From contig NZ_JACHIF010000001.1 in assembly GCF_014203045.1 (NCBI RefSeq), forward strand, positions 1,054,001-1,118,000: 64,000 nucleotides of DNA, in the 5' to 3' direction. The notes beneath the pieces are model-generated. The model ran no database searches. It was not told where the DNA came from and saw only the letters and a list, made by a program, of their open reading frames with translations. The stretch is from Prosthecobacter dejongeii. Its GTDB lineage: Bacteria; Verrucomicrobiota; Verrucomicrobiia; Verrucomicrobiales; Verrucomicrobiaceae. This document shows, one piece after another, positions 1-64,000 of the stretch (positions are counted from its first letter, which is position 1; every line of letters starts with the position of its first letter). The position numbers and the translations under genes were made by a program.

Positions 1-926
1 CGCTCGAACAAAGCCAGACCATCCGCCGAGCTGAGATCCACACCCGCCTCTTCAAATGCCATGGCATAAAGCTGCGGTGCACAGCCGCCCGTGAAGCAGC
101 CAGCCGCACAGCCACAGGCCGTCGCTTTGGTTGTGTGAGGGGCGCTGTCGGTGCCGGCAAAAAACTTGCTTTGGCCTGCCACCGTCACCTGCTGCCGCAG
201 CGCTGCACGATCATCCTGGAACTTGACGATGGGCAGGCAATACAGGTGGTATTTCAGGCCCTGGATCAGGTGCCCCATCGTGTAAAGCAAGTGCTGCGGC
301 GTGATCGTAGCCCCCACGTGGTCCGGGGCCTTCGCCACAAACTCAGCCGCCGTGCGCGTAGTGATGTGCTCACACACGATGCGCAGTTTCGGGTGCGCGG
401 CCAAAAGGCGCGGCATCCGCTCGGTGTAAAATCGCGTCTCGGCATTCTGCTGCGCATCAATGTAGTCTGGCCCGCTCAGTCCATGCTGCTCCCCGTGGAT
501 GCACAGGATGATGCCCTGCTCCTCCATGGCCTGAAGGACCTCACCGCCGATGAGGTCATCCATAGGCAGGCCATGCTCGGCATTCGTGGTGCCATGCGGT
601 GGGTAGTATTTGCAGGCCCGCAACAGGCCAGAGGCAGCCCCTTCGCGAATCATCGCCGCCGTGGTCTGGCGCGTGAGATAAAGCGGGACGATGAGTTGCT
701 CAAAAACCTCTGCCCCTGCAGCGCGCAAGTCTGCTGAATAACTCTCCAGGGACCAGCCATCGGCCTGCGCCTCACCAGACACCCGGGAAACCGGAGGCTG
801 CGTGTTTGGCATCGCTAGGGCCCCCGCACAGCCCATGTCTAGGTGCGCCTTCACATAAGCCGCCATAGCAGGGCCTTGGCGAAAGTGCGTGTGGAGGTCG
901 AACCAGCGAGGAAGATCAAGTGTCAT
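1..926 (-). CDS. pyrC: Dihydroorotase (class II), 3' end cut by window edge
   Basis: Catalyses reversible cyclisation of N-carbamoyl-aspartate to dihydroorotate, the third step of de novo pyrimidine synthesis, in the cytoplasm. I translated the minus strand from the ATG at 926: the product opens MTLDLPRWFDLHTHFRQG, carrying the metal-binding HTHFR motif near residue 14. It continues with the CKYYPPHGTTNAEHG segment (carboxylated-lysine region), CIHGEQHG, VCEHITT and FAGTDSAPHTTKAT (catalytic Asp region). These are hallmarks of the E. coli-type PyrC of about 345 residues; some 308 residues are present and the C-terminus lies beyond base 1. The start matches the family's normal N-terminus. carB, another pyrimidine/arginine gene, is 6 kb away and separately transcribed. 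Identification is firm. Confidence 0.95.
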   Translation of the reverse strand, partial: MTLDLPRWFDLHTHFRQGPAMAAYVKAHLDMGCAGALAMPNTQPPVSRVSGEAQADGWSLESYSADLRAAGAEVFEQLIVPLYLTRQTTAAMIREGAASGLLRACKYYPPHGTTNAEHGLPMDDLIGGEVLQAMEEQGIILCIHGEQHGLSGPDYIDAQQNAETRFYTERMPRLLAAHPKLRIVCEHITTRTAAEFVAKAPDHVGATITPQHLLYTMGHLIQGLKYHLYCLPIVKFQDDRAALRQQVTVAGQSKFFAGTDSAPHTTKATACGCAAGCFTGGCAPQLYAMAFEEAGVDLSSADGLALFE

Positions 927-1031
927 GCCATTCCGTTAGCGCGAGAAGGCGACGGATCAATGCCGAGGTGAAAGAGTCGAGATGACCACTTCACCACGGA
1001 TCTGTGGTTTCCTCATGATCCGCGCCTCGGT

Positions 1032-1325
1032 CTAACGGCGCAGTCTTTTACACCTCCCTCGGTAGCGCTTGCACAGGCCGTGCAGCACTAGACCACCCAG
1101 CACGCTGAGGCACACCACGAACAAACCTAGTCGCAGGTGCGAGGCCGCGGCAGCGGAGATGCTGATGCCAGTCATGAGGGCCACATAGGCGGCCATGCAA
1201 ACCGGACATTTTGGCATCGCGATGAGCATGAGACTGGAGAAAACCACACTCGCAGCCTGTGCGATACCTCGTTTGCCAACCTCTGCGCGCCGGGAGTGCT
1301 CCACACAGCAGGAGAGCTTTTTCAT
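1032..1325 (-). CDS. Small membrane protein with CPxC motif
   Basis: A 97-residue protein beginning MKKLSCCVEHSRR. It has two predicted membrane segments (about residues 25-58 and 62-85) and the motif MPKCPVCMAAYVALMTG inside the first. A CPxC pair next to a hydrophobic helix suggests metal or thiol chemistry at the membrane, but I do not recognise a characterised family. Its ATG overlaps the stop of the upstream DUF899 gene (ATGA, 1322-1325), so translation is very likely coupled and the two products probably act together. An upstream in-frame start at 1397 would run deep into the DUF899 gene and is less likely. The C-terminus is strongly basic (RYRGRCKRLRR), consistent with a cytoplasmic tail. 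Confidence 0.7.
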   Translation of the reverse strand: MKKLSCCVEHSRRAEVGKRGIAQAASVVFSSLMLIAMPKCPVCMAAYVALMTGISISAAAASHLRLGLFVVCLSVLGGLVLHGLCKRYRGRCKRLRR

Positions 1326-2140
1326 GCGCGTTCGGCGGGTTGGCAGCAGGGCGCTGTTTGGTTGCTTGCCGTCTCGTATTGATCGTGGTGACGCCACCAG
1401 ACCCCTCCTTCCTCATTGCGCCCCAGCGGAGCCCGGTCCAGCCAAGGATACATGCCCCACAGGCTATCCACACCGCGCGAGTATGTGGAATAAGTGTGAT
1501 AGACCGTCCCGCCCTCCTGAATGAAGGCGCTCATCCCCGGTCTCTGCCGAAGATAGGTGGGGGTATTGACACCGCACATGGTGGCAAATTCAAACTCCGC
1601 CACCTCACCTCCGCCCGGCTTGCCATCGCGCCATTCCTGCTGCGGCTCACGGGTGAAGTTGTACTCCAGGCCGTTCCGTTGCTGCTCCTCGGTGTATGAG
1701 GCGCAGAAGTCGAAATTGAAATCGCACCCCAACGAGGACGCCCACGGAAAGCTCCAGCCCATTCGCTTTTTGAAGGCCACCAGTTTCTCCAGCGGGGCCA
1801 GGGAAACCGCCGTCAGCAGCACATCATGATTCGCCAGATGGACGGCAATGCCATTGAACCCATCGGCAATCGATGAGCAGGAAGGACAGCCCGCCGTGTA
1901 GTCCGGACCAAACATGAAATGGTAAACCAAAAGTTGCGAACGGCCCTGGAACAGGTCTGCCAATTTGGCTTCACCCGCCTCGGTCATGAAGCGGTAATCT
2001 TGGGTCACAGGCACCCAGGGCAATTGCTGGCGTTGCCGCGCCAGCTCGTCACTTTGCCGCGTCAGTTCCTTTTCGGCTTTCAGCAGTTCCAGACGTTCTT
2101 TGAGCCATTCTTCTTGGGTTCCGATTCGGTGTGTAGTCAT
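1322..2140 (-). CDS. DUF899 (thioredoxin-like) family protein
   Basis: A 272-residue protein of the DUF899 family, which adopts a thioredoxin-like fold; no reaction is established for the family. Visible hallmarks are the N-terminal helix with WLKERLELLKAEKELTR, the LLVYHFMFGPDYTAGCPSC segment carrying a CPSC pair at the position of a thioredoxin active site, and the C-terminal YSTYSRGVDSLWG / YPWLDRAPLGRNE block. The start is supported by a strong Shine-Dalgarno sequence (AAGGAGG on the minus strand, 2148-2154) eight bases before the ATG. It is divergent from the TPR/winged-helix regulator at 2239 with about 100 bp between them, so that regulator may control it. Its stop overlaps the start of a CPxC membrane peptide gene. 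Confidence 0.9.
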   Translation of the reverse strand: MTTHRIGTQEEWLKERLELLKAEKELTRQSDELARQRQQLPWVPVTQDYRFMTEAGEAKLADLFQGRSQLLVYHFMFGPDYTAGCPSCSSIADGFNGIAVHLANHDVLLTAVSLAPLEKLVAFKKRMGWSFPWASSLGCDFNFDFCASYTEEQQRNGLEYNFTREPQQEWRDGKPGGGEVAEFEFATMCGVNTPTYLRQRPGMSAFIQEGGTVYHTYSTYSRGVDSLWGMYPWLDRAPLGRNEEGGVWWRHHDQYETASNQTAPCCQPAERA

Positions 2141-2238
2141 GGGGATTCCTCCTTGGAGGATGATGTGAGTTTCGTTTGAGTGACGGCCCAGAGTTGGGTC
2201 GTCGGGATCAAGTTATCGCTTGGCAGCAGCGTGTGTGA

Positions 2239-3483
2239 GTGACAACGATGGCGCGATTATTCATGGACTCGCTCATCACTGCAGCTGCCTCTGCCCTCGC
2301 TGCGGGAGATCCCCTGCGTGCGCTGAATTGCGTGGCGCTGCGCGAGGACGCACCTGCCCTGGCGCTGAGAGGCATCGCCATGGCACAACTGGGCGATCTA
2401 CCCCAGGCCCAGCATCTTTTAAAGCGGGCCGCGCGAGCCTTTGGTCCCAAACAACCCCTCGCCCACGCCCGCTGTGTGGTCGCCCAGGCGGAGATCGCCT
2501 TTGTTTCCCGCGAGCTGAGTTGGCCTGTGAAAGAGCTCGCCACAGTCCAGGCCACGCTGAAACAAAACGGCGATGCCCTCAATGCCGTGCACGCTTGCCA
2601 TCTCCAAGCTAGGCGTTCGCTTTTGCTCGGTCAGCTCGACGAGGCAGAACGTCTGCTCGGCACCGTTGATCCCGCGCCTTTGCCGCCGATCCGACGGGCC
2701 GCGCATGAGATGATTCTCGCCGGCATTGCCATGCAACGTTTGCGCACGGGGCCTGCACGGGCAGCTTTGACCCGCGCCCAAGAGGCTGCGCATTTGACCC
2801 GCATTCCCGCTTTGAAAGCCGAAGTGGCCGCCGCTGCCCAACGGCTAGAAACACCCGTGGCACGGCACATCACAGGCGACCATGAACGCCTCATCCTGCT
2901 GGCCGATCTGGAGGCCTTGCTGGCCTCAGGAACCTTGGTGGTGGATGCCTGCCGCCGGGTGGTTAGGCGAGGCAAGATGGTGATACCCCTGGCTTCACGC
3001 CCCGTGCTGTTTGCACTCGCCCGCGCTCTGGCCGAAGCTTGGCCTAACGATGTTTGCCGAACGGACCTGCTGCGCGCTGCCTTTCAGGCCAAGCGGGTGG
3101 ATGAATCCCATCGCGCCCGGCTGCGGGTGGAGATCGGTCGCCTCCGCCAGTTGCTGCATCCGCTGGCGGATGTGCAGGCGACCCCGCAGGGCTTTGCGCT
3201 CCGGCCTCGCAACGATGTGGCCGTGAACGTTCTGGCCTGGCCAGTCGAGGAGGAGCACGGTGCGGTGCTGGCCTTTCTCGCCGATGGTGAGGCCTGGTCT
3301 AGCTCGGCTCTCGCCCTGGCTCTCGGCATCAGCCAGCGCACCGTGCAACGTTCTCTCGATGTCCTCGCAGAGGAGGGAAAAGTGCAGTGGTTTGGCCGTG
3401 CCCGGGCGCGACGATGGACCTCTTCCTCCGTGCCTGGATTCACGACGATAATGTTACTCCCCACCTTGCTGCCCGGCGGTTAG
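2239..3483 (+). CDS. TPR-like / winged-helix transcriptional regulator
   Basis: A protein of about 414 residues. The first 200 residues are alanine/leucine-rich helical pairs (for example LALRGIAMAQLGDLPQAQHLLKRA style units) resembling tetratricopeptide repeats. The C-terminal third contains a transcriptional-regulator-like winged region (RARLRVEIGRLRQLLHPLADVQATPQG) and a final helix-turn-helix (SSSALALALGISQRTVQRSLDVLAEEGKVQWFG split across about residues 355-390). It probably regulates the divergent DUF899 operon or its own downstream propeller gene, which starts only 10 bp after its stop. The exact start is uncertain: GTG at 2239, ATG at 2248 and ATG at 2263 are all in frame, and none has a clear ribosome-binding site. 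Ligand and operator are unknown. Confidence 0.75.
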   Translation: MTTMARLFMDSLITAAASALAAGDPLRALNCVALREDAPALALRGIAMAQLGDLPQAQHLLKRAARAFGPKQPLAHARCVVAQAEIAFVSRELSWPVKELATVQATLKQNGDALNAVHACHLQARRSLLLGQLDEAERLLGTVDPAPLPPIRRAAHEMILAGIAMQRLRTGPARAALTRAQEAAHLTRIPALKAEVAAAAQRLETPVARHITGDHERLILLADLEALLASGTLVVDACRRVVRRGKMVIPLASRPVLFALARALAEAWPNDVCRTDLLRAAFQAKRVDESHRARLRVEIGRLRQLLHPLADVQATPQGFALRPRNDVAVNVLAWPVEEEHGAVLAFLADGEAWSSSALALALGISQRTVQRSLDVLAEEGKVQWFGRARARRWTSSSVPGFTTIMLLPTLLPGG

Positions 3484-3493
3484 ACTCATTCCC

Positions 3494-4138
3494 ATGAACC
3501 CCACCACCTACCCTGCAGACATCGTTGGCGAATTTGGCCCTTACCCAGGCAACGCCCAAGTGAACGGAGTCACCTATGACGGTGACGTTGTCTGGTGGGC
3601 TTCCGACAAGAGGCTCAATGCCATGGATCCCGCCAGTGGCGAGATCGTCCGTTTCCTGGAAGTCCCCGCCCATGCAGGCACGGCCTATGATGGCAAGCAC
3701 CTCTACCAGGTCTCCGAAGGCCACATTCATAAGATCAACCCAGAGACCGGCGACATCCTCAGCACCATCCCGGCCCCCAGCGCCGACGACAACAGCGGCC
3801 TGGCCTGGGCCGAAGGCAGCCTGTGGATCGGGCAGTATGAAGGCCGCAAGATTCATCAGCTAGATCCCCAAACCGGCGCCATCCTCCGCACCATCGCCTC
3901 CAATCGCATGGTCACCGGCGTGACTTGGGCGGATGGCGATCTCTGGCACGGCACCTGGGACGACGACAGCGAACTCCGCCGCATCGACCCTCACTCCGGC
4001 GAAGTCCTCGAAACCCTCACCCTGCCCCCCGACATCGGCGTCTCCGGCCTCGAATCCGACGGCCAAGACCGCTTCTTCTGCGGCGGAGGCGGCAGCGGAA
4101 AGGTACGGGTTGTGCGCAGGCCTAACAAAAAGAAATAA
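3494..4138 (+). CDS. Glutamine-cyclotransferase/SMP-30-like beta-propeller protein
   Basis: A 214-residue protein without signal peptide, built from repeated blades such as GVTYDGDVVWWASDKRL, GTAYDGKHLYQVSEG, GLAWAEGSLWIGQYEGRKI and GVTWADGDLWHGTWDDD, each followed by an IDPxTGEV-type turn. This spacing is typical of five-bladed propellers of the glutamine cyclotransferase / NHL / SMP-30 type. No secreted form or catalytic zinc site can be established from the sequence, so a binding or sensor role is as plausible as an enzyme. It starts 10 bp after the winged-helix regulator stop and is therefore almost certainly in the same transcript. Confidence 0.75.
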   Translation: MNPTTYPADIVGEFGPYPGNAQVNGVTYDGDVVWWASDKRLNAMDPASGEIVRFLEVPAHAGTAYDGKHLYQVSEGHIHKINPETGDILSTIPAPSADDNSGLAWAEGSLWIGQYEGRKIHQLDPQTGAILRTIASNRMVTGVTWADGDLWHGTWDDDSELRRIDPHSGEVLETLTLPPDIGVSGLESDGQDRFFCGGGGSGKVRVVRRPNKKK

Positions 4139-4152
4139 CTCCGGCCTGCAAG

Positions 4153-4389
4153 CCGTAAGTAGGACGGGTGTGTCCGGCTATGGAGGTCCTTTTCGAAACA
4201 GATCTTCTTGCCGGATTACCCGTCTTCTAGGAAGCCTCGAACCCATGAAAGACAGGCCCCAGAGATAGCACTCACTCTGGTGCTAGGCCACGCGTTAAAC
4301 CTCTCCCCCCCAAACCAGGCGGGTAATCCGGCGCTTTGCTCGCACGAGTCAGCGAACATCGTTCCCGCCGGACACACACCGCCCTACGG
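4153..4389. repeat. Inverted pair of ~70-bp related repeats
   Basis: This otherwise gene-free stretch holds two diverged copies of one element facing each other. The left copy (4153-4224) has the order CCGTAAGTAGGACGG, GTGTGTCCGGC, a variable middle, then GCCGGATTACCCG. The right copy (about 4318-4389), read on the minus strand, has the same order: CCGTAGGGCGG, GTGTGTCCGGC, a variable middle, GCCGGATTACCCG. The two 11-13 bp blocks match exactly between copies. The arrangement resembles REP/MITE-like elements that insert as inverted doublets and could also fold as a large hairpin. No transposase gene is nearby. Confidence 0.7.
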
Positions 4390-4422
4390 TCCTGCACCGC
4401 ATCCTCAAGAGACGAAGGGGAA

Positions 4423-4809
4423 CTACTCGAAGCTCTTGCGGATCTCTGCGTGAGCAGCCGCCACGGCCGCTTCTCGTTCCTGGATCGCCGCATAGCGCAT
4501 CGCAAAACTCCCCGCCTCTGTTGAACCCGTGAGCAGATGCCGAGCCTCGGCCACCAGGGCATCCTTACGCTCGTTCGTGATCGGCGGCTTTTCCTCCATC
4601 GCCTCATCCATCATCACGACCAGTTGCGAAAGCTGCCTCAGCCAGGAGAAGCGCTCATTCTCCGTCAGCAATTGCAAAAGCTTCAGAGGAGACAAGGTCA
4701 CCTTCTCTTCCTTCTCATACGCCGCGCGCTCCGTATTCATGAGCAGCTTGTGCAAGCTCAGCAATTGGTTGCGAAGGGTTGGCAGAGGATGGTCGTTCAT
4801 AGCGGTCAT
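4423..4809 (-). CDS. Conserved helical protein of unknown function
   Basis: A protein of 125-128 residues beginning MTAMNDHPLPTLRNQL, or MNDHPL if the ATG at 4800 is used. It is predicted all-helical with no signal peptide or membrane segment. Notable stretches are LHKLLMNTERAAYEKE, LLQLLTENERFSWLRQLSQL and VMMDEAMEEKPP, which give it the look of a compact soluble helical bundle. I do not recognise an assigned function. It stands alone on the minus strand between a repeat doublet and an unrelated plus-strand gene. An upstream in-frame start at 4851 would add an unlikely N-terminal tail. Confidence 0.65.
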   Translation of the reverse strand: MTAMNDHPLPTLRNQLLSLHKLLMNTERAAYEKEEKVTLSPLKLLQLLTENERFSWLRQLSQLVVMMDEAMEEKPPITNERKDALVAEARHLLTGSTEAGSFAMRYAAIQEREAAVAAAHAEIRKSFE

Positions 4810-4938
4810 CTTGAAGCCATCTATGATGGGAAGGCGTGCTGTTGTGGTCAAGCCAGTTGAGAAGATCCACGCTCCGACTCTTTGTCATCAAACTTGGCAA
4901 AGGATGGGGCTTGATCCATGCTTTGAACCTGATCCTGC

Positions 4939-5445
4939 ATGGCCACTTTTCATCAATTGTACAATCCCGAAGACAGTCTTTGGAACATCTACCTTCAGTT
5001 TGTCTTTGCAGATCTTGAAAGCGACTCTCCACCGTCGCTGTCCCGAGTCATTGAATGGTTTCAGCAGCATCCCTCCTTCGAAGGCTTTCCCGGCGATCTT
5101 CATCAAGAAACGATTCCTCTGAGAAACGTGACAGAGCGGACCATTCGAGAACTCCCTTTGGAGCACGGCCTCGAGATTTTGGAAATCACCATTAAAGAAG
5201 CGGTCCATTACGGCAGCAATGAACGTCTGATGCCAGACCAGGCCAAACTTCTGGCAGAAGCCTTCGTGGCAGAGTTCGACTCTCCCCTCATCTTTAGCAA
5301 TCAGAGCCGGGGTTCCGCGCCCTACTACTGGGGCAGCAGCCACGGCAACGTCACCGATGCGGAACGAGGCTACACTTGGGAGTACTTCGTATGCTCCATG
5401 GATCGAAAACGCATCGGATTTGTGTTCTCCCTCAACAACGAATGA
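4939..5445 (+). CDS. Hypothetical protein
   Basis: A 168-residue cytoplasmic-looking protein (MATFHQLYNPEDSLWNIYL...). It has no signal peptide, no membrane segment and no motif I recognise. The C-terminal half contains aromatic-rich strands (APYYWGSSHGNV, GYTWEYFVCSMDRKRIGFVF) that look like a small alpha/beta domain. It lies in the accessory pocket between the propeller gene and carB, flanked by genes on the opposite strand, with about 130 bp to its left neighbour and 150 bp to its right. Amino-acid composition and codon use look like real coding sequence. Function unknown. Confidence 0.6.
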   Translation: MATFHQLYNPEDSLWNIYLQFVFADLESDSPPSLSRVIEWFQQHPSFEGFPGDLHQETIPLRNVTERTIRELPLEHGLEILEITIKEAVHYGSNERLMPDQAKLLAEAFVAEFDSPLIFSNQSRGSAPYYWGSSHGNVTDAERGYTWEYFVCSMDRKRIGFVFSLNNE

Positions 5446-5595
5446 CGGGACTCGTGCCTCTGCCTGAGTCGTGCAAAGAGGTTACGAGAGGAGCGCGGAG
5501 ATTAGCTTCGTGGCTGCTCACTTCTTCGCCATCGAAAAACATAGGCGGCGAAGCCGCGACATTAACGATGCGGGCAAGACTGACCACACTCTTTT

Positions 5596-6525
5596 TCAAC
5601 TCGCATTCACATTTGGGTCGGTAGATCCTGGCGAAGCCTTCTTTGAGTTCTTTCGATTCATGATACTGCTGATCGCCGATTTAACGGCTTTTCGTTCGGT
5701 CAAAGCGATCTGCATCCGCTCAGCAATCTCAAAGAGAACAATCTCTGAGTCCTTTGCTCGGTCAAGACACTCTGTGTCGGTCAGTTGGTGAATGCCTTCA
5801 CTCAAAAGATCGTGCAGCAGGGCCAATGGATTGTGCCCCTCGATTAATAAGACTGGAGGAATTGCAGTCACATCCTGGAGCATATCCAAAGCTTTAGAGA
5901 ATTGGGTTTCTCGTTGAGCTTTTTCCAAGAGCTCAATCTGATCAGGCAGTGCATTAATGGCCCGAGCTACTTCGAGCACTGCTGCGATTAGAGCGAACTT
6001 ATTGTTCTCAACTATTCGACGGTAGTAAGCATACGCACCAACTCCGAGACCACGAGCTATTGCGCGTCTTGCCTGTAGAAAGTGCTGTCGATTGTCTTCC
6101 CCAATCACTTTAAAAAGCCGTTTCGGAATAGGCAAGCCGAATGGCGGGTCCTGATAAATCTTCGTGCAATAGCCGGAAGATGTATCAGCCCTCAAAAGTT
6201 CCGCCTTTATTGTATAAATTTTTTCGGATTCGCTGCAATTGGTGCAGATGTATCGAATGAAACAGTAAGACACACTATCAACTTCGTAGGTATTTTTACC
6301 TTTTATCAGATGACGTCTCACTCCATTACAATGATCGTGGTCACAATAGATTCTAATATCACCTGGAAACTTCACGCTCGAAAAGCTATTTAAATCAAAT
6401 AGCCCTTGCACCAATTGGCGAGAGTGAAGGGGCTCGCCTTCAAGGAGTTCACTCAAGGCCATACCTTGCACTGGCCTAAGACCAGCAAGTACCGTAGTTA
6501 AAGGAGGCTTTTGGTGATCACTCAT
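5596..6525 (-). CDS. Hypothetical protein with zinc-ribbon-like cysteines
   Basis: A 309-residue protein beginning MSDHQKPPLTTVLAGLRP. Residues about 58-100 carry a possible zinc site: a C-D-H-D-H-C cluster followed some 30 residues later by ICTNCSESE. The second half is helical, with GLGVGAYAYYRRIVENNKFALI followed by a charged helix. This arrangement, zinc ribbon then long helical region, recalls proteins of mobile or defence loci, but I cannot name a family. Base composition is clearly more AT-rich than the flanking housekeeping genes, suggesting acquisition by transfer. It ends near an equally AT-rich gap (5446-5595) and starts beside the decayed carB copy. Confidence 0.7.
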   Translation of the reverse strand: MSDHQKPPLTTVLAGLRPVQGMALSELLEGEPLHSRQLVQGLFDLNSFSSVKFPGDIRIYCDHDHCNGVRRHLIKGKNTYEVDSVSYCFIRYICTNCSESEKIYTIKAELLRADTSSGYCTKIYQDPPFGLPIPKRLFKVIGEDNRQHFLQARRAIARGLGVGAYAYYRRIVENNKFALIAAVLEVARAINALPDQIELLEKAQRETQFSKALDMLQDVTAIPPVLLIEGHNPLALLHDLLSEGIHQLTDTECLDRAKDSEIVLFEIAERMQIALTERKAVKSAISSIMNRKNSKKASPGSTDPNVNAS

Positions 6526-6559
6526 TGCTAGTCAATTTTCGGCATTTTAAGCCCCTGTG

Positions 6560-6690
6560 CATCAGCCGCCTACAGAGACTTTATCGCCTTCAGGGCTGCG
6601 TCGGCACCATGAAGAGTGGTCTTAAGGGGGGAGCGGTTTTGCATGGCGGCGGTGCGGATCTTGATCTCGTCCTATCGGATTTTTTTCGGA
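6560..6690 (-). pseudogene. Decayed duplicate of the carB 3' end
   Basis: Read on the minus strand this stretch translates to [15 protein letters not shown], then a diverged TTLHGADAALKAIKSL, a stop codon, and AAD. That follows the C-terminus of CarB ([13 protein letters not shown]...[20 protein letters not shown]) encoded at about 7245-7370. A 41-bp run at 6633-6673 is identical to 7315-7355 in carB; the flanks have diverged and an in-frame stop has appeared. It lies in the same orientation as carB, so the two copies are direct repeats flanking the lipoprotein gene at 6709-7155. It cannot encode a functional protein. It may be a relic of a tandem duplication or of an insertion at the carB 3' end. 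Confidence 0.85.
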
Positions 6691-6708
6691 TCAGCGACCT
6701 CGAAAGCT

Positions 6709-7155
6709 CTACCAAATCACTTTCCAAACATTGCCATTGTTGTCTTTAGCCCGGCCAAAACCATGCGTTGGATTCGCCCCTGAAGTGTATCCTTCAAAGT
6801 CCACAATAGTGCCTCGGGTTCCCATCAACATGGCGCGGCTTGTTTGCAGGCCACGAACATCACCAGTAGACACAGACGCCGATGAGATCGCCACGGCGCT
6901 CCCTTGAGCCGCAACGATTTCTGGACTCATGATGCCCCCTACCACCGTAGCATAGCGGCCTGTGCAGACTTCGCCATCAGGCAGAGTCAAGGCGACGGTA
7001 CCTGAGCCGTTGCCAGCCCAGGTAAATTTGGCATCCAAAACTTTTCCTCCCTGCACAGCGGGACCTGCCACCGGATAGGCTTTGGCAGTTAACGTGCACG
7101 AGGTGATGGAGACCATCGCAGCTAACGCTGACAGCACGAGAAGAGCAGATTTCAT
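6709..7155 (-). CDS. Hypothetical lipoprotein
   Basis: A 148-residue protein starting MKSALLVLSALAAMVSITSC. The short hydrophobic stretch ending in a lipobox-like SITSC (Cys at residue 20) predicts a lipid-anchored envelope protein. The mature part is glycine/serine-rich with predicted beta strands (GTVALTLPDGEVCTGRYATVVGG) and an ending GFGRAKDNNGNVWKVIW. I do not recognise the family. It sits immediately downstream of carB (51 bp) on the same strand but shares no obvious function with it, and it is enclosed between carB and the decayed carB copy, so it may have arrived with that rearrangement. Confidence 0.7.
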   Translation of the reverse strand: MKSALLVLSALAAMVSITSCTLTAKAYPVAGPAVQGGKVLDAKFTWAGNGSGTVALTLPDGEVCTGRYATVVGGIMSPEIVAAQGSAVAISSASVSTGDVRGLQTSRAMLMGTRGTIVDFEGYTSGANPTHGFGRAKDNNGNVWKVIW

Positions 7156-7206
7156 GACAGGATCGGGAAGTCGTTAATGGGACAAAGATGGATCTTACTG
7201 ATGATA

Positions 7207-10200
7207 CTACTGATGATACTCCTGCAACGCCCGCACTTCGACATCCGCAGCCTGCAATGACTTGATCGCTCGCATCGCCGCATCCGCTCCACGGAGGGTG
7301 GTCATGATGGGGATGCGGTTTTGCATGGCGGCGGTGCGGATCTTGATCTCGTCCTCGCGGGGGTTTTTCCCAGAGGGGGTGTTGATCACGAGGGCCATGT
7401 CCTTGTTCTTCATGAGATCAATGACGTTCGGGCGCTGGCCGCTGGCGAGCTTCGGCAGGATGTTGACATCGGTGCCAGCATCCTTGATGACCTGGCCGGT
7501 GCCGGCGGTGGCGTAGAGGGTGAAGCCGAGATCGGCGTAACCTTGGGCGATGCGGGCGACGTTGGCGCGGTCGGTTTCCTTGACGCTGATGAAGACGTTG
7601 CCTTTGGTCGGCAAGGTGCCGCCGGCGGCCATCTGGCTTTTGGCAAAGGCGAGGCCCATGTCCATGTCGATGCCCATGACTTCGCCCGTGGATTTCATCT
7701 CAGGCCCAAGGGCGATGTCCACGCCCTGGAACTTGCTGAAGGGGAAGACGGCTTCTTTGACGCTGAAATGCTTCGGATGAACTTCTTCGGTGAAGCCGAG
7801 TTCCTTGAGGGTCTTGCCAGCCATGATCTTGGCGGCGAGCTTTGGCAGCGGGACGCCGATGGCCTTGCTGACGAAAGGAGCGGTGCGGGAGGCACGTGGG
7901 TTGACCTCGATGACGTAGAGGTCGTCGCCTTTGACGGCGAGCTGCATGTTCATGAGGCCGCGCACGCCGAGGGCTTTGGCCAGCTTTTTGGCGGCATCGC
8001 GGATGCGGTCCTGCATTTCAGCGCCGAGGCTGAAGGGAGGGATGACGCAGGCGCTGTCGCCGGAGTGAATGCCGGCCTCTTCGATGTGCTCCATGATGGC
8101 ACCGATGACGGTCGTTTCGCCATCGCTGATGCAGTCCACGTCCACCTCAGTGGCGTCTTCCAGGAAGCGGTCCACCAGCACGGGGCGGTCGGGCGTGGCC
8201 TCGACGGCATTCTTCATGTAGTGGGTCAGTTCGGCATCGCTATAGACGATCTGCATGGCGCGGCCACCGAGCACGAAGCTGGGGCGCACGAGGCTGGGGT
8301 AACCGATGCGGGCAGTGATGGCCAGGGCCTCTTCCAGGGAGGTGGCGGTGCCGCTGGCGGCCTGGTGCAGGCCGAGTTCATCCAAGAGGGCGGCGAAGAG
8401 CTTGCGGTCTTCGGCGAGCTCGATGTTTTTCGGGCTGGTGCCGATGATGCGTACGCCGTTTTCTTCCAGGCCTTTGGCGAGGTTCAGCGGGGTCTGGCCG
8501 CCGAACTGGACGATGACGCCGAGCACCTGGTCGTTGCGGTTTTCGCGCTCGTAGATGTTCAGCACGTCTTCCAGGGTCAGGGGCTCAAAGTAGAGCTTGT
8601 CGCTGGTGTCGTAGTCGGTGGAAACGGTCTCCGGGTTGGAGTTGACCATGATGGTCTCATAACCCAGTTCGCGCAGCGCGAAGGAGGCATGGACGCAGCA
8701 GTAATCGAACTCGATGCCCTGGCCGATGCGGTTTGGACCACCACCCAAGATCATGACCTTCTTGCGGTCATTGTCGCGGACTTCGTCCTCGGTGCCGTAA
8801 GTGGAGTAGTAGTAAGGAGTCTGCGCTTCGAACTCGGCGGCGCAGGTGTCCACAAGGCGGTAGGTGGGGATGATGCCGAGCTTCTTGCGGGCAGCGCGAA
8901 TCTCTTTTTGCCGTGTGCGGCACATATGCGCCAATTGTGCATCCGAGAATCCAAGCTTTTTGTAGCGGCGGAACTCACTAGCACTGAGGCTTCTCCAGTC
9001 CAACTTCTCCAGCTTGTCTTGAGCAAGCTCGAGATCGGTATCGTTATCTGGATCGAGATCGAAGCGGGAACGAATGAATTCGGGATCGTTTCGGCATTCT
9101 GCTATCGCGAGCGCTTTGTCGGAAATAACCAATGTTTCCTTCACAATCTCCTCAATCTGCCTCAAGAACCACCGGTCAATCTTGGTGAGGCTGAAGACCT
9201 TCTCGACGTCCCAGCCGATGGCGAAGGCCTGGCCGAGGAAGAAGATGCGCTCGGCATTCGGCACCGTGAGCTTGGTGGTGAGGGTTTCTTCGTCCACCAC
9301 GACATCGGCTCCGTCGCCGATCAAACCGAAGCGTTTGATTTCCAGGCTGCGCAGGGCTTTCTGGAGGGACTCTTTGAACGTGCGGCCAATGGCCATGGCT
9401 TCGCCCACCGACTTCATCTGCGTGGTGAGGGAGGTATCGGCACCGGGGAATTTTTCGAAGGTGAAACGCGGGATCTTGGTGACGACGTAGTCAATGGTCG
9501 GCTCGAAGGAGGCGGGGGTCTCGCGGGTGATGTCGTTCTTCAGCTCGTCGAGGGTGTAACCGACGGCGAGTTTGGCGGCGATCTTGGCGATGGGGTAACC
9601 GGTGGCCTTGGAGGCGAGCGCAGAGGAGCGCGATACGCGCGGGTTCATCTCGATGACGATCATGCGGCCCGTGTCCGGATGGATGGCGAACTGGATGTTG
9701 GACCCGCCCGTCTCCACGCCGATCTCGCGGATGCAAGCGAAGGAGGCATCGCGCATGATCTGGTACTCGCGATCCGTCAGGGTCTGGATAGGGGCGACGG
9801 TGATGGAGTCGCCCGTGTGGACGCCCATGGGGTCCAGGTTTTCGATGGAGCAGATGATGACGCAGTTGTCTGCCTTGTCCCGCATCACTTCCATTTCGAA
9901 CTCTTTCCAGCCGAGCAAGGACTCTTCGATGAGCACTTCACTGACGGGGGAAAGGTCCAGGCCGCGAGCGGTGATGGTTTCAAATTCTTCCTTGTTATAC
10001 GCGATGCCGCCGCCAGTGCCGCCGAGGGTGTAAGCGGGGCGGATGATGAGGGGCAGGGTGCCGATCTCTTCAGCGATTTTGCGGGCTTCCTCAATGGTGT
10101 GGGCGACGCCGGACTGCGGCAGGTCCAGCCCGATGGCGAGCATGGCGTTCTTGAACTTGAGGCGGTCTTCGCCTTTTTCGATGGCGTCGGGCTTGGCGCC

Positions 10201-10548
10201 GATCATGCGCACGCCGTGTTTTTCCAGCACGCCGGAGTGGTGCAGGGACATGGCGGTGTTCAGCGCGGTCTGGCCACCCAGGGTGGGCAGGAGGACGTCG
10301 GGCTTTTCCTTGATGATGATCTTCTCAACGATCTCTGGGGTGATCGGCTCGATGTAGGTCCGGAAGGCGAATTCCGGATCGGTCATGATGGTGGCCGGGT
10401 TCGAGTTGATCAAAACGACCTCGTAGCCTTCCTCGCGCAGAGCTTTGCAGGCCTGGACACCTGAATAGTCGAACTCACAGCCCTGGCCGATGACGATGGG
10501 GCCGGAACCGATGACGAGGATGCGTTTGATGGAGGGATCTTTGGGCAT
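7207..10548 (-). CDS. carB: Carbamoyl-phosphate synthase large subunit
   Basis: Makes carbamoyl phosphate from bicarbonate, ammonia (from the CarA glutaminase subunit) and two ATP, feeding arginine and pyrimidine synthesis. The 1113-residue product shows the expected duplicated ATP-grasp architecture: N-half starting [24 protein letters not shown]-half starting [22 protein letters not shown] near residue 600, and a C-terminal MGS-like allosteric domain from about residue 950. It is some 40 residues longer than E. coli CarB, because the linker/oligomerisation region around residues 470-535 (DNA about 8930-9150) is expanded. That patch also uses less biased codons than the rest of the gene. carA is not in the window. 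A GC-rich hairpin lies 70 bp upstream of the start. Confidence 0.98.
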
Positions 10549-10617
10549 GGAGGCGGAGGGCGGAGAGAGAAGAGAAAGCTTAGGTTGGGGCTTTCAAGGC
10601 TGCCACAGGGGGAGGCG

Positions 10618-10634
10618 GCGGTTCCGGGAACCGC
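10618..10634. promoter_or_regulatory. GC-rich hairpin in the carB leader region
   Basis: The sequence GCGGTTCCGGGAACCGC forms a 7-bp stem with a 3-base loop, located about 70 bp upstream of the carB start and 70-125 bp upstream of the divergent Uma2 gene. It could be a leader or operator structure for either gene. There is no T-run on either strand, so a terminator is unlikely. Functional assignment is a guess from position. Confidence 0.3.
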
Positions 10635-10758
10635 TCATCTTTGCGGCGGCAGCCGGGAAAGCGCGGCATCTTGCACAGAGCCAGCGCGCTGTAAAGGGCG
10701 GAGGATGAAGATGTGTTGCCGGAAGGCTCTGTTTGTGGAATTTTTTGCACCGAAAGCC

Positions 10759-11298
10759 ATGAGTGCGCTGAGGATGTTGCCAAAGACACAAAACCGAACG
10801 GCCTTCAATCTGGACCGTTGGGATGAACTGGCCAGTGACGACTTTGTGCGAAACTGGCCGGGGAGAATCGAAACGGATCGGTTTGGCCGAATGGTAGCGT
10901 CCCGATATGAAAATTATGGACACGGCTTTCGAATGGCTGCCGTTTCATGGGAAATAAAGCGCTTGTTATCTAAAGGAAGCGCATCGTTTGCCTGCCCTAT
11001 CTCCACCACGGACGGTGTGAAGGTGGCGGATGTGGCCTGGGTTTCCAAAAAACGGCTGCTGAAGATTGGAGGTCGCACGGCTTTGTCGGGGGCACCGGAG
11101 ATCTGTGTGGAGGTGATTTCGCCAGCCAACACGCGGGGAGAGATCGAGGAGAAACGCCGCCTTTATTTCGAGGCTGGCGCGAAGGAGGTGTGGATCTGCG
11201 ACAAGAAGGGGAAGATGATCTTTTTCCTGAAAGAAGCCGCTGAGGTGGCGGCGAAGACTTCCAAACTGTGCCCCGAGATGCCCAAAACGGTGGCGTGA
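10759..11298 (+). CDS. Uma2-family (DUF820) protein
   Basis: A protein of 179 residues if started at the ATG at 10759 (MSALRMLPKTQN); an in-frame ATG at 10705 would add 18 residues. It belongs to the Uma2/DUF820 group, which has a PD-(D/E)XK nuclease-like fold. The diagnostic parts are KVADVAWVSKKRLLKIGG (the first acidic strand), GAPEICVEVISPANTRGEIEEKRRLYFEAGAKEVWICD (Glu-Val-Ile-Ser-Pro with Glu and Lys of the core), and a C-terminal strand. Proteins of this family are abundant in cyanobacteria and Verrucomicrobiota/Planctomycetota, and their biological role is unknown. The gene is divergent from carB and followed by a dispersed-type repeat. Confidence 0.85.
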   Translation: MSALRMLPKTQNRTAFNLDRWDELASDDFVRNWPGRIETDRFGRMVASRYENYGHGFRMAAVSWEIKRLLSKGSASFACPISTTDGVKVADVAWVSKKRLLKIGGRTALSGAPEICVEVISPANTRGEIEEKRRLYFEAGAKEVWICDKKGKMIFFLKEAAEVAAKTSKLCPEMPKTVA

Positions 11299-11307
11299 GG
11301 TGGGGTG

Positions 11308-11405
11308 TCTCGCCCTTTCAGGGCTCGCAGGGGAGGAGGCGGAGATTGTGGCTTACCCAAGGGCGCTGCCCTGGGCTATGTTGTCTCGCCCCGCTGGGGC
11401 TGGGG
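11308..11405. repeat. Three-hairpin dispersed-type repeat
   Basis: Three short palindromes lie in tandem: GCCCTTTCAGGGC (11312-11324), GGGCGCTGCCC (11361-11371, inside CCCAAGGGCGCTGCCCTGGG) and GCCCCGCTGGGGC (11388-11400). The phrase order TCGCCC...AGGGC / CCCAAGGGCG...CCCTGGGC / TCGCCCC...GGGGC is typical of repeats I associate with intergenic regions of Verrucomicrobiota and Planctomycetota genomes; only one copy is seen in this window. The remainder of the gap up to 11505 shows no gene. Confidence 0.6.
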
Positions 11406-11505
11406 GAAACGGCTCATCGGCAAATGCGGCCACGGTTCATCCAGGTGCTTTGGTGTTTGCTCTGTTGGGGTTCTACTTGAGGAATTCGTTGGCACGCGGG
11501 CGAAG

Positions 11506-12333
11506 CTATTTCGACGCCCCCAACTTTCCGAAGACACTGCGGAGCTGCTCGACAGTACCGATGGCCAGAGTGACTTCGTACTCGAAGATGAGGCCGGGTT
11601 TCAAAGCGAATGTCTGGAGCGGGGCGAGGTAGGAGCAGTCGCCGGCATTGCCATTGCGCACGCGGTAGGTGGTGGCCTCTTTGACGTGAGGCAGGTAGAG
11701 GCCGAGGCCGGAGTCCCGGGCATTCACCCAGGCGATCCAGGGCTCAGCACCGATAGCGATGATTTCATTTGGAAATCCCGGCTGCTGGCGCTGGAGGCTG
11801 CCGTCTTTTCCCACAGAGACCAAGGTCTCTAGTCTGGGTTTCACAAAAAGAGCGGGCAGCTCCTGGTGGTAGGGCTTGTGGGTTTTTTCCCCGGTGTAGG
11901 CCATTTTAAATTTCAGCCGGGCGAGGCCGCCTTCCAGCCGCAGCCATTGTTCCAGCGTGACTTCGGGGAGCAACTTGCCCGTGGCCCAGTGGCGAGGGGT
12001 AGTTTTAGCGTACAGTTCGTCCTTGGACTCTCGACTTTCGAGAAGCTGGGCAGGCTCGTTACGCCAACTGCCGCCCTGGACGGGATTGTAGCGCCAGGGT
12101 TTGCCATTCCAGTCGCTGCCATCCGGGTCACCGTAGTAGGACTGTTGGACGTAGCGACCCACATCGTAGGCATTCAGCAGGTTGTCAGACGAGTGCGAGT
12201 GTGAAAACCAGCCGATGCAGGCCCCAGCGGTGAGATTGATGCCCAGGCGCACGTGGCCATTGTCCAGATACACCCATTTTTCCTGCGCGGGGGCGAGGGT
12301 GGCCAGAAAGCAGAGGGCGAGGAGGAGGCGCAT
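11506..12333 (-). CDS. Secreted hypothetical protein, possibly galactose-mutarotase-like fold
   Basis: A 275-residue protein with a clear signal peptide (MRLLLALCFLATLAPAQ, cleavage after AQ). The mature part begins EKWVYLDNGHVRLGINLTAGACIGWFS, then NLLNAYDVGRYVQQSYYGDPDGSDW and an NPVQGGSWRNEP segment. Strand-rich sequence, the early NGHVRLGINL strand and late loops with invariant-looking aromatic residues suggest a beta-sandwich of the galactose-mutarotase / carbohydrate-binding type. I cannot identify catalytic residues. It probably acts on or binds carbohydrate outside the cell or in the periplasm; this is inference. It is monocistronic, with a repeat region downstream and a divergent transporter gene upstream. 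Confidence 0.6.
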   Translation of the reverse strand: MRLLLALCFLATLAPAQEKWVYLDNGHVRLGINLTAGACIGWFSHSHSSDNLLNAYDVGRYVQQSYYGDPDGSDWNGKPWRYNPVQGGSWRNEPAQLLESRESKDELYAKTTPRHWATGKLLPEVTLEQWLRLEGGLARLKFKMAYTGEKTHKPYHQELPALFVKPRLETLVSVGKDGSLQRQQPGFPNEIIAIGAEPWIAWVNARDSGLGLYLPHVKEATTYRVRNGNAGDCSYLAPLQTFALKPGLIFEYEVTLAIGTVEQLRSVFGKLGASK

Positions 12334-12420
12334 GAGGAAAGGAGCCGTGGGTCAAGCTAGGCGCAAGGACAGAGCGGGGACGTCTCAATCGTATGAGCAT
12401 CGGTGACCCTCGCTCCTTGA

Positions 12421-13338
12421 GTGCGCGCGAGGGCCGTGTTATCGCTGCGGGTGCCTCCAACCTTAGCCACGATCATTTTCCCCCTCATTGCCGCCCTTGT
12501 CTATGCCTTCGGGGCCTTGGTGCTGAAACGGTCCAGCGAGCTGGGGGTGGGGCTATGGCGGACCACGTTTGTGGCCAATTTCATCGTGGCAGGCCTGTTT
12601 TCTCTGCTGTGGCTGCTGGGCGGGCCGCCCGTGGAAAAAGAGCTGCTGTGGCAGCCGGGCGTGATCGCGATGTGCCTATTTGTGGGGCAAATTTCACAGT
12701 TCATCGCCCTGGAAAAAGGGGATGTATCCGTGGCGGTGCCGGTCTTTGGCCTGAAGGTGATCCTGGTGGCCTTTTTGACGCCGTTCATCATCGGCGAAGC
12801 GGTGGGACTAAAACTGTGGGGCGCAGCGCTGCTGAGCGTTATCGGCATTTCCTTTTTGAATAAAAAAGACCAGGGCAAACGGCCCCGGGGACTGGGCATC
12901 ACGCTAGCGGCAGGGGGCGTGGGCGCGATCAGCTTTGCCGTGTTTGACGTACTGGTGCAAAAGTGGGGACCGCAATGGGGCGTGGGGCGGCTTTTGCCCT
13001 GCATTTTCTGGATCAATGCGCTGTTTTCCTGCGGGTTAGTCTTCCGCTTTTCCGCGCCACTGAGCGCCATTCCGAAGCAGGCCTGGGGCTGGCTAACGGG
13101 GGGTTCCGTGCTACTCGGCACGCAGAGCATCATCTTCGTGAGCACCCTAGCGGTCTATGGCAAGGCTACCTCCGCCAACATTATGTACGCCTCCCGCGGA
13201 CTGCTGAGCGTGGCCCTGGTGTGGATGATCGGGCACTGGTTTGCCAATACGGAGCGCGATCTCGGCTCAGGCATCCTGCGCTGGCGGCTGGCAGGGGCGC
13301 TGATGATGATGAGCGCGATCGTCCTGGTGGTGGTGTGA
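12421..13338 (+). CDS. EamA/DMT-superfamily transporter
   Basis: An integral inner-membrane protein of up to 305 residues with about ten hydrophobic segments arranged as two similar five-helix halves, typical of the drug/metabolite transporter superfamily. Segments such as IIFPLIAALVYAFGALVLKR, GDVSVAVPVFGLKVILVAFL and TSANIMYASRGLLSVALVWM correspond to the repeated EamA unit, with the characteristic positive residue after helix 1 and PV in helix 4. Substrate unknown. The start is uncertain: GTG codons at 12421, 12436 and 12451 are in frame, and the last gives the most family-like N-terminus. It is followed by a strong hairpin at 13377. Confidence 0.85.
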   Translation: MRARAVLSLRVPPTLATIIFPLIAALVYAFGALVLKRSSELGVGLWRTTFVANFIVAGLFSLLWLLGGPPVEKELLWQPGVIAMCLFVGQISQFIALEKGDVSVAVPVFGLKVILVAFLTPFIIGEAVGLKLWGAALLSVIGISFLNKKDQGKRPRGLGITLAAGGVGAISFAVFDVLVQKWGPQWGVGRLLPCIFWINALFSCGLVFRFSAPLSAIPKQAWGWLTGGSVLLGTQSIIFVSTLAVYGKATSANIMYASRGLLSVALVWMIGHWFANTERDLGSGILRWRLAGALMMMSAIVLVVV

Positions 13339-13376
13339 CCGGGGCAAACTGAGGGGTGGGCAGAGTTTCAAAGAGA

Positions 13377-13395
13377 CGGGACTTGGCAAGTCCCG
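13377..13395. terminator. Hairpin after the DMT transporter gene
   Basis: CGGGACTTG-G-CAAGTCCCG is a near-perfect 19-bp palindrome 39 bp after the transporter stop and 35 bp before the end of the convergent OmpA gene. It can form a stem of 8 bp with a short loop. No T-tract follows on the plus strand, so it may serve as a 3' end stabiliser or bidirectional terminator. Confidence 0.5.
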
Positions 13396-13429
13396 CTCCT
13401 TGGGAAGGTTAAGGGGGAAGCTTGAGGCC

Positions 13430-14488
13430 TCAGTTCCACTTCACCAATTCGACGCGGCGATTTTTGCTGCGGCCATCTTCGCTGGCATTGGGTGCGGCGG
13501 GGCTGGCAAAGCTGCAGCCAAAGGGGAAGAGGCGCTGGGAGGAGATGCCATAGCGGCTGGTCAGGGCCTCCACCACGGCAGCGGCGCGGCGATTGGACAG
13601 GTCGCGGTTGAATTCAAATTCGCCGACGTTGTCCGTGTGGCCGACGATGAGGAGCTTTATGGAGCTGTCCTGGGTCATGAGTTTTTGAACCTCCGCCAGG
13701 GTGCTATCTGACTCAGGTTTGAGGGTGGCTTTGTTGGTATCAAAATAGATGCCGTAAAGGGCGACACGACCCGTGGTGGTGATCTGTTTTTCCATCTCGT
13801 CGGCCTTCACCATGACCATGCGGTTTTGCAGCGCCTTGGTCTCGATGACGTCCACTCGGGCGACCACTGTTCCTGCGAGGATACCTTTTTCAGGGTCCTT
13901 CCAGGAATCCGTCACGGCTGCGGCAAAGATGGTGACATAAACGTCTCCTGCCCCACCTTCACCGGTCTTTTTGAGCGCGGTGTAGCGGAAGTCCTCGGCC
14001 CCGGGGAGTGTGTATTCTTGGAGGCCGTAGTCTTTTTCCGTCTGGTAAACGGCGGCGACAAAACGGCCGTAGCCATTGTCCAAAGTATTGGCCTGCTCCT
14101 GGGGTTTGCCATTGCTGCTACCTTCGAAGAGGACTTCGAAGCCTTTTTCTTTCAAATCGGTCTGGTAAGAGCGCAGGCACTCCAGGGTGCTGGCATCGGC
14201 AGGTTCACGGTAAAACAGTGTGGTGCGCGCGCCTTCCGCATCAATCTTCTTCCACTCCTTGGTCTTTTGCTCGCCGTAGTCAAAGATCACGGGGCCGAGG
14301 GCCACCTGATGGGAATCGAACTTCTTCGTGGCGTAATGAAGGATGATGGAACCTTCAATGCGCTTGAGCAGGGGGTGATCCTTGGCCCCCTCTTTATCCC
14401 GGGTGAATTCAGGACTGACCTGGCCGTGAGCCAGACCGGAGACAAGGCCGCAAGCGACCACCAACGCCAACGAAAAAGAGGTCTTCAT
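13430..14488 (-). CDS. Secreted OmpA-domain protein with DUF4892-like N-terminal part
   Basis: A 352-residue protein starting at the ATG at 14488 with a signal peptide (MKTSFSLALVVACGLVSGLAHG). The N-terminal part includes DHPLLKRIEGSIILHYATKKFD, resembling the DUF4892 type that precedes OmpA domains in other bacteria. The C-terminal 110 residues form an OmpA-like peptidoglycan-binding domain: IYFDTNKATLKPES, IVGHTDNVGEFEFNRDLSNRRA, YGISSQRLFPFGC and NRRVEL. The domain would anchor the protein to peptidoglycan in the periplasm. A longer reading from 14596 would place extra residues ahead of the signal peptide and is rejected. It converges with the DMT transporter. Confidence 0.85.
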   Translation of the reverse strand: MKTSFSLALVVACGLVSGLAHGQVSPEFTRDKEGAKDHPLLKRIEGSIILHYATKKFDSHQVALGPVIFDYGEQKTKEWKKIDAEGARTTLFYREPADASTLECLRSYQTDLKEKGFEVLFEGSSNGKPQEQANTLDNGYGRFVAAVYQTEKDYGLQEYTLPGAEDFRYTALKKTGEGGAGDVYVTIFAAAVTDSWKDPEKGILAGTVVARVDVIETKALQNRMVMVKADEMEKQITTTGRVALYGIYFDTNKATLKPESDSTLAEVQKLMTQDSSIKLLIVGHTDNVGEFEFNRDLSNRRAAAVVEALTSRYGISSQRLFPFGCSFASPAAPNASEDGRSKNRRVELVKWN

Positions 14489-14712
14489 GAGAGCGGGCAA
14501 TAAAGCGGTGGAGGATGTGATGTCGAGATGAGTAAGTTTTATAGTTCTGCCACCTGCTGTAACGTTGGTTAGGGAAAGGATTAGAAGTGAGGACATGCCA
14601 GCCCACTGTCATGACGCATTTTCCCTTTTAACTTACGAGGAACTTGCAAAAGTTACGGACACACGGAAAGCAATAGGCCCAAGGTCCTCACACATCACCC
14701 TTTTGCGTTCTC

Positions 14713-15393
14713 ATGCTCGCTGAAACCTCAAATTTCTGGACGGATACCTATCCCCTCGTCGCCTTGGGCACTCTGGTGGTGGCACTATTATGTTACACGG
14801 TGGTGGAGCTTAAAGCCTGGATTTCGGTGAAGGTGAGGCGCACGCTGCTGATCGTGGGACTGCTGCTGACAGCGGGTGAAGTGGTGCGCTCCAAAACAGC
14901 CCAGGAGGAGGCCGCCAATTCAGCGACTCTTTACATTTATTCGGAAAAGCGGGGCGAAGTCGCGCTCAGTCTGGATGGCCAACCCGTGCAGCAAGGCGAA
15001 GCCGAAAAAGCCACAGGCGTTCGCCTGAAAAAGAATGCACCGAATGTTCTCGAAGTGCGTCAGGGTGCAGACCTCGTCGGCAGCCTCCCTCTCACCAAAG
15101 GAATCTACGCGGTGAACTGCTCCAGCACGGTCAAGATTGCCTGTGAAGAAGTGATCTACTCCTCATCTCCACGGATGTTTAGCACGCTGGGAGATGACAC
15201 CCCGCCGAGAAAGCCTGAGTTCCTGCTGCGTGGCCAGGGCAGGGGCATCTTCCCCATCCAGAAAAGGGATGCCAAAGACTACATCACGGGCTTTAGCGAA
15301 ACACCGCCAGCCTCCATCCAAACGTCCTATAAAGCCGGGCAGGCTCCTGCCGTTTCAATGAAGACGATGTGGTGGCTGCACACGGAGAAATGA
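14713..15393 (+). CDS. Membrane-anchored hypothetical protein
   Basis: A 226-residue protein with two hydrophobic segments near the N-terminus (about residues 12-33 and 42-58, the latter VRRTLLIVGLLLTAGEVV). A soluble part follows, containing a compact beta domain (LYIYSEKRGEVALSLDGQ, RLKKNAPNVLEVRQG) reminiscent of a PEGA-like surface repeat. The C-terminal segment ends MKTMWWLHTEK. No enzymatic motif is visible. It stands between the OmpA gene (divergent, 224 bp apart) and the PEP-CTERM gene. The 224-bp gap upstream probably holds both promoters; I see no other element in it. Confidence 0.6.
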   Translation: MLAETSNFWTDTYPLVALGTLVVALLCYTVVELKAWISVKVRRTLLIVGLLLTAGEVVRSKTAQEEAANSATLYIYSEKRGEVALSLDGQPVQQGEAEKATGVRLKKNAPNVLEVRQGADLVGSLPLTKGIYAVNCSSTVKIACEEVIYSSSPRMFSTLGDDTPPRKPEFLLRGQGRGIFPIQKRDAKDYITGFSETPPASIQTSYKAGQAPAVSMKTMWWLHTEK

Positions 15394-15619
15394 CGGACCT
15401 TTCAGGCTAAGTGCGCTGTGGACCAAGAAGCGCTGTTAGAGCGTTAGTAATCAGCGATTTCTTTACATCGCTCCTATTTTTAGGCCCAGCGCTGGATTGC
15501 GCGACGAAGGGGTGTATTCTTTCGCTCCCCCCAACCCCCTAAGCATTGTCCCCCCAACATAGCTCAGGGCTTGCGCGCTCTGCGTGAGTTCTAGCCGTGT
15601 GCCACCCCCCATTGGCAGC

Positions 15620-18193
15620 ATGCAATCGTCTCCAACCTCCCCGTCCCTTTCTTCCCATCCTCAGCTTCGCGCGAAAAAATCGCGTGGCCTTGTCGGGTGG
15701 TTATCTTGTTTTCTGGCGACTGGCCTGAGTGCTGCAACGCTGCAATATGACAGCGACGGCACGGGCAATATCACAGATGGCAATGCCAGTGGCTGGAACA
15801 CCACAGCGACGAACAAACCCTGGTACGACAGCACCAGCATGACCTATCTGGCGTGGCCGAATACAAATGCGGACATCGCCATTTTCGGGGGTGGGATTTC
15901 TGGCACGGCGGGCTCGGTCGCGGTGGGCAGCGTGATCGCCAACGGCATCCTATTCAATGCACCCTTTGCGGGTAGCTACACGCTTAGCGGAGGAACCATC
16001 ACGCTGGATGGAACAACCCCCACCATCACGGCGAATGTGAATGCCACCATCACCTCCGCGCTGGCGGGCAGCGTGGGCCTAACCAAAAATGGCACAGGCA
16101 CACTGACGCTCTCGGGTGCCGCTGCCAATACCTATGGCGGTGGCACCTCCGTGCTGGCAGGGAATCTCACAATGTCCAAGACCGCCGGCGTCAATGCTGT
16201 GGGTGGAGATGTGATCATCAATGGAGGAACGCTCATCTGGGGCGGAGCCAACCAGGTACCCGATACGGCGAGCGTCACGCTGATCAGCGGTGGATTGCAA
16301 ATCACCGGCAACACGGAAACGATCGCTAACCTAACGATCCAGGGCGGCAACAGCAACGCAAACACTTCCTCCAACGGCGGCCTTTTCACCATCACCAATA
16401 CCCTAGCTATCAATGGCACGGGCAGCCTGGGGTTAAACAGCGCCGGGCAATGGACTGTGAACAAGGCGGACTTCACAGGCGCAGCAGCCTCGGCCTTCGG
16501 CATGACAGGAAATAACAATACCCGCATCACCCAACTGAACATCGGCAGCGGTGGACTGATCCTCTCCGGGCAGAATCTGGCCATCAACAAAGGATCGACG
16601 GCTGCCGCGCTGGGAAGTGAGATCGTTTTTAATGGCGGCGTCACAGCCAGCGGAACCAACAACTTTAATACGGGGGGAACGTTTGGTTCGTCCCGGATCA
16701 GCCTGCCTATCATCAGCACCTGGGACATCACCGCAGGCACGACCAACATCAATGTGGCCACCATTGGCGTGGGGGGACTGATCAAAACGGGCGCAGGAAA
16801 CCTCGCCCTAGCTGGAGCTGAAGCCAATACCCACAGCGGCATGACCACGGTCTCAGGCGGCAGTCTGCTTCTGGGAAAAACCGCCGGAGTAAATGCCATC
16901 GCGGGTGACATCACCGTGGCCACGGGCGGCATCCTGGACTGGAATACAGCCAATCAATTGGCCGATACCACCCACATTTTCCTCATCGGTGGCTCGCTGA
17001 AATTTGACAACCTGACGGAGACCTTTGCCAACTTGACCCAGACCGCTGGCACGGTGAACATCGGCGGCAACACGAACTCGGGCATCGTCAACATCACCGG
17101 CCTGCTGCGTGTCTCTGGAGGCACCTCGATCAACCTCAACAGTGGGGCCATCTGGAGTGTGGGCGGGGCGGATTTCACGGGCTTCTCAGGCACTGTGGTC
17201 TCGCTCAATGGCAATAGCACGACGGGACTCAATCAATTCATCATCGGCAGTGGTGGGCTGATCTTGACAGGGCAATCCATTAACCTCGCCAAGGGCACAG
17301 CAGTAGGGGCCTTTGGCAGCGAGTTGGCCATCAATGGGAATGTGACCGCCAGTGGTACCAATTCCATCAATGCAGGTGCCAACACCATCGGCGTCTCGCA
17401 GGTGAACCTGGGCGCGGCAGACCGCACGTGGAACATCACCAGTGGCACCACCTCCAGCAACTCCAGCGTGGTGAGCAGTGGCGGCGGCATCGTCAAGACT
17501 GGCAATGGCATCCTGGCCCTGAATGCGGCCAACACCTACACCGGCAACACGACGATCAACGAGGGTTCGGTGCGCCTGGGAGCCTCTGCCAGTGTGGACA
17601 ATTCACCCATCATCTCCGTAGCGAGCGGAGCGACGTTTGATGTGGTGGCTGTGACCGGCGGCTACTCCGTCAAAAGCAGCCAACTGCTCCAAGGCGGCGG
17701 CAGTGTGGCCGGGGCGACTACCATCGCCAGCGGTGGCACCCTAGCGCCCGGCACCGTTGGCGGGGATTTTCTGCAGAAGCTCAGCTTCTCCAGCTCACTG
17801 ATTTTGGCCACGGGTTCACAGACTCGACTGCAACTTTCCAACAGCAGTGGTGACTATGACCAGATCGCGGTGACAGGCACGTTCACCCAGCAGACAGGCG
17901 GCCAGATCATCGTGGAACCAGGTGACTTTGTTCCGACAGCTGGACAAAGTTTTAACCTCTTTGACTGGGGAACTCTCGGCTCTCTTTCCTCCAATTTAGG
18001 CAGCAACTACCGGGATGGCAGCGATGACGACGCGACGGACCTGAACCTGCCGAATATCGCAGGCAGCGGTTTCTTCTGGGACATCAGCCAGTTCGCCAGC
18101 AGCGGCATTATCACCGTGGTGGTGCCTGAGCCCTCACGCAGTCTTTTACTCATGATCGCCGGACTGGCGTTGGTGAGCCGCCGCAGGCGTTAA
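15620..18193 (+). CDS. Autotransporter-type beta-strand-repeat protein with PEP-CTERM tag
   Basis: A large exported surface or matrix protein of 857 residues if started at the ATG at 15620 (MQSSPTSPSLSSHPQL). An N-terminal signal region (LVGWLSCFLATGLSAA) is followed by Gly/Ser/Thr/Asn-rich parallel-beta repeats. Two long homologous units are visible (around residues 145-330 and 385-560), each with a TLSGAAANTYGGGTSVLAGN-like motif, KTAGVNAVGGDV and GGLILSGQNLAINKG. A third partial copy begins LALNAANTYTGNTTINEG. These match the autotransporter-associated beta-strand repeat. The C-terminus VPEPSRSLLLMIAGLALVSRRRR is a PEP-CTERM signal: VPEP, one helix, arginine cluster. PEP-CTERM tags are processed by exosortase, which is not encoded in this window. 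A hairpin terminator follows. Confidence 0.9.
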   Translation: MQSSPTSPSLSSHPQLRAKKSRGLVGWLSCFLATGLSAATLQYDSDGTGNITDGNASGWNTTATNKPWYDSTSMTYLAWPNTNADIAIFGGGISGTAGSVAVGSVIANGILFNAPFAGSYTLSGGTITLDGTTPTITANVNATITSALAGSVGLTKNGTGTLTLSGAAANTYGGGTSVLAGNLTMSKTAGVNAVGGDVIINGGTLIWGGANQVPDTASVTLISGGLQITGNTETIANLTIQGGNSNANTSSNGGLFTITNTLAINGTGSLGLNSAGQWTVNKADFTGAAASAFGMTGNNNTRITQLNIGSGGLILSGQNLAINKGSTAAALGSEIVFNGGVTASGTNNFNTGGTFGSSRISLPIISTWDITAGTTNINVATIGVGGLIKTGAGNLALAGAEANTHSGMTTVSGGSLLLGKTAGVNAIAGDITVATGGILDWNTANQLADTTHIFLIGGSLKFDNLTETFANLTQTAGTVNIGGNTNSGIVNITGLLRVSGGTSINLNSGAIWSVGGADFTGFSGTVVSLNGNSTTGLNQFIIGSGGLILTGQSINLAKGTAVGAFGSELAINGNVTASGTNSINAGANTIGVSQVNLGAADRTWNITSGTTSSNSSVVSSGGGIVKTGNGILALNAANTYTGNTTINEGSVRLGASASVDNSPIISVASGATFDVVAVTGGYSVKSSQLLQGGGSVAGATTIASGGTLAPGTVGGDFLQKLSFSSSLILATGSQTRLQLSNSSGDYDQIAVTGTFTQQTGGQIIVEPGDFVPTAGQSFNLFDWGTLGSLSSNLGSNYRDGSDDDATDLNLPNIAGSGFFWDISQFASSGIITVVVPEPSRSLLLMIAGLALVSRRRR

Positions 18194-18250
18194 ACCGAGG
18201 CCATTCCAGAAATGCTTCTGCGCTGACTCCAGCAAAGACCGATTTCCAAA

Positions 18251-18293
18251 AAGACCGCCTACCTCTGTCTGTAAAGACGTGGCAGGCGGTCTT
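18251..18293. terminator. Bidirectional hairpin terminator
   Basis: AAGACCGCCT (18251-18260) pairs exactly with AGGCGGTCTT (18284-18293) around a 23-base loop in which ACC and GGC can extend the stem partly. It lies between the convergent PEP-CTERM gene and the AIM24 gene, so it can serve both. A preceding A-run (CCAAAAAGACC) gives the minus-strand transcript a T-tract. Confidence 0.7.
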
Positions 18294-18303
18294 GCTTGAG
18301 AAA

Positions 18304-19326
18304 TCAATCGCCGTCAAACATGCGGCCGATGCCGCCGAGGACGGAGCCTTCACCCGTAGCCTTGCCGCCGGCAGAAGGGGCATTCGCCAGGATGCGATCT
18401 GCCAGACGGGAGAAGGGCAGGCTTTGCAGCCAAACGGTACCATGTCCCGTGAGCGTGGTGAGGAAAAGTCCTTCACCACCAAAGAACATGCTCTTCAGAT
18501 TGCCTGCACGCTCGATGTCATAGCTGATGCCTTGAGTAAAAGCGACGAGGCAGCCGGTATCCACGCGCAAAGTTTCCCCACGCATCTCTTTTTTGATGAT
18601 GGTGCCGCCCGCATGGATGAAGGCCATGCCATCCCCTTTGAGACGCTGAAGGATGAAACCTTCGCCGCCGAAGAGACCGGCACCGAAGCGTTTCTGGAAC
18701 GCGATGCCCACAGAGGTGCCAAAGGCGGCGCAGAGAAAGGCATCCTTTTCGCAGAGGATCTCGCCACCGTAGTCGGTGAGCTTCAGCGGGATGATTTTGC
18801 CTGGATAAGGGGCGGCAAAGGCCACGCGCTTTTTGCCAGCGTGAGCGCGGTTGGTGAAGTGCGTCATGAAGATGGACTCCCCCGTGAGCATGCGTTTACC
18901 CACGGTTTTGAGAATGCCCATGAGGCCACCGCTGGTGGCGGCGGAACCATCCCCCATCTTGGTTTCAAAGACGATGCCATCGTCCATGTAGTTCATGCCA
19001 CCAGCTTCGGCGATGACAGTCTCACCCGGGTCCAGCTCCACCTCCACGATCTGCATCTCATTGCCATGGATCTCATAGTCCACGTCATGCGCACGCATGC
19101 CGCTGCTGCCAGACATGCGCGGTGGACCAGGGATGGGAGGAGGGCCGCCAGAAGCGCCACGGAACAGGCCAGGGAGGACCTGCTCCGCACGGCTCCACTG
19201 GGCCTGACCCTCTGTCCAGACCAGGGTGTCTGGGCGGACAGCTCCAGAGGAGGCGAGGGATTGCAATTGCTCTTCAGTGACCTGATGGCGCTGACCTTCT
19301 GAATCGACGTAAAACCAAGGGTTCAT
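18304..19326 (-). CDS. GYF-domain / AIM24 (TIGR00266) fusion protein
   Basis: A 340-residue protein. The first 55 residues ([21 protein letters not shown]...[17 protein letters not shown]) match the bacterial GYF_2 domain, a peptide-binding module with conserved W, G and W. After a proline-rich linker ([12 protein letters not shown]), residues 85-325 form an AIM24/TIGR00266 domain of duplicated beta-helix type, with [31 protein letters not shown] and [23 protein letters not shown]24-like bacterial proteins have no settled function; the yeast homologue acts in mitochondrial membrane organisation. The GYF part suggests binding of a proline-containing membrane or secretion partner. The gene is monocistronic. 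Confidence 0.9.
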
Positions 19327-19427
19327 AGGGAATGGAACGGGGTAGGCGATGAATCCGCACGACCACGAAGTGATGAACTAGCAGTAAGTACGGAACTGGA
19401 AAGTGAAGCGCCGTTTTGAAGGGGCGA

Positions 19428-19871
19428 TTACTCTTTGGCGGCTTTTTTATCAGCCTGAGCGCCCTTTTTTTTGGTCACGACTTTATGTTCGACCGTGTCT
19501 TTTTTACCCTCGACTGGGAAACCTGCTTTCGCGTGAGCGACGATTTCTGCCAGGGTGGCATCACCGATGCCGTCCACCTTCACAAGATCCACAGGATCGG
19601 CAATGGGCCGGGCTTTGACGATGTTTTTAGCACGAGTTTCACCGATGCCGGGCAGGGATTGCAGTGCTTTGTCATCGCCCTTATTCAAGAGGTCCAGCAG
19701 CTTCGTCTTTTGCAGGGGCGTCAGTGTTTTCGCCACGGCCTGGGCTTTGGCCGAGGGGGCCTCCACTTTGGCTTCAGCCTTCGCAGGGGCTTTCTTTTTA
19801 GCAGGTGCTTCAGCAGCCTGAACGGAGAATGACATTCCAACCAGCACGAGCACAGCAAACAGGTATTTCAT
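19428..19871 (-). CDS. Secreted helix-hairpin-helix protein (ComEA-like)
   Basis: A 147-residue protein with a signal peptide (MKYLFAVLVLVGMSFSVQAAEA), a lysine/alanine/proline linker, and one tandem helix-hairpin-helix unit: LLDLLNKGDDKALQSLPGIG, ETRAKNIVKARPIADPVDLV, VDGIGDATLAEIVAHAKAG. The LPGIGETRAKNIV hairpin is the DNA-binding signature shared with the competence protein ComEA. The C-terminus is very lysine-rich. Export plus a DNA-binding fold suggests periplasmic DNA binding, for example in DNA uptake, but no other competence gene is in the window, so structural or nutritional roles remain possible. Upstream 226 bp to aguB hold no visible gene. Confidence 0.8.
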   Translation of the reverse strand: MKYLFAVLVLVGMSFSVQAAEAPAKKKAPAKAEAKVEAPSAKAQAVAKTLTPLQKTKLLDLLNKGDDKALQSLPGIGETRAKNIVKARPIADPVDLVKVDGIGDATLAEIVAHAKAGFPVEGKKDTVEHKVVTKKKGAQADKKAAKE

Positions 19872-20097
19872 AAGCAGATGGGGAATAAAACCGAGCTCAC
19901 GCTAGGTGATCGGCTTTGGATTGACCAGTGAAAACTCGTTGGTTCACGAAAGCGGCACCCGGATGTCTTTTGACAGGAACCGATGTGATGAGAGACTGAG
20001 GCTTGGATCGTCATGCCGAGATTCAAAGACTGACGATTTCCAAAGCTTTCACATCTTCACTTGCACGTCCCGCACATCTCTCAATCCTCCGCCCCCC

Positions 20098-20964
20098 ATG
20101 TCCACTGTCACCCTCGGCCTCATCCAAGGCACCACGTTCGCTAGCCAGGCTGAAAGCCTCGCCCGCCACGAGGCCTTGATCCGTGATGCCGCAGGCAAGG
20201 GAGCGCAGATCATCTGCCTGCAGGAGCTGTTTAACATCCCGTATTTCTGCACACGGCAGGACACTGCTCTCTTTGATCTGGCCGAGCCGATGCCCGGGCC
20301 AACGACGGACCGCCTAGCGGTGTTGGCCAAGGAACTCGGCGTGGTGATCATTGTGCCGCTGTTTGAGAAACGTGGGCCGGGCCTGTATCACAACACGGTG
20401 GCTGTGCTGGATGCCGACGGCAGCTACCTGGGCAACTACCGGAAGATGCACATCCCGCAGGATCCGGGCTTTGAAGAGAAGTTTTATTTCACGCCTGGGG
20501 ATCTCGGTTACAAAGTCTGGGACACCCAGTTTGGCCGCATCGGCGTGCTGATCTGCTGGGATCAGTGGTACCCCGAGGCAGCGCGCCTCACCGCCCTGGC
20601 TGGAGCACAAATTCTTTTTTACCCCACCGCGATCGGTTGGCTGAGCAGTGAAAAGGCCGAACTGGGCAGCGCCCAGCATTGCGCCTGGGAAACCGTACAG
20701 CGCGGGCATGCCGTTGCCAATGGCTGCTATGTCGCAGCGGTAAACCGCACCGGATTCCAAGATGACACGGAATTCTGGGGCCAAAGTTTTGTGGCGAATC
20801 CTTATGGCGAGATCGTCGCCAAAGGGTCCGTCGAACAAGAAGAAGTGGTGATTGTGACGTGCAATCTCCAGGCGGTGGAGGATTTCCGGCGGATATGGCC
20901 GTTTTTCCGTGATCGCCGCATTGACACTTACGCCCCTCTGACCAAACGCTACCTTGATGAGTAA
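20098..20964 (+). CDS. aguB: N-carbamoylputrescine amidohydrolase
   Basis: Hydrolyses N-carbamoylputrescine to putrescine, CO2 and ammonia, the last step of the agmatine route. The 288-residue protein is a nitrilase-superfamily enzyme with the Glu-Lys-Cys triad visible: Glu43 in CLQELFNIPYFC, Lys116 in NYRKMHIPQDPGF and Cys153 in VLICWDQWYPE. The MHIPQDPGFEEKFYFTPGD stretch and the C-terminal RRIDTYAPLTKRYLDE are characteristic of AguB. The start at 20098 gives the normal N-terminus (MSTVTLGLIQ); earlier in-frame starts add an implausible tail. Its last bases overlap the aguA start by 8 nt, so the two are co-translated. Confidence 0.95.
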   Translation: MSTVTLGLIQGTTFASQAESLARHEALIRDAAGKGAQIICLQELFNIPYFCTRQDTALFDLAEPMPGPTTDRLAVLAKELGVVIIVPLFEKRGPGLYHNTVAVLDADGSYLGNYRKMHIPQDPGFEEKFYFTPGDLGYKVWDTQFGRIGVLICWDQWYPEAARLTALAGAQILFYPTAIGWLSSEKAELGSAQHCAWETVQRGHAVANGCYVAAVNRTGFQDDTEFWGQSFVANPYGEIVAKGSVEQEEVVIVTCNLQAVEDFRRIWPFFRDRRIDTYAPLTKRYLDE

Positions 20965-22003
20965 AGGATACCCGCAGAACTACCACCTTCCCGCCGAATT
21001 CGAAACGCAGGAAGCCATCTGGCTATCATGGCCCTCCAACAAGGAGAGTTGTCCCAAGACCTATCTCAAACTTCAGGATAAGTTTGGAGAGATCGCCGCC
21101 AACCTGACCCGCTACCAGCGTGTGCGCATCAATGCGCCTGAGATGATGCACATGAGCATCCGCCTCAGCATCGCGGATAACGAAGGCGCGCTGAACATGG
21201 TGGACCTCTACAATCACAACACCAACGATGTGTGGTGCCGTGATCATGGACCCATCTTCATCAAGCACAATGAAACCGGCGAAGTGGCCATCACCGACTG
21301 GAATTTCAACGCCTGGGGCGGCAAGTTCCCTTACGACCTCGACAACACCATCCCTGAAAAGGCGGCTGAAGTGCTGAAGATGCAGCGCTTCACCTCTGAC
21401 TTCACCCTGGAAGGTGGCGCCATTGAGACCAATGGCAAAGGCCTGCTCCTCACTACCGAAGCCGTGCTGCTCAACCCGAACCGCAATGGCGGCAAGGCCC
21501 GCACGAAGGCGGAGATGGAAAAAGAGCTGAAGGGCATGCTGGGCGTGAACGACATCGTTTGGTTCAAGGCCGGCATCGAAGGTGATGACACCGACGGTCA
21601 TGTGGATGACATCGTTCGTTTCGTCCGTGAAGACGCGGTGATCTGCATGGTGGAAACCAAGGAGAACGACCCGAACTTCAAGGTGCTGAAGCAGATCCGT
21701 GAGCAACTGGATGACGTACGCACCGCTGATGGTGGTAAGCTGGAGATCATCGAGATCGAAATGCCGAACGCCATCGAAGCCAAGGATTGGCGCCTGAGCC
21801 GCCTCCCTGCGAGCTACGCGAACTTCATGCTGCTGAACAACGCCGTCATGGTCCCCATCTTCGGTCAGAAGAAAAAGGACGCCATCGCGGAAGACAAGAT
21901 CGCCGAGTGTTTCCCAGGTCGCGAGATCATCTCCGTGACGGCTAAGGATCTCGTCATGGAAGGCGGTGCTCTGCACTGCATCGCCATGCATCAGCCGAAG
22001 TAA
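20957..22003 (+). CDS. aguA: Agmatine deiminase
   Basis: Converts agmatine to N-carbamoylputrescine and ammonia, supplying the substrate of AguB. The 348-residue protein is a peptidyl-arginine-deiminase-type enzyme. The catalytic set is visible: NDVWCRDHGPIF, EGGAIETNG, DDTDGHVDDIVRF (Asp/His) and the nucleophile Cys about eight residues from the C-terminus in EGGALHCIAMHQPK. The ATG at 20957 lies inside the aguB stop region, an 8-nt overlap, indicating translational coupling and a dedicated putrescine-producing operon. No arginine decarboxylase gene is seen here, so agmatine must be made elsewhere or imported. A strong terminator follows the gene at 22032. Confidence 0.95.
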   Translation: MSKGYPQNYHLPAEFETQEAIWLSWPSNKESCPKTYLKLQDKFGEIAANLTRYQRVRINAPEMMHMSIRLSIADNEGALNMVDLYNHNTNDVWCRDHGPIFIKHNETGEVAITDWNFNAWGGKFPYDLDNTIPEKAAEVLKMQRFTSDFTLEGGAIETNGKGLLLTTEAVLLNPNRNGGKARTKAEMEKELKGMLGVNDIVWFKAGIEGDDTDGHVDDIVRFVREDAVICMVETKENDPNFKVLKQIREQLDDVRTADGGKLEIIEIEMPNAIEAKDWRLSRLPASYANFMLLNNAVMVPIFGQKKKDAIAEDKIAECFPGREIISVTAKDLVMEGGALHCIAMHQPK

Positions 22004-22031
22004 GAGGCGTCAGCAAACGGGTTCCTTTTGG

Positions 22032-22062
22032 AAAGCCAGCCTGGTTTCAGGCTGGCTTTTTG
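22032..22062 (+). terminator. Rho-independent terminator of aguBA
   Basis: AAAGCCAGCCTG-GTTT-CAGGCTGGCTTT forms a perfect 12-bp stem with a 4-base loop and runs into TTTT on the plus strand, 28 bp after the aguA stop. The stop codon of the convergent gene (22047-22049) lies in its loop region, and the A-rich left arm gives the minus strand a T-run, so it can act in both directions. Confidence 0.9.
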
Positions 22063-24056
22063 ATGTCTTTGTCACCCGCCAATTGGCGGGTGACAAAGGC
22101 GGATTTGGCCGCCCGGTTAAAGGGAATCGTCATCATGGCAAACCAAGGGCCCACGATGCGCGCCAGAGGCCCCTGGAGGATGATGTGGCGCAGAAGTGCA
22201 TCTCTCACCCAAGAAAGTCCCTTCCCACGCCAGGTGCCCAGCCCCATCCCCAAGGCAGCGCGGGTCGCGGCCGTATTGGAGGCCTGACGGCGGCAGCGGT
22301 CATACTCCGCCAACCAAGAGCAGACTGGCTGGCCATGGCGCAGAATGGCATGCAGCATCAACGCGGCAAACTCGGCATCGGCAAAGCCTGTGTTCATGCC
22401 TTGACCACCGATGGGGCTCATGACATGGGCCGCATCTCCACAGAGGATGATACGGCCATCGTAGAGCTGCTCACAGTCCAGCCGCCAGGGTGAAAAGCTG
22501 CTTTGATTGAGCTGATCTTCCGGCGCAATGACCTGACCAGAGCGCAGGCGCACAACTTCACTGATGAAGCCCTGCGGCGGGTCAGTCTCAGGTTGGCGCG
22601 TCTGCACGATCCAGCGTCGCAGCCCTCCGGGCAGGGGGAAGCTTTCCACCGCGCCCTGGGCTGTGAAGTAGAGATGCGCCTCCGCACCCAGAGTTGTACG
22701 ATCAACGAAATCCCCCATGATAAAATCATGCCCATAGTCATGCCGTGTGGTGCGCAGGCGCAGGAGATCCCGCACGCGGCTGCGGTGCCCATCACAGCCG
22801 ACCGCATAAGCAGCCCGGAGCGTCGTGAGGGTGCCGGCTTCATCCTTCACGGTCACGGAGACTTCGTGGTCCGTTTGGTCCAGCTCCACCACCTCCACCC
22901 CACGCTGGAGGGTGACCGAGGGATAAGTGGCCAGTTTCTCTGCCAAAAGAGCCATGCTGATCTGCTGCGGCAAAGACAGCACGAAAGGGTAGGGGCCGGG
23001 GATCTCGCGAAAAGAAGCGATGCCCGTAGGACCACTCTGGCCATGGACGTGGCAGTCACGAATGGGCAGACCATGCTGGATAAAGGCCTGATCCAGCCCC
23101 AGCTCCGCCAAAATGGCCAGCGTGGGCGGGGTGATTCCGATGGCCTGCGAATGAGTGGGCAGACCGGTGCGGCGCTCCAGCACCCTCACCCGCATACCGC
23201 GCGCGCCTAGCAAGCAACCCAAAGCCATGCCGATGGGCCCCCCGCCGATGAGGATGACCTCGGCATCGTGAGCCTGAGAAAGGGAGGGAGAACTCATACG
23301 GTGACGCTGGCGACCAGGGAACCAATACGGCACCCGGGCCTGATAGCGAGCATACGCCTGCCCATAAAAACGCAGGTAACGTTTCTCCTTCCACACGGGT
23401 GCTCCAACGCAGTATCCGGTCCATACCAGCGCAATGAAGAGGTGATCTGGCGTCCAGACCGGAGCCGTCCACAAGATGAGGGTGAAGGCAGAATAAATGG
23501 GCTGGCGGCTGTAACGAAACAGGCCTGTGCGACTGAAGGGACGATACACTGGCGCATGCCCGCGCCAGACGGAGCGCCAGCCGATGCTACCAATCTGCAC
23601 ATCCAGCCCCGCATCCCGCATGGACTTGGCCAGCAATACCCAGGATAAGCCGTAGATGACGCTCAAAGTACCTTTGAGCCAGCCTTCCGGTGCCGCCCAG
23701 AGGACCTCTGAAGAAGACCAGAACAGGAAAGTCACCAGCAACTGCAAAGAGGCCAGCCCTGCAAAGATGGTGGTGGAAAGCTCACGCCCGAGACCCAAGG
23801 GAGCCAAGCGCGCCATCCAGCGGCGACCTTTGTCCGAAAGCAGCAGAGAGTGCCCCAGACCAAACTGGAGCACCAGGAGCCCATCATTCATCGCGGCTGC
23901 CCAGCCATGCAGATGCAGCAAACTAAACTGCAACCCCTGGTACAGGCTGACAAACATGACGCCGACAGACGCCAGGAATAAGGAATGACTGACGAGCCCA
24001 TACAACAGCGCCACCTGGCGCTGTGCTGGGGTGTAAGAAACAGGTGCTGTGCCCAT
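22047..24056 (-). CDS. Fused membrane methyltransferase - FAD-dependent hydroxylase (SrsB-SrsC-like)
   Basis: A 669-residue fusion. Residues 1-250 are an isoprenylcysteine-carboxylmethyltransferase/NnrU-like membrane domain with about six hydrophobic helices and the motif RHAP-like segment FSRTGLFRYSRQPIYSAFTL then KEKRYLRFYGQAYARY, which binds S-adenosylmethionine in that family. After a short linker, residue 254 onward is a class A flavin monooxygenase: AEVILIGGGPIGMALGCLLG (FAD dinucleotide site), AVGCDGHRSRVRDLL (DG motif) and GRIILCGDAAHVMSPIGGQGMN (GD motif). The gene starts 5 bp after a type III polyketide synthase gene. In Streptomyces griseus the srsA-srsB-srsC operon encodes the same three activities as separate proteins making methylated phenolic lipids; here B and C are fused. 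The methyltransferase substrate is inferred. Confidence 0.85.
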   Translation of the reverse strand: MGTAPVSYTPAQRQVALLYGLVSHSLFLASVGVMFVSLYQGLQFSLLHLHGWAAAMNDGLLVLQFGLGHSLLLSDKGRRWMARLAPLGLGRELSTTIFAGLASLQLLVTFLFWSSSEVLWAAPEGWLKGTLSVIYGLSWVLLAKSMRDAGLDVQIGSIGWRSVWRGHAPVYRPFSRTGLFRYSRQPIYSAFTLILWTAPVWTPDHLFIALVWTGYCVGAPVWKEKRYLRFYGQAYARYQARVPYWFPGRQRHRMSSPSLSQAHDAEVILIGGGPIGMALGCLLGARGMRVRVLERRTGLPTHSQAIGITPPTLAILAELGLDQAFIQHGLPIRDCHVHGQSGPTGIASFREIPGPYPFVLSLPQQISMALLAEKLATYPSVTLQRGVEVVELDQTDHEVSVTVKDEAGTLTTLRAAYAVGCDGHRSRVRDLLRLRTTRHDYGHDFIMGDFVDRTTLGAEAHLYFTAQGAVESFPLPGGLRRWIVQTRQPETDPPQGFISEVVRLRSGQVIAPEDQLNQSSFSPWRLDCEQLYDGRIILCGDAAHVMSPIGGQGMNTGFADAEFAALMLHAILRHGQPVCSWLAEYDRCRRQASNTAATRAALGMGLGTWRGKGLSWVRDALLRHIILQGPLARIVGPWFAMMTIPFNRAAKSAFVTRQLAGDKDIKKPA
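22067..22098. repeat. Perfect 32-bp palindrome in the 3' end of the fusion gene
   Basis: The 32 bases at 22067-22098 read identically on both strands: arms CTTTGTCACCCGCCAA and TTGGCGGGTGACAAAG meet with no spacer. It encodes the last residues (FVTRQLAGD) of the fused methyltransferase/hydroxylase and lies immediately beyond the aguBA terminator. A second, cruciform-capable terminator or a protein-binding site are both possible. Confidence 0.85.
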
Positions 24057-24061
24057 GGGAA

Positions 24062-25210
24062 CTAGGTTTGCAGGCTTTCCGCCGTGGGCAGATGAACGGC
24101 AGCCCGGCAGCCAATCCGTTCCAGCAGGGCCGTCTCCACGGTGAGACCAGGCCCAAAAGCCATGGCACAGAGAGTGGCATGATCTGTTTCCGCTGAGTCG
24201 AGCATCTCTTTCAGCACAAACAGGATGGTGGCGCTGCTCATGTTCCCATAGTCTCGCAGGATGGTGCGTGAGGCCTCCAGAGCTTCAGGCCGGAGGGCTA
24301 GGCTCTCCTGGACTTTATCCAAGATGGAACGGCCCCCGGGATGCACAGCCCATTCCTGCATGGAGTCCACCTTGCAGCCCTGGCGGCCCAAAATGCCATT
24401 GAGCAACTGGCGGATGTTTCCCCCGATGATGTCCGGAACGTAACTGGAGAGGACAATGTTAAATCCCTCATTGCCGATTTCCCAGGCCATTTCGGATTCA
24501 CTGGAGGGAACGAGGGCTGACTCAAAACCCCGCAGCAAGTAAGCAGGCTTTTTATTCATCGGTGATCGTGCACTAACGACCGCCGCTGCCGCACCATCCG
24601 CGAACAAAGAGTTCGCCAAAATGCTGTCGTGATGATCATTGATCTGCATGTGCAGCGTGCAGAGTTCCAGGCAAATGACCAGCACCACAGCCTGCGGATC
24701 GGCCTCGCAAAACTGCGCGGCCATGCGTAGCGCAGGAAAGGCCGCGTAGCAGCCCATGAACCCCAGCGTGTAGCGTTGTACATTCTCCCGCAGGCCTAGC
24801 TCCCGGATAACGTGGTAATCTGGCCCTGGATTGGCAAAGCCGGTGCAAGAGGTGTAGATGATGTGGGTGACGTCTTGCTTCTCAAACCCTGGTGTATCCG
24901 CCAAAGCCCGGCGGGCCACATCCACCGAGAGCTCCCGCGCACAGTGCGTGTAAACGCGATTACGCTCCGCCGTGCCGGGTGGAATGAGGCGCCCCTCCGC
25001 ATCACTGCGGTATAGGCTAGCCTCCGACCCCATGACAAAATCTCCCGTCACACTATGCCGCGTCTCGATGCCGCTGCGATTGTAAATGGCGTGGATGAGG
25101 CGCTTGGTTTTCGGATCCACGGCCCAGTCCTTGAGACGATCTCGCGTATAAGCCTGACTGTAAGTGTAGGCAGGATTACCGGTGGCGATGTGATGAATGT
25201 AAGCAGGCAT
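24062..25210 (-). CDS. Type III polyketide synthase (chalcone/alkylresorcinol synthase-like)
   Basis: A 382-residue homodimeric condensing enzyme of the thiolase fold. The catalytic triad is visible: Cys154 in LGFMGCYAAFPALRM, His290 in WAVHPGGRSILDK and Asn323 in DYGNMSSATILFVL. SCTGFANPGPD and ADGAAAAVV are further family marks. Such enzymes extend an acyl-CoA starter with malonyl-CoA and cyclise the product to alkylresorcinols or alkylpyrones. The downstream fused methyltransferase/FAD hydroxylase (5 bp gap) suggests a methylated and hydroxylated phenolic lipid or pyrone. The upstream YceI-type lipid-binding gene is also 5 bp away, making a tight three-gene operon. The starter unit cannot be predicted by eye. 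Confidence 0.95.
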   Translation of the reverse strand: MPAYIHHIATGNPAYTYSQAYTRDRLKDWAVDPKTKRLIHAIYNRSGIETRHSVTGDFVMGSEASLYRSDAEGRLIPPGTAERNRVYTHCARELSVDVARRALADTPGFEKQDVTHIIYTSCTGFANPGPDYHVIRELGLRENVQRYTLGFMGCYAAFPALRMAAQFCEADPQAVVLVICLELCTLHMQINDHHDSILANSLFADGAAAAVVSARSPMNKKPAYLLRGFESALVPSSESEMAWEIGNEGFNIVLSSYVPDIIGGNIRQLLNGILGRQGCKVDSMQEWAVHPGGRSILDKVQESLALRPEALEASRTILRDYGNMSSATILFVLKEMLDSAETDHATLCAMAFGPGLTVETALLERIGCRAAVHLPTAESLQT

Positions 25211-25215
25211 GGAAA

Positions 25216-25785
25216 TCAGGGCTGGGTGAGGGTGACGCTGGCATGTACCTTCACGGCATCGCCCACGCGGATGAGTAACAGAACCGACGGCACCTCAATG
25301 CCACTGGCCTTGAGAGATACGTCGAAGTCCAGGTCGAAGGTGGCTTTCTTACCCACAAGCTTCCATTGGCTGATGCGGCCCTGGACGCTCTGCTCTTTGC
25401 CTAGAAGCTTCAACTTCATGGGTAAAGTCGAAGGGGTCTTGCCATCCTGAGAGACTTCACCCACAGCGGCATCTATCGCGGCTTCGATCAACGGATACTC
25501 CGTCACTTTCATGGCCTTGCGCATGTTTTCATCGCGCTTCGGTTCAGCCGTGTCCATGGCCTTAGCAGAGACGGTGACCTTGGCAGAAATCTGCGTGGGA
25601 GCACCTGCGGCATCGGAGACCACAACGGTGGTGAAAGGCTGGGCGGCTACCTGTCCTGCCCAATCATGGAGCGTGGAAGTGCCCGCAAAGGTGATGGCGG
25701 CAGTGCCTGCCCAATTCGCACGACTTTGTGCAAAAACAGGATGCGCAAAACAAAGCGTTAAAAACAAACAACAACGTAAAAGCAT
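25216..25785 (-). CDS. YceI-family periplasmic lipid-binding-like protein
   Basis: A 189-residue exported protein (signal peptide MLLRCCLFLTLCFAHPVFAQ). It has the YceI-like beta-barrel pattern: FAGTSTLHDWAGQV, ISAKVTVSAKAMDTAEPKRDENMRKAMKV, YPLIEAAIDAAVGEV, and a C-terminal SVLLLIRVGDAVKVHASVTLT. YceI relatives hold polyprenyl or fatty lipids in a lipocalin-like cavity. As first gene of the operon with a type III polyketide synthase and the fused tailoring enzyme, it could bind or carry the phenolic lipid product in the periplasm; that is inference. The ribosome-binding site before the ATG is weak. Confidence 0.85.
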   Translation of the reverse strand: MLLRCCLFLTLCFAHPVFAQSRANWAGTAAITFAGTSTLHDWAGQVAAQPFTTVVVSDAAGAPTQISAKVTVSAKAMDTAEPKRDENMRKAMKVTEYPLIEAAIDAAVGEVSQDGKTPSTLPMKLKLLGKEQSVQGRISQWKLVGKKATFDLDFDVSLKASGIEVPSVLLLIRVGDAVKVHASVTLTQP

Positions 25786-25865
25786 AACAGAAGGAATGAA
25801 GAAAAGGTGACTAAAACAAAGATGAAGAAAACATGGTTAGGGTGCTTCCCAGCACAGCCCATGCC

Positions 25866-26174
25866 TTATCTCAAATCTATACAGAGCCACCGATGTAAAC
25901 GCGTTCCCTGAAACCACCCGCGTCTTTCATTCTGCCAGACCCGGAAGGTGTATCCAAGGCACATGCCCTGCCTGAACGATAGCAGATCCAAGGTTGTGAA
26001 ATCCACTGCCGCCCACTCCAGCCCTGTCTCTTGCTCAGCGCTAAGAGTGTCTAAGACCTCAGTCACAAGTTCCGGCAAAACGGTCTGCTGCGCCTGCTCT
26101 GCCAGCGCAGACGCCTCCACCATCAAGGCAAAGAACGCCAGGAAGAGCCAGAACCATTTTCGAGAGAGAGCCAT
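25866..26174 (-). CDS. Small secreted hypothetical protein
   Basis: A 102-residue protein beginning MALSRKWFWLFLAFFALMVEASALAEQ, a convincing signal peptide. The mature part has an acidic helix (VTEVLDTLSAEQETGLEWAAVDFTTLDLL) and a C-terminal region with two cysteines (GMCLGYTF, WLCIDLR). I do not recognise it. An in-frame start at 26279 would put 35 residues ahead of the signal peptide and is unlikely. It lies 145 bp after the Ig-like gene on the same strand and could be an independent unit. Confidence 0.55.
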   Translation of the reverse strand: MALSRKWFWLFLAFFALMVEASALAEQAQQTVLPELVTEVLDTLSAEQETGLEWAAVDFTTLDLLSFRQGMCLGYTFRVWQNERRGWFQGTRLHRWLCIDLR

Positions 26175-26319
26175 GTCAAAAAAGCAGCCCCACAGGAACG
26201 GTGTGGTGCCCGCTTTCTGTGTGACACTGAGTGGCTGGGAATGCTCAATCCCAACGAAGGATATTTGATTCGTCATCATTTGTTAGGATTGAGTCTCGAC
26301 AGCTCTAACTAAAAGCCCT

Positions 26320-29277
26320 TTAAGGCAGCGGTTGAAGCAGGCTAAATCCGCCCGAGAGGATGGGTGTAGCGGTGGCCTTTTCATTGAGTTGCGGAATCTG
26401 AGGCAGCAGGAAGTAGCCCACCGCCTTCACAGAACCATCCGCCAGGCGCACTACCTGTCCCACCAAGGGGACTTTAGCCCGGGTAAGCGGTGGACTGGTT
26501 TCGACCAACGTGAAGCTGCCACTGACTTTGCCAGTGCCTGGGGTAATGGTGAGCGCTACTTTACCCGGATTTTCCGTGATGATCGGCAACACGACTTTGT
26601 TCGCCGCGGTGAAGGTGAATTGAAGCCTCGGATCTGTCGCCGAGAAGGATAATCCACCCTCGGTTAAATCCAAAGTTACATTGCCCACGGTGGGCAAGCC
26701 AAGGATGGCTTTGGTCTTGCTGGATTCAGCCAAGTAAGCCCCTGCTGCCGTGAGTGGCACATCTCCAAAAGAGGCAGGATAGAGACGTGATACCGTGACC
26801 GGTTTCACCCAACTCAAGCCACCGAGGATGACATTGTCCTCAAAACCCGCCCCCTGAAGGTCCAGCAGCAGCTCGCCCTGCACGCTGCCTAACTTTTTAT
26901 AAAGCGGAGTGTAAACTGCCAATTGCCCCTGCGAGCTGAGAAAGCTGCTGCTCGTAATGGTCTCCCCATCGGCCGTTTTACCCAGCAGGATTAAGGTGCC
27001 TGCAGGGGTGACACTGAAAGTGGCAAACCCTGTGCCGTGAGGGATGGTGAGCGAACTCCGATCCCTCGCTTCTTGAAGGTCCAAGGCCAGACTGTAGTAA
27101 CCCACATAAGCGGTCGCGGGCTGGTCTCGCACATGCCAGGCATTGCGCCAGCCATTCACCGCCGCAGCACCAAGCTGGCCCGTCACTTCACCTGTGCCAG
27201 CTTCCAGATTGAGGGTAAGCGTCTGCCCACCTAGAACCACCGAGATATGAGGCGCGGAGGCATTCAAGAAACCCTTCGCTGAATAGGCCATGCCTGCTGC
27301 TGCTGCACCACTGGTGGGAAGGGCCCCGGTGACCTTCAAGGTATAAGCCCCCAGGGAGGTGGTGGTGAGGGAGAAGGTACCGCCTAGACCTTTATTAGCT
27401 CCCGCTTCACGCTTGATCAAACCCGTAAAGTTCCCGACCTGATGTACGTCCAAAGCATTCACCACCCACGGTGCTACGACTACCGCACTCACCCCACCCG
27501 CATTGCTAGCACGCACTTGCACCTCATAGCGCCCCGGCACCGTGGCACGGCCTTTGATGACACCCGTGCTAGGCACAAAAGTGAGGCCCTTCGGCAGCCC
27601 GGTAATGGCAAAAGTTTTGGGGTAGTTTGAAGCCGTCACGATCTGATTGACCAAGGCACCCAAGGTGGTGGGAGAAAACGCCACCGGATCCACGATCGGA
27701 GCCAGATAAGTGGCAGAAACGGGCAACGTCAGCGATTTCACAAGAACCACCGGACTGCCATCCGTCAAACGCACGGTGAAGGTGGCACTGCCTGACGCTG
27801 TGGGTATTCCCGACAACACGCCGGCTGGGCTGAGCGTGATGCCTGCTGGCGGTGCGCCCGAGGCGATCTCCCAGGTGTAGGGACCCGTCCCGCCGGTGTG
27901 CTGCAAGCTGTGAGAAAACGCCACCCCTTGAACAGCCGTGGGTAGCACAGCCGTGCGGATGACGAGATCCGTCAACGGAAGCGTGAAAACTTTGGTCGCG
28001 ACCCGTGCCTGCACATCAGCCACCTCCACGGTGAAGCTGTTGCGGCTGGAAGATTGCGGCGTGCCAGATAACAGGCCTTGATCACTCAACGTTAGACCTG
28101 CTGGCAAGACGCCCTCACTGACGCGCCAAGTGTAGGGACCCGTCCCGCCGATGACGCTCAAAGACGTGCTGTAGATGTTGCCCACGAAACCGGTGGCCAA
28201 AGTGGAGGCTGTCAAAATCGTCGGCTCCGCCGGAGCCGTAACGGATACCGTGACCGTGCTGGAATCTACTCCGCCAGGCAAGGCGGCGTTACTCACTCTC
28301 ACCCAATAGCTGGTGCTGGTAAGCAAGCTCGGGGTGGTGAAGGAGGCGGCATTGGTACCGACTGGGGTGGTGATGAGCCCACTCACACCCTGATACCACT
28401 GGTAAGTTAGAGGGCCATCCCCAGTGGCTACCACAGAGAGGGTCGTGCTTTGCCCGCTGTTGACCTGAGTTGAAACAGGTTGCTCCGCGATGGCTGCTGG
28501 CTGCAGCACAGTGACTGTGGCCGTATTTGACTGTGCCCCACCAGGGTTTGCCGCGTTGCTTACTTTGACCCAGTAACTCTTCGTCGCCGTGAGATTCGGG
28601 GTGGTGAAGCTTGCCGCATTCGTCCCTACGGGTTGGGTGGTGACACCACTGGCCCCTTCATACCATTGATAAGTCAACGGTGCGCCACCGGTTGCCGAAA
28701 CGGTTAAAGTGGCTGTGCTGCCGCTGCTGATGGTAGTCGAGGCCGGGTGCGTGCCAATGGCAGCGCCTGCACCGGCAGAGACTTGCAGAGTAAAGCTGGC
28801 CTGCGCAGATCGCCCGCTGAAGTTGGCATTTTCCCACCCTCGAATGGTGACCACATGGTTGCCTGTCTGGGTCGTCGTCCCTGTCAGCGTGGTCGTTTTA
28901 CTTTTAGCATTCGCGAGCGTTAGGCCACTCGGCAAAGTGCCGCTGGAAACAGACCACGACTGAGGGGTGTGCCCACCACCACCCACGATCTGAAAGACCC
29001 CTGCGAGATTGGTTCCTGCCGTCACTGGCACGGTGGCAGAGCCTGCGGAAGGGGCCACTTGGCTGACGGAGGTGGCCCCTGCCACACTGTCAAAAGCCCC
29101 CAGCCCGACCACACTGGTAATGACGAACTTCGTCGTATCCACAAAGGCTGCTGAAGTCAGTAACTTGGCCTCTGGGAAAAGCATCTGCACAATCGGCGAA
29201 CGCTGAAACAGGAGCAGCAATGAGCTGTATCTGGAAAAGGGTTTCTTGAACTTATCGATCACGGAAAAGAGATTCAT
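26320..29277 (-). CDS. Large Ig-like/cadherin-like surface protein with candidate flavinylation motif
   Basis: A protein of 985 residues from the ATG at 29277 (MNLFSVIDKFKKPFSR). There is no classical N-terminal signal; a hydrophobic stretch lies at about residues 42-60. Directly after it comes DSVAGAT (residues 63-69), close to the D-x-x-(S/T)-G-A-(T/S) motif that ApbE modifies with FMN. Then follow bacterial Ig-like repeats with TYQWYEGASGV and SYWVKVSNAANPGG (two copies, about 175-345), two to three putative-Ig/cadherin-like repeats with GGTGPYTWRVSEGVLPAGLTL and SGTP (about 355-560), and a C-terminal region of duplicated beta domains (FTGLIKREAGANKGLGGTFSL). It is the last gene of the ApbE-DUF4266 run, 37 bp after the DUF4266 gene. 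It may be the extracellular carrier of the flavin. Confidence 0.8.
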   Translation of the reverse strand: MNLFSVIDKFKKPFSRYSSLLLLFQRSPIVQMLFPEAKLLTSAAFVDTTKFVITSVVGLGAFDSVAGATSVSQVAPSAGSATVPVTAGTNLAGVFQIVGGGGHTPQSWSVSSGTLPSGLTLANAKSKTTTLTGTTTQTGNHVVTIRGWENANFSGRSAQASFTLQVSAGAGAAIGTHPASTTISSGSTATLTVSATGGAPLTYQWYEGASGVTTQPVGTNAASFTTPNLTATKSYWVKVSNAANPGGAQSNTATVTVLQPAAIAEQPVSTQVNSGQSTTLSVVATGDGPLTYQWYQGVSGLITTPVGTNAASFTTPSLLTSTSYWVRVSNAALPGGVDSSTVTVSVTAPAEPTILTASTLATGFVGNIYSTSLSVIGGTGPYTWRVSEGVLPAGLTLSDQGLLSGTPQSSSRNSFTVEVADVQARVATKVFTLPLTDLVIRTAVLPTAVQGVAFSHSLQHTGGTGPYTWEIASGAPPAGITLSPAGVLSGIPTASGSATFTVRLTDGSPVVLVKSLTLPVSATYLAPIVDPVAFSPTTLGALVNQIVTASNYPKTFAITGLPKGLTFVPSTGVIKGRATVPGRYEVQVRASNAGGVSAVVVAPWVVNALDVHQVGNFTGLIKREAGANKGLGGTFSLTTTSLGAYTLKVTGALPTSGAAAAGMAYSAKGFLNASAPHISVVLGGQTLTLNLEAGTGEVTGQLGAAAVNGWRNAWHVRDQPATAYVGYYSLALDLQEARDRSSLTIPHGTGFATFSVTPAGTLILLGKTADGETITSSSFLSSQGQLAVYTPLYKKLGSVQGELLLDLQGAGFEDNVILGGLSWVKPVTVSRLYPASFGDVPLTAAGAYLAESSKTKAILGLPTVGNVTLDLTEGGLSFSATDPRLQFTFTAANKVVLPIITENPGKVALTITPGTGKVSGSFTLVETSPPLTRAKVPLVGQVVRLADGSVKAVGYFLLPQIPQLNEKATATPILSGGFSLLQPLP
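29071..29091 (-). other. DSVAGAT candidate FMN-acceptor motif in the Ig-like protein
   Basis: These codons encode Asp-Ser-Val-Ala-Gly-Ala-Thr. The ApbE target motif in NqrB, NqrC and RnfG/D-type proteins is Asp-x-x-(Ser/Thr)-Gly-Ala-(Thr/Ser), with FMN joined to the final Thr/Ser. Here only the fourth position (Ala) departs. Nearness to a hydrophobic segment means it could instead be part of an export signal. Confidence 0.45.
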
Positions 29278-29314
29278 AAGACTTGGATTTTGAAGGGAAA
29301 AAGATCTGTCAGGG

Positions 29315-29542
29315 TTAATTGCATCCGCAGCCGCCGCCACCTACCCCACCGCCGCCGTAACTGGCCTCGCGAGAAAAGTAGGCATGATTGGTCATCGCCA
29401 GAAACAGCGTATCGCGCTCTGGGCTCATCAGAGGATTGGCAAGGTTTCCCCTCTCAAAAGGCCTCACGCGCACCAGGTGGCTGGAGCAACTGCTCAAGGT
29501 GGCGGCCACAGTGACCGCTAAGAAAAGTAAACGAGGTTTCAT
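29315..29542 (-). CDS. DUF4266 lipoprotein with Cys-Gly-Cys tail
   Basis: A 75-residue lipoprotein: signal MKPRLLFLAVTVAATLSSCSS with lipobox LSSC (Cys19), then VRPFERGNLANPLMS, a middle helix (RDTLFLAMTNHAYFSREAS) and a glycine-rich end GGGGVGGGGCGCN. The order ERG-LA-P-M, H-x-x-x-SREA, glycine tail with CGC is the DUF4266 pattern. This family occurs beside DUF3570, ApbE and thioredoxin genes, as it does here. The terminal cysteine pair may bind metal, exchange disulfides with the neighbouring TlpA protein, or carry a modification; none is proven. It lies 22 bp after the tlpA-like gene. Confidence 0.85.
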   Translation of the reverse strand: MKPRLLFLAVTVAATLSSCSSHLVRVRPFERGNLANPLMSPERDTLFLAMTNHAYFSREASYGGGGVGGGGCGCN

Positions 29543-29563
29543 CTGGATCAGGGAAGTGAGGGT

Positions 29564-30052
29564 TTATTGGGCGAGCAGTTCCTCGATCTCTTTCACGTAT
29601 TCGGCTTCCGTCTTTGCGCCTTTGAAGCCCTTATGGATGTGGCGGATTTTGCCATCTCGCCCGACGAGGTAGCTAGTCGGCATGGTGGGCGGATTAAAAA
29701 AGGCGGCCGCCTTCTGCTGAGTGTCGTGAACCAGGGCGAAACCTACGGGGTTCTTCGCGGCAAAGGCCTGGTACTTTTCCGCTTCTTCATCTACCCCGAT
29801 GCCGATGATGACGAGACCTTTCTTAGCATAGGTATCGTGCAGGCGAGCCATCGTAGAAAAGGATGCTTTGCATGGCGCGCACCAGGAGGCCCAGAAATCG
29901 ACCAGGACGACTTTTCCCGCTGTTTTAGGCAGCGTTGCGCTGGGCAATAGACTTTTGAGGTCCGGCAGGGTTGAGCCCGTGGCGGGTTCGCCTGCAAAGC
30001 TCATGGTTAGGCCGAGACACAGGGTGCTGATAAGAGTGACGATGTATTTCAT
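29564..30052 (-). CDS. TlpA-family periplasmic thioredoxin
   Basis: A 162-residue exported thiol-disulfide oxidoreductase. The start at 30052 gives a signal peptide (MKYIVTLISTLCLGLTMSFAG); an upstream extension to 30289 would read through the ApbE gene in another frame and is rejected. The domain has VVLVDFWASWCAPCKASF (active-site CAPC), VIIGIGVDEEAEKYQAFA and MPTSYLVGRDGKIRHIHKG with the cis-proline. TlpA proteins keep periplasmic cysteines reduced, for example in metal-site assembly. Position between apbE and the Cys-tailed DUF4266 lipoprotein makes the latter the obvious partner. Confidence 0.9.
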   Translation of the reverse strand: MKYIVTLISTLCLGLTMSFAGEPATGSTLPDLKSLLPSATLPKTAGKVVLVDFWASWCAPCKASFSTMARLHDTYAKKGLVIIGIGVDEEAEKYQAFAAKNPVGFALVHDTQQKAAAFFNPPTMPTSYLVGRDGKIRHIHKGFKGAKTEAEYVKEIEELLAQ

Positions 30053-30078
30053 AGGATGACTAAGGTTGGGTGTTTGAG

Positions 30079-31056
30079 TTAAGCTGACTGGACTTGATAC
30101 TGACGAAAATGACGGGTGGCTGTGACTCCCTGCTCCCCCTGCAGACAGGCCTCCACACCTGGGGCGCTTTCTGCGAACTGGAGACCCTCCTTTCGCCCCA
30201 GCACAAAGACACAGGTGGAGTAAATGCCGGCGATGAGGGAAGTGGGTGCCACCACCGTCACCGCACGCAGCCCATGGCGCACAGGCCATCCCGTACGGCG
30301 GTCTAGGATATGGCCATAGCGCACGCCTCCGTGCTCAAAGCGCCGGGCATAGTCGCCTGATGCGCACACGGCATAACCTGAGACGGCAAGACCTCCGATG
30401 CAGCGGTCCGTCTGCACGCCATCCTGAATGCCTACATGCCAGAACGGATGCTGCCCATTCCCGCCCAAGGCCAGAATGTCACGCCCCAGATCCACCAGGA
30501 TATCCACGATGCCGTGGCGACGAGCGATGGCGATGACTTGATCCACCGCATGCTCTTTGCCAAAACCTCCGAAGTCGAGGCCCATGCCCGTTCTGGGGAG
30601 GTAGATCTTCCCAGGCTTGCGCTCCACTTCTTTCCAGTTGGACAAGGTGAGGGCCTTCTGCACTTCAGCCTCCAGCGGCAGCCGCTCATGCACTTTCTTC
30701 CAATCCCAGAGCTGGATCAGCGGCAGCATGGCGGGATCGAGCAAACCTTCTGTTAGGCGGTGCATGGCCTCACCCATGTCGAGCATCTGCTCCATCTCCG
30801 CATCAATTTCGACCCAGCGCTGCCCGGCCGCCTGATTGATTTGTGATAGCAGCGAGTCCGGTCGAAAACGCGAAAACTTGGCTTCAAATTCGCCTAACCA
30901 GCCCAGCGCTTCTGCTAGGAACTTCAGGGCCGCTTTCTGGTCCTCGCAGCGAAACTGGATGACACAGGCGGTGCCCATCGCCTTGAAGGCTAGGCTGCGC
31001 ACGCCTCGGCTATCTGGAGGGATGACGGCAGGTGTGGATGATGCGGCTTTAGACAT
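30079..31056 (-). CDS. apbE: FAD:protein FMN transferase
   Basis: ApbE enzymes move FMN from FAD to a Thr/Ser of exported target proteins. The 325-residue protein shows FKAMGTACVIQF, EFEAKFSRFRPDSLLSQIN (the E-x-x-x-S-x-x-x-x-S-x-x-x-x-N pattern), GMGLDFGGFGKEHAVDQV, DILVDLGRDILALGG and the C-terminal RYGHILDRRTGWPV with the metal/FAD-binding HI-DPxTG-like block. It has no obvious N-terminal export signal (MSKAASSTPAVIPPDSRG), so it may act in the cytoplasm or be exported atypically. It follows the DUF3570 gene by 8 bp. Two candidate targets with DxxxGA(S/T) are encoded in the same run. Confidence 0.95.
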   Translation of the reverse strand: MSKAASSTPAVIPPDSRGVRSLAFKAMGTACVIQFRCEDQKAALKFLAEALGWLGEFEAKFSRFRPDSLLSQINQAAGQRWVEIDAEMEQMLDMGEAMHRLTEGLLDPAMLPLIQLWDWKKVHERLPLEAEVQKALTLSNWKEVERKPGKIYLPRTGMGLDFGGFGKEHAVDQVIAIARRHGIVDILVDLGRDILALGGNGQHPFWHVGIQDGVQTDRCIGGLAVSGYAVCASGDYARRFEHGGVRYGHILDRRTGWPVRHGLRAVTVVAPTSLIAGIYSTCVFVLGRKEGLQFAESAPGVEACLQGEQGVTATRHFRQYQVQSA

Positions 31057-31064
31057 GATCGTGT

Positions 31065-32221
31065 TTAAAATTGGATGTTCACACCAAAGGTCCAGATATT
31101 GGCCGTGGGGTAGGCCGCTGCGGGGGCTTGGTGAGCGCCCCAGCCACTCATGTCGTAATGCTCATAGGCTGCGGAAAGGGCGATGTTTTCCGTCAGCCGA
31201 TAACGTGTCTTGATGCCTAGACTCAGTGTGTTCATCGAGGAAAGACGATAGTCTGCCGAGTAGTGAGGCCCCTTTCCCGCAGGGTATTCTTCAGGCGTGG
31301 CGTTCGGCACCTCATCCAAGGTCCGATAAAAAAAATCTGCCGCGTTTTGGCGATAGTATCGGCAGAAAGGTGTGACCTCCAGCCGGTCCCACAGACCTTG
31401 CCGCCACTCCACCTGAAGACTCTGTGAGAAGACGCCGTAGTCATCCTGAGACAGTCGCAACGTGGCATCCAGGGCAGCCTGCACTTTGTCAAAGTAATGC
31501 GTGCCCTGCATTTGCAAAACACCCCGCAGCCGGCTGTCGGGTCGGTTCTCCCGGTATAAATTGACTGTGGGAATGTCTATCATTCCGCCCGCACCATCTG
31601 GCAATGAAACGATGTCCGTTCTTTGAATGGCTTTATACGGATCGTTCAGGTAACCTTCGCTATAACCGACAGTGAGATTGGCCGCCAAGATGGTGTTTTT
31701 ATCCAGCAACTGGGTGAGGCCCATGAAAAGGTCATAACTTCGTTTCGTTTGGTCTTCGAGGCCGAAGACCTTCACCGAATCGTCCAAATAATTGAACCCA
31801 AACGCCAAGGTGGTATTTTTCTGATTCAGTTCCCAGCGGTCGCTCAAGGATATTCCATTCGAGAGGTAGTCACTCTCTTTGCTGCGAGATAACTCCAGTT
31901 CCACGCGGTGATCACCGATCTGCTGGGATAACGCACCGAGGATGCCATTGCGCACATCTTCCAGGTCCGCCAGGAAAGGCTGCACCCCCCCGGCAATGCC
32001 CCAGTGGGTGAAGCCCCACTGATGGCATCTGACAAAAACTGGTACCGAAAGACGGTCTGATCCGTGAGGTACATCTCCCCCCGGAAATACCACGACTCCA
32101 CATTGATCCGGCCATTGGATTCATCATAGATCTGGTAACTGGTATCGAACTTCAAACGCTCTGCGGCCTCCACTGCCAAGGAAGGCAAAAGCAAGGGTGC
32201 CAAAGCGAGAGGTTTTCTCAT
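31065..32221 (-). pseudogene. DUF3570 outer-membrane-barrel-like protein, frameshifted in a G7 tract
   Basis: Two overlapping frames together encode one DUF3570 protein. The first frame starts MRKPLALAPLLLPSLAVEAAERLKF (signal peptide) at 32221 and reads RINVESWYFRGEMYLTD, FLSDAISGASPTGALPGG. The second frame, from about 31990 to 31065, continues VQPFLADLEDVRNGIL, DHRVELELSRSKESDYLSNG, ELNQKNTTLAFGFNY and ends in alternating strands to NIWTFGVNIQF, typical of a beta-barrel with a terminal aromatic residue. The join lies at seven consecutive G (minus strand; 31985-31991); eight G would restore one frame. Either a real lesion, slipped-strand phase variation, or a sequencing error. The DAISGAS segment resembles an ApbE acceptor motif. 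It is 8 bp upstream of apbE and follows the RND pump gene. Confidence 0.8.
32009..32029 (-). other. DAISGAS candidate FMN-acceptor motif in the DUF3570 protein
   Basis: These codons encode Asp-Ala-Ile-Ser-Gly-Ala-Ser (residues 65-71 of the DUF3570 product), an exact fit to the D-x-x-(S/T)-G-A-(T/S) consensus for covalent FMN attachment by ApbE. It lies just before the G7 frameshift site and 1 kb upstream of the apbE gene itself. Confidence 0.55.
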
Positions 32222-32312
32222 GCCAGGCTTTCGAAGAAAGGACTTCCAAGAGGAGTCTGGCGATGCAGAAGGAGGAGTGCACATGATGGGAAAAAATTAA
32301 GGTGTGTCTGAC

Positions 32313-35300
32313 TCACGGCGCATGCACTAGAGATAATGCGAGCACCTCTGCGGGCTGTGTGGAATGACGTGCAGCGGGCTGGTCCTTCATTCCCCACCGA
32401 TAAAGGAGAGGCAGCAGGAATAAGGTGAGGAAAGTGCTACTGACGATGCCGCCGATAACCACCGTCGCGAGCGGCCGCTGCACCTCGGCACCCGCTCCCT
32501 CACTTAAGGCCATCGGTATAAAACCCAAGCTGGCCACCAGAGCCGTCATGAGCACGGGACGCAGTCTTTGCAGGCTGCCTTCCGCCACAGCAGCTTCTGC
32601 GCTGCGGCCCTCATGGCGCAGTTGGTTGAAGCAACTGATCAACACCACGCCATTCAATACTGCCACCCCACACAGTGCGATGAAACCAATAGCCGCACTG
32701 ATGCTGAACGGCAAACCCCGCAACCATAAAGCCAAAACACCACCCGTGATCGCGAGAGGAATGCCGGTATAGATGATGAGCGTCTGCATCACGCTTTTAA
32801 ACGTGGCGTGGATAAGCACGAAGATCAGCACCAGAGCCAGTGGCACCACAATGGCCAGCCGTGCGCGGGCCTCCTGCAAGTGCTCAAACTGCCCTCCAAA
32901 ATCAATTCGGTAACCCTCAGGTATCTGCATCGTTTCTGCGATCTTTTGACGCGCCAAAGTCACATAGGCCTCCGAGTCGGTCCCCCCTGCCAAATCCACA
33001 TTCAGACCCACTCGGCGGTGGCCCTCTTCACGACCGATGGCATCCACTTGAGGCACCTCCACGAAGCTGGCCAAGCGCCCCAGCGCGATCAAGCCGCCAT
33101 CCTGCGTGCGCACAGGGAGGGCCTTCATCACCTCCGGATTATTGCGCAGAGATTCTGGCAGTCGCACCACGATGCTGCGACGACGATTATTCTCCATGAG
33201 CGTGCCTGCCGTATGCCCAGCCATGGCAGTGGTGATGGCCGCATTCACTTCCGCCGCTTCGACATTGAACTTCAGCATCGCTGCACGATCCACCTGGATC
33301 TCCAGCACAGGCACCCGCCCCTGGGTCTCAAACTCCGCATTGTTTGTGCCGGGCAGCCCCTCCAGCAGCGCCTTCACCTGCCCGCCGATCTTTTCCATCC
33401 TGTCGTAATCCTCACCAAAAATGCGCACGGCCAAATCCGCTCGGGAACCTTCCAGCATCTCGTTGAAACGCATTTGGATAGGCTGGGCAAAATCATAGTC
33501 TTGTTCTGGCACCTCCCTGGCCAGTTCCTCACGAAGGAGTTCCGCCAGGCGGTCTCGGCTCACGGGTTGTCCCTTTTCTTGACGCCATTCAGACTGCGGT
33601 TTGTAAAAGACGTAGAGGTCATATTCTCCCGGAGACATCGGGTCTGTGGCCACTTCACTGGTGCCCACACGGGCAAAAGTGCGGGTGACTTCAGGCACTT
33701 TGTTGATGAGGTATTGCTGCGTTTTGATGCAGCGCTCCAGGGAAGTTTTAAGGCTGGTATTAGCCGGCTGGTAAACCATGGCTGTCCAAGAACCTTCATT
33801 GAGGGTAGGGACGAACTCCTGCTTTAAGCTCATGAATATGAGACCTGTGCCCCCCAGCAGCACCAGAACAGCAGCCACCACTCCCCAGCGCGTTTTCCAA
33901 GCCAACCCCAGCAGCGGTGCGTAGGCGGCCTTGGCTCCGCGCATGAAGAAGTTATCCTTCTCAGAGATATGACCGCTGAGCAGCAGGGAACAAAGCGCAG
34001 GCATCAGCGTTAAAGACAAGACCAAGGCGCCGCCCAGAGCCAGCATCACCGTGATGGCCATGGGATGAAACATTTTCCCCTCGATTCCGGTCAATGCCAG
34101 GATGGGCAAGTAAACCAGAGTGATGATGAGCACCCCAAAGAACATGGGGCTCCCCACCTGCTGCCCTGCCTCCCTCACAGCGGCCAAGCGCTCCTTCGCC
34201 GTCAATCGCCGGCCCAGGGAATGCTGCTTTTCTCCCAACACACGCACGATGTTTTCCACCATCACGACCGCCCCATCAATGATGAGACCGAAATCCACCG
34301 CTCCGAGTGACATCAGATTCCCGGAGACTCCCCCAAAGGTCATGCCGATGAGTGCGAACAAGAACGACAGTGGAATGGCAAGCGCCACGATAAGGGCCGC
34401 ACGCCAGTTGCCTAACAAAAAGAGCAATACACCAATGACGAGAATAGCCCCTTCAAACAAGTTGTGCTTCACCGTATCAATCGTGCGGTCCACCACCTCG
34501 CTGCGCGCATACTGAATTCGCAACTCTAGCCCTGAAGGCAGTTTCTTTTGCAATTCGGCTAGTTTTTCTTCCACCCGCTTGCTGATGATGCGGCTGTTTT
34601 CCCCCACCAGCATCATCACCGTCCCCAGCACAGCTTCTTCCCCGTTCTCGACTGCACAGCCAGTGCGCACATTGCTACCGATGCTCACCTCTGCGAGGTC
34701 TTTTACGCGGATGGGTTCCACCCCCGCTGCAAACTTCACAGGCAGGTTGGCAATGTCATCGGCGCTGGCCACCTTCGTCACGCCGCGGATGAGCATGCGG
34801 TCTGTGCCACGCTCGATCACACCGCCGCCGGCATTGTCCACATTCTGACCGATGATGACTGCCAACTCACTGAAGGTTAGACCTGCCTGTGCCAGCGATT
34901 CAGGCTTTGGCAGCACCACCAACTGTCTTTCATAACCGCCACTGCTGTTGATCTCCGCCACGCCCGGTACCGTACGGAGGAAAGGCTTCACGATGTAGTC
35001 ATGAGCTTCCCTTAACTCCATGAGCTGGCGCTCTCTGGGTTGCTTACGAGCCGGGGCCTCCTTTTGAAAATCCAGGGTGTAGTAAAGGATCTCACCTAAG
35101 CCAGTGCTGATGGGCGACATCTGCGGACTGAGACCCGGCGGTAATTCCACCTGCACGAGACGCTCACTGACGAGCTGCCGTGCCCGGAAGATATCTGTGC
35201 CATCGCGAAAAACCAGCGTGACCTGCGAAAGTCCTGACTTTGTGAGCGAGCGAAACTCTTCCACCCCTTGGATACCGGCGAGTGCCAGCTCCAAAGGATA

Positions 35301-35498
35301 CGTCACGAGTTTTTCCGTCTCCTCGGGAGCCAGTCCAGGCACCGCCGTATTCACCTGGACTTGAGTGTTGGTGATGTCTGGCACGGCATCCACGGGCAGA
35401 TGCAGCGCGGAAAAGATCCCGGCAGCCAAGAGCAGCAAGGCCCCCATGATGACGAGAAAGCGATTTTTAAGTGAGAATTCGAGAATGGAAGTGATCAT
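32313..35498 (-). CDS. czcA: CzcA-type heavy-metal RND efflux pump
   Basis: A 1061-residue inner-membrane proton/metal antiporter of the HME-RND family with 12 transmembrane helices and two large periplasmic loops. Helix 4 carries VDFGLIIDGAVVMVENIVR, with the two acidic residues typical of CzcA/CnrA (Zn/Co/Cd) rather than the AIGAMVDAAIVMIEN pattern of CusA. Other marks are LPVDAVPDITNTQVQVNT at the N-terminus, GLTFSELAVIIGQNVDNAGGGVIERG and AAIGFIALCGVAVLNGVVLIS. RND pumps normally need a periplasmic adaptor (CzcB) and an outer-membrane channel; a channel gene is present at 36157 but no adaptor gene is in this run. It is 32 bp downstream of an ECF sigma gene. Confidence 0.93.
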   Translation of the reverse strand: MITSILEFSLKNRFLVIMGALLLLAAGIFSALHLPVDAVPDITNTQVQVNTAVPGLAPEETEKLVTYPLELALAGIQGVEEFRSLTKSGLSQVTLVFRDGTDIFRARQLVSERLVQVELPPGLSPQMSPISTGLGEILYYTLDFQKEAPARKQPRERQLMELREAHDYIVKPFLRTVPGVAEINSSGGYERQLVVLPKPESLAQAGLTFSELAVIIGQNVDNAGGGVIERGTDRMLIRGVTKVASADDIANLPVKFAAGVEPIRVKDLAEVSIGSNVRTGCAVENGEEAVLGTVMMLVGENSRIISKRVEEKLAELQKKLPSGLELRIQYARSEVVDRTIDTVKHNLFEGAILVIGVLLFLLGNWRAALIVALAIPLSFLFALIGMTFGGVSGNLMSLGAVDFGLIIDGAVVMVENIVRVLGEKQHSLGRRLTAKERLAAVREAGQQVGSPMFFGVLIITLVYLPILALTGIEGKMFHPMAITVMLALGGALVLSLTLMPALCSLLLSGHISEKDNFFMRGAKAAYAPLLGLAWKTRWGVVAAVLVLLGGTGLIFMSLKQEFVPTLNEGSWTAMVYQPANTSLKTSLERCIKTQQYLINKVPEVTRTFARVGTSEVATDPMSPGEYDLYVFYKPQSEWRQEKGQPVSRDRLAELLREELAREVPEQDYDFAQPIQMRFNEMLEGSRADLAVRIFGEDYDRMEKIGGQVKALLEGLPGTNNAEFETQGRVPVLEIQVDRAAMLKFNVEAAEVNAAITTAMAGHTAGTLMENNRRRSIVVRLPESLRNNPEVMKALPVRTQDGGLIALGRLASFVEVPQVDAIGREEGHRRVGLNVDLAGGTDSEAYVTLARQKIAETMQIPEGYRIDFGGQFEHLQEARARLAIVVPLALVLIFVLIHATFKSVMQTLIIYTGIPLAITGGVLALWLRGLPFSISAAIGFIALCGVAVLNGVVLISCFNQLRHEGRSAEAAVAEGSLQRLRPVLMTALVASLGFIPMALSEGAGAEVQRPLATVVIGGIVSSTFLTLFLLPLLYRWGMKDQPAARHSTQPAEVLALSLVHAP

Positions 35499-35530
35499 AA
35501 TTCCAGGGATGGAGAGGAGGTTCTCACGGC

Positions 35531-36136
35531 TCAGTTGAACTGAGAGGAACCAGGCAAGGGACTTTGAAAGGTGCGGTGCAGTGCGGATTTCGTCTCATGA
35601 CGCAACTGCTCACAGATGCGGTGAATCTGCACCGCCACCGCACTGCGCGTGCGGCCTTGCGCCTTGGCGATGGCTTTACTGGTCTGTTTCTGGAAGTAAT
35701 AGAGCCGCAGTAATTTGCGGTGACGCTGAGGCAAGGCCGCTAGGGAAGCTGCCAGCACTTTCATCTGCTCCACAGGCTCCGCCGCAGGGACATTCATCAA
35801 CTGGAGATGCTGCCCGAACTCCTGCTCCTTTTGCATCCGTTCTCTCTCTTCCCGAAGCCGCTGCACAGCCAGTTGCCACGCCACGGAATGAAGCCAACTC
35901 AGAAAGGACTCTCCCTGCGGAGGCTGCACGCCAGTGCGCAAGATTTTTAGCAAGGTATCATGCGCGACCTCTTCCGCTAACGGATGGGGCAGGCGCTGGG
36001 CTAACCATGCACAAAGTGAGGGAACACTGCGTGGGTACAGCAAGGTCGCTGCCTCCATATCCCCCGCCACGGCCCGCGAGAGTAGCAAAAGGCAGCTCTG
36101 CTGAGGATCACCTGTGAAATCGTCAAAATTTTTCAT
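35531..36136 (-). CDS. ECF-type RNA polymerase sigma factor
   Basis: A 201-residue protein with sigma region 2 (residues about 28-95: LYPRSVPSLCAWLAQRLPHPLAEEVAHDTLLKIL, SFLSWLHSVAWQLAVQRLREERE) and region 4 (about 130-180: LAASLAALPQRHRKLLRLYYFQKQTSKAIAKAQGRTRSAVAVQIHRICEQLR). No anti-sigma factor is adjacent. It sits between the outer-membrane channel gene (20 bp upstream) and the RND pump gene (32 bp downstream), where the periplasmic adaptor gene would be expected, so it probably controls this envelope/metal operon, perhaps autogenously. The signal it answers is unknown. Confidence 0.85.
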   Translation of the reverse strand: MKNFDDFTGDPQQSCLLLLSRAVAGDMEAATLLYPRSVPSLCAWLAQRLPHPLAEEVAHDTLLKILRTGVQPPQGESFLSWLHSVAWQLAVQRLREERERMQKEQEFGQHLQLMNVPAAEPVEQMKVLAASLAALPQRHRKLLRLYYFQKQTSKAIAKAQGRTRSAVAVQIHRICEQLRHETKSALHRTFQSPLPGSSQFN

Positions 36137-36156
36137 GATCTTTGGTTAGGTCAAAA

Positions 36157-37428
36157 TCATCCTTCTTTGGCCACACGGGGAGACTCGCTTTTCTGTGCTA
36201 GAGGCGCTCCGGTCAGCCGCTCCACCTCCATGCGGTGCTTCCAGGCATTGCGTCGTCCTTCGATCAGGGCGTCCATGGCATCCAGGTAACCACGCTGCAT
36301 CTCGACATAAGTCGCAGCAGGTACAGCGCCGAGGCGAAAGTGCCGGTCCGCCTCAATGGCAGCTTCTTGGAATTGTTTTTCGCTTTCAGGCCGCCAATGA
36401 TCCAGCGCTGCCAACTCCGCCAGATACGCGGAGCGAGCTATGGCGAGATCTCTCTCCAGGTCCCTGAGCGTGGCCAGCAAAAGAGCCTCCGCCTGAAGCG
36501 TGCGCGCCTGTTCCGTGGCGACGTTTCCTTTGTTCTTATTCCAGAGGGGCAGGGGAATGGAAAAAGCAAATCCCCCTTCGATCTGTGTGCCCCCCGCATG
36601 CTGGCCCGCCATGTAAGGACCAAAGCTGATGTTCCCCCAGCGTTCCGACTTCGTCAGGTCCACCTTCAGCCCCTGCTTCGCCACCTGAAGGCGCTTCTGT
36701 TGAAGATCGAAATTGCTCCGTGCCGCTTGCTCCTTCAGCTTTTCAAGACCTGGCACCTGGGGAAAAAGAGCAGATGGATCTACCAGCGCCAGAGCCGCCT
36801 CAGGTGGGCGACCACACAGGACATTGAGCGCTGCACTGGACTCCTGTGCCTGCTTGGCTGCATCCGTCAATGTACGATCACTCGTCAACAAGGCCGCCTC
36901 AAGAATGCGCCTCTCTAGCAAGGCACTCACAGATCCCGCATCTCTCTGCACGAGGACTTCGATCAAAGCCTCCAGCCTCTCTCTTACCGCCCGGGCTGCC
37001 TGCTCTTTACGCTGAAGCAACACCACATCTCCACTCAAGGCCCGCACTTGATTGACCAACTGAGATTTGAACTGCTGCAGCCCCAATTCCGCCAAGGTGA
37101 TATCCCGCTCAGCAATGGCTTTACGCAAAGCCATGCGCCCTGGAAAATCAAACACTTGGGCGATCTGAGCCCGCCAGACCAGCCCCTCCTTTTGACTGGC
37201 GAGGCTCATGCCCCCGAGCTCCATGGAAAGCTCTGGATTTGCCCGCTGTGCAGCCGACTGGCGTCCACCACGCGCTGCGGCTATTTCGGCTTCATAGAAG
37301 CGGACTTCCGGGTTCTTTTCCAGCGCCTCCGCAGCGAGATCGTTGGAGGTTAAGACAGGCGTTAAAGCCGAGAGATGAGGTGCTATGGCGAGTAACCAAA
37401 CAGCCATGTGAAAAAACAAAATTTTCAT
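36157..37428 (-). CDS. czcC: TolC/CzcC-family outer-membrane efflux channel
   Basis: A 423-residue protein with signal peptide (MKILFFHMAVWLLAIAPHLSA) from the ATG at 37428. It has two repeated helical halves of the outer-membrane efflux protein domain: ALEKNPEVRFYEAEIAAARGGRQSAAQRANPELSMELGG and, in the second half, FDLQQKRLQVAKQGLKVDLTKSERWGNISFGPYMAGQ, followed by FSIPLPLWNKNKGNVATEQAR. These match the CzcC/CusC type of trimeric channel. It would form the exit duct for the pump encoded downstream. A start at 37482 would add a non-signal N-terminus and is less likely. The 177 bp upstream to the previous gene contain no other feature I can name. Confidence 0.88.
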   Translation of the reverse strand: MKILFFHMAVWLLAIAPHLSALTPVLTSNDLAAEALEKNPEVRFYEAEIAAARGGRQSAAQRANPELSMELGGMSLASQKEGLVWRAQIAQVFDFPGRMALRKAIAERDITLAELGLQQFKSQLVNQVRALSGDVVLLQRKEQAARAVRERLEALIEVLVQRDAGSVSALLERRILEAALLTSDRTLTDAAKQAQESSAALNVLCGRPPEAALALVDPSALFPQVPGLEKLKEQAARSNFDLQQKRLQVAKQGLKVDLTKSERWGNISFGPYMAGQHAGGTQIEGGFAFSIPLPLWNKNKGNVATEQARTLQAEALLLATLRDLERDLAIARSAYLAELAALDHWRPESEKQFQEAAIEADRHFRLGAVPAATYVEMQRGYLDAMDALIEGRRNAWKHRMEVERLTGAPLAQKSESPRVAKEG

Positions 37429-37605
37429 GAGAACAGAAAGCAAATGATGAAGGCGGGCAGCGGCCGGACGGGCTGCAGGCATGGACTTCCCATGCTGTGG
37501 CCCCGGAGAAATTTGGCCACAGGGATACCGGCGAGTAAGGAGCCTAACGAACTATGCGGAATAGATCAGGCTATAAGACCTGATTGAACGCACTTATGAC
37601 TTGGC

Positions 37606-38088
37606 TCAAATCAATAGCTGGACCGTTGCCAGCACAGGCCTGCTCTTTGGCAGACCCCTCTCAGCCGAGAGGTAAAACGGTAGCGGATCATGCCGCACCG
37701 GAGAAGGGACTGAAATAATCAAACACGCTGTCGCTGTGTAGTTCAGCGCGGGTGTGCTTTTGACTATCAACTCCAATAGATCACGAGCGGAAGTGATGCT
37801 GCCTTTTACATGAGCGGAGACCAAACTATGATCGCCATGTGAATCAGACGCGCTCATGCTCACAAGCACACGAGCCAAATTCTCCGAGTGGTCTTCCACT
37901 CGAGGCGTGTAGTGCCCGGCAGAGTGCCGCAAGACGAGTTGGGTGCCTGTTTCAGACTCCTGAACTTGCACACCATGGCTCCCATCCAGATTCGCCATCA
38001 TCACCATCACCGCAGGCATGATCGCCGTGCCTGTGATGGCATAGGCCATCAGCAAGAGGCTGGCAAGAATGCGGTGTGGCAGTTTCAT
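37606..38088 (-). CDS. Small exported hypothetical protein at head of metal/flavin operon
   Basis: A 160-residue protein with a signal peptide-like start (MKLPHRILASLLLMAYAITGTA). The mature part is strand-rich, with VQVQESETGTQLVLRHSAGHYTPRVEDHSENLARV and SMSASDSHGDHSLVSAHVKG, holding six to seven histidines in a 55-residue span. That suggests possible metal binding. The C-terminus has a hydrophobic stretch and ends PKSRPVLATVQLLI. I do not recognise a named family. It is the first gene of the leftward run that contains the CzcC-like channel, sigma factor and pump, and has an inverted repeat (38093-38108) just upstream of its start. Confidence 0.6.
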   Translation of the reverse strand: MKLPHRILASLLLMAYAITGTAIMPAVMVMMANLDGSHGVQVQESETGTQLVLRHSAGHYTPRVEDHSENLARVLVSMSASDSHGDHSLVSAHVKGSITSARDLLELIVKSTPALNYTATACLIISVPSPVRHDPLPFYLSAERGLPKSRPVLATVQLLI

Positions 38089-38092
38089 GAAT

Positions 38093-38108
38093 ATAACTAC
38101 TTAGTTAT
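38093..38108. promoter_or_regulatory. Inverted repeat, candidate operator of the metal/flavin operon
   Basis: ATAACTA-CT-TAGTTAT is a perfect 7-2-7 inverted repeat only 4 bp upstream of the start codon at 38088, in an AT-rich 170-bp region. On the minus strand TTGTTG, 17 bases and TATATT fall over the same bases, a possible promoter but uncomfortably close to the ATG. A repressor bound here would block initiation. No matching regulator gene is in the window. Confidence 0.4.
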
Positions 38109-38257
38109 CTAACAACAATTAACGCAATGTGGCAATGAGATGTTGCAACATGATCAAAAGATAATGTTAGGCTGAATTTGATACTCACTCGCAAACTTAC
38201 TGACAGGGAAGATGTTCCAGCCTTGAAGACCTTATCTCCCTCGTCACCTTACTCTCC

Positions 38258-39283
38258 ATGACGCGCTTCATCGCTCTTTGTTCCGTCCTCATCGGAGGCT
38301 CCCTTTACCAGGCTCATTCGGCATTACCCGGCTGGCAGGCTGAAGTGGCTGTGATCCAGATTTCCAGCACTGCGGATCAGTCGCCCCAGCCAGCTTTGAC
38401 CTGGTCTCCCACCACTCAAGAAGCACGCCCGCTTTTAGTCGGTCTGCATACCTGGAGCGGGGATTATCAGCAGGCTGCCAATGGACGTGTGTATGCGCAG
38501 TGGTGCATGGATCAAGGCTGGCACTTTGTGTATCCCAATTTTCGCGGACCCAATCAAACCCCCGCAGCTATGGGCAGTGACCTGGCCGTGCAGGATGTGG
38601 TAGATGCCGTAGCCCATCTGCAAAAAACTCAGCATGTGGATGCCAGCCGCATCTACCTCATCGGCGTCAGCGGCGGCGGCCACATGGCCATGCAGATGGC
38701 AGGCAGGCATCCCGAAATCTGGGCCGGTGTCTCCGCCTGGTGCGGCATCAGTGACATCACCGCTTGGCACACTGAGCATTCAAAAAATGGCGTGCCTGAC
38801 AACTATGCGCGTCACATTGAGCTGGCGCTCGGCGGAGCACCTGTTGGAGCTTTGCTCACGCAGGCTGCCCAGCGCTCTCCCCTCACGCATCTCGCGAGAG
38901 CCAAAGACGTGCCGCTGGACCTGAATCACGGCATTCATGATGGCCGAACCGGCAGCGTTCCTTTTCGGCATAGTTTGTTAGCCTTCAATCGGGTGGTGGA
39001 CTCCCCCCTGCCGGAGACGGAAATTCGTGCGTACTATGACACCCAGCAAAGGCCCACCACTTGGCCCGCACCCGAGGCCGACCCGCTGTATGGCAGCAAG
39101 GTCGTCCTGTTTCGCAAGACTTCCGCCAACGCACGTGTGACCCTTTTTGAAGGGGGGCATGAGATCCTCTACACGCCTTCGCTCAACTGGTTGGCGCAGC
39201 AGCAAAAGGGGAAACCTGCTGTCTGGAAAATTGCCACACCCATGCCCGTCAGCGGCGCGGCAGAGACAAAATCTGGCCTGTGA
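38258..39283 (+). CDS. Secreted alpha/beta hydrolase (prolyl-oligopeptidase-like)
   Basis: A 341-residue exported protein (signal MTRFIALCSVLIGGSLYQAHSA). The alpha/beta hydrolase core is clear: RPLLVGLHTWSGDY, a nucleophile elbow IYLIGVSGGGHMAMQMAGRHP (Ser in GVSGG, about residue 142), an acid region with LDLNHGIHDGRTGSVPF and a histidine in TLFEGGHEI. The layout follows S9 prolyl-oligopeptidase/esterase D-like enzymes. Substrate unknown; an ester or short peptide in the periplasm or outside is plausible. It is divergent from the metal/flavin operon and 43 bp before gph, so they may share a transcript. Confidence 0.8.
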   Translation: MTRFIALCSVLIGGSLYQAHSALPGWQAEVAVIQISSTADQSPQPALTWSPTTQEARPLLVGLHTWSGDYQQAANGRVYAQWCMDQGWHFVYPNFRGPNQTPAAMGSDLAVQDVVDAVAHLQKTQHVDASRIYLIGVSGGGHMAMQMAGRHPEIWAGVSAWCGISDITAWHTEHSKNGVPDNYARHIELALGGAPVGALLTQAAQRSPLTHLARAKDVPLDLNHGIHDGRTGSVPFRHSLLAFNRVVDSPLPETEIRAYYDTQQRPTTWPAPEADPLYGSKVVLFRKTSANARVTLFEGGHEILYTPSLNWLAQQQKGKPAVWKIATPMPVSGAAETKSGL

Positions 39284-39326
39284 CAATCCTTGAAGTACCC
39301 CGCATCCCGCGCCATCTCACAGAGAC

Positions 39327-39989
39327 ATGCTGAAAGCCTTTATCTTCGACCTCGACGGCACCCTCATTGACTCCCTGGCAGACATCGCGGCGTCTATCAA
39401 TCGCATGCTCGAAGCTCGCGGCTACCCTCTTTGCAAAGATGCGGGCATCTTCAAACAAATGGTGGGAGATGGCATGGAGAAACTGGTCGAACGTGCTCTT
39501 CCAGAAACCGCCCGCAGTGAGGAAATGATCCGCCTCTGCACCGAGGAATATCGCGCCTTTTATGACATCCACTGGCAGGAACAGACACAGCCTTATCCGC
39601 ATATCGTCGAGGTCCTCGCGGCCTTGAAGGCGAAAGGCCTCAAGCTCGGCGTCATCTCCAACAAAGCCCATCGCTTCACCGTTCCCATGACGGAGCACTT
39701 TTTTGGCAGCGACTGCTTTGAACTGATCCTGGGCCAGAGGGCTGAGGTGCCCCGCAAACCCGACCCCGCAGGGGCCCACGAGGCCGCTACTATCTTGGGA
39801 CTGCGCCCGGAGGAGTGCGCCTACGTGGGAGACTCCGGCATTGACATGGCCTTTGCCAAAAGCTCCGGCATGGTCGGCATCGGCGTGGACTGGGGCTTTC
39901 GCTCCGTCGCGGAGCTGACCGAACATGGAGCCACCTACGTGATTTCAACACCGGGCGAATTGCTCGAAATCTACGACAAATCATGCTGA
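39327..39989 (+). CDS. gph: Phosphoglycolate phosphatase-like HAD hydrolase
   Basis: A 220-residue HAD-superfamily phosphatase. Motif I is IFDLDGTLIDS (nucleophile Asp9 and Asp11), motif II LGVISNKAH, motif III the lysine in EVPRKPDP, and motif IV CAYVGDSGIDMAFAKSSG. The cap domain insertion after residue 15 and overall similarity to Gph suggest hydrolysis of 2-phosphoglycolate, a product of DNA-end repair. Related HAD substrates such as beta-phosphoglucose cannot be excluded. It ends 40 bp before the L,D-transpeptidase gene on the same strand. Confidence 0.85.
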   Translation: MLKAFIFDLDGTLIDSLADIAASINRMLEARGYPLCKDAGIFKQMVGDGMEKLVERALPETARSEEMIRLCTEEYRAFYDIHWQEQTQPYPHIVEVLAALKAKGLKLGVISNKAHRFTVPMTEHFFGSDCFELILGQRAEVPRKPDPAGAHEAATILGLRPEECAYVGDSGIDMAFAKSSGMVGIGVDWGFRSVAELTEHGATYVISTPGELLEIYDKSC

Positions 39990-40028
39990 TCCTTGAGTGC
40001 GGCGGGAGCTGCGCGTAGAATCTTGATT

Positions 40029-40910
40029 ATGGTTTCCACCCGCATCCTGCGAATCGCTGCCCAGACCTCCGTCCTGGCAGCCTCTTTTTGGCTATCTTCT
40101 TGCAAGACTCCCACGGCCCCTCCACCGCCGGTGGTCGAGCCTGCCAAAAAGCCCACGGGCCTCTTCGAATGGCAGGGCGAAGGCAAAAGCATCTCCTCCA
40201 TCAAGATCAATGTGGATGAGCAGAAAGCCTATCTCTACAACGGCGAAGACCAAATAGGCTGGACCTACGTGGCCACCGGCATCACCAGCTTCCCCACCCC
40301 CACGGGCGAATTCAAAATCATGGAGAAGGTCGCCGACAAAGTCTCCAATCTTTATGGCAAGGGCTACGATGCCAATGGCAAGCTGGTGAACTCTGACTTT
40401 AAACAAGGCCGCGATCTGCTGCCCCCTGGAGGCCGTTTTGAAGCCGCGAAAATGACCTACTTCATGCGCCTCACTGGCGATGGTGTGGGCATGCACATCG
40501 GCCCGATCCCGCGCCCTGGCCGCCGTGCTTCCCACGGTTGCATCCGCCTACCGTCCAAATTTGCTGGCACCATCTTCAAAAACGTCTCCGTCGGCACGCC
40601 CGTGACCATCGTCGGCAGCGGTCCAGACTATGCCACCTACATCAAGCAGTCTAACGCTAAGGCCAAAGCCAACGCCGCCAAACTAGCCGCAGCCAAAGCC
40701 AAGGCCAATGAGGCCGCCGTCAAAGCCGCCACCACCCTGGCCCCTGATGATCCCAATGGCCCTGGCCCCGATACCCCACCTGCCGCAGGCACACCCGCTC
40801 CCGGCAGCTCCGTCATCACGACCCTCCCTGCTCCCGCCGCAACCCCGACCCCGGTTCCAGCAACTCCCACCGAAGAGGTGAAACCTGCTGTTCCTGCCCC
40901 GCAACAGTAA
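40029..40910 (+). CDS. L,D-transpeptidase lipoprotein (YkuD domain)
   Basis: A 293-residue lipoprotein from the ATG at 40029, with signal MVSTRILRIAAQTSVLAASFWLSSC ending in a lipobox-like LSSC. The YkuD domain covers about residues 50-200: ISSIKINVDEQKAYLYNGE, TPTGEFKIMEK, and the catalytic HIGPIPRP...RRASHGCIRLP motif with the Cys nucleophile. These enzymes form 3-3 peptidoglycan cross-links or attach proteins to the wall. The last 90 residues are a low-complexity Ala/Lys then Pro/Ala/Thr tail. An in-frame TTG at 39993 is a weaker start. A terminator follows at 40936. Confidence 0.9.
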   Translation: MVSTRILRIAAQTSVLAASFWLSSCKTPTAPPPPVVEPAKKPTGLFEWQGEGKSISSIKINVDEQKAYLYNGEDQIGWTYVATGITSFPTPTGEFKIMEKVADKVSNLYGKGYDANGKLVNSDFKQGRDLLPPGGRFEAAKMTYFMRLTGDGVGMHIGPIPRPGRRASHGCIRLPSKFAGTIFKNVSVGTPVTIVGSGPDYATYIKQSNAKAKANAAKLAAAKAKANEAAVKAATTLAPDDPNGPGPDTPPAAGTPAPGSSVITTLPAPAATPTPVPATPTEEVKPAVPAPQQ

Positions 40911-40935
40911 GGGCCTGCTCCAGCATTTCAAAACG

Positions 40936-40965
40936 ACGCAGTCTCGAAAGGGACTGCGTTTTTTG
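40936..40965 (+). terminator. Rho-independent terminator after the L,D-transpeptidase gene
   Basis: ACGCAGTC-TCGAAAGG-GACTGCGT forms an 8-bp stem immediately followed by TTTTTTGTTT, 25 bp after the stop at 40910. Confidence 0.9.
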
Positions 40966-41029
40966 TTTATATCGGAGCTGTCACATCTTCTGCAAAAACG
41001 GGTATTGGTAGCTCATCTGATCTTCTCCC

Positions 41030-42280
41030 ATGGCTACCGAACAAGAATTTAAAAACTGGCTTCAAGCGAGCACTGACAACGTGACCCATTATTTGAAGGG
41101 TAACATCGAGAATCAAAAAATCACCCCCGCCCAAATGCAGAATGTGCTGATGAAGACAGCTCAAGATCTGCAAATCACCCCCACAGCAGAACAAATCCGA
41201 GAGGCGTCCGAGAGAATGATGAAGGCCGCAGACGCCTCAAATGTGCACGTGGAAAAAGCGAATGAATGGAATGCCTATGGTCGGGCCAAAGGGCAGGAAG
41301 GCGAGCAACACAAGCAACAGGCTACGAGCCTGAGAGAGGCACTTCAGAACGAAAAGAACACGGCTGGCTGGCAGCGTAAATCGGAAGTGAGCGAGCTTGG
41401 AGCTCAACTCAACCACGCGAAGTATGAAAGGGCTCAAGCCATGGGACACAACTCTGCGGCCATGATTCAGGCGAACCACCACCAAGAACTGCGACAGACT
41501 GCCTTTGCCGAAGAAGTCATGAAGGGTCTGGTCACTCCGAATCAAGCCAGGTTCAGCCAAGATACTTTCGATGCGCTGATAGCAGCCCAAAATGACACCA
41601 CTTACAAAGGGAAGGACTACACAGACAATCTGAAAAATTTGGCCAAAAACCTGGCTGACGAAGCTGTCGGTGGCAACTCGGTGGATACAGAACGTGCCGT
41701 TTTTGAAGCCGCTCTTATCGAGAAACTCGAGATCGCTCCCGCTAAACAAGCGATTGCGGAACTCGATGCCAAATTGGAAGTCAATAGCTCCGCAGCACTT
41801 GCTTGTCACGAAGCGCTCTCGGACCCCCATCTTAGTCCCTTGAAAGAAGCAGACCTTTTGCTGGATTTGGAAGGCTTACAGCAGGAAGCCAAGGACCTTA
41901 AAGAAGAAAAAGCCGATCACGAAGTGACCCTACGCGTTTCAGGCGCGCGGCTGGAAACACTCCAGCAGAAGATGGATCAGCCCCAGCTTCAAACGGCCCT
42001 CCGGGCTGATGCCGCCAATGCCGAGTTGCAGGCGGATCTGCTAGCTGCGGATCCCAGCGATCTCGATAGGGGGCAGCAGCAAAGACCCGCACGCTCTGGC
42101 ATCGTTCTTGGCGCTGCCCGCCCGCAGCCTCAGTTAGGCGGCAGTTCTTCCTCGTCTGATCTGGCCTCTGAACCGGAGAAGAAGGAAGCCAAGCAGTCCA
42201 CCCGAGAAAACGCGGGGCTTTCGAATTGGACGAGTGCCAAACCCAGCCCCAACGCCATTCAAAAAGGCCAAGGCCTCTGA
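41030..42280 (+). CDS. Orphan coiled-coil protein
   Basis: A 416-residue, highly charged, mainly helical protein with no signal peptide or membrane segment. Residues 1-70 form a helical domain (EQEFKNWLQASTDNVTHYLKG, ITPAQMQNVLMKTAQDL). Residues 75-330 have long coiled-coil stretches rich in Gln, Glu, Lys and Ala (EEEQHKQQATSLREAL-like, LDLEGLQQEAKDLKEEKADHEV). The C-terminal 80 residues are Ser/Pro/Gln-rich and probably disordered, ending NAIQKGQGL. I recognise no family. It is bounded by a terminator on the left and a convergent cupin gene on the right, so it is transcribed alone. It looks like a structural or scaffold protein. Confidence 0.7.
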   Translation: MATEQEFKNWLQASTDNVTHYLKGNIENQKITPAQMQNVLMKTAQDLQITPTAEQIREASERMMKAADASNVHVEKANEWNAYGRAKGQEGEQHKQQATSLREALQNEKNTAGWQRKSEVSELGAQLNHAKYERAQAMGHNSAAMIQANHHQELRQTAFAEEVMKGLVTPNQARFSQDTFDALIAAQNDTTYKGKDYTDNLKNLAKNLADEAVGGNSVDTERAVFEAALIEKLEIAPAKQAIAELDAKLEVNSSAALACHEALSDPHLSPLKEADLLLDLEGLQQEAKDLKEEKADHEVTLRVSGARLETLQQKMDQPQLQTALRADAANAELQADLLAADPSDLDRGQQQRPARSGIVLGAARPQPQLGGSSSSSDLASEPEKKEAKQSTRENAGLSNWTSAKPSPNAIQKGQGL

Positions 42281-42291
42281 GCCGCCCGCGC

Positions 42292-42768
42292 CTATTCCTC
42301 CCCAGCAAAGTACTCCACCTCATTCATCTGGAAGCACTTCTTCTGCGGCTTCATCAGCCACTTGCCCGATTCAGGATAGTGTATGATGTCTGCTTGCGGC
42401 TGATCCGCGATGACCATGAAGGTGAGGTCTTCCTCACCGTGATTGTGGATCTGGTGCGCCTCTCCAGGAGGAAACACCAGGTAATCTCCCGCCTGGATGA
42501 CCTCTTTGCCCTTTGGGCTCCGCACAACGCCAAAGCCAGACAAAATGTAGTATGCCTCCCACTGAGCTGAGTGCTCATGAAAAGGGAAATTCACCTTACC
42601 CGGAGGCACCCGGTGGATTTCCACCTCAAACGGATGCCCACCGCCCCAGGTACCCGTATCCTTTGCCCCACCCGTCGCCTGAGAAAGGGAACGACGGCGC
42701 ACGCCATACTTCCCCTGGGGTGAATTTTGCGAGGTCCAGGGAAGATCGTCAGATTGAATGCGAGTCAT
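42292..42768 (-). CDS. Cupin-domain protein
   Basis: A 158-residue single-domain cupin. The two metal-binding motifs are visible: motif 1 in FHEHSAQWEAYYILSGFGVV (His-x-His...Glu...Gly) and motif 2 in GDYLVFPPGEAHQIHNHGEED (Pro...His). The N-terminal 45 residues are an extension with KYGVRRRSLSQATGG. Reaction unknown; such proteins include isomerases, dioxygenases and sugar or metabolite sensors. Its ATG overlaps the stop of the WD40 gene (ATGA at 42765-42768), so it is translationally coupled and belongs to the htrA-WD40-cupin operon. Confidence 0.85.
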   Translation of the reverse strand: MTRIQSDDLPWTSQNSPQGKYGVRRRSLSQATGGAKDTGTWGGGHPFEVEIHRVPPGKVNFPFHEHSAQWEAYYILSGFGVVRSPKGKEVIQAGDYLVFPPGEAHQIHNHGEEDLTFMVIADQPQADIIHYPESGKWLMKPQKKCFQMNEVEYFAGEE

Positions 42769-45700
42769 GGGGATGGATCCACTACATAATTCAAAATCGA
42801 GACGGGCTGTACAGCAATTTGACCTGTCTTTGAACTAGGCGCTGAAGGGGAAGGTAGCAGCTTTAAGGGCAACCAATCCGCGAACGCGGGAAGAGCACCA
42901 CCAAAGGCTTTTAGAGGTCGCTGGCAGGCCCCATGGAGGAGTGTTACAGGCACTTTGGGTTCCAGGCGAAATTCATAATCTAGCGCAATCGCTCGGGGTC
43001 CAAGCCAGCGGACTGTGGGACAAATGGCCGCGCCCTCGCGATGAAAGGCCAAAAGAGTCGCAGGCTGCTGCTCGCCTTCCAAAACAAAAGCACTGGCTCC
43101 ACCGAGCCCTAAGGCGCTGCCTTTAAAATCAGCCACCGAATGTTTTTGGCCTTTCGCATCCCACACTTCAATCACGGGGGACCGAAAGGTGGTAACGTAG
43201 CTGACACGCACGGTCTGTGCTTCCTGCCCTGCATGGTAGAATCGGTCTTGCCACACGGTTGCAATACCACCTTCTAGATTTTGATCTTTGCGATACACGC
43301 TAATTTTGGACAACGGGTCATAGAGCCCAATTGACGGGGGTATTACCAATTGACCCTTGGAATGAGCATGCAACAAACTTTGGCCTACAGTCATTCGAGC
43401 AGGGTGTCCATCGAACCAAATTTGATTCACGGATGTTGCCCCCAGTTCCCCGTACCGACCATGATCATATTGCATTTCCCAGGTCAGTCCTAGACCATCA
43501 CTTTCCGGCTTAGGTTTAGGATCAGCCGAGGACCACACCATAGTCGAGGGTAATGGGCCTTTTTGATGCTCTGGATTCCACAAATCGGGTCGGCCAAAAT
43601 TCAGGCCCTGCGATTCATTACCTGCTGGTACGTAATGGCCAACGTCGGCATGATCAGGAAATCCCGTGATGGCGTTGATCGTCCCTTCGGCGTAACGCTT
43701 CACCAAGGTCACCCCATGGATCAACCAACGTGTCTCACCCGGTGGAATCTCGGCCGAATAGATGACCTGAAGTTTTTTATCCACCATGTGCCAGTGCATA
43801 CGGGGTGATTCCTTTTTGACCAAAGCCTGAATACGAGTGGCCACCAGTGTCTCTCCCACTTTGCCTGAATCTGTAGGGGCCAGCCAACGATCATTCGCTC
43901 CCAAAGAAAACTGACCATCTTGCGGAATCTTCAGAGGCGTCTCTGCCGCGGTCATGATACCCTGACTATCTCCAGGGTATTGGATCTCAAAACTGATGTC
44001 GACCTTCGCTGTCCTATCAGTCGTGTTGGTAAAGCCATCCACCGCATGCACGACGGTCCCAGTGGTCATGAATAGGGAGTGCAAACCTAGGTGCCGATTC
44101 ACCCACACTCCTTCACCTTCTATTTCACCTTGGCGATCCAGCGAAAAGGGAGTGGCGACCTTTTCATTGCCTACCTTTTTCAGGTATGCAACGGCTCGAC
44201 TCACAAAGGGCTTCCCATTGACCTTGAGGCTGCCAAATGAAGGCAATCTTTCGGCCACAGAGCAGGAGCCATCTGCATGAAAGGACCATTGATGACCGTC
44301 TGCATCGGGTAGAGGCTCCATCGGCCCCTCGGTCACGACACTTAGCTGCAAATTCTGCCTAGAACCTGTAGAAGTGCGGGCTGGCAGCTCAGGCGGCGGC
44401 GCAAGACTTAGAAGTTTGCTGACATCCCAGAGTGAAATCGCCGTGTTCTGATGCCCAATCGCTAAAACTTTCCCGTTTGCAGAAAAGTCTAAACAATTCA
44501 CATCCATTCCGGGCAGTTCCTGTAGGGCTAACATTTGGGCACTATCAATGTCCCAAAGGCTCACAAACTTTTGAGACCTGCTAAGATCCACCAAATACAC
44601 AGCTGCCATTTTTTCATCTGGGGTGACAGCGAATCCCAGTCCCCCCCGATCAAAGGTGGGACTAAAGAACGCTCCCCCTCGTCTTGGCCTGAGAGTCTGC
44701 GTGATAGCCCCCGTCTTCGCGTGGATAAACAAGATGGCTGAACCGCTCATGGAAACGTAGCACTCCCTTCCTGGTAGCCACAGACCAGAATAGTTTGCAC
44801 CCTTGTGTTCAGCCAGTTTTGTCAACTCGTCCGATTTGAGGTCTAAATGAGAGACCTCCCCATTGGAATGATGGGCGCAAACATTCTCTGAATCCAAAAA
44901 AACGAGGTGATCATCGGCTGAAAATCTCTTGGCCCGCAAAGAGGACAAAGTCTTCACCGTTCCCAATCTCGAGAGGTCCCTGAGCAAGATCCCCTCGGTC
45001 GTCGCCGTGATGATGCGCTGGCCCGTCACATCAGCAAAAAGTCCCTGGTGAGAGTGTTGCTCCTCTGGGTTTAACACCCCTCCGAAAGCCAGGGTGCCCA
45101 TCTTTTTCTCAGGTCTTCCCGGTGGTGGGATATCCGCGGAGGGCAAGGTCCACCGCAGGTAATCCCAACCATCTCCCGCAATGATATCTTGCCCACCATT
45201 GGCCAGAACAAAGGAGTCAAAATGACAGGTCTTTCGCGATCCTTGAAGTAAAGCCCGTGGTTTGCGTGTCTCCACATCCCACACAATGAGGCCATTATGA
45301 TCACGCGAAACCAAAGTCTTGCCGTCTGGTATAAACTTCACCTGCAAAACAGGGCAATCATGCTGACTTTCAACGGATGGCCGGTAGCTCCAATCGCTCG
45401 TATCAAAGACGCCGATGCCGCTATGCTCCATCACAAGGATTTTTGTGCCATCGGGTGACCAAGCAGCTCCCTCTCCTCCCGGCAGTTCCTTGACCACCTT
45501 TTGGGCCGCAAGGTCAATCACCTTGGCTTCTTCCGAAGTAGAAACGAACAGCCAACGGCTATCGGGCGAAAAGATACTCGTCGTGAGAAAACTGCCATGA
45601 TCGGCCCAAAGATCCCGCACACGACCATCCAAGCAAGACTCCCAACCTCCTTTGGTGGCCTGTAAAACCTCATAGTTTTCTCCGCCGAAGATCGCCAAAT

Positions 45701-46511
45701 AACGCTCGTCTTTACTTACCACTAAACGGCGCATGTTGTCCAAAAGAACGCCTTTGAAGGGACCAGGGTCTAACCTTAGTGGATTCAACTTCACTTGAAA
45801 CATCTGAGCATCTTCAGTCTGAGGCTTCAGAAGCATGACAAATTCATCGCCGATCGCTGCCAAGCACTCCGGCGAGGGAAAGCGGTTCTGGCTACCGGGC
45901 ACCACCAATCGGCTCTCTTCAACACCCGTTTCCGCATCCAGCACACGAAGCGTGCAGAGGGTGCCTTGCTGCGTAGCAGCGAGAACTTTCTTGTCGTCCG
46001 TGCTGAAACAAGTGGCCACCAGCTCTTCCTCCTTCTTCAGCGCATGCTTCCAGATTCGGACGCCTTCTGGGAAGCGAAAACAACTCACCGCCAAATACTC
46101 GTCCGAATCTAGGTAAGGGCTCTTTTCGGTTGGTTTATATGCTTGCGCACAAAGCCGATTCCCTGCCGTAGAAAGTGCCCAGCCCCCGCCTGCGTTGAGG
46201 GCCCCTTTGCATTTCGCTGGCAAGGTAGGTGTCGGCGTGCTCCAGACCTGGATCACTACCTCTTCCTCAGGAATGTACATTTCACTGTTGGAGACAAAAA
46301 GACGACCACTCGGATGCCAGACCATTCGCGGCTCGCGCTCAGGCAGTAAGGAGCCGATCTCCGGCTCGCCCAGATGCCCTAGCAACGTAGGTGCTGTTCT
46401 CGGCAGAAATTCGAGCTTCCAATCCGCAGGCGGTACCTCCGGACTTTGAGCTAGCGAAGACAAGGGCCACAAGAGGGCAGTTAACAAAAAAGCGTGGTAA
46501 AAGGACTGCAT
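42765..46511 (-). CDS. Exported WD40-repeat protein, 1248 residues
   Basis: An exported protein (signal MQSFYHAFLLTALLWPLSSLAQS). Residues about 55-700 hold many WD40-type blades, for example RMVWHPSGRLFVSNSE, SIFSPDSRWLFVSTSEEAKV, AAWSPDGTKILVMEHSGIGV, VKFIPDGKTLVSRDHNGLIVWD and LDFSANGKVLAIGHQNTAISLWD; roughly two propellers. The remaining 500 residues form a different strand-rich part with a mutarotase-like or carbohydrate-binding appearance (IWFDGHPARMTVGQSLLHAHSKG, WQDRFYHAGQEAQTVRVSYV). I recognise no enzyme. It stands 36 bp after the HtrA-like gene and overlaps the cupin gene, so the three are cotranscribed. A periplasmic or surface scaffold is the simplest reading. Confidence 0.8.
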   Translation of the reverse strand: MQSFYHAFLLTALLWPLSSLAQSPEVPPADWKLEFLPRTAPTLLGHLGEPEIGSLLPEREPRMVWHPSGRLFVSNSEMYIPEEEVVIQVWSTPTPTLPAKCKGALNAGGGWALSTAGNRLCAQAYKPTEKSPYLDSDEYLAVSCFRFPEGVRIWKHALKKEEELVATCFSTDDKKVLAATQQGTLCTLRVLDAETGVEESRLVVPGSQNRFPSPECLAAIGDEFVMLLKPQTEDAQMFQVKLNPLRLDPGPFKGVLLDNMRRLVVSKDERYLAIFGGENYEVLQATKGGWESCLDGRVRDLWADHGSFLTTSIFSPDSRWLFVSTSEEAKVIDLAAQKVVKELPGGEGAAWSPDGTKILVMEHSGIGVFDTSDWSYRPSVESQHDCPVLQVKFIPDGKTLVSRDHNGLIVWDVETRKPRALLQGSRKTCHFDSFVLANGGQDIIAGDGWDYLRWTLPSADIPPPGRPEKKMGTLAFGGVLNPEEQHSHQGLFADVTGQRIITATTEGILLRDLSRLGTVKTLSSLRAKRFSADDHLVFLDSENVCAHHSNGEVSHLDLKSDELTKLAEHKGANYSGLWLPGRECYVSMSGSAILFIHAKTGAITQTLRPRRGGAFFSPTFDRGGLGFAVTPDEKMAAVYLVDLSRSQKFVSLWDIDSAQMLALQELPGMDVNCLDFSANGKVLAIGHQNTAISLWDVSKLLSLAPPPELPARTSTGSRQNLQLSVVTEGPMEPLPDADGHQWSFHADGSCSVAERLPSFGSLKVNGKPFVSRAVAYLKKVGNEKVATPFSLDRQGEIEGEGVWVNRHLGLHSLFMTTGTVVHAVDGFTNTTDRTAKVDISFEIQYPGDSQGIMTAAETPLKIPQDGQFSLGANDRWLAPTDSGKVGETLVATRIQALVKKESPRMHWHMVDKKLQVIYSAEIPPGETRWLIHGVTLVKRYAEGTINAITGFPDHADVGHYVPAGNESQGLNFGRPDLWNPEHQKGPLPSTMVWSSADPKPKPESDGLGLTWEMQYDHGRYGELGATSVNQIWFDGHPARMTVGQSLLHAHSKGQLVIPPSIGLYDPLSKISVYRKDQNLEGGIATVWQDRFYHAGQEAQTVRVSYVTTFRSPVIEVWDAKGQKHSVADFKGSALGLGGASAFVLEGEQQPATLLAFHREGAAICPTVRWLGPRAIALDYEFRLEPKVPVTLLHGACQRPLKAFGGALPAFADWLPLKLLPSPSAPSSKTGQIAVQPVSILNYVVDPSP

Positions 46512-46547
46512 GAATAGAAAGGGGTTTTTGATGCAAATTCGCCAGCG

Positions 46548-47990
46548 TTAGCGCGGAATCGCGATAAAACGTTCTTCCTGGCCACTGCGGATTTTTAACA
46601 ATAACGTTGGCGCCTTTAAGGTCGCCAGTCGGCTCCTCGCCTGCGCGTGGTTTTGCGCGGGCTGTCCATTGATAAGGAGAATTTGGTCACCTGCTCTTAG
46701 TTGGGTGGTGCCATCTTTTGATTTTAGATCTTGGGTAACAATCAAACCAGCGACTTGAGGTGACAGTTTGAAGCGCATTTTCCAATCGCGTGACGCTTCG
46801 GCCACCCAAAGGCCTGGAGCCCATTCGACGACATCGGGCGTTTGTGCCTTCTCCGCCTGGAGTCTTTTTAACTCTGGCGGCTCTCCCATAATCGCTTGGA
46901 GTGAAATCTTCTGCCCCTGACGTAGAACCTCAAAAGTCGCTTTGTCTCCCGGTTGCAAGCTCGCCAGCCCCAAGCGAAATCTCATGCCGTTTTCCACCTT
47001 ACGGCCATTGACTTCGACAATCAGATCCGCCTCCTTAAATCCCGCTAAGTCAGCAGCCTCACCTGTTTCCACGCTCTTGACCAGAACACCTTTGGCCTTT
47101 TTGGGAAGCTTTAGATCTTCAATCAACTTGGGTGTGACCTCCAAAGTATGCACCCCTAAAAATCCACGTACGACCCAGCCATAACGATGCAAATCACTGG
47201 CTACTTTTAGGACCAAATTCACGGGTACCGCAAAGCCTATGTTGTCGCCCCAGTAGCGTGCTGTGTTGATGCCAACGACCCTTCCTAGACCATCCAAGAG
47301 GGGCCCACCTGAGTTGCCAGGATTGATCGCCGCATCTGTCTGAATAAAATCCTCCATTCCACCTTCAATCAGACCCAAAGCACCACGACCCGTAGCACTG
47401 ATGATGCCCAACGTAATGGTCTGTTCCAATCCAAAGGGACTACCTATCGCTAAAACCACATCACCTGGCCGCACACGCAGGCTGTCAGCTAAAGTCGCTG
47501 CTTTCAATGTGGGCTGCTGGATCTTAAGCAACGCAATATCAGTAGCTGGATCCATCCCAGCCACCAGTGCCTCGATATCCGTCTCCTGCCCGCGCAACCG
47601 AACACTGATTTTGTCTGCCTGATTCACCACGTGAGCATTGGTGATGATCCATCCTTCAGACGAAATAATCACGCCACTACCACTTCCTTTGAAGGCCTCA
47701 TCTTCCGGCTCTGCCTCCATTCGTTTCTTCTGGGAAAGATCAAACGGATTGCCTTCACTCGATGAATTCTCAGGCTCAGCAATTTTCTGCTGAGTGACAA
47801 AAACGGTCACTACACTATCTCTCACTTTTTCAACAACATCCGCGTAGCTGAGAACAACTTGCCCGCCCCCAAGTAGTGGGGCGTGATCTCGTGAAATTTG
47901 CGCCTCTAAGCTTCCGGTTCGCTCCAAAGAATCGGCCGATACCACTCCTGAAACGAAAGAGAGAAAGTAAAAAAGATACCGGGTCAGCAT
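46548..47990 (-). CDS. HtrA/DegP-like serine protease with PDZ domains
   Basis: A 480-residue envelope protease. A signal peptide (MLTRYLFYFLSFVSGVVSA) is followed by a trypsin-like domain with the full triad: His in WIITNAHVVNQADK, Asp in DPATDIALLKIQQ and Ser in AAINPGNSGGPLLDG. A PDZ domain (about residues 255-350: GFLGVHTLEVTP, GVLVKSVETGEAADLAGFKEADLIVEVNG) and a second shorter PDZ-like part (AGLIVTQDLKSKDGTTQLRAGDQILLINGQPAQNH) follow. Such proteins degrade or chaperone misfolded periplasmic proteins. It is the first gene of an operon with the WD40 protein and a cupin. Confidence 0.93.
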   Translation of the reverse strand: MLTRYLFYFLSFVSGVVSADSLERTGSLEAQISRDHAPLLGGGQVVLSYADVVEKVRDSVVTVFVTQQKIAEPENSSSEGNPFDLSQKKRMEAEPEDEAFKGSGSGVIISSEGWIITNAHVVNQADKISVRLRGQETDIEALVAGMDPATDIALLKIQQPTLKAATLADSLRVRPGDVVLAIGSPFGLEQTITLGIISATGRGALGLIEGGMEDFIQTDAAINPGNSGGPLLDGLGRVVGINTARYWGDNIGFAVPVNLVLKVASDLHRYGWVVRGFLGVHTLEVTPKLIEDLKLPKKAKGVLVKSVETGEAADLAGFKEADLIVEVNGRKVENGMRFRLGLASLQPGDKATFEVLRQGQKISLQAIMGEPPELKRLQAEKAQTPDVVEWAPGLWVAEASRDWKMRFKLSPQVAGLIVTQDLKSKDGTTQLRAGDQILLINGQPAQNHAQARSRLATLKAPTLLLKIRSGQEERFIAIPR

Positions 47991-48136
47991 AGTTTTTAAC
48001 TAGTCGAAGAATGCATTCATATCAAGGCCATCGCCTTATGGAAGGAAAGGCAACACGGCACCTAACAGCGACATCTCGGGACTCCTCAGAGAAATTGGGT
48101 GGAATCCGCCCTTGAACTGTCGCCGTATCCCATACA

Positions 48137-48163
48137 TTAGAATCATTCCAATTCTAATTCTAA
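48137..48163. promoter_or_regulatory. Fur/PerR-box-like operator before the Fur-family gene
   Basis: A 27-bp AT-rich element with TTAGAAT at its left end and ATTCTAA at its right end, plus an internal TTAGAAT-C-ATTCCAA 7-1-7 unit, resembling Fur and PerR boxes (TTATAATnATTATAA type). It ends 3 bp before the regulator ATG at 48167, so binding would block its own expression, and probably the suf operon too. No ribosome-binding site fits in the remaining space. Confidence 0.65.
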
Positions 48164-48166
48164 ACT

Positions 48167-48622
48167 ATGGCGACTCCCTCCCCACGCTCTTCGTCGAAGC
48201 CTTCGGGCCTTGACTGCCGTCTGGCCGTGCTGGGCACCGATGCCCGGCTGACACCGCATCGGCGTGAAGTTTTCCAGGCCTTGGCGGAATCCAATGACCA
48301 CCCGACGGCTTACGACCTATTTGCCAAAGTGAAGGAGCGTTCGCCCAGCATCTCGCTGGCCACGGTTTACAATTGCCTGGAGCACCTCACCAGCCACGGC
48401 CTCATCCGCCAGGTTCAGCTGGAGCGTGGCCAGTCCCGCTACTGTGCGAACCTGCATGAGCACGTGCACTTTCACTGCGAAAGCTGCGGCAAAGTCATTG
48501 ATGCGCACCCAGCGGCCGATTTTGACCCCGCCAAATTCTGGAACCTACCTGCGGGCACGAAAGTCAGCCGCATGGACATCGCCATCCACGGCACCTGCGA
48601 AGCCTGCTCCTGCAAAGTCTAA
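48167..48622 (+). CDS. Fur-family metal-responsive repressor
   Basis: A 151-residue Fur-family regulator. The N-terminal winged helix is visible as RLTPHRREVFQALAESNDHPTAYDLF and SPSISLATVYNCLEHLTSHGLIRQV. The C-terminal dimerisation/metal part has HEHVHFHCESCGKVIDAHP (zinc Cys-x-x-Cys) and the terminal GTCEACSCKV pair. Sub-type (Fur, PerR or Zur) cannot be decided safely by eye. It is followed by sufC after 21 bp and preceded by a Fur/PerR-like operator, which indicates autoregulation and iron- or peroxide-dependent control of Fe-S assembly. Confidence 0.92.
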   Translation: MATPSPRSSSKPSGLDCRLAVLGTDARLTPHRREVFQALAESNDHPTAYDLFAKVKERSPSISLATVYNCLEHLTSHGLIRQVQLERGQSRYCANLHEHVHFHCESCGKVIDAHPAADFDPAKFWNLPAGTKVSRMDIAIHGTCEACSCKV

Positions 48623-48643
48623 TCCCTTTTTCAACACTCCCTC

Positions 48644-49399
<756 letters not shown>

Positions 49400-49423
49400 G
49401 CCGAAACGGTCTAACCGAGATTG

Positions 49424-49960
49424 ATGAACGAAGAGATTACAGGGTCTTATGTGATTGATACCGCTTCTTTCAAAGCGGCCTTCAAATGGCATCTTCACCG
49501 ACTGACTCGGTGGAAATGGCTTGCTCTGATTGTGCTCGTTTTCTGTATCTCCATGGGCACCGTTGCTTCGTCAGATCTTCAAGGTAACAAGGCCATCGGA
49601 ATGGCGGTGGTCATGTTTGTGTTGGTAACCCTCGGCTGCATCATTTGGTATGCACTCATGATCGGGACGTTTCGCTTCATGCTGAAACAGCAGATCAAAC
49701 GAATTCCAGCCTATGGAATGACTCTCCGTTATGTCATGACAGAAGACGGCCTTCGAAGCACCGCAGGTGGCGCCGAGTCTTTTCTTCCCTGGAATCTGGT
49801 GATCAAGAGCATAGCGACTCCAGACGGAGTCTTGGTTTACCCTCAACAGAACCTCTTCAATTGGCTCCCCAAAACAGCCTTCACTTCCGAAGCCGATTAC
49901 GCCCGCTTCCTCCAGCTCATCACCTCCAAGACCCAGCACTCCAAGGTCGGCTTGAACTGA
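49424..49960 (+). CDS. YcxB-like membrane protein inside the suf operon
   Basis: A 178-residue protein starting MNEEITGSYVIDTASFKAAFKWH, with two adjacent transmembrane helices (about residues 32-50 WLALIVLVFCISMGTVAS, and 57-80 IGMAVVMFVLVTLGCIIWYAL). A C-terminal YcxB-type domain follows: LRYVMTEDGLRSTAGGAESFLPWNLVIKSIATPDGVLVYPQQNLFNWLPKTAF. No reaction is known for this family. Its insertion between sufC and sufB (25 bp and 34 bp gaps, same strand) is unusual. It could link Fe-S assembly to the membrane or be a passenger gene. Start ATG 49424; an upstream TTG at 49421 is also possible. Confidence 0.8.
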   Translation: MNEEITGSYVIDTASFKAAFKWHLHRLTRWKWLALIVLVFCISMGTVASSDLQGNKAIGMAVVMFVLVTLGCIIWYALMIGTFRFMLKQQIKRIPAYGMTLRYVMTEDGLRSTAGGAESFLPWNLVIKSIATPDGVLVYPQQNLFNWLPKTAFTSEADYARFLQLITSKTQHSKVGLN

Positions 49961-49994
49961 ACCCTGATAACTGAACACCGAACACTTTCCTATT

Positions 49995-51413
49995 ATGGTC
50001 ACCGCCCCAGACAACGACATTTCCGACATCAAGGTCGATAGCGTGGGGGACTTCATGTTCCCTGAGCGCAACAAATACGACTCCGGCTTTGGCATCACCG
50101 AAAAGACGGTGGACTTCATTGCCGATGTCAAAAACGACCCGGACTGGATCCGTGAGTTCCGTCACAAGGCGCTCAAAATTTTCCAGAGCAAGCCCATGCC
50201 CACACACTGGGCCACGAAGGACCTGGAGAACATCAAGTTCGACGAGTTCCGCTACTACCTTTCCGATGGCCAGAAGCCGAAGCGTTCCTGGGACGACGTG
50301 CCTGAGGATGTGAAGCGTACCTTTGACCGCCTGGGCATCCCGGAGCAGGAGCGCAAGTTCCTCGCTGGCGTGGAGGCGCAGTATGACTCTGAAGCCGCTT
50401 ACTCCAACATCAAAGCTGCCGTGGAAGAACAGGGCGTCATCTTCGTCAACAGCACCGAGGGCCTGCACAAGCACCCTGAGATCTTCAAGAAGTGGTTCGG
50501 AAAGGTCATTCCAACGGGTGACAACAAATTCAGCGCCCTGAACAGCGCCGTGTTCTCCGGCGGTTCCTTCATCTACGTGCCCCCAGGCGTGAAGGTGAAG
50601 CATCCCCTGCAGGCTTACTTCCGCATCAACTCGGAGCAGTTTGGCCAGTTCGAGCGCACGCTCATCATTGCCGATGAAGGCGCGGAGCTGATGTACATGG
50701 AAGGCTGTACCGCCCCCAAATTTGAAACCGCCACGCTGCACAGCGCTGTGGTGGAGCTCGTGGCCATGAAGGGCGCGAAGATCCAATACGTGACCGTGCA
50801 AAACTGGAGCAGCAACGTCTTCAACCTCGTCACCAAACGCGGCATCGCCCATGAAGATGCCGAAGTGCGCTGGATTGACTGCAACATCGGCAGCCGCCTG
50901 ACCATGAAGTACCCAGGCGTCATCATGAAGGGCAAACGCGCCCGTGGTGAGGTCATCAGCATCGCCCTGGCCAACAGCGGCCAGCACCAAGACACCGGTG
51001 CCAAGATGGTGCACGCTGCGGATGACACGACCAGCAACGTCATCTCGAAGTCCATCTCCATCGGCGAAGGCCGCAGCACCTATCGCGGCCTGGTCCACAT
51101 CCCCAAGCACCTGAAGGGCTGCAAAAACAACACCGAGTGCGATGCCCTGCTGATCAACAGCAACAGCCGCACCGATACGTACCCAGCCATCAGTGTGCGT
51201 GGTGATCAACACTCCACCCAGCACGAAGCCAGCGTCAGCCAGGTGAGTGCCGACCAGATCTTTTACCTCATGCAGCGCGGCCTCAGCGAGGCTGAAGCCA
51301 TGAGCCTCAGCGTGAATGGTTTCATCAATGACCTCGTGAAGGAATTCCCGATGGAATACAGCGTGGAATTGAAACGCCTGATTGACCTCGAAATGGAAGG
51401 CAGCGTGGGCTGA
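49995..51413 (+). CDS. sufB: Fe-S cluster assembly protein SufB
   Basis: The 472-residue scaffold subunit of SufBCD. The characteristic parts are [37 protein letters not shown] near the N-terminus, YIPPG-like [51 protein letters not shown], a beta-helix core with [10 protein letters not shown] and the C-terminal [33 protein letters not shown]. It receives sulfur and iron with SufC ATPase and SufD. It is 34 bp after the YcxB-like gene and 53 bp before sufD. Confidence 0.97.
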
Positions 51414-51466
51414 TATTTCGATGGTGGGCCATCTTGTCCCACTCCCTCCTCCCCCGATTTCACGCC

Positions 51467-52825
51467 ATGTCTGCTACTCTCGCTCCCACCCCCAAAAACT
51501 CTCCCGCTCCTGTGTCCGAAGCTCCTGATTCTCCTGCTCCCTCCGGCCTCGAAATCATCGCGCCTGTGCGTGATGAAACCTCGGCTCCAGGCTGGTTCCT
51601 TGCCCGTGCCGAAGCGGCCTGGGCTGAGTTCCAGAAGCTGCCAGTGCCCAGCGTGAAGGATGAGAGCTGGCGCTACTCGAACGCCAAGAACATCGAGCTG
51701 AGCGTGCACAGCCCAGCCTCAGTGGCGACCGAGGCCCAGAAACAGCAGGCCTTGGCCGCCTCTGAAGGGCTTAAGGAATGCACCGCCCGTTTTGTCTTCG
51801 TGAACGATGAGCTCATCGAATCTCAAACCGATGCCCTGCCCGCCGGCGTGGTGTGCGTAAACTTTGCCGAAGCTCTGAAATCCCACGGCGATGTGCTGAA
51901 GGAGCACTTCATGAAGCGCGAGATGACCCTGGGCTCGGCCAAATTTGCCGCTCTGCATCTGGCCCATGTGAAGGCTGGGACGGTGATCCTGGTGCCGAAG
52001 AATGTGGTCCTCGAAAAACCCATCGAAGTTTTCCACTGGGTGGTGGGTGATCACGCTGCCATCTTCCCCCACACGCTCATCGTTACGGGCGACAACGCTG
52101 AAGTCAGTGTGGTGGACCATTACCGCAGCCTGGATGGCGAAGGTGGCCTGAGCGTCGCCATTGCTGATATCGTCAGCGGCACGGGCAGCCGTATCACCTA
52201 TGCTGCCTGCCAGGAACTGGCCGATGATGCGCAAGCCCTGCATCTTTCCAGCATCGTCGCTGGCCGTGACTCCACGGTGAAAAGCTTCCAGGTCCAACTG
52301 GGTGCCGAGTTTAGCCGTAGCGAAAGCGTGAGCGATCTCATCGGCCAGGGTGCGCATAGCGATATGCTCAGCGTGTCTTTGCCCATCGGTGAACAGATCG
52401 TTGATCAACGCACGCTGCAGAACCACAAAGCTCCTCATGCAACGAGTGACCTGCTCTACAAGAACGCCCTGTATGGCAAGTCCCGCAGCATCTTCAGCGG
52501 CCTGATCACGGTGGATGAAACCGCGCACTATACAGACGCCTACCAGACCTGCCGCAACCTGCTGAACAGTAACGAAGCGGAAGCCACCTCGCTCCCCGGA
52601 TTAGAGATCAATGCCGACCAGGTGAAGTGCAGCCACGGTGCCACCAGCGGCCCCATCAGCGATGAAGAGCTCTTTTACCTGAAGGCACGCGGTATCAGCG
52701 ACAGTGAATCCCGCAAGTTGATCATCGAAGGTTTTTTGGCGGATGTGTTGAAGCGTTTTGGCAACAGTGAAGTGCTGGACACTTTGGTAGCCCGCATTGA
52801 CGAGAAGCTGGAGCGTGCCGTCTAA
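51467..52825 (+). CDS. sufD: Fe-S cluster assembly protein SufD
   Basis: The partner of SufB in the SufBC2D complex. The 452-residue protein begins MSATLAPTPKNSPAPVSEAP with a proline-rich lead. It then shows SWRYSNAKNI (typical SufD), VILVPKNVVLEKPIEVFHW, EVSVVDHYRS, the repeated beta-helix core (DQRTLQNHKAPHATSDLLYKNALYGKSRSIFSGLITV), and the C-terminal VKCSHGATSGPISDEELFYLKARGISDSESRKLIIEGF. ATG 51467 is chosen over an upstream in-frame start at 51434. No sufS or sufE follows, so the desulfurase and its partner must be elsewhere. Confidence 0.96.
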   Translation: MSATLAPTPKNSPAPVSEAPDSPAPSGLEIIAPVRDETSAPGWFLARAEAAWAEFQKLPVPSVKDESWRYSNAKNIELSVHSPASVATEAQKQQALAASEGLKECTARFVFVNDELIESQTDALPAGVVCVNFAEALKSHGDVLKEHFMKREMTLGSAKFAALHLAHVKAGTVILVPKNVVLEKPIEVFHWVVGDHAAIFPHTLIVTGDNAEVSVVDHYRSLDGEGGLSVAIADIVSGTGSRITYAACQELADDAQALHLSSIVAGRDSTVKSFQVQLGAEFSRSESVSDLIGQGAHSDMLSVSLPIGEQIVDQRTLQNHKAPHATSDLLYKNALYGKSRSIFSGLITVDETAHYTDAYQTCRNLLNSNEAEATSLPGLEINADQVKCSHGATSGPISDEELFYLKARGISDSESRKLIIEGFLADVLKRFGNSEVLDTLVARIDEKLERAV

Positions 52826-52854
52826 CTAGAAATGTGGCGGTGTGATCAACCCTC

Positions 52855-53787
52855 ATGACGACCCGCCTGCTCAGATTTTCTCATCGGGCAGGCTGGGCCG
52901 TTCTGGTGCTGGGCATCGCCTTGCAGTTCGGACTGAAGGATCATCTGTTCGGCTTTCGGCTGCTGTTTTATGCAATGCCCAAGCCCTGCCTGCTAGCGCT
53001 CGCTGTCACACTTTTGGTTTGGCCAAAAACCGGGTTCAAATCGCGCGGCACCGCCGCGCTTCTAGCTGTGTTTCTTGGCAGCACCTGGATGATGGCCTCC
53101 TGGCGCGGCACAGCCCCCCCTCTCTCCCAGCGAGATGAATCCACTGAGGTTCGCGTCCTTTACTGGAACCTCTGCCGCCCCAAAGAATTGCACCAGGGCA
53201 TGGTGGATCTGGTGAAAGAGTTTCAACCCCATGTAGCTGCCTTTGTGGAGCCTGGTCGCAGCCAGATGGAAGAAAACTGCCGCCGCTATGAGGCATTGCT
53301 TCCTGGCTACCAGGCTGCCTGGATGCCGCGGGGCATTCTATGGTTATCACGCGTGCCCTCACGTTATCGCGACCGTGGAAAGCTGGAAGGCGCAGGTGCC
53401 TATGCCCGCTTTGATGTCAATGGTCTGGGCCCGACGTTCCCCATCGTGGTAGCGGATGTTCACCCCCATCCTTTCCATTGGCGCAAAGGCCAGTTGGATG
53501 AGGCGCTCACCCAGGCTCAGGGCAGGGGAGATGCCATTTTAGTCGGAGACTTCAACACCCCGCTCGAGTCAGGTCTGCTGGAAGATTACCGGAAGCATTT
53601 CACCCATGCGCTGGAGGTAGCGGGGGAAGGCTTCAAGGAAACTTGGCCGCTGGGATTACCTTTATTAAGCTTGGATCACTTTTGGTTAGGCCCTGATTGG
53701 GAAGTGGTGGAAGCCCGCAAAGTCTGGCGCATCACCAGCAGTGATCACGCCGCTCTGTGCGTCACGCTACGGCGTAAGGCTAAGTGA
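52855..53787 (+). CDS. Membrane-anchored endonuclease/exonuclease/phosphatase-family protein
   Basis: A 310-residue protein. The first 95 residues carry about three hydrophobic helices (WAVLVLGIALQFGL, LLFYAMPKPCLLALAVTLLVW, GTAALLAVFLGSTWMMASW). The rest is an EEP domain: VRVLYWNLCRP (metal-binding Asn), HVAAFVEPG (Glu), VADVHPHP, GDAILVGDFNTP (GDFN motif) and LSLDHFWLG...SSDHAALCVTL (Asp/His). The family hydrolyses phosphodiesters or phosphomonoesters of nucleic acids, inositol phosphates or lipids. The active site faces the periplasm if the helices anchor it normally. It follows sufD by 29 bp and may ride on the suf transcript without sharing its function. Confidence 0.85.
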   Translation: MTTRLLRFSHRAGWAVLVLGIALQFGLKDHLFGFRLLFYAMPKPCLLALAVTLLVWPKTGFKSRGTAALLAVFLGSTWMMASWRGTAPPLSQRDESTEVRVLYWNLCRPKELHQGMVDLVKEFQPHVAAFVEPGRSQMEENCRRYEALLPGYQAAWMPRGILWLSRVPSRYRDRGKLEGAGAYARFDVNGLGPTFPIVVADVHPHPFHWRKGQLDEALTQAQGRGDAILVGDFNTPLESGLLEDYRKHFTHALEVAGEGFKETWPLGLPLLSLDHFWLGPDWEVVEARKVWRITSSDHAALCVTLRRKAK

Positions 53788-53855
53788 AGCCGGGATAGTT
53801 GCCCTGGACGAAGAACTGCCGAAATCAGAGGGCAGGTAGGAGTGCCCGCCTCACG

Positions 53856-54404
53856 TCAGTCCACCGACCACTCCACCGCCACTTGCTGCTCGCGGCCATT
53901 GCGGTCGTGGTATTTTACAAAGCCATTTTTAGCCCCGTATTCGTGGACGCATTTGGTCACCTTCACATCAAAGGCGCAGTATTCGGCGATTTCGGCCAAC
54001 TTACCCTGCTGCCACCAGCGGATGGCTTCGAGACCATCGGCCGTTTTGCCCGTGCCCAAACTTGCTGCGGCCACGGCTTCCAGCTTCAGGCGATGCCCGA
54101 GCTTTTTTTCCAAATCCACCAGCAAATCCAGGTCCCGGACTTGCTCGCGAAAATCAAAAATGGTGTGCCCCATGAGTACTTCGTAGTCGAAGCTCACGTG
54201 GTTAAAACCCACGACGAGATCCGCCCGCGTGAGCTGGTGGATCAGATCTGAGGTTTCATCTTCCTGGAAGATGCGGTACTCCCCCAGCTTGGTGCTGTAA
54301 GTGACCGCGATGGAAATGCCCATCTTGTGCTTGTTCCCCCAGCCGCCCACATCATTCGCGGTGCGGCGGGTTTCTAAGTCGAAATAGACGATGTCCCGAG
54401 CCAT
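53856..54404 (-). CDS. RNase H-like (DEDD/YprB-type) exonuclease-like protein
   Basis: A 182-residue protein. It begins MARDIVYFDLETRRTAND with the first DEDD acidic pair (Asp-x-Glu), followed by ADLVVGFNHVSFDYEVLMGH (second motif, Asn/Asp) and EIAEYCAFDVKVTKCVHEYG (third motif, Tyr-x-x-x-Asp). This matches the predicted 3'-5' exonuclease/ribonuclease H-like fold often called the YprB type, without the usual helicase or TPR partners. Nucleic-acid processing is probable. The gene starts only 5 bp after the infA stop, so it is co-transcribed with infA. Confidence 0.8.
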   Translation of the reverse strand: MARDIVYFDLETRRTANDVGGWGNKHKMGISIAVTYSTKLGEYRIFQEDETSDLIHQLTRADLVVGFNHVSFDYEVLMGHTIFDFREQVRDLDLLVDLEKKLGHRLKLEAVAAASLGTGKTADGLEAIRWWQQGKLAEIAEYCAFDVKVTKCVHEYGAKNGFVKYHDRNGREQQVAVEWSVD

Positions 54405-54409
54405 CGTAC

Positions 54410-54739
54410 TCAGAGACGATAAACGATACGCGCCTTGTCCATATCGTAAGGCGACATTTCGATTTTAACATTGTCACCGATGACCAGACGGATGAAGCGC
54501 TTGCGCATCTTCCCGGAAATGTGGGCGAGAACTTCGTGACCATTCTTCAACTTCACGCGGAACATGGTCCCGGCAAGCACAGCGGAAATGACGCCATCGA
54601 GTTCGATCGCCTCTTCCTTCTGCTTAAGTTCATCTTCAGGTGGCGGCGGGGGTGGCGGACGGCGACCAGATCCACCACGCGGTGGACCGGATGGACGACG
54701 AGGCCCACCACGATTGTTTGAACGGCGAGGAGGAGGCAT
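54410..54739 (-). CDS. infA: Translation initiation factor IF-1 with RG/proline-rich N-terminal extension
   Basis: A 109-residue IF-1. The S1-like OB fold covers about residues 42-109: [68 protein letters not shown] in order, the full canonical factor. It is preceded by a 35-40-residue extension of repeated Arg-Gly/Pro units ([18 protein letters not shown], then a run of seven prolines). No internal ATG lies between the extension and the core, so the extended form is the expected product. IF-1 binds the ribosomal A site; the extension could add RNA binding. It sits next to tRNA-His on the opposite strand. Confidence 0.92.
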
Positions 54740-54912
54740 AGATAACGCAACGTGGGTCCTTCAGAAACCCAGAAGCCGTTAAAGTGCTGCGCGTGGAGGT
54801 GATTGACAACCTCTAATTTGTCTCGTTCTCGTCTTAACTCCTCGTCTTGCTGTGAAAAAGTGCTGGCGCACTCGCAACACTGCATTATGTTCCGCTTCGC
54901 TAGTTCTCAGAT

Positions 54913-54988
54913 GGTGGTCGTAGCTCAATGGTAGAGCCCCAGATTGTGATTCTGGTTGTTGCGGGTTCGAGCCCCGTCGATCACCCCA
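54913..54988 (+). tRNA. tRNA-His (anticodon GTG)
   Basis: A full cloverleaf: acceptor GTGGTCG pairs with CGATCAC; D arm AGCTCAATGGTAGAGC; anticodon stem CCAGA/TCTGG with loop TTGTGAT giving anticodon GTG; T arm GCGGGTTCGAGCCCCG. The base before the acceptor is G (54913) and pairs with discriminator C (54985), the G-1:C73 identity element of tRNA-His. CCA is encoded at 54986-54988. It lies between infA (opposite strand) and rnc. The 170 bp upstream hold the divergent promoters; a TTGACA at 54803 is a candidate -35. Confidence 0.97.
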
Positions 54989-55055
54989 TCTTGCTGTTCA
55001 CGTTGACAGCCTCATTTTTTGCTGAAACTAGCCGCTTCACTCACTGCGATTGATC

Positions 55056-55829
55056 ATGGAAGCTCTCGAATCTGCCCTCGGTTACACCTTTCGTGATCCT
55101 CAGCTCCTAACCATGGCCCTCACCCACGGCAGCGTGGGCTACGAGGCCCAGCGCACGCAGGCAGACAATCAACGCCTGGAATTTCTCGGCGATGCTGTAC
55201 TGCAACTGACACTCTCAGAGCTCCTCTATCAAAGACTGCCTCAAGCCGATGAGGGTGCCCTGACGAAATTGCGCGCCCAAGTCGTTTCTGCCAAAGCCCT
55301 CGCTGCCATGGCCAAGCGGCTCCATCTAGGGCGCTTCCTCATCATGGGCCGAGGTGAAGAGTCGAACGGTGGACGCCAACGTGAAAGCAGCCTGGCAGAT
55401 GCCATGGAAGCCGTGACTGGGGCTCTCTATTTAGACGGTGGGCTGCTAGCCGTGCAGTCATTCATCAAGCGGCTGTTTCAGTCTGAGCTGGAAGCTCTCC
55501 TGCTCAACCCCTGCGATCAGAATCCCAAAGGTCAGCTCCAAGAGCTCATCCAGGCCGTGGGCCCCACACCACCTCACTACCGCATCCTTCAAGAAAGTGG
55601 ACCGGATCATGACAAATTCTTTCAGGCCAGTGTGCTCTGGATGGGGGGTGTTCTCGGCACCGGCACCGGACGCAGCAAAAAAGAAGCCGAGGTGGCTGCT
55701 GCCCGCGCGGCCTTGGCGACTGCCAGTTTAAAAGAGCAGCTGAAGTCTTTAGGAGATCTTAATTATAAAGCCACTAGAATTCCCATCACAGATTGTGAGC
55801 AAACTGGGCACAACTGCCCCCAACCGTGA
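55056..55829 (+). CDS. rnc: Ribonuclease III
   Basis: Cleaves double-stranded RNA, including rRNA precursors. The 257-residue protein starts MEALESALGYTFRDPQLL at the ATG at 55056. The catalytic signature is NQRLEFLGDAVLQL (Glu, Asp), with the second acidic pair in ESSLADAMEAVTGALYLDGG. A C-terminal dsRNA-binding domain follows: NPKGQLQELIQAVGPTPPHYRILQESGPDHDKFFQASVLWMGGVLGTGTGRSKKEAEVAAARAAL in order. The last 25 residues after the domain (LGDLNYKATRIPITDCEQ...) look unrelated to the family and run into a repeat-bearing gap, so the natural end may have been altered. Confidence 0.95.
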   Translation: MEALESALGYTFRDPQLLTMALTHGSVGYEAQRTQADNQRLEFLGDAVLQLTLSELLYQRLPQADEGALTKLRAQVVSAKALAAMAKRLHLGRFLIMGRGEESNGGRQRESSLADAMEAVTGALYLDGGLLAVQSFIKRLFQSELEALLLNPCDQNPKGQLQELIQAVGPTPPHYRILQESGPDHDKFFQASVLWMGGVLGTGTGRSKKEAEVAAARAALATASLKEQLKSLGDLNYKATRIPITDCEQTGHNCPQP

Positions 55830-55894
55830 GAGCAACACTCATAAGTGAGACTTGTTGATGAGGATGCACAAGCTGTGCCCAATTTTGTGCCCAA
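55805..55894. repeat. TGGGCACAA / TTGTGCCCA short inverted and direct repeats
   Basis: TGGGCACAA at 55805-55813, inside the 3' end of rnc, is matched in reverse at 55885-55893 (TTGTGCCCA). Two direct copies of TGTGCCCAA lie at 55874 and 55886, a 12-bp period. This sits in a 257-bp gap between rnc and aroC that otherwise contains no gene I can support; an AT-rich tail runs from about 55930 to 56080. The arrangement resembles a recombination site or a footprint of lost DNA. Confidence 0.4.
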
Positions 55895-56086
55895 CACTTT
55901 GGCCTGTGGAACGCCCCTCTGAATGTGGAGGAACAGGCTTATTGCACTTATCCCCAGCCTATACGGATAAGGAGATTTAACGAAGCTTACCTTATTCAAT
56001 CACAGAGACTGGGCATAAGAGGCATAACTCTCTCCAGCACGACCTTTGCTTGCACTAGGATTGACGCTGCCCATCTTAAGCTTCCT

Positions 56087-57166
56087 ATGTCCAGCAGCCT
56101 CGGCACTCTCTTTCGCATCAGCACCTGGGGTGAATCCCATGGCCCCGGCGTTGGGGTCGTCATTGATGGTTGCCCACCCCGCATCCCGTTGTCGGTGGAA
56201 GACATTCAGTTGGAGTTGGATCGCCGCCGCCCTGGCCAGAGCAAGATCGTCACGCCCCGCAAGGAAGACGATAAGGCTGAGATCCTTTCGGGTGTGCTGG
56301 ATGGAGTGACTCTGGGCACGCCTATTGGGATCTTCGTTCGGAATACCGATCAGCGCCCCTCAGCCTACACGGAAATGGCCCAGGCCTATCGCCCCAGCCA
56401 TGCGGACTACACGTATGATGCAAAGTATGGCATCCGTGCCGTTTCGGGTGGAGGCCGCTCCAGCGCTCGCGAGACCATCGGCCGTGTGGCAGCAGGGGCC
56501 ATCGCCCGCAAGGTCCTCCAGCAGTCTTTAAACGGCTACGAATGCCTAGCTTACGTGAAGAGCATCCAGCATCTGGAGGCGAAAGTGCCAGAGAACCTGA
56601 CTTCTGAGCTCATTGAGTCCAACATCGTCCGCACTTGTGACCCAGAAGCGGCGGAGAGAATGATCGAGCTCATCGAAAACGTGCGCAGTCAGGGCAACAG
56701 CGTGGGCGGTGTGGTGGAGTGCGTGGTGCGCGGTGTGCCGCCAGGCCTGGGAGAACCTGTTTTTGATAAGCTGGAAGCAGACCTGGCCAAGGCCATGATG
56801 AGCCTGCCAGCGACCAAGGGTTTTGAAATAGGCAGTGGTTTTGCGGGCACGCTGATGACGGGGCTAGAGCACAATGACGAATTCTATATGGATGGCAGCC
56901 AGGTGCGCACCCGCAGCAATCGCAGCGGTGGCATCCAGGGTGGCATCAGCAATGGTGAGGAGATCGTCTTCCGTGTGGCCTTCAAACCCACGGCCACCGT
57001 GCTGCGTGAGCAGAAGACGGTAACGAATACTGGCGAGGAAACCACCCTCTCGGCCCGGGGTCGTCATGATGCCTGTGTCTTGCCTCGGGCGGTGCCGATG
57101 GTGGAGGCCATGGTGCATTTGATCATCGCAGACCATTGGCTGCGTCAGCGCGCCCAGAATGGCTAA
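56087..57166 (+). CDS. aroC: Chorismate synthase
   Basis: Catalyses elimination of phosphate from EPSP to chorismate, using reduced FMN. The 359-residue protein from the ATG at 56087 begins [31 protein letters not shown], the conserved N-terminus. It also has [66 protein letters not shown] and [16 protein letters not shown]. It ends [29 protein letters not shown]. An upstream in-frame start at 55925 would cross the repeat gap and is rejected. Confidence 0.97.
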
Positions 57167-57171
57167 AAGAA

Positions 57172-57201
57172 AGCGGCTCACGGGAAATCCCATGAGCCGC
57201 T
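57172..57201. terminator. Hairpin between aroC and msrA, mainly serving msrA
   Basis: AGCGGCTCACGGG-AAAT-CCCATGAGCCGCT makes a 13-bp stem with one mismatched pair. On the minus strand it is followed by TTTCTTTT, so it terminates msrA; it also lies 6 bp after the aroC stop. Confidence 0.75.
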
Positions 57202-57235
57202 GAGAATGAAGAGATCTAAATGGATCTCTTGAGGT

Positions 57236-57859
57236 CTATTCCTTGAACTTGCCTTCCTTCGCTAGTTTGGCGCGGAATTTGGAGACTTTGGGACTGACGA
57301 CGGCGCGGCAATACCCCTGGCTCGGATTGTTAGCGAAATAATCCTGGTGGTAGTCCTCCGCGACGTAAAATTTCTTCAATGGCACGATCTCGGTCACGAT
57401 GGGCTGGTCCCAATCTTTCTGGGCGGCCTTCATGGATTCTTGGGCGATCTTTTTCTGCTCCTCATTCAGGTAGTAGATACCTGAGCGATACTGGTCACCC
57501 ACGTCGTTGCCCTGGCGGTTCAGCGTGGTCGGGTCATGGGCGATCCAGAAGTAGTCCACGATTTCCTTGTAGCTGATGACGGTGGGGTCGAACTCGATCT
57601 GGATGACTTCGTTGTGCTGGGTATCACCGGCGCACACTTCTTTGTAAGTGGGGTTTTCTGTGATGCCGTTGCAGTAACCGCTGACCACGGTCTTCACGCC
57701 CTTCAGCATTTCGTATTGGGCCTCGGTGCACCAAAAGCAACCACCCCCAAGAACGGCGAGTTCGGTTTTTCCTGCTGGGGTGGCAGGAGCAGGATCTGCG
57801 GCGATGGCAGGAGTGAGCGCAGTGGACATGGCGGCAAGTAGAGAGAGGAAGGTTTTCAT
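57236..57859 (-). CDS. msrA: Peptide methionine sulfoxide reductase A, exported form
   Basis: Repairs methionine-S-sulfoxide in proteins. The 207-residue protein has a signal peptide (MKTFLSLLAAMSTALTPAIAA), placing it in the periplasm, and the catalytic GGGCFWCTEAQYE motif with Cys41. Further marks are GYCNGITENPTYKEVCAGDTQHNEVIQIEFDP, FFWIAHDPTTLNRQGNDVGDQYRSGIYY-type sequence and AEDYHQDYF. Near its C-terminus NPSQGYCRAVVSPKV holds the recycling cysteine. No msrB gene is adjacent. It converges on aroC and is divergent from a sulfatase. Confidence 0.95.
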   Translation of the reverse strand: MKTFLSLLAAMSTALTPAIAADPAPATPAGKTELAVLGGGCFWCTEAQYEMLKGVKTVVSGYCNGITENPTYKEVCAGDTQHNEVIQIEFDPTVISYKEIVDYFWIAHDPTTLNRQGNDVGDQYRSGIYYLNEEQKKIAQESMKAAQKDWDQPIVTEIVPLKKFYVAEDYHQDYFANNPSQGYCRAVVSPKVSKFRAKLAKEGKFKE

Positions 57860-58036
57860 GGTCGCTAAGAAAGGAAAGTCTGGCGACTACTCATTGCGTT
57901 ACGATGGTCGTCAAACTTTCAGATGTGTGTGCTTTCGTCAGTTGGGAGGGGGGAAGGGGAGCTTTATTCCAGAGTAAGGCAAGCCTCGACATCCGTCCTA
58001 TGAGTTCATACGCTTGGTGGAAAACCCTTCTGCGAT

Positions 58037-59452
58037 ATGAAAGCATTTCTTTTTGCCCTGCTGGCCACCGTTTCTGCCCATGCTATCACCACGGAACCTC
58101 CCAACATCGTTCTGGTGATGGCAGATGATCAGGGGTGGGGTGACATGGCTTACAACGGCCATCCCCAACTGAAGACACCAAACTTTGATGCCATGGCGAA
58201 AGAGGGCATCCGTTTTGACAACTTCCATGCAGCGGCGCCGGTGTGTTCGCCCACCCGTGGCAGTGTGATGACGGGGCGCACCCCAAATCGTTTTGGCTGT
58301 TTTTCCTGGGGTCACACCCTGAGGCCGCAGGAGATCACCCTGCCGGAGGTATTGAAGTCAGCGGGCTATGTGACGGGACACTATGGCAAGTGGCATCTGG
58401 GTGGGGTGCAGAAGGCGAGTCCTGTGAGCCCTGGTGCGAGTGGGTTTGATCACTGGATCTCGGCTCCCAACTTCTTCGATCTGGATCCGGTGCTAAGCGA
58501 TGAAGGGACGGCGAAGCAATTCAAGGGTGACAGCTCGGATGTCACTGCTGAGCTTGCCATTCAGTTCATCCGGGAACAGTCTAACCAAAAGCAGCGTTTC
58601 TTGGCCGTGGTGTGGTTTGGTTCGCCGCACAATCCTCATCAGGCCTTGGAGGCAGATCGCGCCCTGTATGCGGATCAGCCGAAAAAGGTGCAGGACTTTT
58701 ATGGCGAGATCACCGCGATGGATCGCGCCTTTGGTCGCATTCGCCAGGAACTGAAGACGCTGGACCTGGATGAGAATACCGTGCTCTGGTATTGCAGTGA
58801 CAATGGGGCGCTGCCCAAGATCGGCTCCAGCGGTGGTCGCCGTGGCAACAAAGGGCAAGTTTATGAAGGGGGCCTGCTGGTGCCGGCGCTGCTAGAGTGG
58901 CCAGCCCTGTTTAAGGAGCCCAAGGTCATCACGGCCCCTTGCACGACCAGCGACATCTTCCCGACCGTTCTTGCCATGGCTAAGGTGGAGCCGGAGAAGT
59001 TGTATCCGCTGGATGGTGTGAATTTGCTACCTCTACTGGAAGGCACGGAGAAAAAGCGCAGCCAGGCCATCGGTTTCTGGGATTCCAAAATCAAAGGCAA
59101 GGCAACGCCGTCAGAGAAATGGATGAAGGATTTGTTAGACTCTCAAGCCAAAGGGGAAGAGCCAAACGATCCTGAACGATTGGCAGCAGATGCCGGGGTG
59201 ATTAGTGGAACTGTTCCTTTGAACAAGTTTCCAGGTCATTCCGCATGGCTGGATGGAAACTGGAAATTGCACCGCATCGAGGACGACAAAGGCGAAGTGG
59301 ACTGGGAACTCTATGATCTGAGTGCGGACTCTGATGAAAGTCGGGTTCTCTTTGCCGAACAACCTGAGCGTGTGCCGCAGATGCAGGAAGCTTTGCAAGA
59401 CTGGCTGCAAAGCGTGGCCAAGAGCCTCAATGGTGAGGACTACGTAAAGTAG
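58037..59452 (+). CDS. Formylglycine-dependent sulfatase (arylsulfatase family)
   Basis: A 471-residue exported sulfatase (signal MKAFLFALLATVSAHA). The modification motif is CSPTR at Cys70 within AAPVCSPTRGSVMTGRTPNRFG; this cysteine is converted to formylglycine. Metal-binding NIVLVMADDQGWGD lies at the start, the GHYGKWHLGG motif near 118, and FLAVVWFGSPHNPHQ and YCSDNGALPKIG complete the fold. The natural substrate is probably a sulfated carbohydrate, common for Verrucomicrobiota, but the sequence does not tell which. No glycoside hydrolases accompany it. It is divergent from msrA. Confidence 0.93.
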   Translation: MKAFLFALLATVSAHAITTEPPNIVLVMADDQGWGDMAYNGHPQLKTPNFDAMAKEGIRFDNFHAAAPVCSPTRGSVMTGRTPNRFGCFSWGHTLRPQEITLPEVLKSAGYVTGHYGKWHLGGVQKASPVSPGASGFDHWISAPNFFDLDPVLSDEGTAKQFKGDSSDVTAELAIQFIREQSNQKQRFLAVVWFGSPHNPHQALEADRALYADQPKKVQDFYGEITAMDRAFGRIRQELKTLDLDENTVLWYCSDNGALPKIGSSGGRRGNKGQVYEGGLLVPALLEWPALFKEPKVITAPCTTSDIFPTVLAMAKVEPEKLYPLDGVNLLPLLEGTEKKRSQAIGFWDSKIKGKATPSEKWMKDLLDSQAKGEEPNDPERLAADAGVISGTVPLNKFPGHSAWLDGNWKLHRIEDDKGEVDWELYDLSADSDESRVLFAEQPERVPQMQEALQDWLQSVAKSLNGEDYVK

Positions 59453-59459
59453 CGCGCAT

Positions 59460-60212
59460 TCACTCGATCAGCACAAACATGGCTGCGAAAGTATTCGGCG
59501 AGAACTTTGTGCCCGGGGCAGGGGAGGTGATCATTTGTGAAATATCGCCATCCAGAAACAGGGCATCTTGGCAGCCGAGATGAAGGAAGAATCGGGAGAG
59601 TTGGTGGAAGGTCACGCGGCCTTTCTGCCGGTCTTCACGGTCGCTCATGACGAAGATGATTTCCTGGGTCGCTGTGACCACGCCAACGGCACTGCGTTGG
59701 CGGCGATTCGGAGAGTTCGTATTGAAGGCAGGGTGGATGACTCCTTTGCTTAGCAAGAGGGGTCCGGACTGATTAGCGATTCGAGGTTGGATTTTGAGCG
59801 CTGCGTATTCGGACGATTCGACGATGCCTGGGCCAGCGGTGTCGTCCAGATAGAAGACGCCATTGGGTTTCAGAAAGAAGTTTCCTTCCGCATTTGCCAG
59901 GTTCAGTGGGACAAGAGTTTTCGAGTCCGTGATCGTCAGGCCGCAAGGTTTCGGGCCACGTTCATAGATCCCGGCATTGGTGGCGAAGACGATCTTTTTG
60001 CCTTCTTGCGTGAGTTGCTTTTGCAGAGCCCCAAAGTTGGAGAGTGGCTTGCCAGAATCACCCAGCCAGCGCAAATCCAGCTTGGCTTGCTGGGCTTGCC
60101 TGACCCGCTGCACATGATAGAGCCCGCCTTCGTATTCCAGTGTCTCGGTTGCTGAGACCCAAGGTGGACCCTAGAGACCGAACCAAAACAGAAGGTGAGT
60201 GAATATCCGCAT
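59460..60212 (-). pseudogene. Phosphodiester-glycosidase-like (NAGPA/DUF2233) gene with in-frame amber
   Basis: Reading from the ATG at 60212 gives MRIFTHLLFWFGL, a stop TAG (60171-60173, codon 14), then GPPWVSATETLEYEGG and, in the same frame, a complete NAGPA/DUF2233-type domain. The signal peptide is thus cut by an amber codon that could derive from CAG (Gln). The domain shows VHVQRVRQ-like start, VFATNAGIYERGPKPCGLTI, NANGVF-like FFLKPNGVFYLDD, ANQSGPLLLSKG, RSAVGVVTATQEIIFVMSD and FLDGDISQMI. An internal GTG (60113) could give a leaderless 217-residue form without export. Most likely a pseudogene. It is only 8 bp from the convergent sulfatase. Confidence 0.8.
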
Positions 60213-60302
60213 GAGGCTAAATAGGATCGCTTAGAAAACCCTGTCACAAAGAGCAAAGCTTGGCCAAATCAATGTAGCCTCAACACTCAACCTTCTATTT
60301 CT

Positions 60303-60791
60303 ATGCGTAACTCGCTGTTTTCCTTGATCGCTATTTTTGTGTCTGGCTTCTTCATTTGGCTCGGGTGGAGCCACTACTCGAAAGGGAAAGCGAGTGAGAA
60401 ATGGCCGACAGCTCAAGGGACCGTTCTGGAATCTGAAGTGGCTGAAAGCCGCAAAACGCGTTCAGGCTCCAGCTCACGCATGTATGAGGCCCGTGTGCGC
60501 TACGAATACGAAGTGGACGGCCAGAAGATCAAAGGGGATCAAGTGACGTTTATGGATGGCAGTTCCAGCAATCGCTCCGATGCAGCCAATGTAGTGAATC
60601 AGCTACCCGTCGGAAAGGTGGTGCCTGTTCATTACAATCCAACCAATCCCCATGAAGCTTGTCTTTTTAATGAAGTTGGTACGATGCCGTGGCTGATGAT
60701 GGGCGGAGGAGGCATCGGACTTTTAATGTCATTGAAGACCCTGATCTTTGGCAGTCAGGTGAGACGCCGTCGGGAGATCCGCTTTAGCTGA
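60303..60791 (+). CDS. DUF3592 membrane protein
   Basis: A 162-residue protein with a membrane helix at each end (about residues 7-24, IAIFVSGFFIWLGWSHY, and 128-150, MPWLMMGGGGIGLLMSLKTLIFG). The central periplasmic or exposed beta domain contains WPTAQGTVLESEV, RVRYEYEVDGQKIKGDQVTF and GKVVPVHYNPTNPHEACLF. These are the DUF3592 hallmarks, a domain of unknown function found in many membrane proteins. It is monocistronic, between the amber-interrupted NAGPA-like gene and mnmG. Confidence 0.85.
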   Translation: MRNSLFSLIAIFVSGFFIWLGWSHYSKGKASEKWPTAQGTVLESEVAESRKTRSGSSSRMYEARVRYEYEVDGQKIKGDQVTFMDGSSSNRSDAANVVNQLPVGKVVPVHYNPTNPHEACLFNEVGTMPWLMMGGGGIGLLMSLKTLIFGSQVRRRREIRFS

Positions 60792-60821
60792 TACTTTGAG
60801 GAGAAGGGGAAGATTCGATGA

Positions 60822-62684
60822 TCACCCCTTTCTCAACATCACGGCCAGCAGGGCAATATCCGCTGGGGTGACGCCCTGGATGCGGGTGGCCTGGCCGAGT
60901 GTGGTGGGGCGGATCTGGGAGAGGCGCATATTCGCCTCTTTTTTCATGCCTTGGATCTTGGAGTAGTCGAAGTTGGCGGGGATCTCTTTTTCATCCATGC
61001 GTGCGGTCTTTTCCAGCATCACTTCTTGGCGCTGGATGTAGCCTTCGTACTTGAGGTCATTTTCCAAGAGCTGCCAGATTTCATCGCTGAACTGACTGCG
61101 AATGTCCTGGGGCAGGGAAGTGTGATCGTTTTCTGTGCGACGGATCCATGCGTGCAGGCGCATGGATTCATGACTGGTGGTCTGGGCTAAACGGTGAGCT
61201 TCGGCCAAACGAGCGGCTTTTTCGGCGGTGTGATCACGGCGGAAATCATCCACCAGACCGAGAGCAGCAGCACGTGGAGTGAGGCGAAGGTCACAATTAT
61301 CCTGCCGGAGAAGCAGGCGATATTCAGCGCGAGAAGTGAAAAGGCGGTAGGGCTCGGTGGTGCCTTTGGTGACAAGGTCATCCACCAGGACTCCCAAATA
61401 AGCTTCGCTGCGGCCTAAAATGAGGGGAGGTTTGCCATGGATTTTCAGGGCCGCATTGGCTCCGGCAAGAAGTCCCTGACCGGCAGCTTCTTCATAACCG
61501 GAGGTGCCATTGATCTGACCGGCGAAGTAGAGACCGCCGACACGCTTGGTTTCCAGTGTTGAAGAAAGCTGAGTTGGCGGGCAGTAGTCGTATTCCACGG
61601 CATAACCCGGACGGATGATTTCGGCCTTTTCCAGACCGACGATGGAGCGGATAAACTCAAGTTGGACCTCGTAGGGCAGGGAAGTGGAGACCCCATTGAT
61701 GTAGAATTCGCGGGTATGACGACCCTCCGGTTCGAGGAAAACTTGGTGCCGATCCTTCTCGGCAAAGCGCACCACCTTGTCCTCAATGGAAGGACAATAG
61801 CGTGGACCGACCCCTTCGATGCGCCCGCAATACATCGGGGACTTGTCCAAATTGGCCCGGATCACGTCGTGCGTTTGGGTATTGGTGTAGGTGATCCAGC
61901 ACGGAGTTTGTTCCACGTGGAACATTTTTGGGCCCCAATGGTTGAGCGTAAACAGGTCCTGTTCCTCATCTTTGACCCCGGAAAGGTAGCTGAAATGGGG
62001 CGCTGGAGAGTCGCCTGGCTGGACCTCACACTTGGTGAAATCAATGCTTCGGCTGTTGATTCGGCAGGGGGTGCCAGTCTTAAAACGCTTCACCTCAAAG
62101 CCGAGATGGAGGAGGCTGTCAGAGAGGGTGGAGGTGCTGTCGCCCATGCGTCCGCCGACCTGGTTTTGCAGCCCCACATGCAGCAGTCCACGCATAAAAG
62201 TGCCTGAAGAAATGACGACGGCGGAGGCACGATAGACCATGCCGAGGCTGGTGCGGATGCCGACAACCACGTCATTTTCGACTAAAATCTCGGCCGCGTT
62301 GCCCTGGTGCATGTCTAAGTTAGGCTGGTTTTCGATCAGCCATTTCATGCGAAACTGGTAAGCTTTCTTGTCGCACTGGGCGCGGGGGCTCTGCACCGAG
62401 GGGCCTTTTCGGGCATTGAGCATGCGAAACTGAATGCCCGTAGCGTCTGTGTTCAGACCCATCACACCCCCAAGGGCATCAATCTCACGAACCACATGAC
62501 CCTTGGCCAAACCGCCGATGGCGGGGTTGCAGGACATCTGGGAAATGGTATCCAGGTTCTGGGTGAGAATGGCCGTTTGGCAGCCCAATCGGGCAGCCGC
62601 CATGGCGGCCTCTACCCCGGCATGGCCTGCTCCGCAGACGATGACATCGTAGTGTTTCGGGTAGGTGTAGAGGCTAGTGGACAT
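60822..62684 (-). CDS. mnmG: tRNA uridine-5-carboxymethylaminomethyl modification enzyme MnmG
   Basis: With MnmE and GTP, folate and FAD, MnmG modifies U34 of some tRNAs. The 620-residue protein begins [34 protein letters not shown] with the FAD site. It then has [109 protein letters not shown] and [14 protein letters not shown]. The C-terminal helical domain is intact. mnmG often lies near the chromosome origin beside parAB/rsmG; here none follow, but a perfect parS-like palindrome lies inside the gene and another in its 5' region. Confidence 0.98.
61909..61924. promoter_or_regulatory. parS-like ParB-binding site inside mnmG
   Basis: TGTTCCACGTGGAACA is a perfect 16-bp palindrome. It matches the parS consensus TGTTtCACGTGaAACA apart from the symmetric t/c and a/g change that is common in Pseudomonas parS sites. 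Occurrence by chance is possible but unlikely. Confidence 0.7.
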
Positions 62685-62747
62685 GATCAGAGAGGGGGGA
62701 TGGCGCTGGTTGAAGTCGCTTTACCCGACCCTAGCACAACTCCAAAA

Positions 62748-62765
62748 TTGTTCCATGTGGAACAA
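62748..62765. promoter_or_regulatory. parS-like site upstream of mnmG
   Basis: TTGTTCCATGTGGAACAA has 8-bp arms TTGTTCCA/TGGAACAA around a TG centre, one base from the parS core (CACGTG to CATGTG). It lies 64 bp upstream of the mnmG start in the 93-bp gap before the next gene. Confidence 0.55.
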
Positions 62766-62777
62766 AAAGAGCTTGGG

Positions 62778-63092
62778 TTAGGAACTCTGGGCCATGGCTG
62801 AGAGGAAGATAAGGCTCATCGGAACTGCGATCAAAAGGGCCAAAAGGACCATGGCTAAGGCGATGAAACCTTGGTAACGCCTCTCTTTTTGGCTCAATGC
62901 GATGATGCTGTCCCGAGCAGCAAGCAGTAGATAAGCGACGTGAGTGAAAGCGATAGCCACGTATGAGACGAGGAAACATGACTGGCTGATACCACCGGCA
63001 ATTCCCAGTTTGGTTTTGAAAAGCGAAGCGAGTAGCAGTAAGGCAACTCCACTCAGTGGCTAAGTAAACCAAACTCGCAGCGTGGTCATCAT
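62778..63092 (-). pseudogene. Small membrane protein gene with in-frame amber
   Basis: From the ATG at 63092 the frame reads MMTTLRVWFT, then TAG (63060-63062, codon 11), then PLSGVALLLLASLFKTKLG, SQSCFLVSYVAIAFTHVAYLLLAARD, SQKERRYQGFIALAMVLLALLIAVPMSLIFLSAM in the same frame to the stop at 62778. The continuous hydrophobic pattern (three helices) on both sides of the codon shows that one protein of about 104 residues was interrupted. A shorter product could begin at the GTG at 62960, losing the first helix. No family is recognised. Confidence 0.55.
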
Positions 63093-63144
63093 CGCCCGTT
63101 CTGCGGGAAGGTTAGAAGGGTGGCATTCATCAGGGACTTTGATC

Positions 63145-63872
63145 TCAGAGAATCTGGCCTGAAATGGCGTCTGTTGCCAGGAAGGTTTTCAGGGCTTCGT
63201 TCGTCTCAGTAGGGGCCTCCGGCTGGGGGACAAACAGGGTGGAATTGATGATTCGGGGAGTGCCAGGGCTCGGGATGTTTAGCACTTCAGCTCCATGAAG
63301 GATGCCAAGACCGGGCAGGGGAGAGGATGCTGGAAGGGAGCTGTTGTTGACGATGACGATTCTATTCTGTCCATCGTCCCATTCGGGCAGTGCCTGGGTG
63401 TAGGGTTGTAGTGCCTCTCTTCCTTTTTGGGTGAACATGGGGTTTTGATGCTCCAAAAATTCGTGGGGTGATAGGCCCAGATCGGCGGCGCATCGTGAGT
63501 AATCTGAAATCAGAAAGCGGCTAGTGACGACACTGGGTTCATAACCGAGCATCAAAAAGGAGCAGGTTGGGCCACCGTCGAGATGGAGACGAGTGTTTTT
63601 CTTTTGATCAAAACGACCCGGGAATAGTAGGCCAGGGTTTGGCCATGGTCGGTTTGAAAGATGTTGGAGAGTTGTTCCTTTAGCCACACCATCGTCCGCC
63701 GGAGCTGAAAGGAATCCACCTGTCCAGACAGGCTGAGGCAGGCAAATCCGGGTTGGGTAAGATCCTGACGAAAGACTTTGGTCGCCACCCAATCTGGCAG
63801 GGTCGGGGACATATTTTCCTCTGCACCGATATGAATGTGGCAATCTTCAGGCTTCCAGAAAGCAGGCATCAT
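63145..63872 (-). pseudogene. Hypothetical protein gene with a frameshift
   Basis: The first frame (from ATG 63872) encodes MMPAFWKPEDCHIHIGAEENM, SFQLRRTMVWLKEQLSNIF and TDHGQTLAYYSR. The next frame continues with DQKKNTRLHLDGGPTCSFLMLGYEPSVVTSRFL and runs to the stop at 63145 with plausible protein sequence (LGLSPHEFLEHQNPMFTQKG, TPRIINSTLFVPQPEAP). The switch falls at about 63600-63622, where one missing base would join both. I do not recognise the protein; the intact form would be about 242 residues, with no signal peptide or membrane segment apparent. Confidence 0.6.
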
Positions 63873-63974
63873 CCATGCTACTTCGATGGAGTTAGCTGTC
63901 CAGGTTCTGTTGGCTTCATCGGACTCCTGACTTGCTTCCCCCTTTCACCCGGCTAGTATTCGGCTCCCTCAACT

Positions 63975-64000
63975 ATGGCCACTAAGACTGCTCCTTCCGC
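63975..64000 (+). CDS. Start of a gene cut by the window edge
   Basis: An ATG at 63975 opens MATKTAPSA before the sequence ends. A lysine/alanine/serine start like this is common in small DNA-binding or ribosome-associated proteins, but eight codons cannot show which. The 100 bp upstream hold no other feature. Confidence 0.35.

Follow-up and report, generated by a model that had tools for sequence, protein, structure and literature searches.

Polyketide quinones are made in Mycobacterium and Streptomyces by the joint action of a type III polyketide synthase (PKS), a methyltransferase and an FAD-dependent hydroxylase (PMC9927152). These three activities are encoded as separate proteins in one operon, srsA-srsB-srsC in Streptomyces griseus and pkqA-C in Mycobacterium smegmatis and Streptomyces MNU77 (PMC9927152, PMC6669644), and the same activities are found in hidABC of cyanobacteria (PMC8086630) and in a planctomycete methyltransferase-oxidoreductase-PKS operon (PMC10896814). 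It was reported that, with C. glutamicum as host, alkylresorcinols are formed by the planctomycete synthases of related operons; what the planctomycete oxidoreductase does was not settled in that host, which counts against the explanation favored below (PMC10896814). A gene for a lipid/isoprenoid-binding protein beside a type III PKS gene was already noted in the five-gene operon of 'Saltatorellus ferox' (PMC10896814).

An operon with the same reaction logic is present in Prosthecobacter dejongeii, within the stretch of 64,000 nucleotides analyzed here (the window; contig NZ_JACHIF010000001.1, positions 1,054,001 to 1,118,000). The PKS, the methyltransferase-like domain and the FAD hydroxylase are co-encoded as in srs, pkq and hid, but not as three separate proteins: the two tailoring activities are fused. 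The operon further differs from srs and pkq in its additional YceI gene and its host phylum, and from hidABC and the planctomycete operon in gene order. Its features, in window positions, are as follows:

25216..25785, minus strand: YceI-family protein, a putative periplasmic lipid binder, 189 aa, with a PF04264 match and a hydrophobic N-terminus
24062..25210, minus strand: type III polyketide synthase, 382 aa, with Pfam CHS N- and C-terminal domains
22047..24056, minus strand: fused putative membrane methyltransferase-flavin hydroxylase, 669 aa, one unbroken frame, AlphaFold mean pLDDT 81
23292..24056, minus strand: domain 1 of the fusion (residues 1-255), integral-membrane methyltransferase-like domain of the MddA/ICMT superfamily, with an NCBIfam MddA match
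23271..23318, minus strand: linker (residues 247-262), overlapping both domain spans and holding Met256
22047..23285, minus strand: domain 2 of the fusion (residues 258-669), class A FAD-dependent aromatic hydroxylase, PF01494 E 2e-48
22028..22063, no strand assigned: hairpin with a 16-pair stem and a T tail on the plus strand, extending over the final codons of the fusion gene

The genes follow one another on the minus strand in the order YceI, synthase and fusion, and both intergenic gaps are exactly 5 bp. The sequence-only reading had described this anatomy and taken the locus for a phenolic-lipid operon in which two of the three srs activities share one protein. The coordinates, gaps and Pfam domains agree with the former, and the co-encoded activities support the latter. 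P. dejongeii has a single type III PKS gene in its genome and a single copy of the fusion gene. The upstream ORF P137 (25866-26279) is present at L031 and absent at the other loci, and was left out of the operon. The hairpin lies between the operon and a convergent agmatine deiminase-like gene and is probably a terminator common to both; shuffled sequences yield comparable numbers of weaker hairpins, so that the long stem alone is noteworthy. Beyond it, at 19906-22003, a carbon-nitrogen hydrolase gene shares 11 bp with a peptidyl-arginine-deiminase-like gene; the two likely encode the N-carbamoylputrescine amidase and the agmatine deiminase of putrescine synthesis. A repeat-rich surface protein of 869 aa with a PEP-CTERM-like tail at its end is encoded at 15584-18193.

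The reading that we prefer, with a probability of roughly 0.6, is that the product of the operon is a phenolic lipid of the membrane, namely an alkylresorcinol that is methylated and hydroxylated by the fusion protein and bound by YceI. The substrate, reaction order, quinone end product and role of YceI that we infer would be as follows. The type III synthase would extend a fatty acyl starter and close the ring to give a 5-alkylresorcinol. The N-terminal membrane domain would transfer a methyl group from S-adenosylmethionine to the membrane-embedded ring, the C-terminal flavin domain would hydroxylate the ring to a methylated alkyl-hydroquinone that could be oxidized to the benzoquinone, and periplasmic YceI would bind or carry the lipid. 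The fusion would tether the soluble hydroxylase at the membrane beside the methyltransferase, and such tethering would explain the fusion without any need for channeling.

The synthase belongs to the type III PKSs, with CHS-like N- and C-terminal domains and the Cys-His-Asn triad, which was correctly recognized as intact from the sequence (C154/H290/N323) and is unchanged in all 53 related synthases. PKS18 is the nearest solved structure, followed by Steely1. W243 occupies the site of cyclization specificity (the CHS 256 position); this residue is tryptophan in 52 of the 53 aligned synthases and leucine in PKS18. The mapping is based on a gap-free alignment to PKS18 from W243 on, which places H290 on PKS18 H313, and on the spacing of nine residues between G284 and M293 of ArsC, the same as between CHS 256 and 265. 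It was reported that tryptophan at this site (ArsB W281) favors resorcinols and glycine there favors pyrones (PMC6274091). The aromatic residue is that expected of an alkylresorcinol rather than an alkylpyrone synthase; the residue pattern thus favors resorcinols as products, and pyrone formation by a bps-like operon, as in Bacillus, is disfavored by W243.

The YceI protein scores 35.2 bits against PF04264 (cut-off 23.7) and begins with a hydrophobic, signal-like segment, and thus shows both the family match and the export signal of the YceI lipocalins BcnA and GNA1030, likewise exported members of a lipid-quinone binding family (PMC9113575). Unlike these, it is encoded together with a type III PKS, and its similarity to solved YceI proteins is weak (1wub, E 0.2). 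YceI proteins bind or carry ubiquinone-8 (PMC9113575), and by analogy a role as lipid carrier is plausible. The YceI gene lies directly upstream of the synthase gene in 25 of the 25 fused loci (described below) with enough sequence.

Wider clusters were found in distant relatives. Most Kiritimatiellota-type loci contain a response regulator and histidine kinase, YceI, the PKS, and an MMPL transporter or a small unknown protein, and the same clusters also contain the methyltransferase and FAD domains (fused or not), a UbiE-like methylase and a PRK06202-type methyltransferase. The UbiE-like methylase of L113 reaches 160 bits, just above the MenG/UbiE subfamily cut-off. The response regulator and HAMP histidine kinase adjoin the YceI-PKS cluster in most of these loci with enough sequence (L113:2717-4452, L097:7322-9147, L093:298-2152, L090:10105-11861 and similar pairs), and the pair is absent at the Verrucomicrobiaceae loci. 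The type III PKS operons of Deinococcus and of Paludisphaera encode an FAD oxidoreductase along with a PRK06202-type methyltransferase; in the loci inspected the latter is class I, soluble and unfused, whereas the putative methyltransferase of the window operon is of membrane type and fused. In some relatives, L036 for example, the fusion gene is followed by a methyltransferase-like gene; the window genome has a 65% homologue of it, unlinked to the operon (C12:83023-83667; L134:7024-7674). This putative methyltransferase-like gene has no Pfam match, and the ORF before it, considered as a ketosynthase, is not one.

The UbiE-like methylase, second methyltransferase and two-component system of the distant relatives favor a methylated alkyl-(hydro)quinone. 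A quinone product is suggested by analogy with pkq and srs (PMC9927152) and by these UbiE-like neighbors, which belong to the distant relatives; UbiE and the second methyltransferase are absent from the window operon itself. As a tentative extension, a polyketide quinone in these Gram-negatives may be an alternative electron carrier or a periplasmic antioxidant held on YceI, its ring completed by the bifunctional membrane enzyme and its synthesis under two-component control of its own in Kiritimatiellota-type genomes. It is less probable that the end product is a hierridin-type methylated and hydroxylated phenolic lipid, with an allelochemical, antioxidant or structural role, rather than a redox quinone, and that YceI only shuttles it. 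Such a product would agree with the use of the same activities by hidABC and the planctomycete operons (PMC8086630, PMC10896814) and with the alkylresorcinols of Azotobacter, which are reported to be structural cyst lipids (PMC4824345), but the UbiE/MenG-like methylase of the wider cluster and a partner from a quinone-binding family point to quinone chemistry.

The N-terminal half of the fusion had been read as an SrsB-type methyltransferase, an assignment that has to be revised. The curated family closest to it is MddA, methanethiol S-methyltransferase (NF045656), whose profile is matched by all 14 members (best E 4e-31), whereas ICMT (PF04140) matches only one of the 14, at E 0.1 and short of the Pfam cut-off; SrsB, in comparison, is annotated as ICMT. 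The window domain matches MddA over nearly its full length (E 1.2e-20), but its 73.9 bits do not reach the curated cut-off of 270, so that it is a homologue only, and an annotated mddA is 31% identical to the membrane half. This distance, together with its place in a polyketide operon, joined to a hydroxylase, leads us to expect a substrate other than that of MddA. Modeled alone, the domain has a pLDDT of 88, and its structural matches (sterol reductase Z 10.9, ICMTs 9.9, overall Z 9-11) are suggestive only, as helical matches in this range. Identity as an ICMT or a sterol reductase was rejected, since the sequence profiles favor MddA-like methyltransferases, although the fold alone is not decisive. 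Fold and profiles together indicate that the N-terminal half probably belongs to the membrane methyltransferase superfamily. Fused members carry RQPIY in place of RHPxY and KEKR or KERR at the paired-Glu SAM motif (KE for EE), and the unfused L097 and L098 have RHPMY; owing to these replacements, Gln for His and KE for EE, the methyltransferase activity could differ. The replaced RHPxY motif, the near tie between sterol reductase and ICMTs in the structural ranking and the lack of any Pfam match above cut-off for this half could also mean that the domain does not methylate, being instead a degenerate or reductase-like member of the ICMT/sterol-reductase fold and chiefly a membrane anchor for the hydroxylase. 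This is improbable, because the curated families matched are methyltransferases (E 1e-20 to 4e-31 for MddA) and the domain is under strong purifying selection with many invariant residues.

The C-terminal half is a class A flavoprotein aromatic hydroxylase. FAD_binding_3 (PF01494) spans residues 265-598 of the 669-aa protein, and the GxGxxG, CDG and GDAAH motifs, which include the GxGxxG, DG and GD signatures of the class, are invariant. Its best fold match is the para-hydroxylating p-nitrophenol monooxygenase PnpA, and polyketide hydroxylases are also close.

Loci were drawn from 96 relatives, a phylum-wide sample of 387 genomes and a named-genome scan, and Brevifollis gellanilyticus L110, which is the same locus as L040, was counted once. 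The full-length fusion without a stop was found in 16 of the 96 genomes, the window's own included, and locus-by-locus mapping revealed one open frame in each; with the larger samples the count is 26 non-redundant fused loci, 17 in Verrucomicrobiaceae and nine outside (Kiritimatiellales-type lineages and one unassigned MAG, L113). Fusions added by the larger scans include those in Verrucomicrobium sp. BvORR106, the Kiritimatiellales MAGs and L113. The unbroken methyltransferase-hydroxylase frame of the sequence-only reading therefore stands, and the search in other genomes that it recommended recovered the fusion at 25 further loci; an assembly artefact or frameshift is ruled out, as the frame is open in all 26 loci and no full-length relative contains a stop. 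The named-genome profile scan used a single peptide pattern and says nothing on absence of the fusion outside Verrucomicrobiota, and a single-protein scan of genome contigs gave no match. The methyltransferase and hydroxylase are separate genes at four loci, and 23 loci, all in Verrucomicrobiaceae, are without the membrane domain. The fusion is conserved across several Verrucomicrobiota lineages and is old. Broken frames were seen in the hydroxylase at L050:5899-6931 and in the synthase at L049:4820-5853, either by decay or by draft-assembly error.

Both halves of the fusion are under strong purifying selection, with dN/dS of about 0.06-0.16; dN is 0.03-0.24 against dS of 0.45-2.1 in both domains (Nei-Gojobori, window vs. 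L031-L034), dS values above 1 being saturated. The linker is mostly relaxed: in most pairs its dN exceeds the domain values severalfold, and its pLDDT falls below 50 at residues 247-252. Distances of the methyltransferase and FAD halves correlate over the 26 fused rows with r 0.87, shared species history included, and none of 2000 permutations gave a value as high, which fits joint inheritance. An internal start at linker Met256, giving a free hydroxylase as a second product, is very improbable: a linker Met, possibly the old start codon, is found in most closely related fusions, but it is missing in several relatives (L039-L045), and no ribosome-binding-like sequence precedes Met256, although such a sequence is not evident ahead of the remaining starts in the operon either.

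Based on phylogenetic analysis of the FAD domain, with trees rooted at the midpoint only, loci without the membrane domain are scattered among the fused ones (L046 and L066 with L108, L068 with L041 and L042, L051 within L035-L040), and the starred branches alone require at least six changes of the fused label. In the methyltransferase tree the fused members stand apart from the separate ones, one unfused row excepted, with moderate support. Genomes lacking the membrane domain at the locus have no second copy elsewhere at E 1e-30. The simplest reading of these trees would be one fusion followed by repeated loss of the membrane domain; transfer could also account for the pattern. The 23 Verrucomicrobiaceae loci without it indicate that hydroxylation does not require the fusion and that the core of the pathway can do without the membrane domain. 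In many of them a 282-aa soluble class I, cyclopropane-synthase-like SAM methyltransferase is encoded 3-5 bp after the hydroxylase gene (L057:6602-7450, L061:4890-5738; also L058, L059, L062, L064, L054 and L067). The fused L038 and L042 also carry the 282-aa gene, upstream, so that replacement is not strict. A FabF-like ketosynthase in or near many clusters without the membrane domain (L052:5031-6314, L070:7235-8494) might supply the fatty acyl starter.

Among openly available papers, none was found that reports the fusion, the MddA-like domain or YceI with a type III PKS. The pathway type is known; new with respect to these papers are the fused tailoring enzyme, its MddA-like domain and, as a unit conserved within this phylum, the pairing with YceI. 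Since natural relatives have the two halves of this conserved bifunctional enzyme joined, apart or in part absent, the effect of fusion can be examined by comparison across species, and the link of type III polyketides to YceI and UbiE-like quinone methylases opens to direct test whether polyketide quinones occur outside Actinobacteria.

Follow-up and report, generated by a model that had tools for sequence, protein, structure and literature searches.

The window, by which we mean the whole 64-kb stretch of DNA that was analyzed, carries a gene cluster that reads, in minus-strand order, CzcA-type RND pump (32313-35498), DUF3570 protein, ApbE, TlpA-like thioredoxin, DUF4266 protein, and Ig-like protein. 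The DUF3570 protein is represented by two fragments, an N-terminal part with a signal peptide and a flavinylation motif in a first frame (31844..32284; PF12094, E=6.5e-10) and a C-terminal barrel part in a second frame (31065..32093; PF12094, E=7.8e-61). These are followed by ApbE, the FAD:protein FMN transferase (30079..31056), a TlpA/thioredoxin-like exported protein with a WCAPC motif that was identified with Pfam (29564..30052), and a small lipoprotein-like DUF4266 protein (29315..29542; PF14086, E=3.5e-18), whose C-terminal end, GGGGCGCN, contains a CxC. The last gene, defined by its open reading frame and Pfam matches, encodes an Ig-like protein of 985 aa with He_PIG, Ig_7, and Ig_3 domains (26320..29277), which is our candidate ApbE substrate. 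A CzcA-type RND pump gene adjoins the DUF3570 cluster in many genomes besides the window (L042, L044, L046, L052, L053, and L055), hinting at a metal-related role. The C-terminal end of the DUF4266 protein in the window (GGGGVGGGGCGCN) is closely similar to that of its Vibrio homologue (GGSGVGGGGCGCN). The host genome has two operons of the DUF3570-ApbE-Ig type; in the second, the Ig gene lies on the other side, before DUF3570, and its heptad is D-R-VAGAT.

The initial annotation had proposed two ApbE flavinylation sites at this locus, and both were found where it placed them: DAISGAS, a motif of the known DUF3570 type (PMC8238504), is encoded by reverse-strand codons 32009..32029 (GATGCCATCAGTGGGGCTTCA), and DSVAGAT, in the Ig-like protein, by reverse-strand codons 29071..29091 (GACAGTGTGGCAGGGGCCACC). 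It had also described both sites as lying early in exported proteins of the apbE operon, which is correct as to their placement, but the DUF3570 gene is frameshifted and the export of the Ig-like protein is plausible rather than obvious from its sequence, since only a weakly hydrophobic segment precedes the motif. As a background set, we translated the 64-kb window in six frames and kept every stop-to-stop frame no shorter than 100 aa (42,163 residues); in this set, the strict pattern D..[ST]GA[ST] occurs once, in DUF3570, and the relaxed pattern D...GA[ST] occurs four times. Taken alone, the DSVAGAT match is therefore weak, and its significance comes from its conservation across relatives.

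The two parts of the DUF3570 gene are split right after the motif, at a run of seven G (C on the plus strand; 31985..31991, minus strand), and both fragments exceed the PF12094 gathering score. The gene is intact, in one frame, in the nearest species (L042, with 95% identity over the Ig N-terminus), and the other copy in this genome (L012) is likewise unbroken; the frameshift may be either a sequencing error or a true mutation. The motif positions had been expected to be invariant, and among 55 aligned DUF3570 homologues this holds for the Gly and nearly so for the Asp, but the Ala is often Ser (GSS/GST); in the Opitutales clusters, DUF3570 reads D[STA]I[AST]GATP, with the Asp kept. ApbE-associated DUF3570 proteins have been reported to possess two conserved [S/T]GA[S/T] motifs, and in the Chlorobium luteolum protein flavinylation was abolished only with both serines mutated (Meheust et al. 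2021, PMC8238504). We searched for a second motif and found one site only in this clade, while in some other genera an extra motif is present in an insertion loop. The cluster of DUF3570, ApbE, thioredoxin, and DUF4266 was described in the same study. The flavinylation of DUF3570, which according to the initial annotation would give a function to a family of unknown role, was already published in 2021 (PMC8238504), and here it is a confirmation of published work.

For the second DUF3570 copy, which is intact, AlphaFold predicts a barrel of about 18 strands (mean pLDDT 93), and the Foldseek search with this model returned porins and other outer-membrane barrels. The motif occupies residues 72-78 of the model, where the third strand gives way to a 20-residue loop. 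Given the usual rule that short turns are periplasmic and long loops are on the outside, the model places the motif on what would be the outer side of the outer membrane.

The most likely start of the Ig-like protein is the ATG at 29277 rather than the GTG of the longer open reading frame, and with this start the heptad comprises residues 63-69, with the predicted FMN site on Thr69. Its Pfam matches are to Ig-type models only, while alignments delimit a conserved N-terminal region of about 80 residues (residues 1-80, 29038..29277) that, by sequence comparison, defines an undescribed family. Using this N-terminal part alone as the query within the genus Prosthecobacter, we found it in 17 of 18 genomes bearing DUF3570 and in none of 30 lacking it; in the sole exception, the contig ends before the place of the Ig gene. 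The Ig gene is directly behind the cluster in all 17. A profile search at the level of the order (387 genomes) recovered further copies in three more families, and cluster genes lie beside the Ig gene in 36 of 40 fetched loci, three of the other four being contig ends. One genus has the rearranged order DUF4266-Ig-DUF3570-ApbE with the Ig gene retained, which indicates that the linkage survives rearrangement. Tandem pairs of Ig-type genes occur in one cluster in L053, L126, L141, L263, L268, and L274, some with an SAAT-weakened motif in one copy.

The linkage extends to other families of the class. ApbE positions were compared with the profile matches across 23 genomes, and by our count about 22 of the 32 N-terminal matches that cover the motif lie within 4 kb of apbE, against a chance expectation of approximately 0.5% per match (about 2-3 ApbE genes per genome of ~4 Mb), or far less than one in total. 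A few copies are unlinked (L152, L252, L255, and L265). We also looked for the N-terminus in genomes without ApbE: 22 of the 23 genomes have an ApbE, and the match in the last one misses the motif. A search of the phylum gave no convincing match outside the class, so that the family appears, as far as it was searched, to be confined to Verrucomicrobiia.

In the alignment of 58 Verrucomicrobiales copies, the heptad follows D-x-[VI]-[AST]-G-A-[TS] with no exception, the D, G, A, and T/S being present in 58/58 (T in 52 and S in 6). The codons of the invariant Gly are used almost equally (GGT/GGA/GGC/GGG, 16/15/14/13), a saturation which argues that the residue is held by selection. Position 4 is A in 35 copies, S in 19, and T in 4, that is, the canonical Ser/Thr is present in 23/58, and the Ala of the window protein thus reads as a local form only. 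We considered whether Ala at this position disqualifies the Ig site and rejected the idea, because relatives have Ser/Thr and because the DUF3570 of the Opitutales, a member of a proven substrate family, also has Ala there (DSIAGATP). A relaxed consensus, DxxxGA[T/S], has been published (PMC10722498). Distant-family copies often carry the textbook motif, DAVSGAT or DAVSGAS, beside apbE, while SAAT replaces SGAT in three distant copies. One degenerate copy, DSVPGVT in a frame of 129 aa, adjoins apbE.

The expected invariance of the Ig site is thus complete in Verrucomicrobiales, and the terminal position never changes elsewhere, being Thr or Ser in all of the 100 copies compared in Verrucomicrobiales and other groups. 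It fails for the Asp: of the 42 further copies, 22, from the Opitutales and some others, have His, Asn, or Gln in its place; the Opitutales motif often reads NSLAGAT or HSLAGAT, with the GAT kept. The possibility that loss of the Asp tracks loss of the apbE linkage was rejected, because the copies without Asp are mostly linked and the unlinked L252 and L255 keep it. On the importance of this residue the literature disagrees: a review (PMC12052999) reports one substrate whose flavinylation was little affected when the Asp was changed to Ala, while the motif Asp is called essential elsewhere (PMC10722498), and consequently its loss does not settle the matter.

The enzyme of the cluster is assigned to ApbE on the basis of its profile match (PF02424, E=6e-70) and its matches to solved FMN transferases in the PDB (E down to 1.7e-32), although it departs from the canonical metal site. 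In solved ApbEs, the Asp of A-D-A-x-[ST]-T is a metal ligand, a feature outside the profile definition. This acidic ligand is absent in the cluster ApbEs, in which K-E and A-G replace the canonical K-G and A-D in 84/84 readable sequences; Asp285 of V. cholerae is listed as catalytic (review, PMC12052999). We looked for a signal peptide or lipobox in the cluster ApbEs and saw none, a short polar segment leading into the fold, whereas a different ApbE from the same genome (L211) has a hydrophobic segment with a Cys at its end. The KE/AG pattern recurs, likewise with no signal peptide, in a Vibrio replicon that carries TlpA, DUF4266, DUF3570, ApbE, and a DsbD-like protein. The lack of a signal peptide together with the G-to-E exchange after Lys and the D-to-G exchange is seen in the window (30079-31056) and in L316 (5133-6014). 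The simplest reading of these features is a DUF3570-type ApbE subfamily that would act in the cytosol.

Taken together, the conservation of the heptad and its linkage to apbE lead us to consider that the Ig-like protein is probably flavinylated at its N-terminal site, and to regard the family, as a well-supported prediction, as a further family of ApbE substrates. The initial proposal that one or both proteins carry covalent FMN accordingly stands on published site mutants for DUF3570 (PMC8238504), and on strong comparative support, at the level of prediction, for the Ig-like protein. Against the latter weigh the loss of the Asp in other groups, the SAAT and DSVPGVT copies, the few copies unlinked to apbE, and the unusual metal site of the cluster ApbE. 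The main rival is that the heptad is a cleavage site: a long export signal would be cut by signal peptidase I between Ala68 and Thr69 (D-S-V-A-G-A|T), with no flavin attached, and the apbE link would reflect a shared redox operon. The segment VITSVVGLGAF, with a mean hydropathy of 2.1, runs up to Asp63, A-G-A|T lies at a suitable distance from it and would be acceptable to signal peptidase I, small residues occupy -3 and -1 in nearly all copies, and [AS]GAT is kept without the Asp in Opitutales. The model of Ig residues 1-165 also agrees with it: the part up to residue 60 has helices predicted at low confidence, the heptad falls in a loop, and an Ig-like domain predicted with good confidence begins at residue 70. 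In a fold search, the matches to the Ig model were mainly antibodies and other folds of the Ig type, and no E value fell under 0.001. However, cleavage does not require that Asp at -6, Gly at -2, and Thr/Ser at +1 be invariant, and in the same clusters the likely signal-peptide end of TlpA conserves only the Ala at -1, the signal-peptide regions of TlpA and DUF3570 having no conservation like that of the Ig heptad. The stretch preceding the motif, hydrophobic in the window protein, is weakly so in relatives and barely so in other families (in L156, no 11-residue window exceeds 1.6), and distant copies have the canonical DAVSGA[T/S] beside apbE. We judge cleavage without flavinylation to be unlikely.

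The two processes could also be combined, as a variant of the explanation we prefer: a cytosolic ApbE would add FMN to the precursor, and signal peptidase would then cut before the modified Thr, so that the mature protein would begin with the residue bearing the FMN. The absence of a signal peptide in ApbE, the fit of the site to both rules, and the reported function of flavin tags at N-termini (PMC12052999) are in line with this sequence of events, but cleavage could be impeded by so bulky a group as FMN at +1, and we give this variant only an outside chance. Finally, a chance resemblance, with DSVAGAT an ordinary sequence and DUF3570 alone modified, might be suggested by the four occurrences of the relaxed pattern in the window, but it is already contradicted by the 58/58 conservation in the alignment, the codon saturation, and the apbE linkage, and is highly improbable.

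With flavinylation of the Ig-like protein as the preferred reading, the locus would represent the known DUF3570-ApbE-TlpA-DUF4266 cluster, which in Verrucomicrobiia may have gained a further dedicated substrate consisting of the N-terminus of about 80 residues and Ig-like domains. Without an export signal, ApbE would act in the cytosol, before export, transferring FMN from FAD to Thr69 of the Ig-like protein and likewise to the motif Ser of DUF3570. The exported Ig-like protein would then hold its FMN between the hydrophobic N-terminal segment and the first Ig-like domain, while DUF3570 would form a barrel in the outer membrane and carry its FMN on a loop where a strand reaches the outer side. 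Both flavoproteins could be fed by the thiol pair of TlpA and DUF4266, and electrons might pass across or onto the outer membrane. This full scheme, in which a new Ig-domain substrate family and DUF3570, both modified in the cytosol by a distinct ApbE subfamily whose metal-binding acid has changed position, form a flavin-based electron route at the outer membrane, is put forward tentatively, as a possibility that we consider somewhat short of even.

Few families of ApbE substrates are known, and the Ig-like family is a concrete candidate for another that can be tested at little cost; it would also provide a role for the N-terminus conserved among Ig-domain proteins of Verrucomicrobia that otherwise lack annotation. 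Provided that this ApbE acts in the cytosol, covalent flavins would cross the inner membrane already attached to their proteins, unlike in the usual periplasmic flavinylation.

In the literature searched, a single paper joins ApbE, flavinylation, and Verrucomicrobia, and by its title and abstract it deals with another phylum; Verrucomicrobia are not mentioned in the main text of the study that described clusters of DUF3570, ApbE, a thioredoxin-like protein, and DUF4266, with or without DsbD (PMC8238504). Those clusters share with the one studied here the gene set, the DUF3570 motif, and the CxC end of DUF4266, but here there is an extra Ig-like protein with a conserved motif of its own. The substrates FMN-bind, NqrB/RnfD, DUF2271, Flavodoxin_4, and FMN_red (PMC8238504, PMC11334425) have the same type of site, D-x-x-[S/T/A]-G-A-[T/S], and the same linkage to apbE, while in the Ig-like protein the site belongs to an extension at the N-terminus that immediately precedes an Ig-like domain, instead of lying inside a flavin-binding fold. 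Klebsiella pneumoniae likewise has an ApbE without a signal peptide, a cytosolic enzyme that acts on a soluble fumarate reductase (PMC12052999); in our case, by contrast, DUF3570 is of the outer-membrane type and the Ig-like protein is probably exported, so that the modification would have to precede export.
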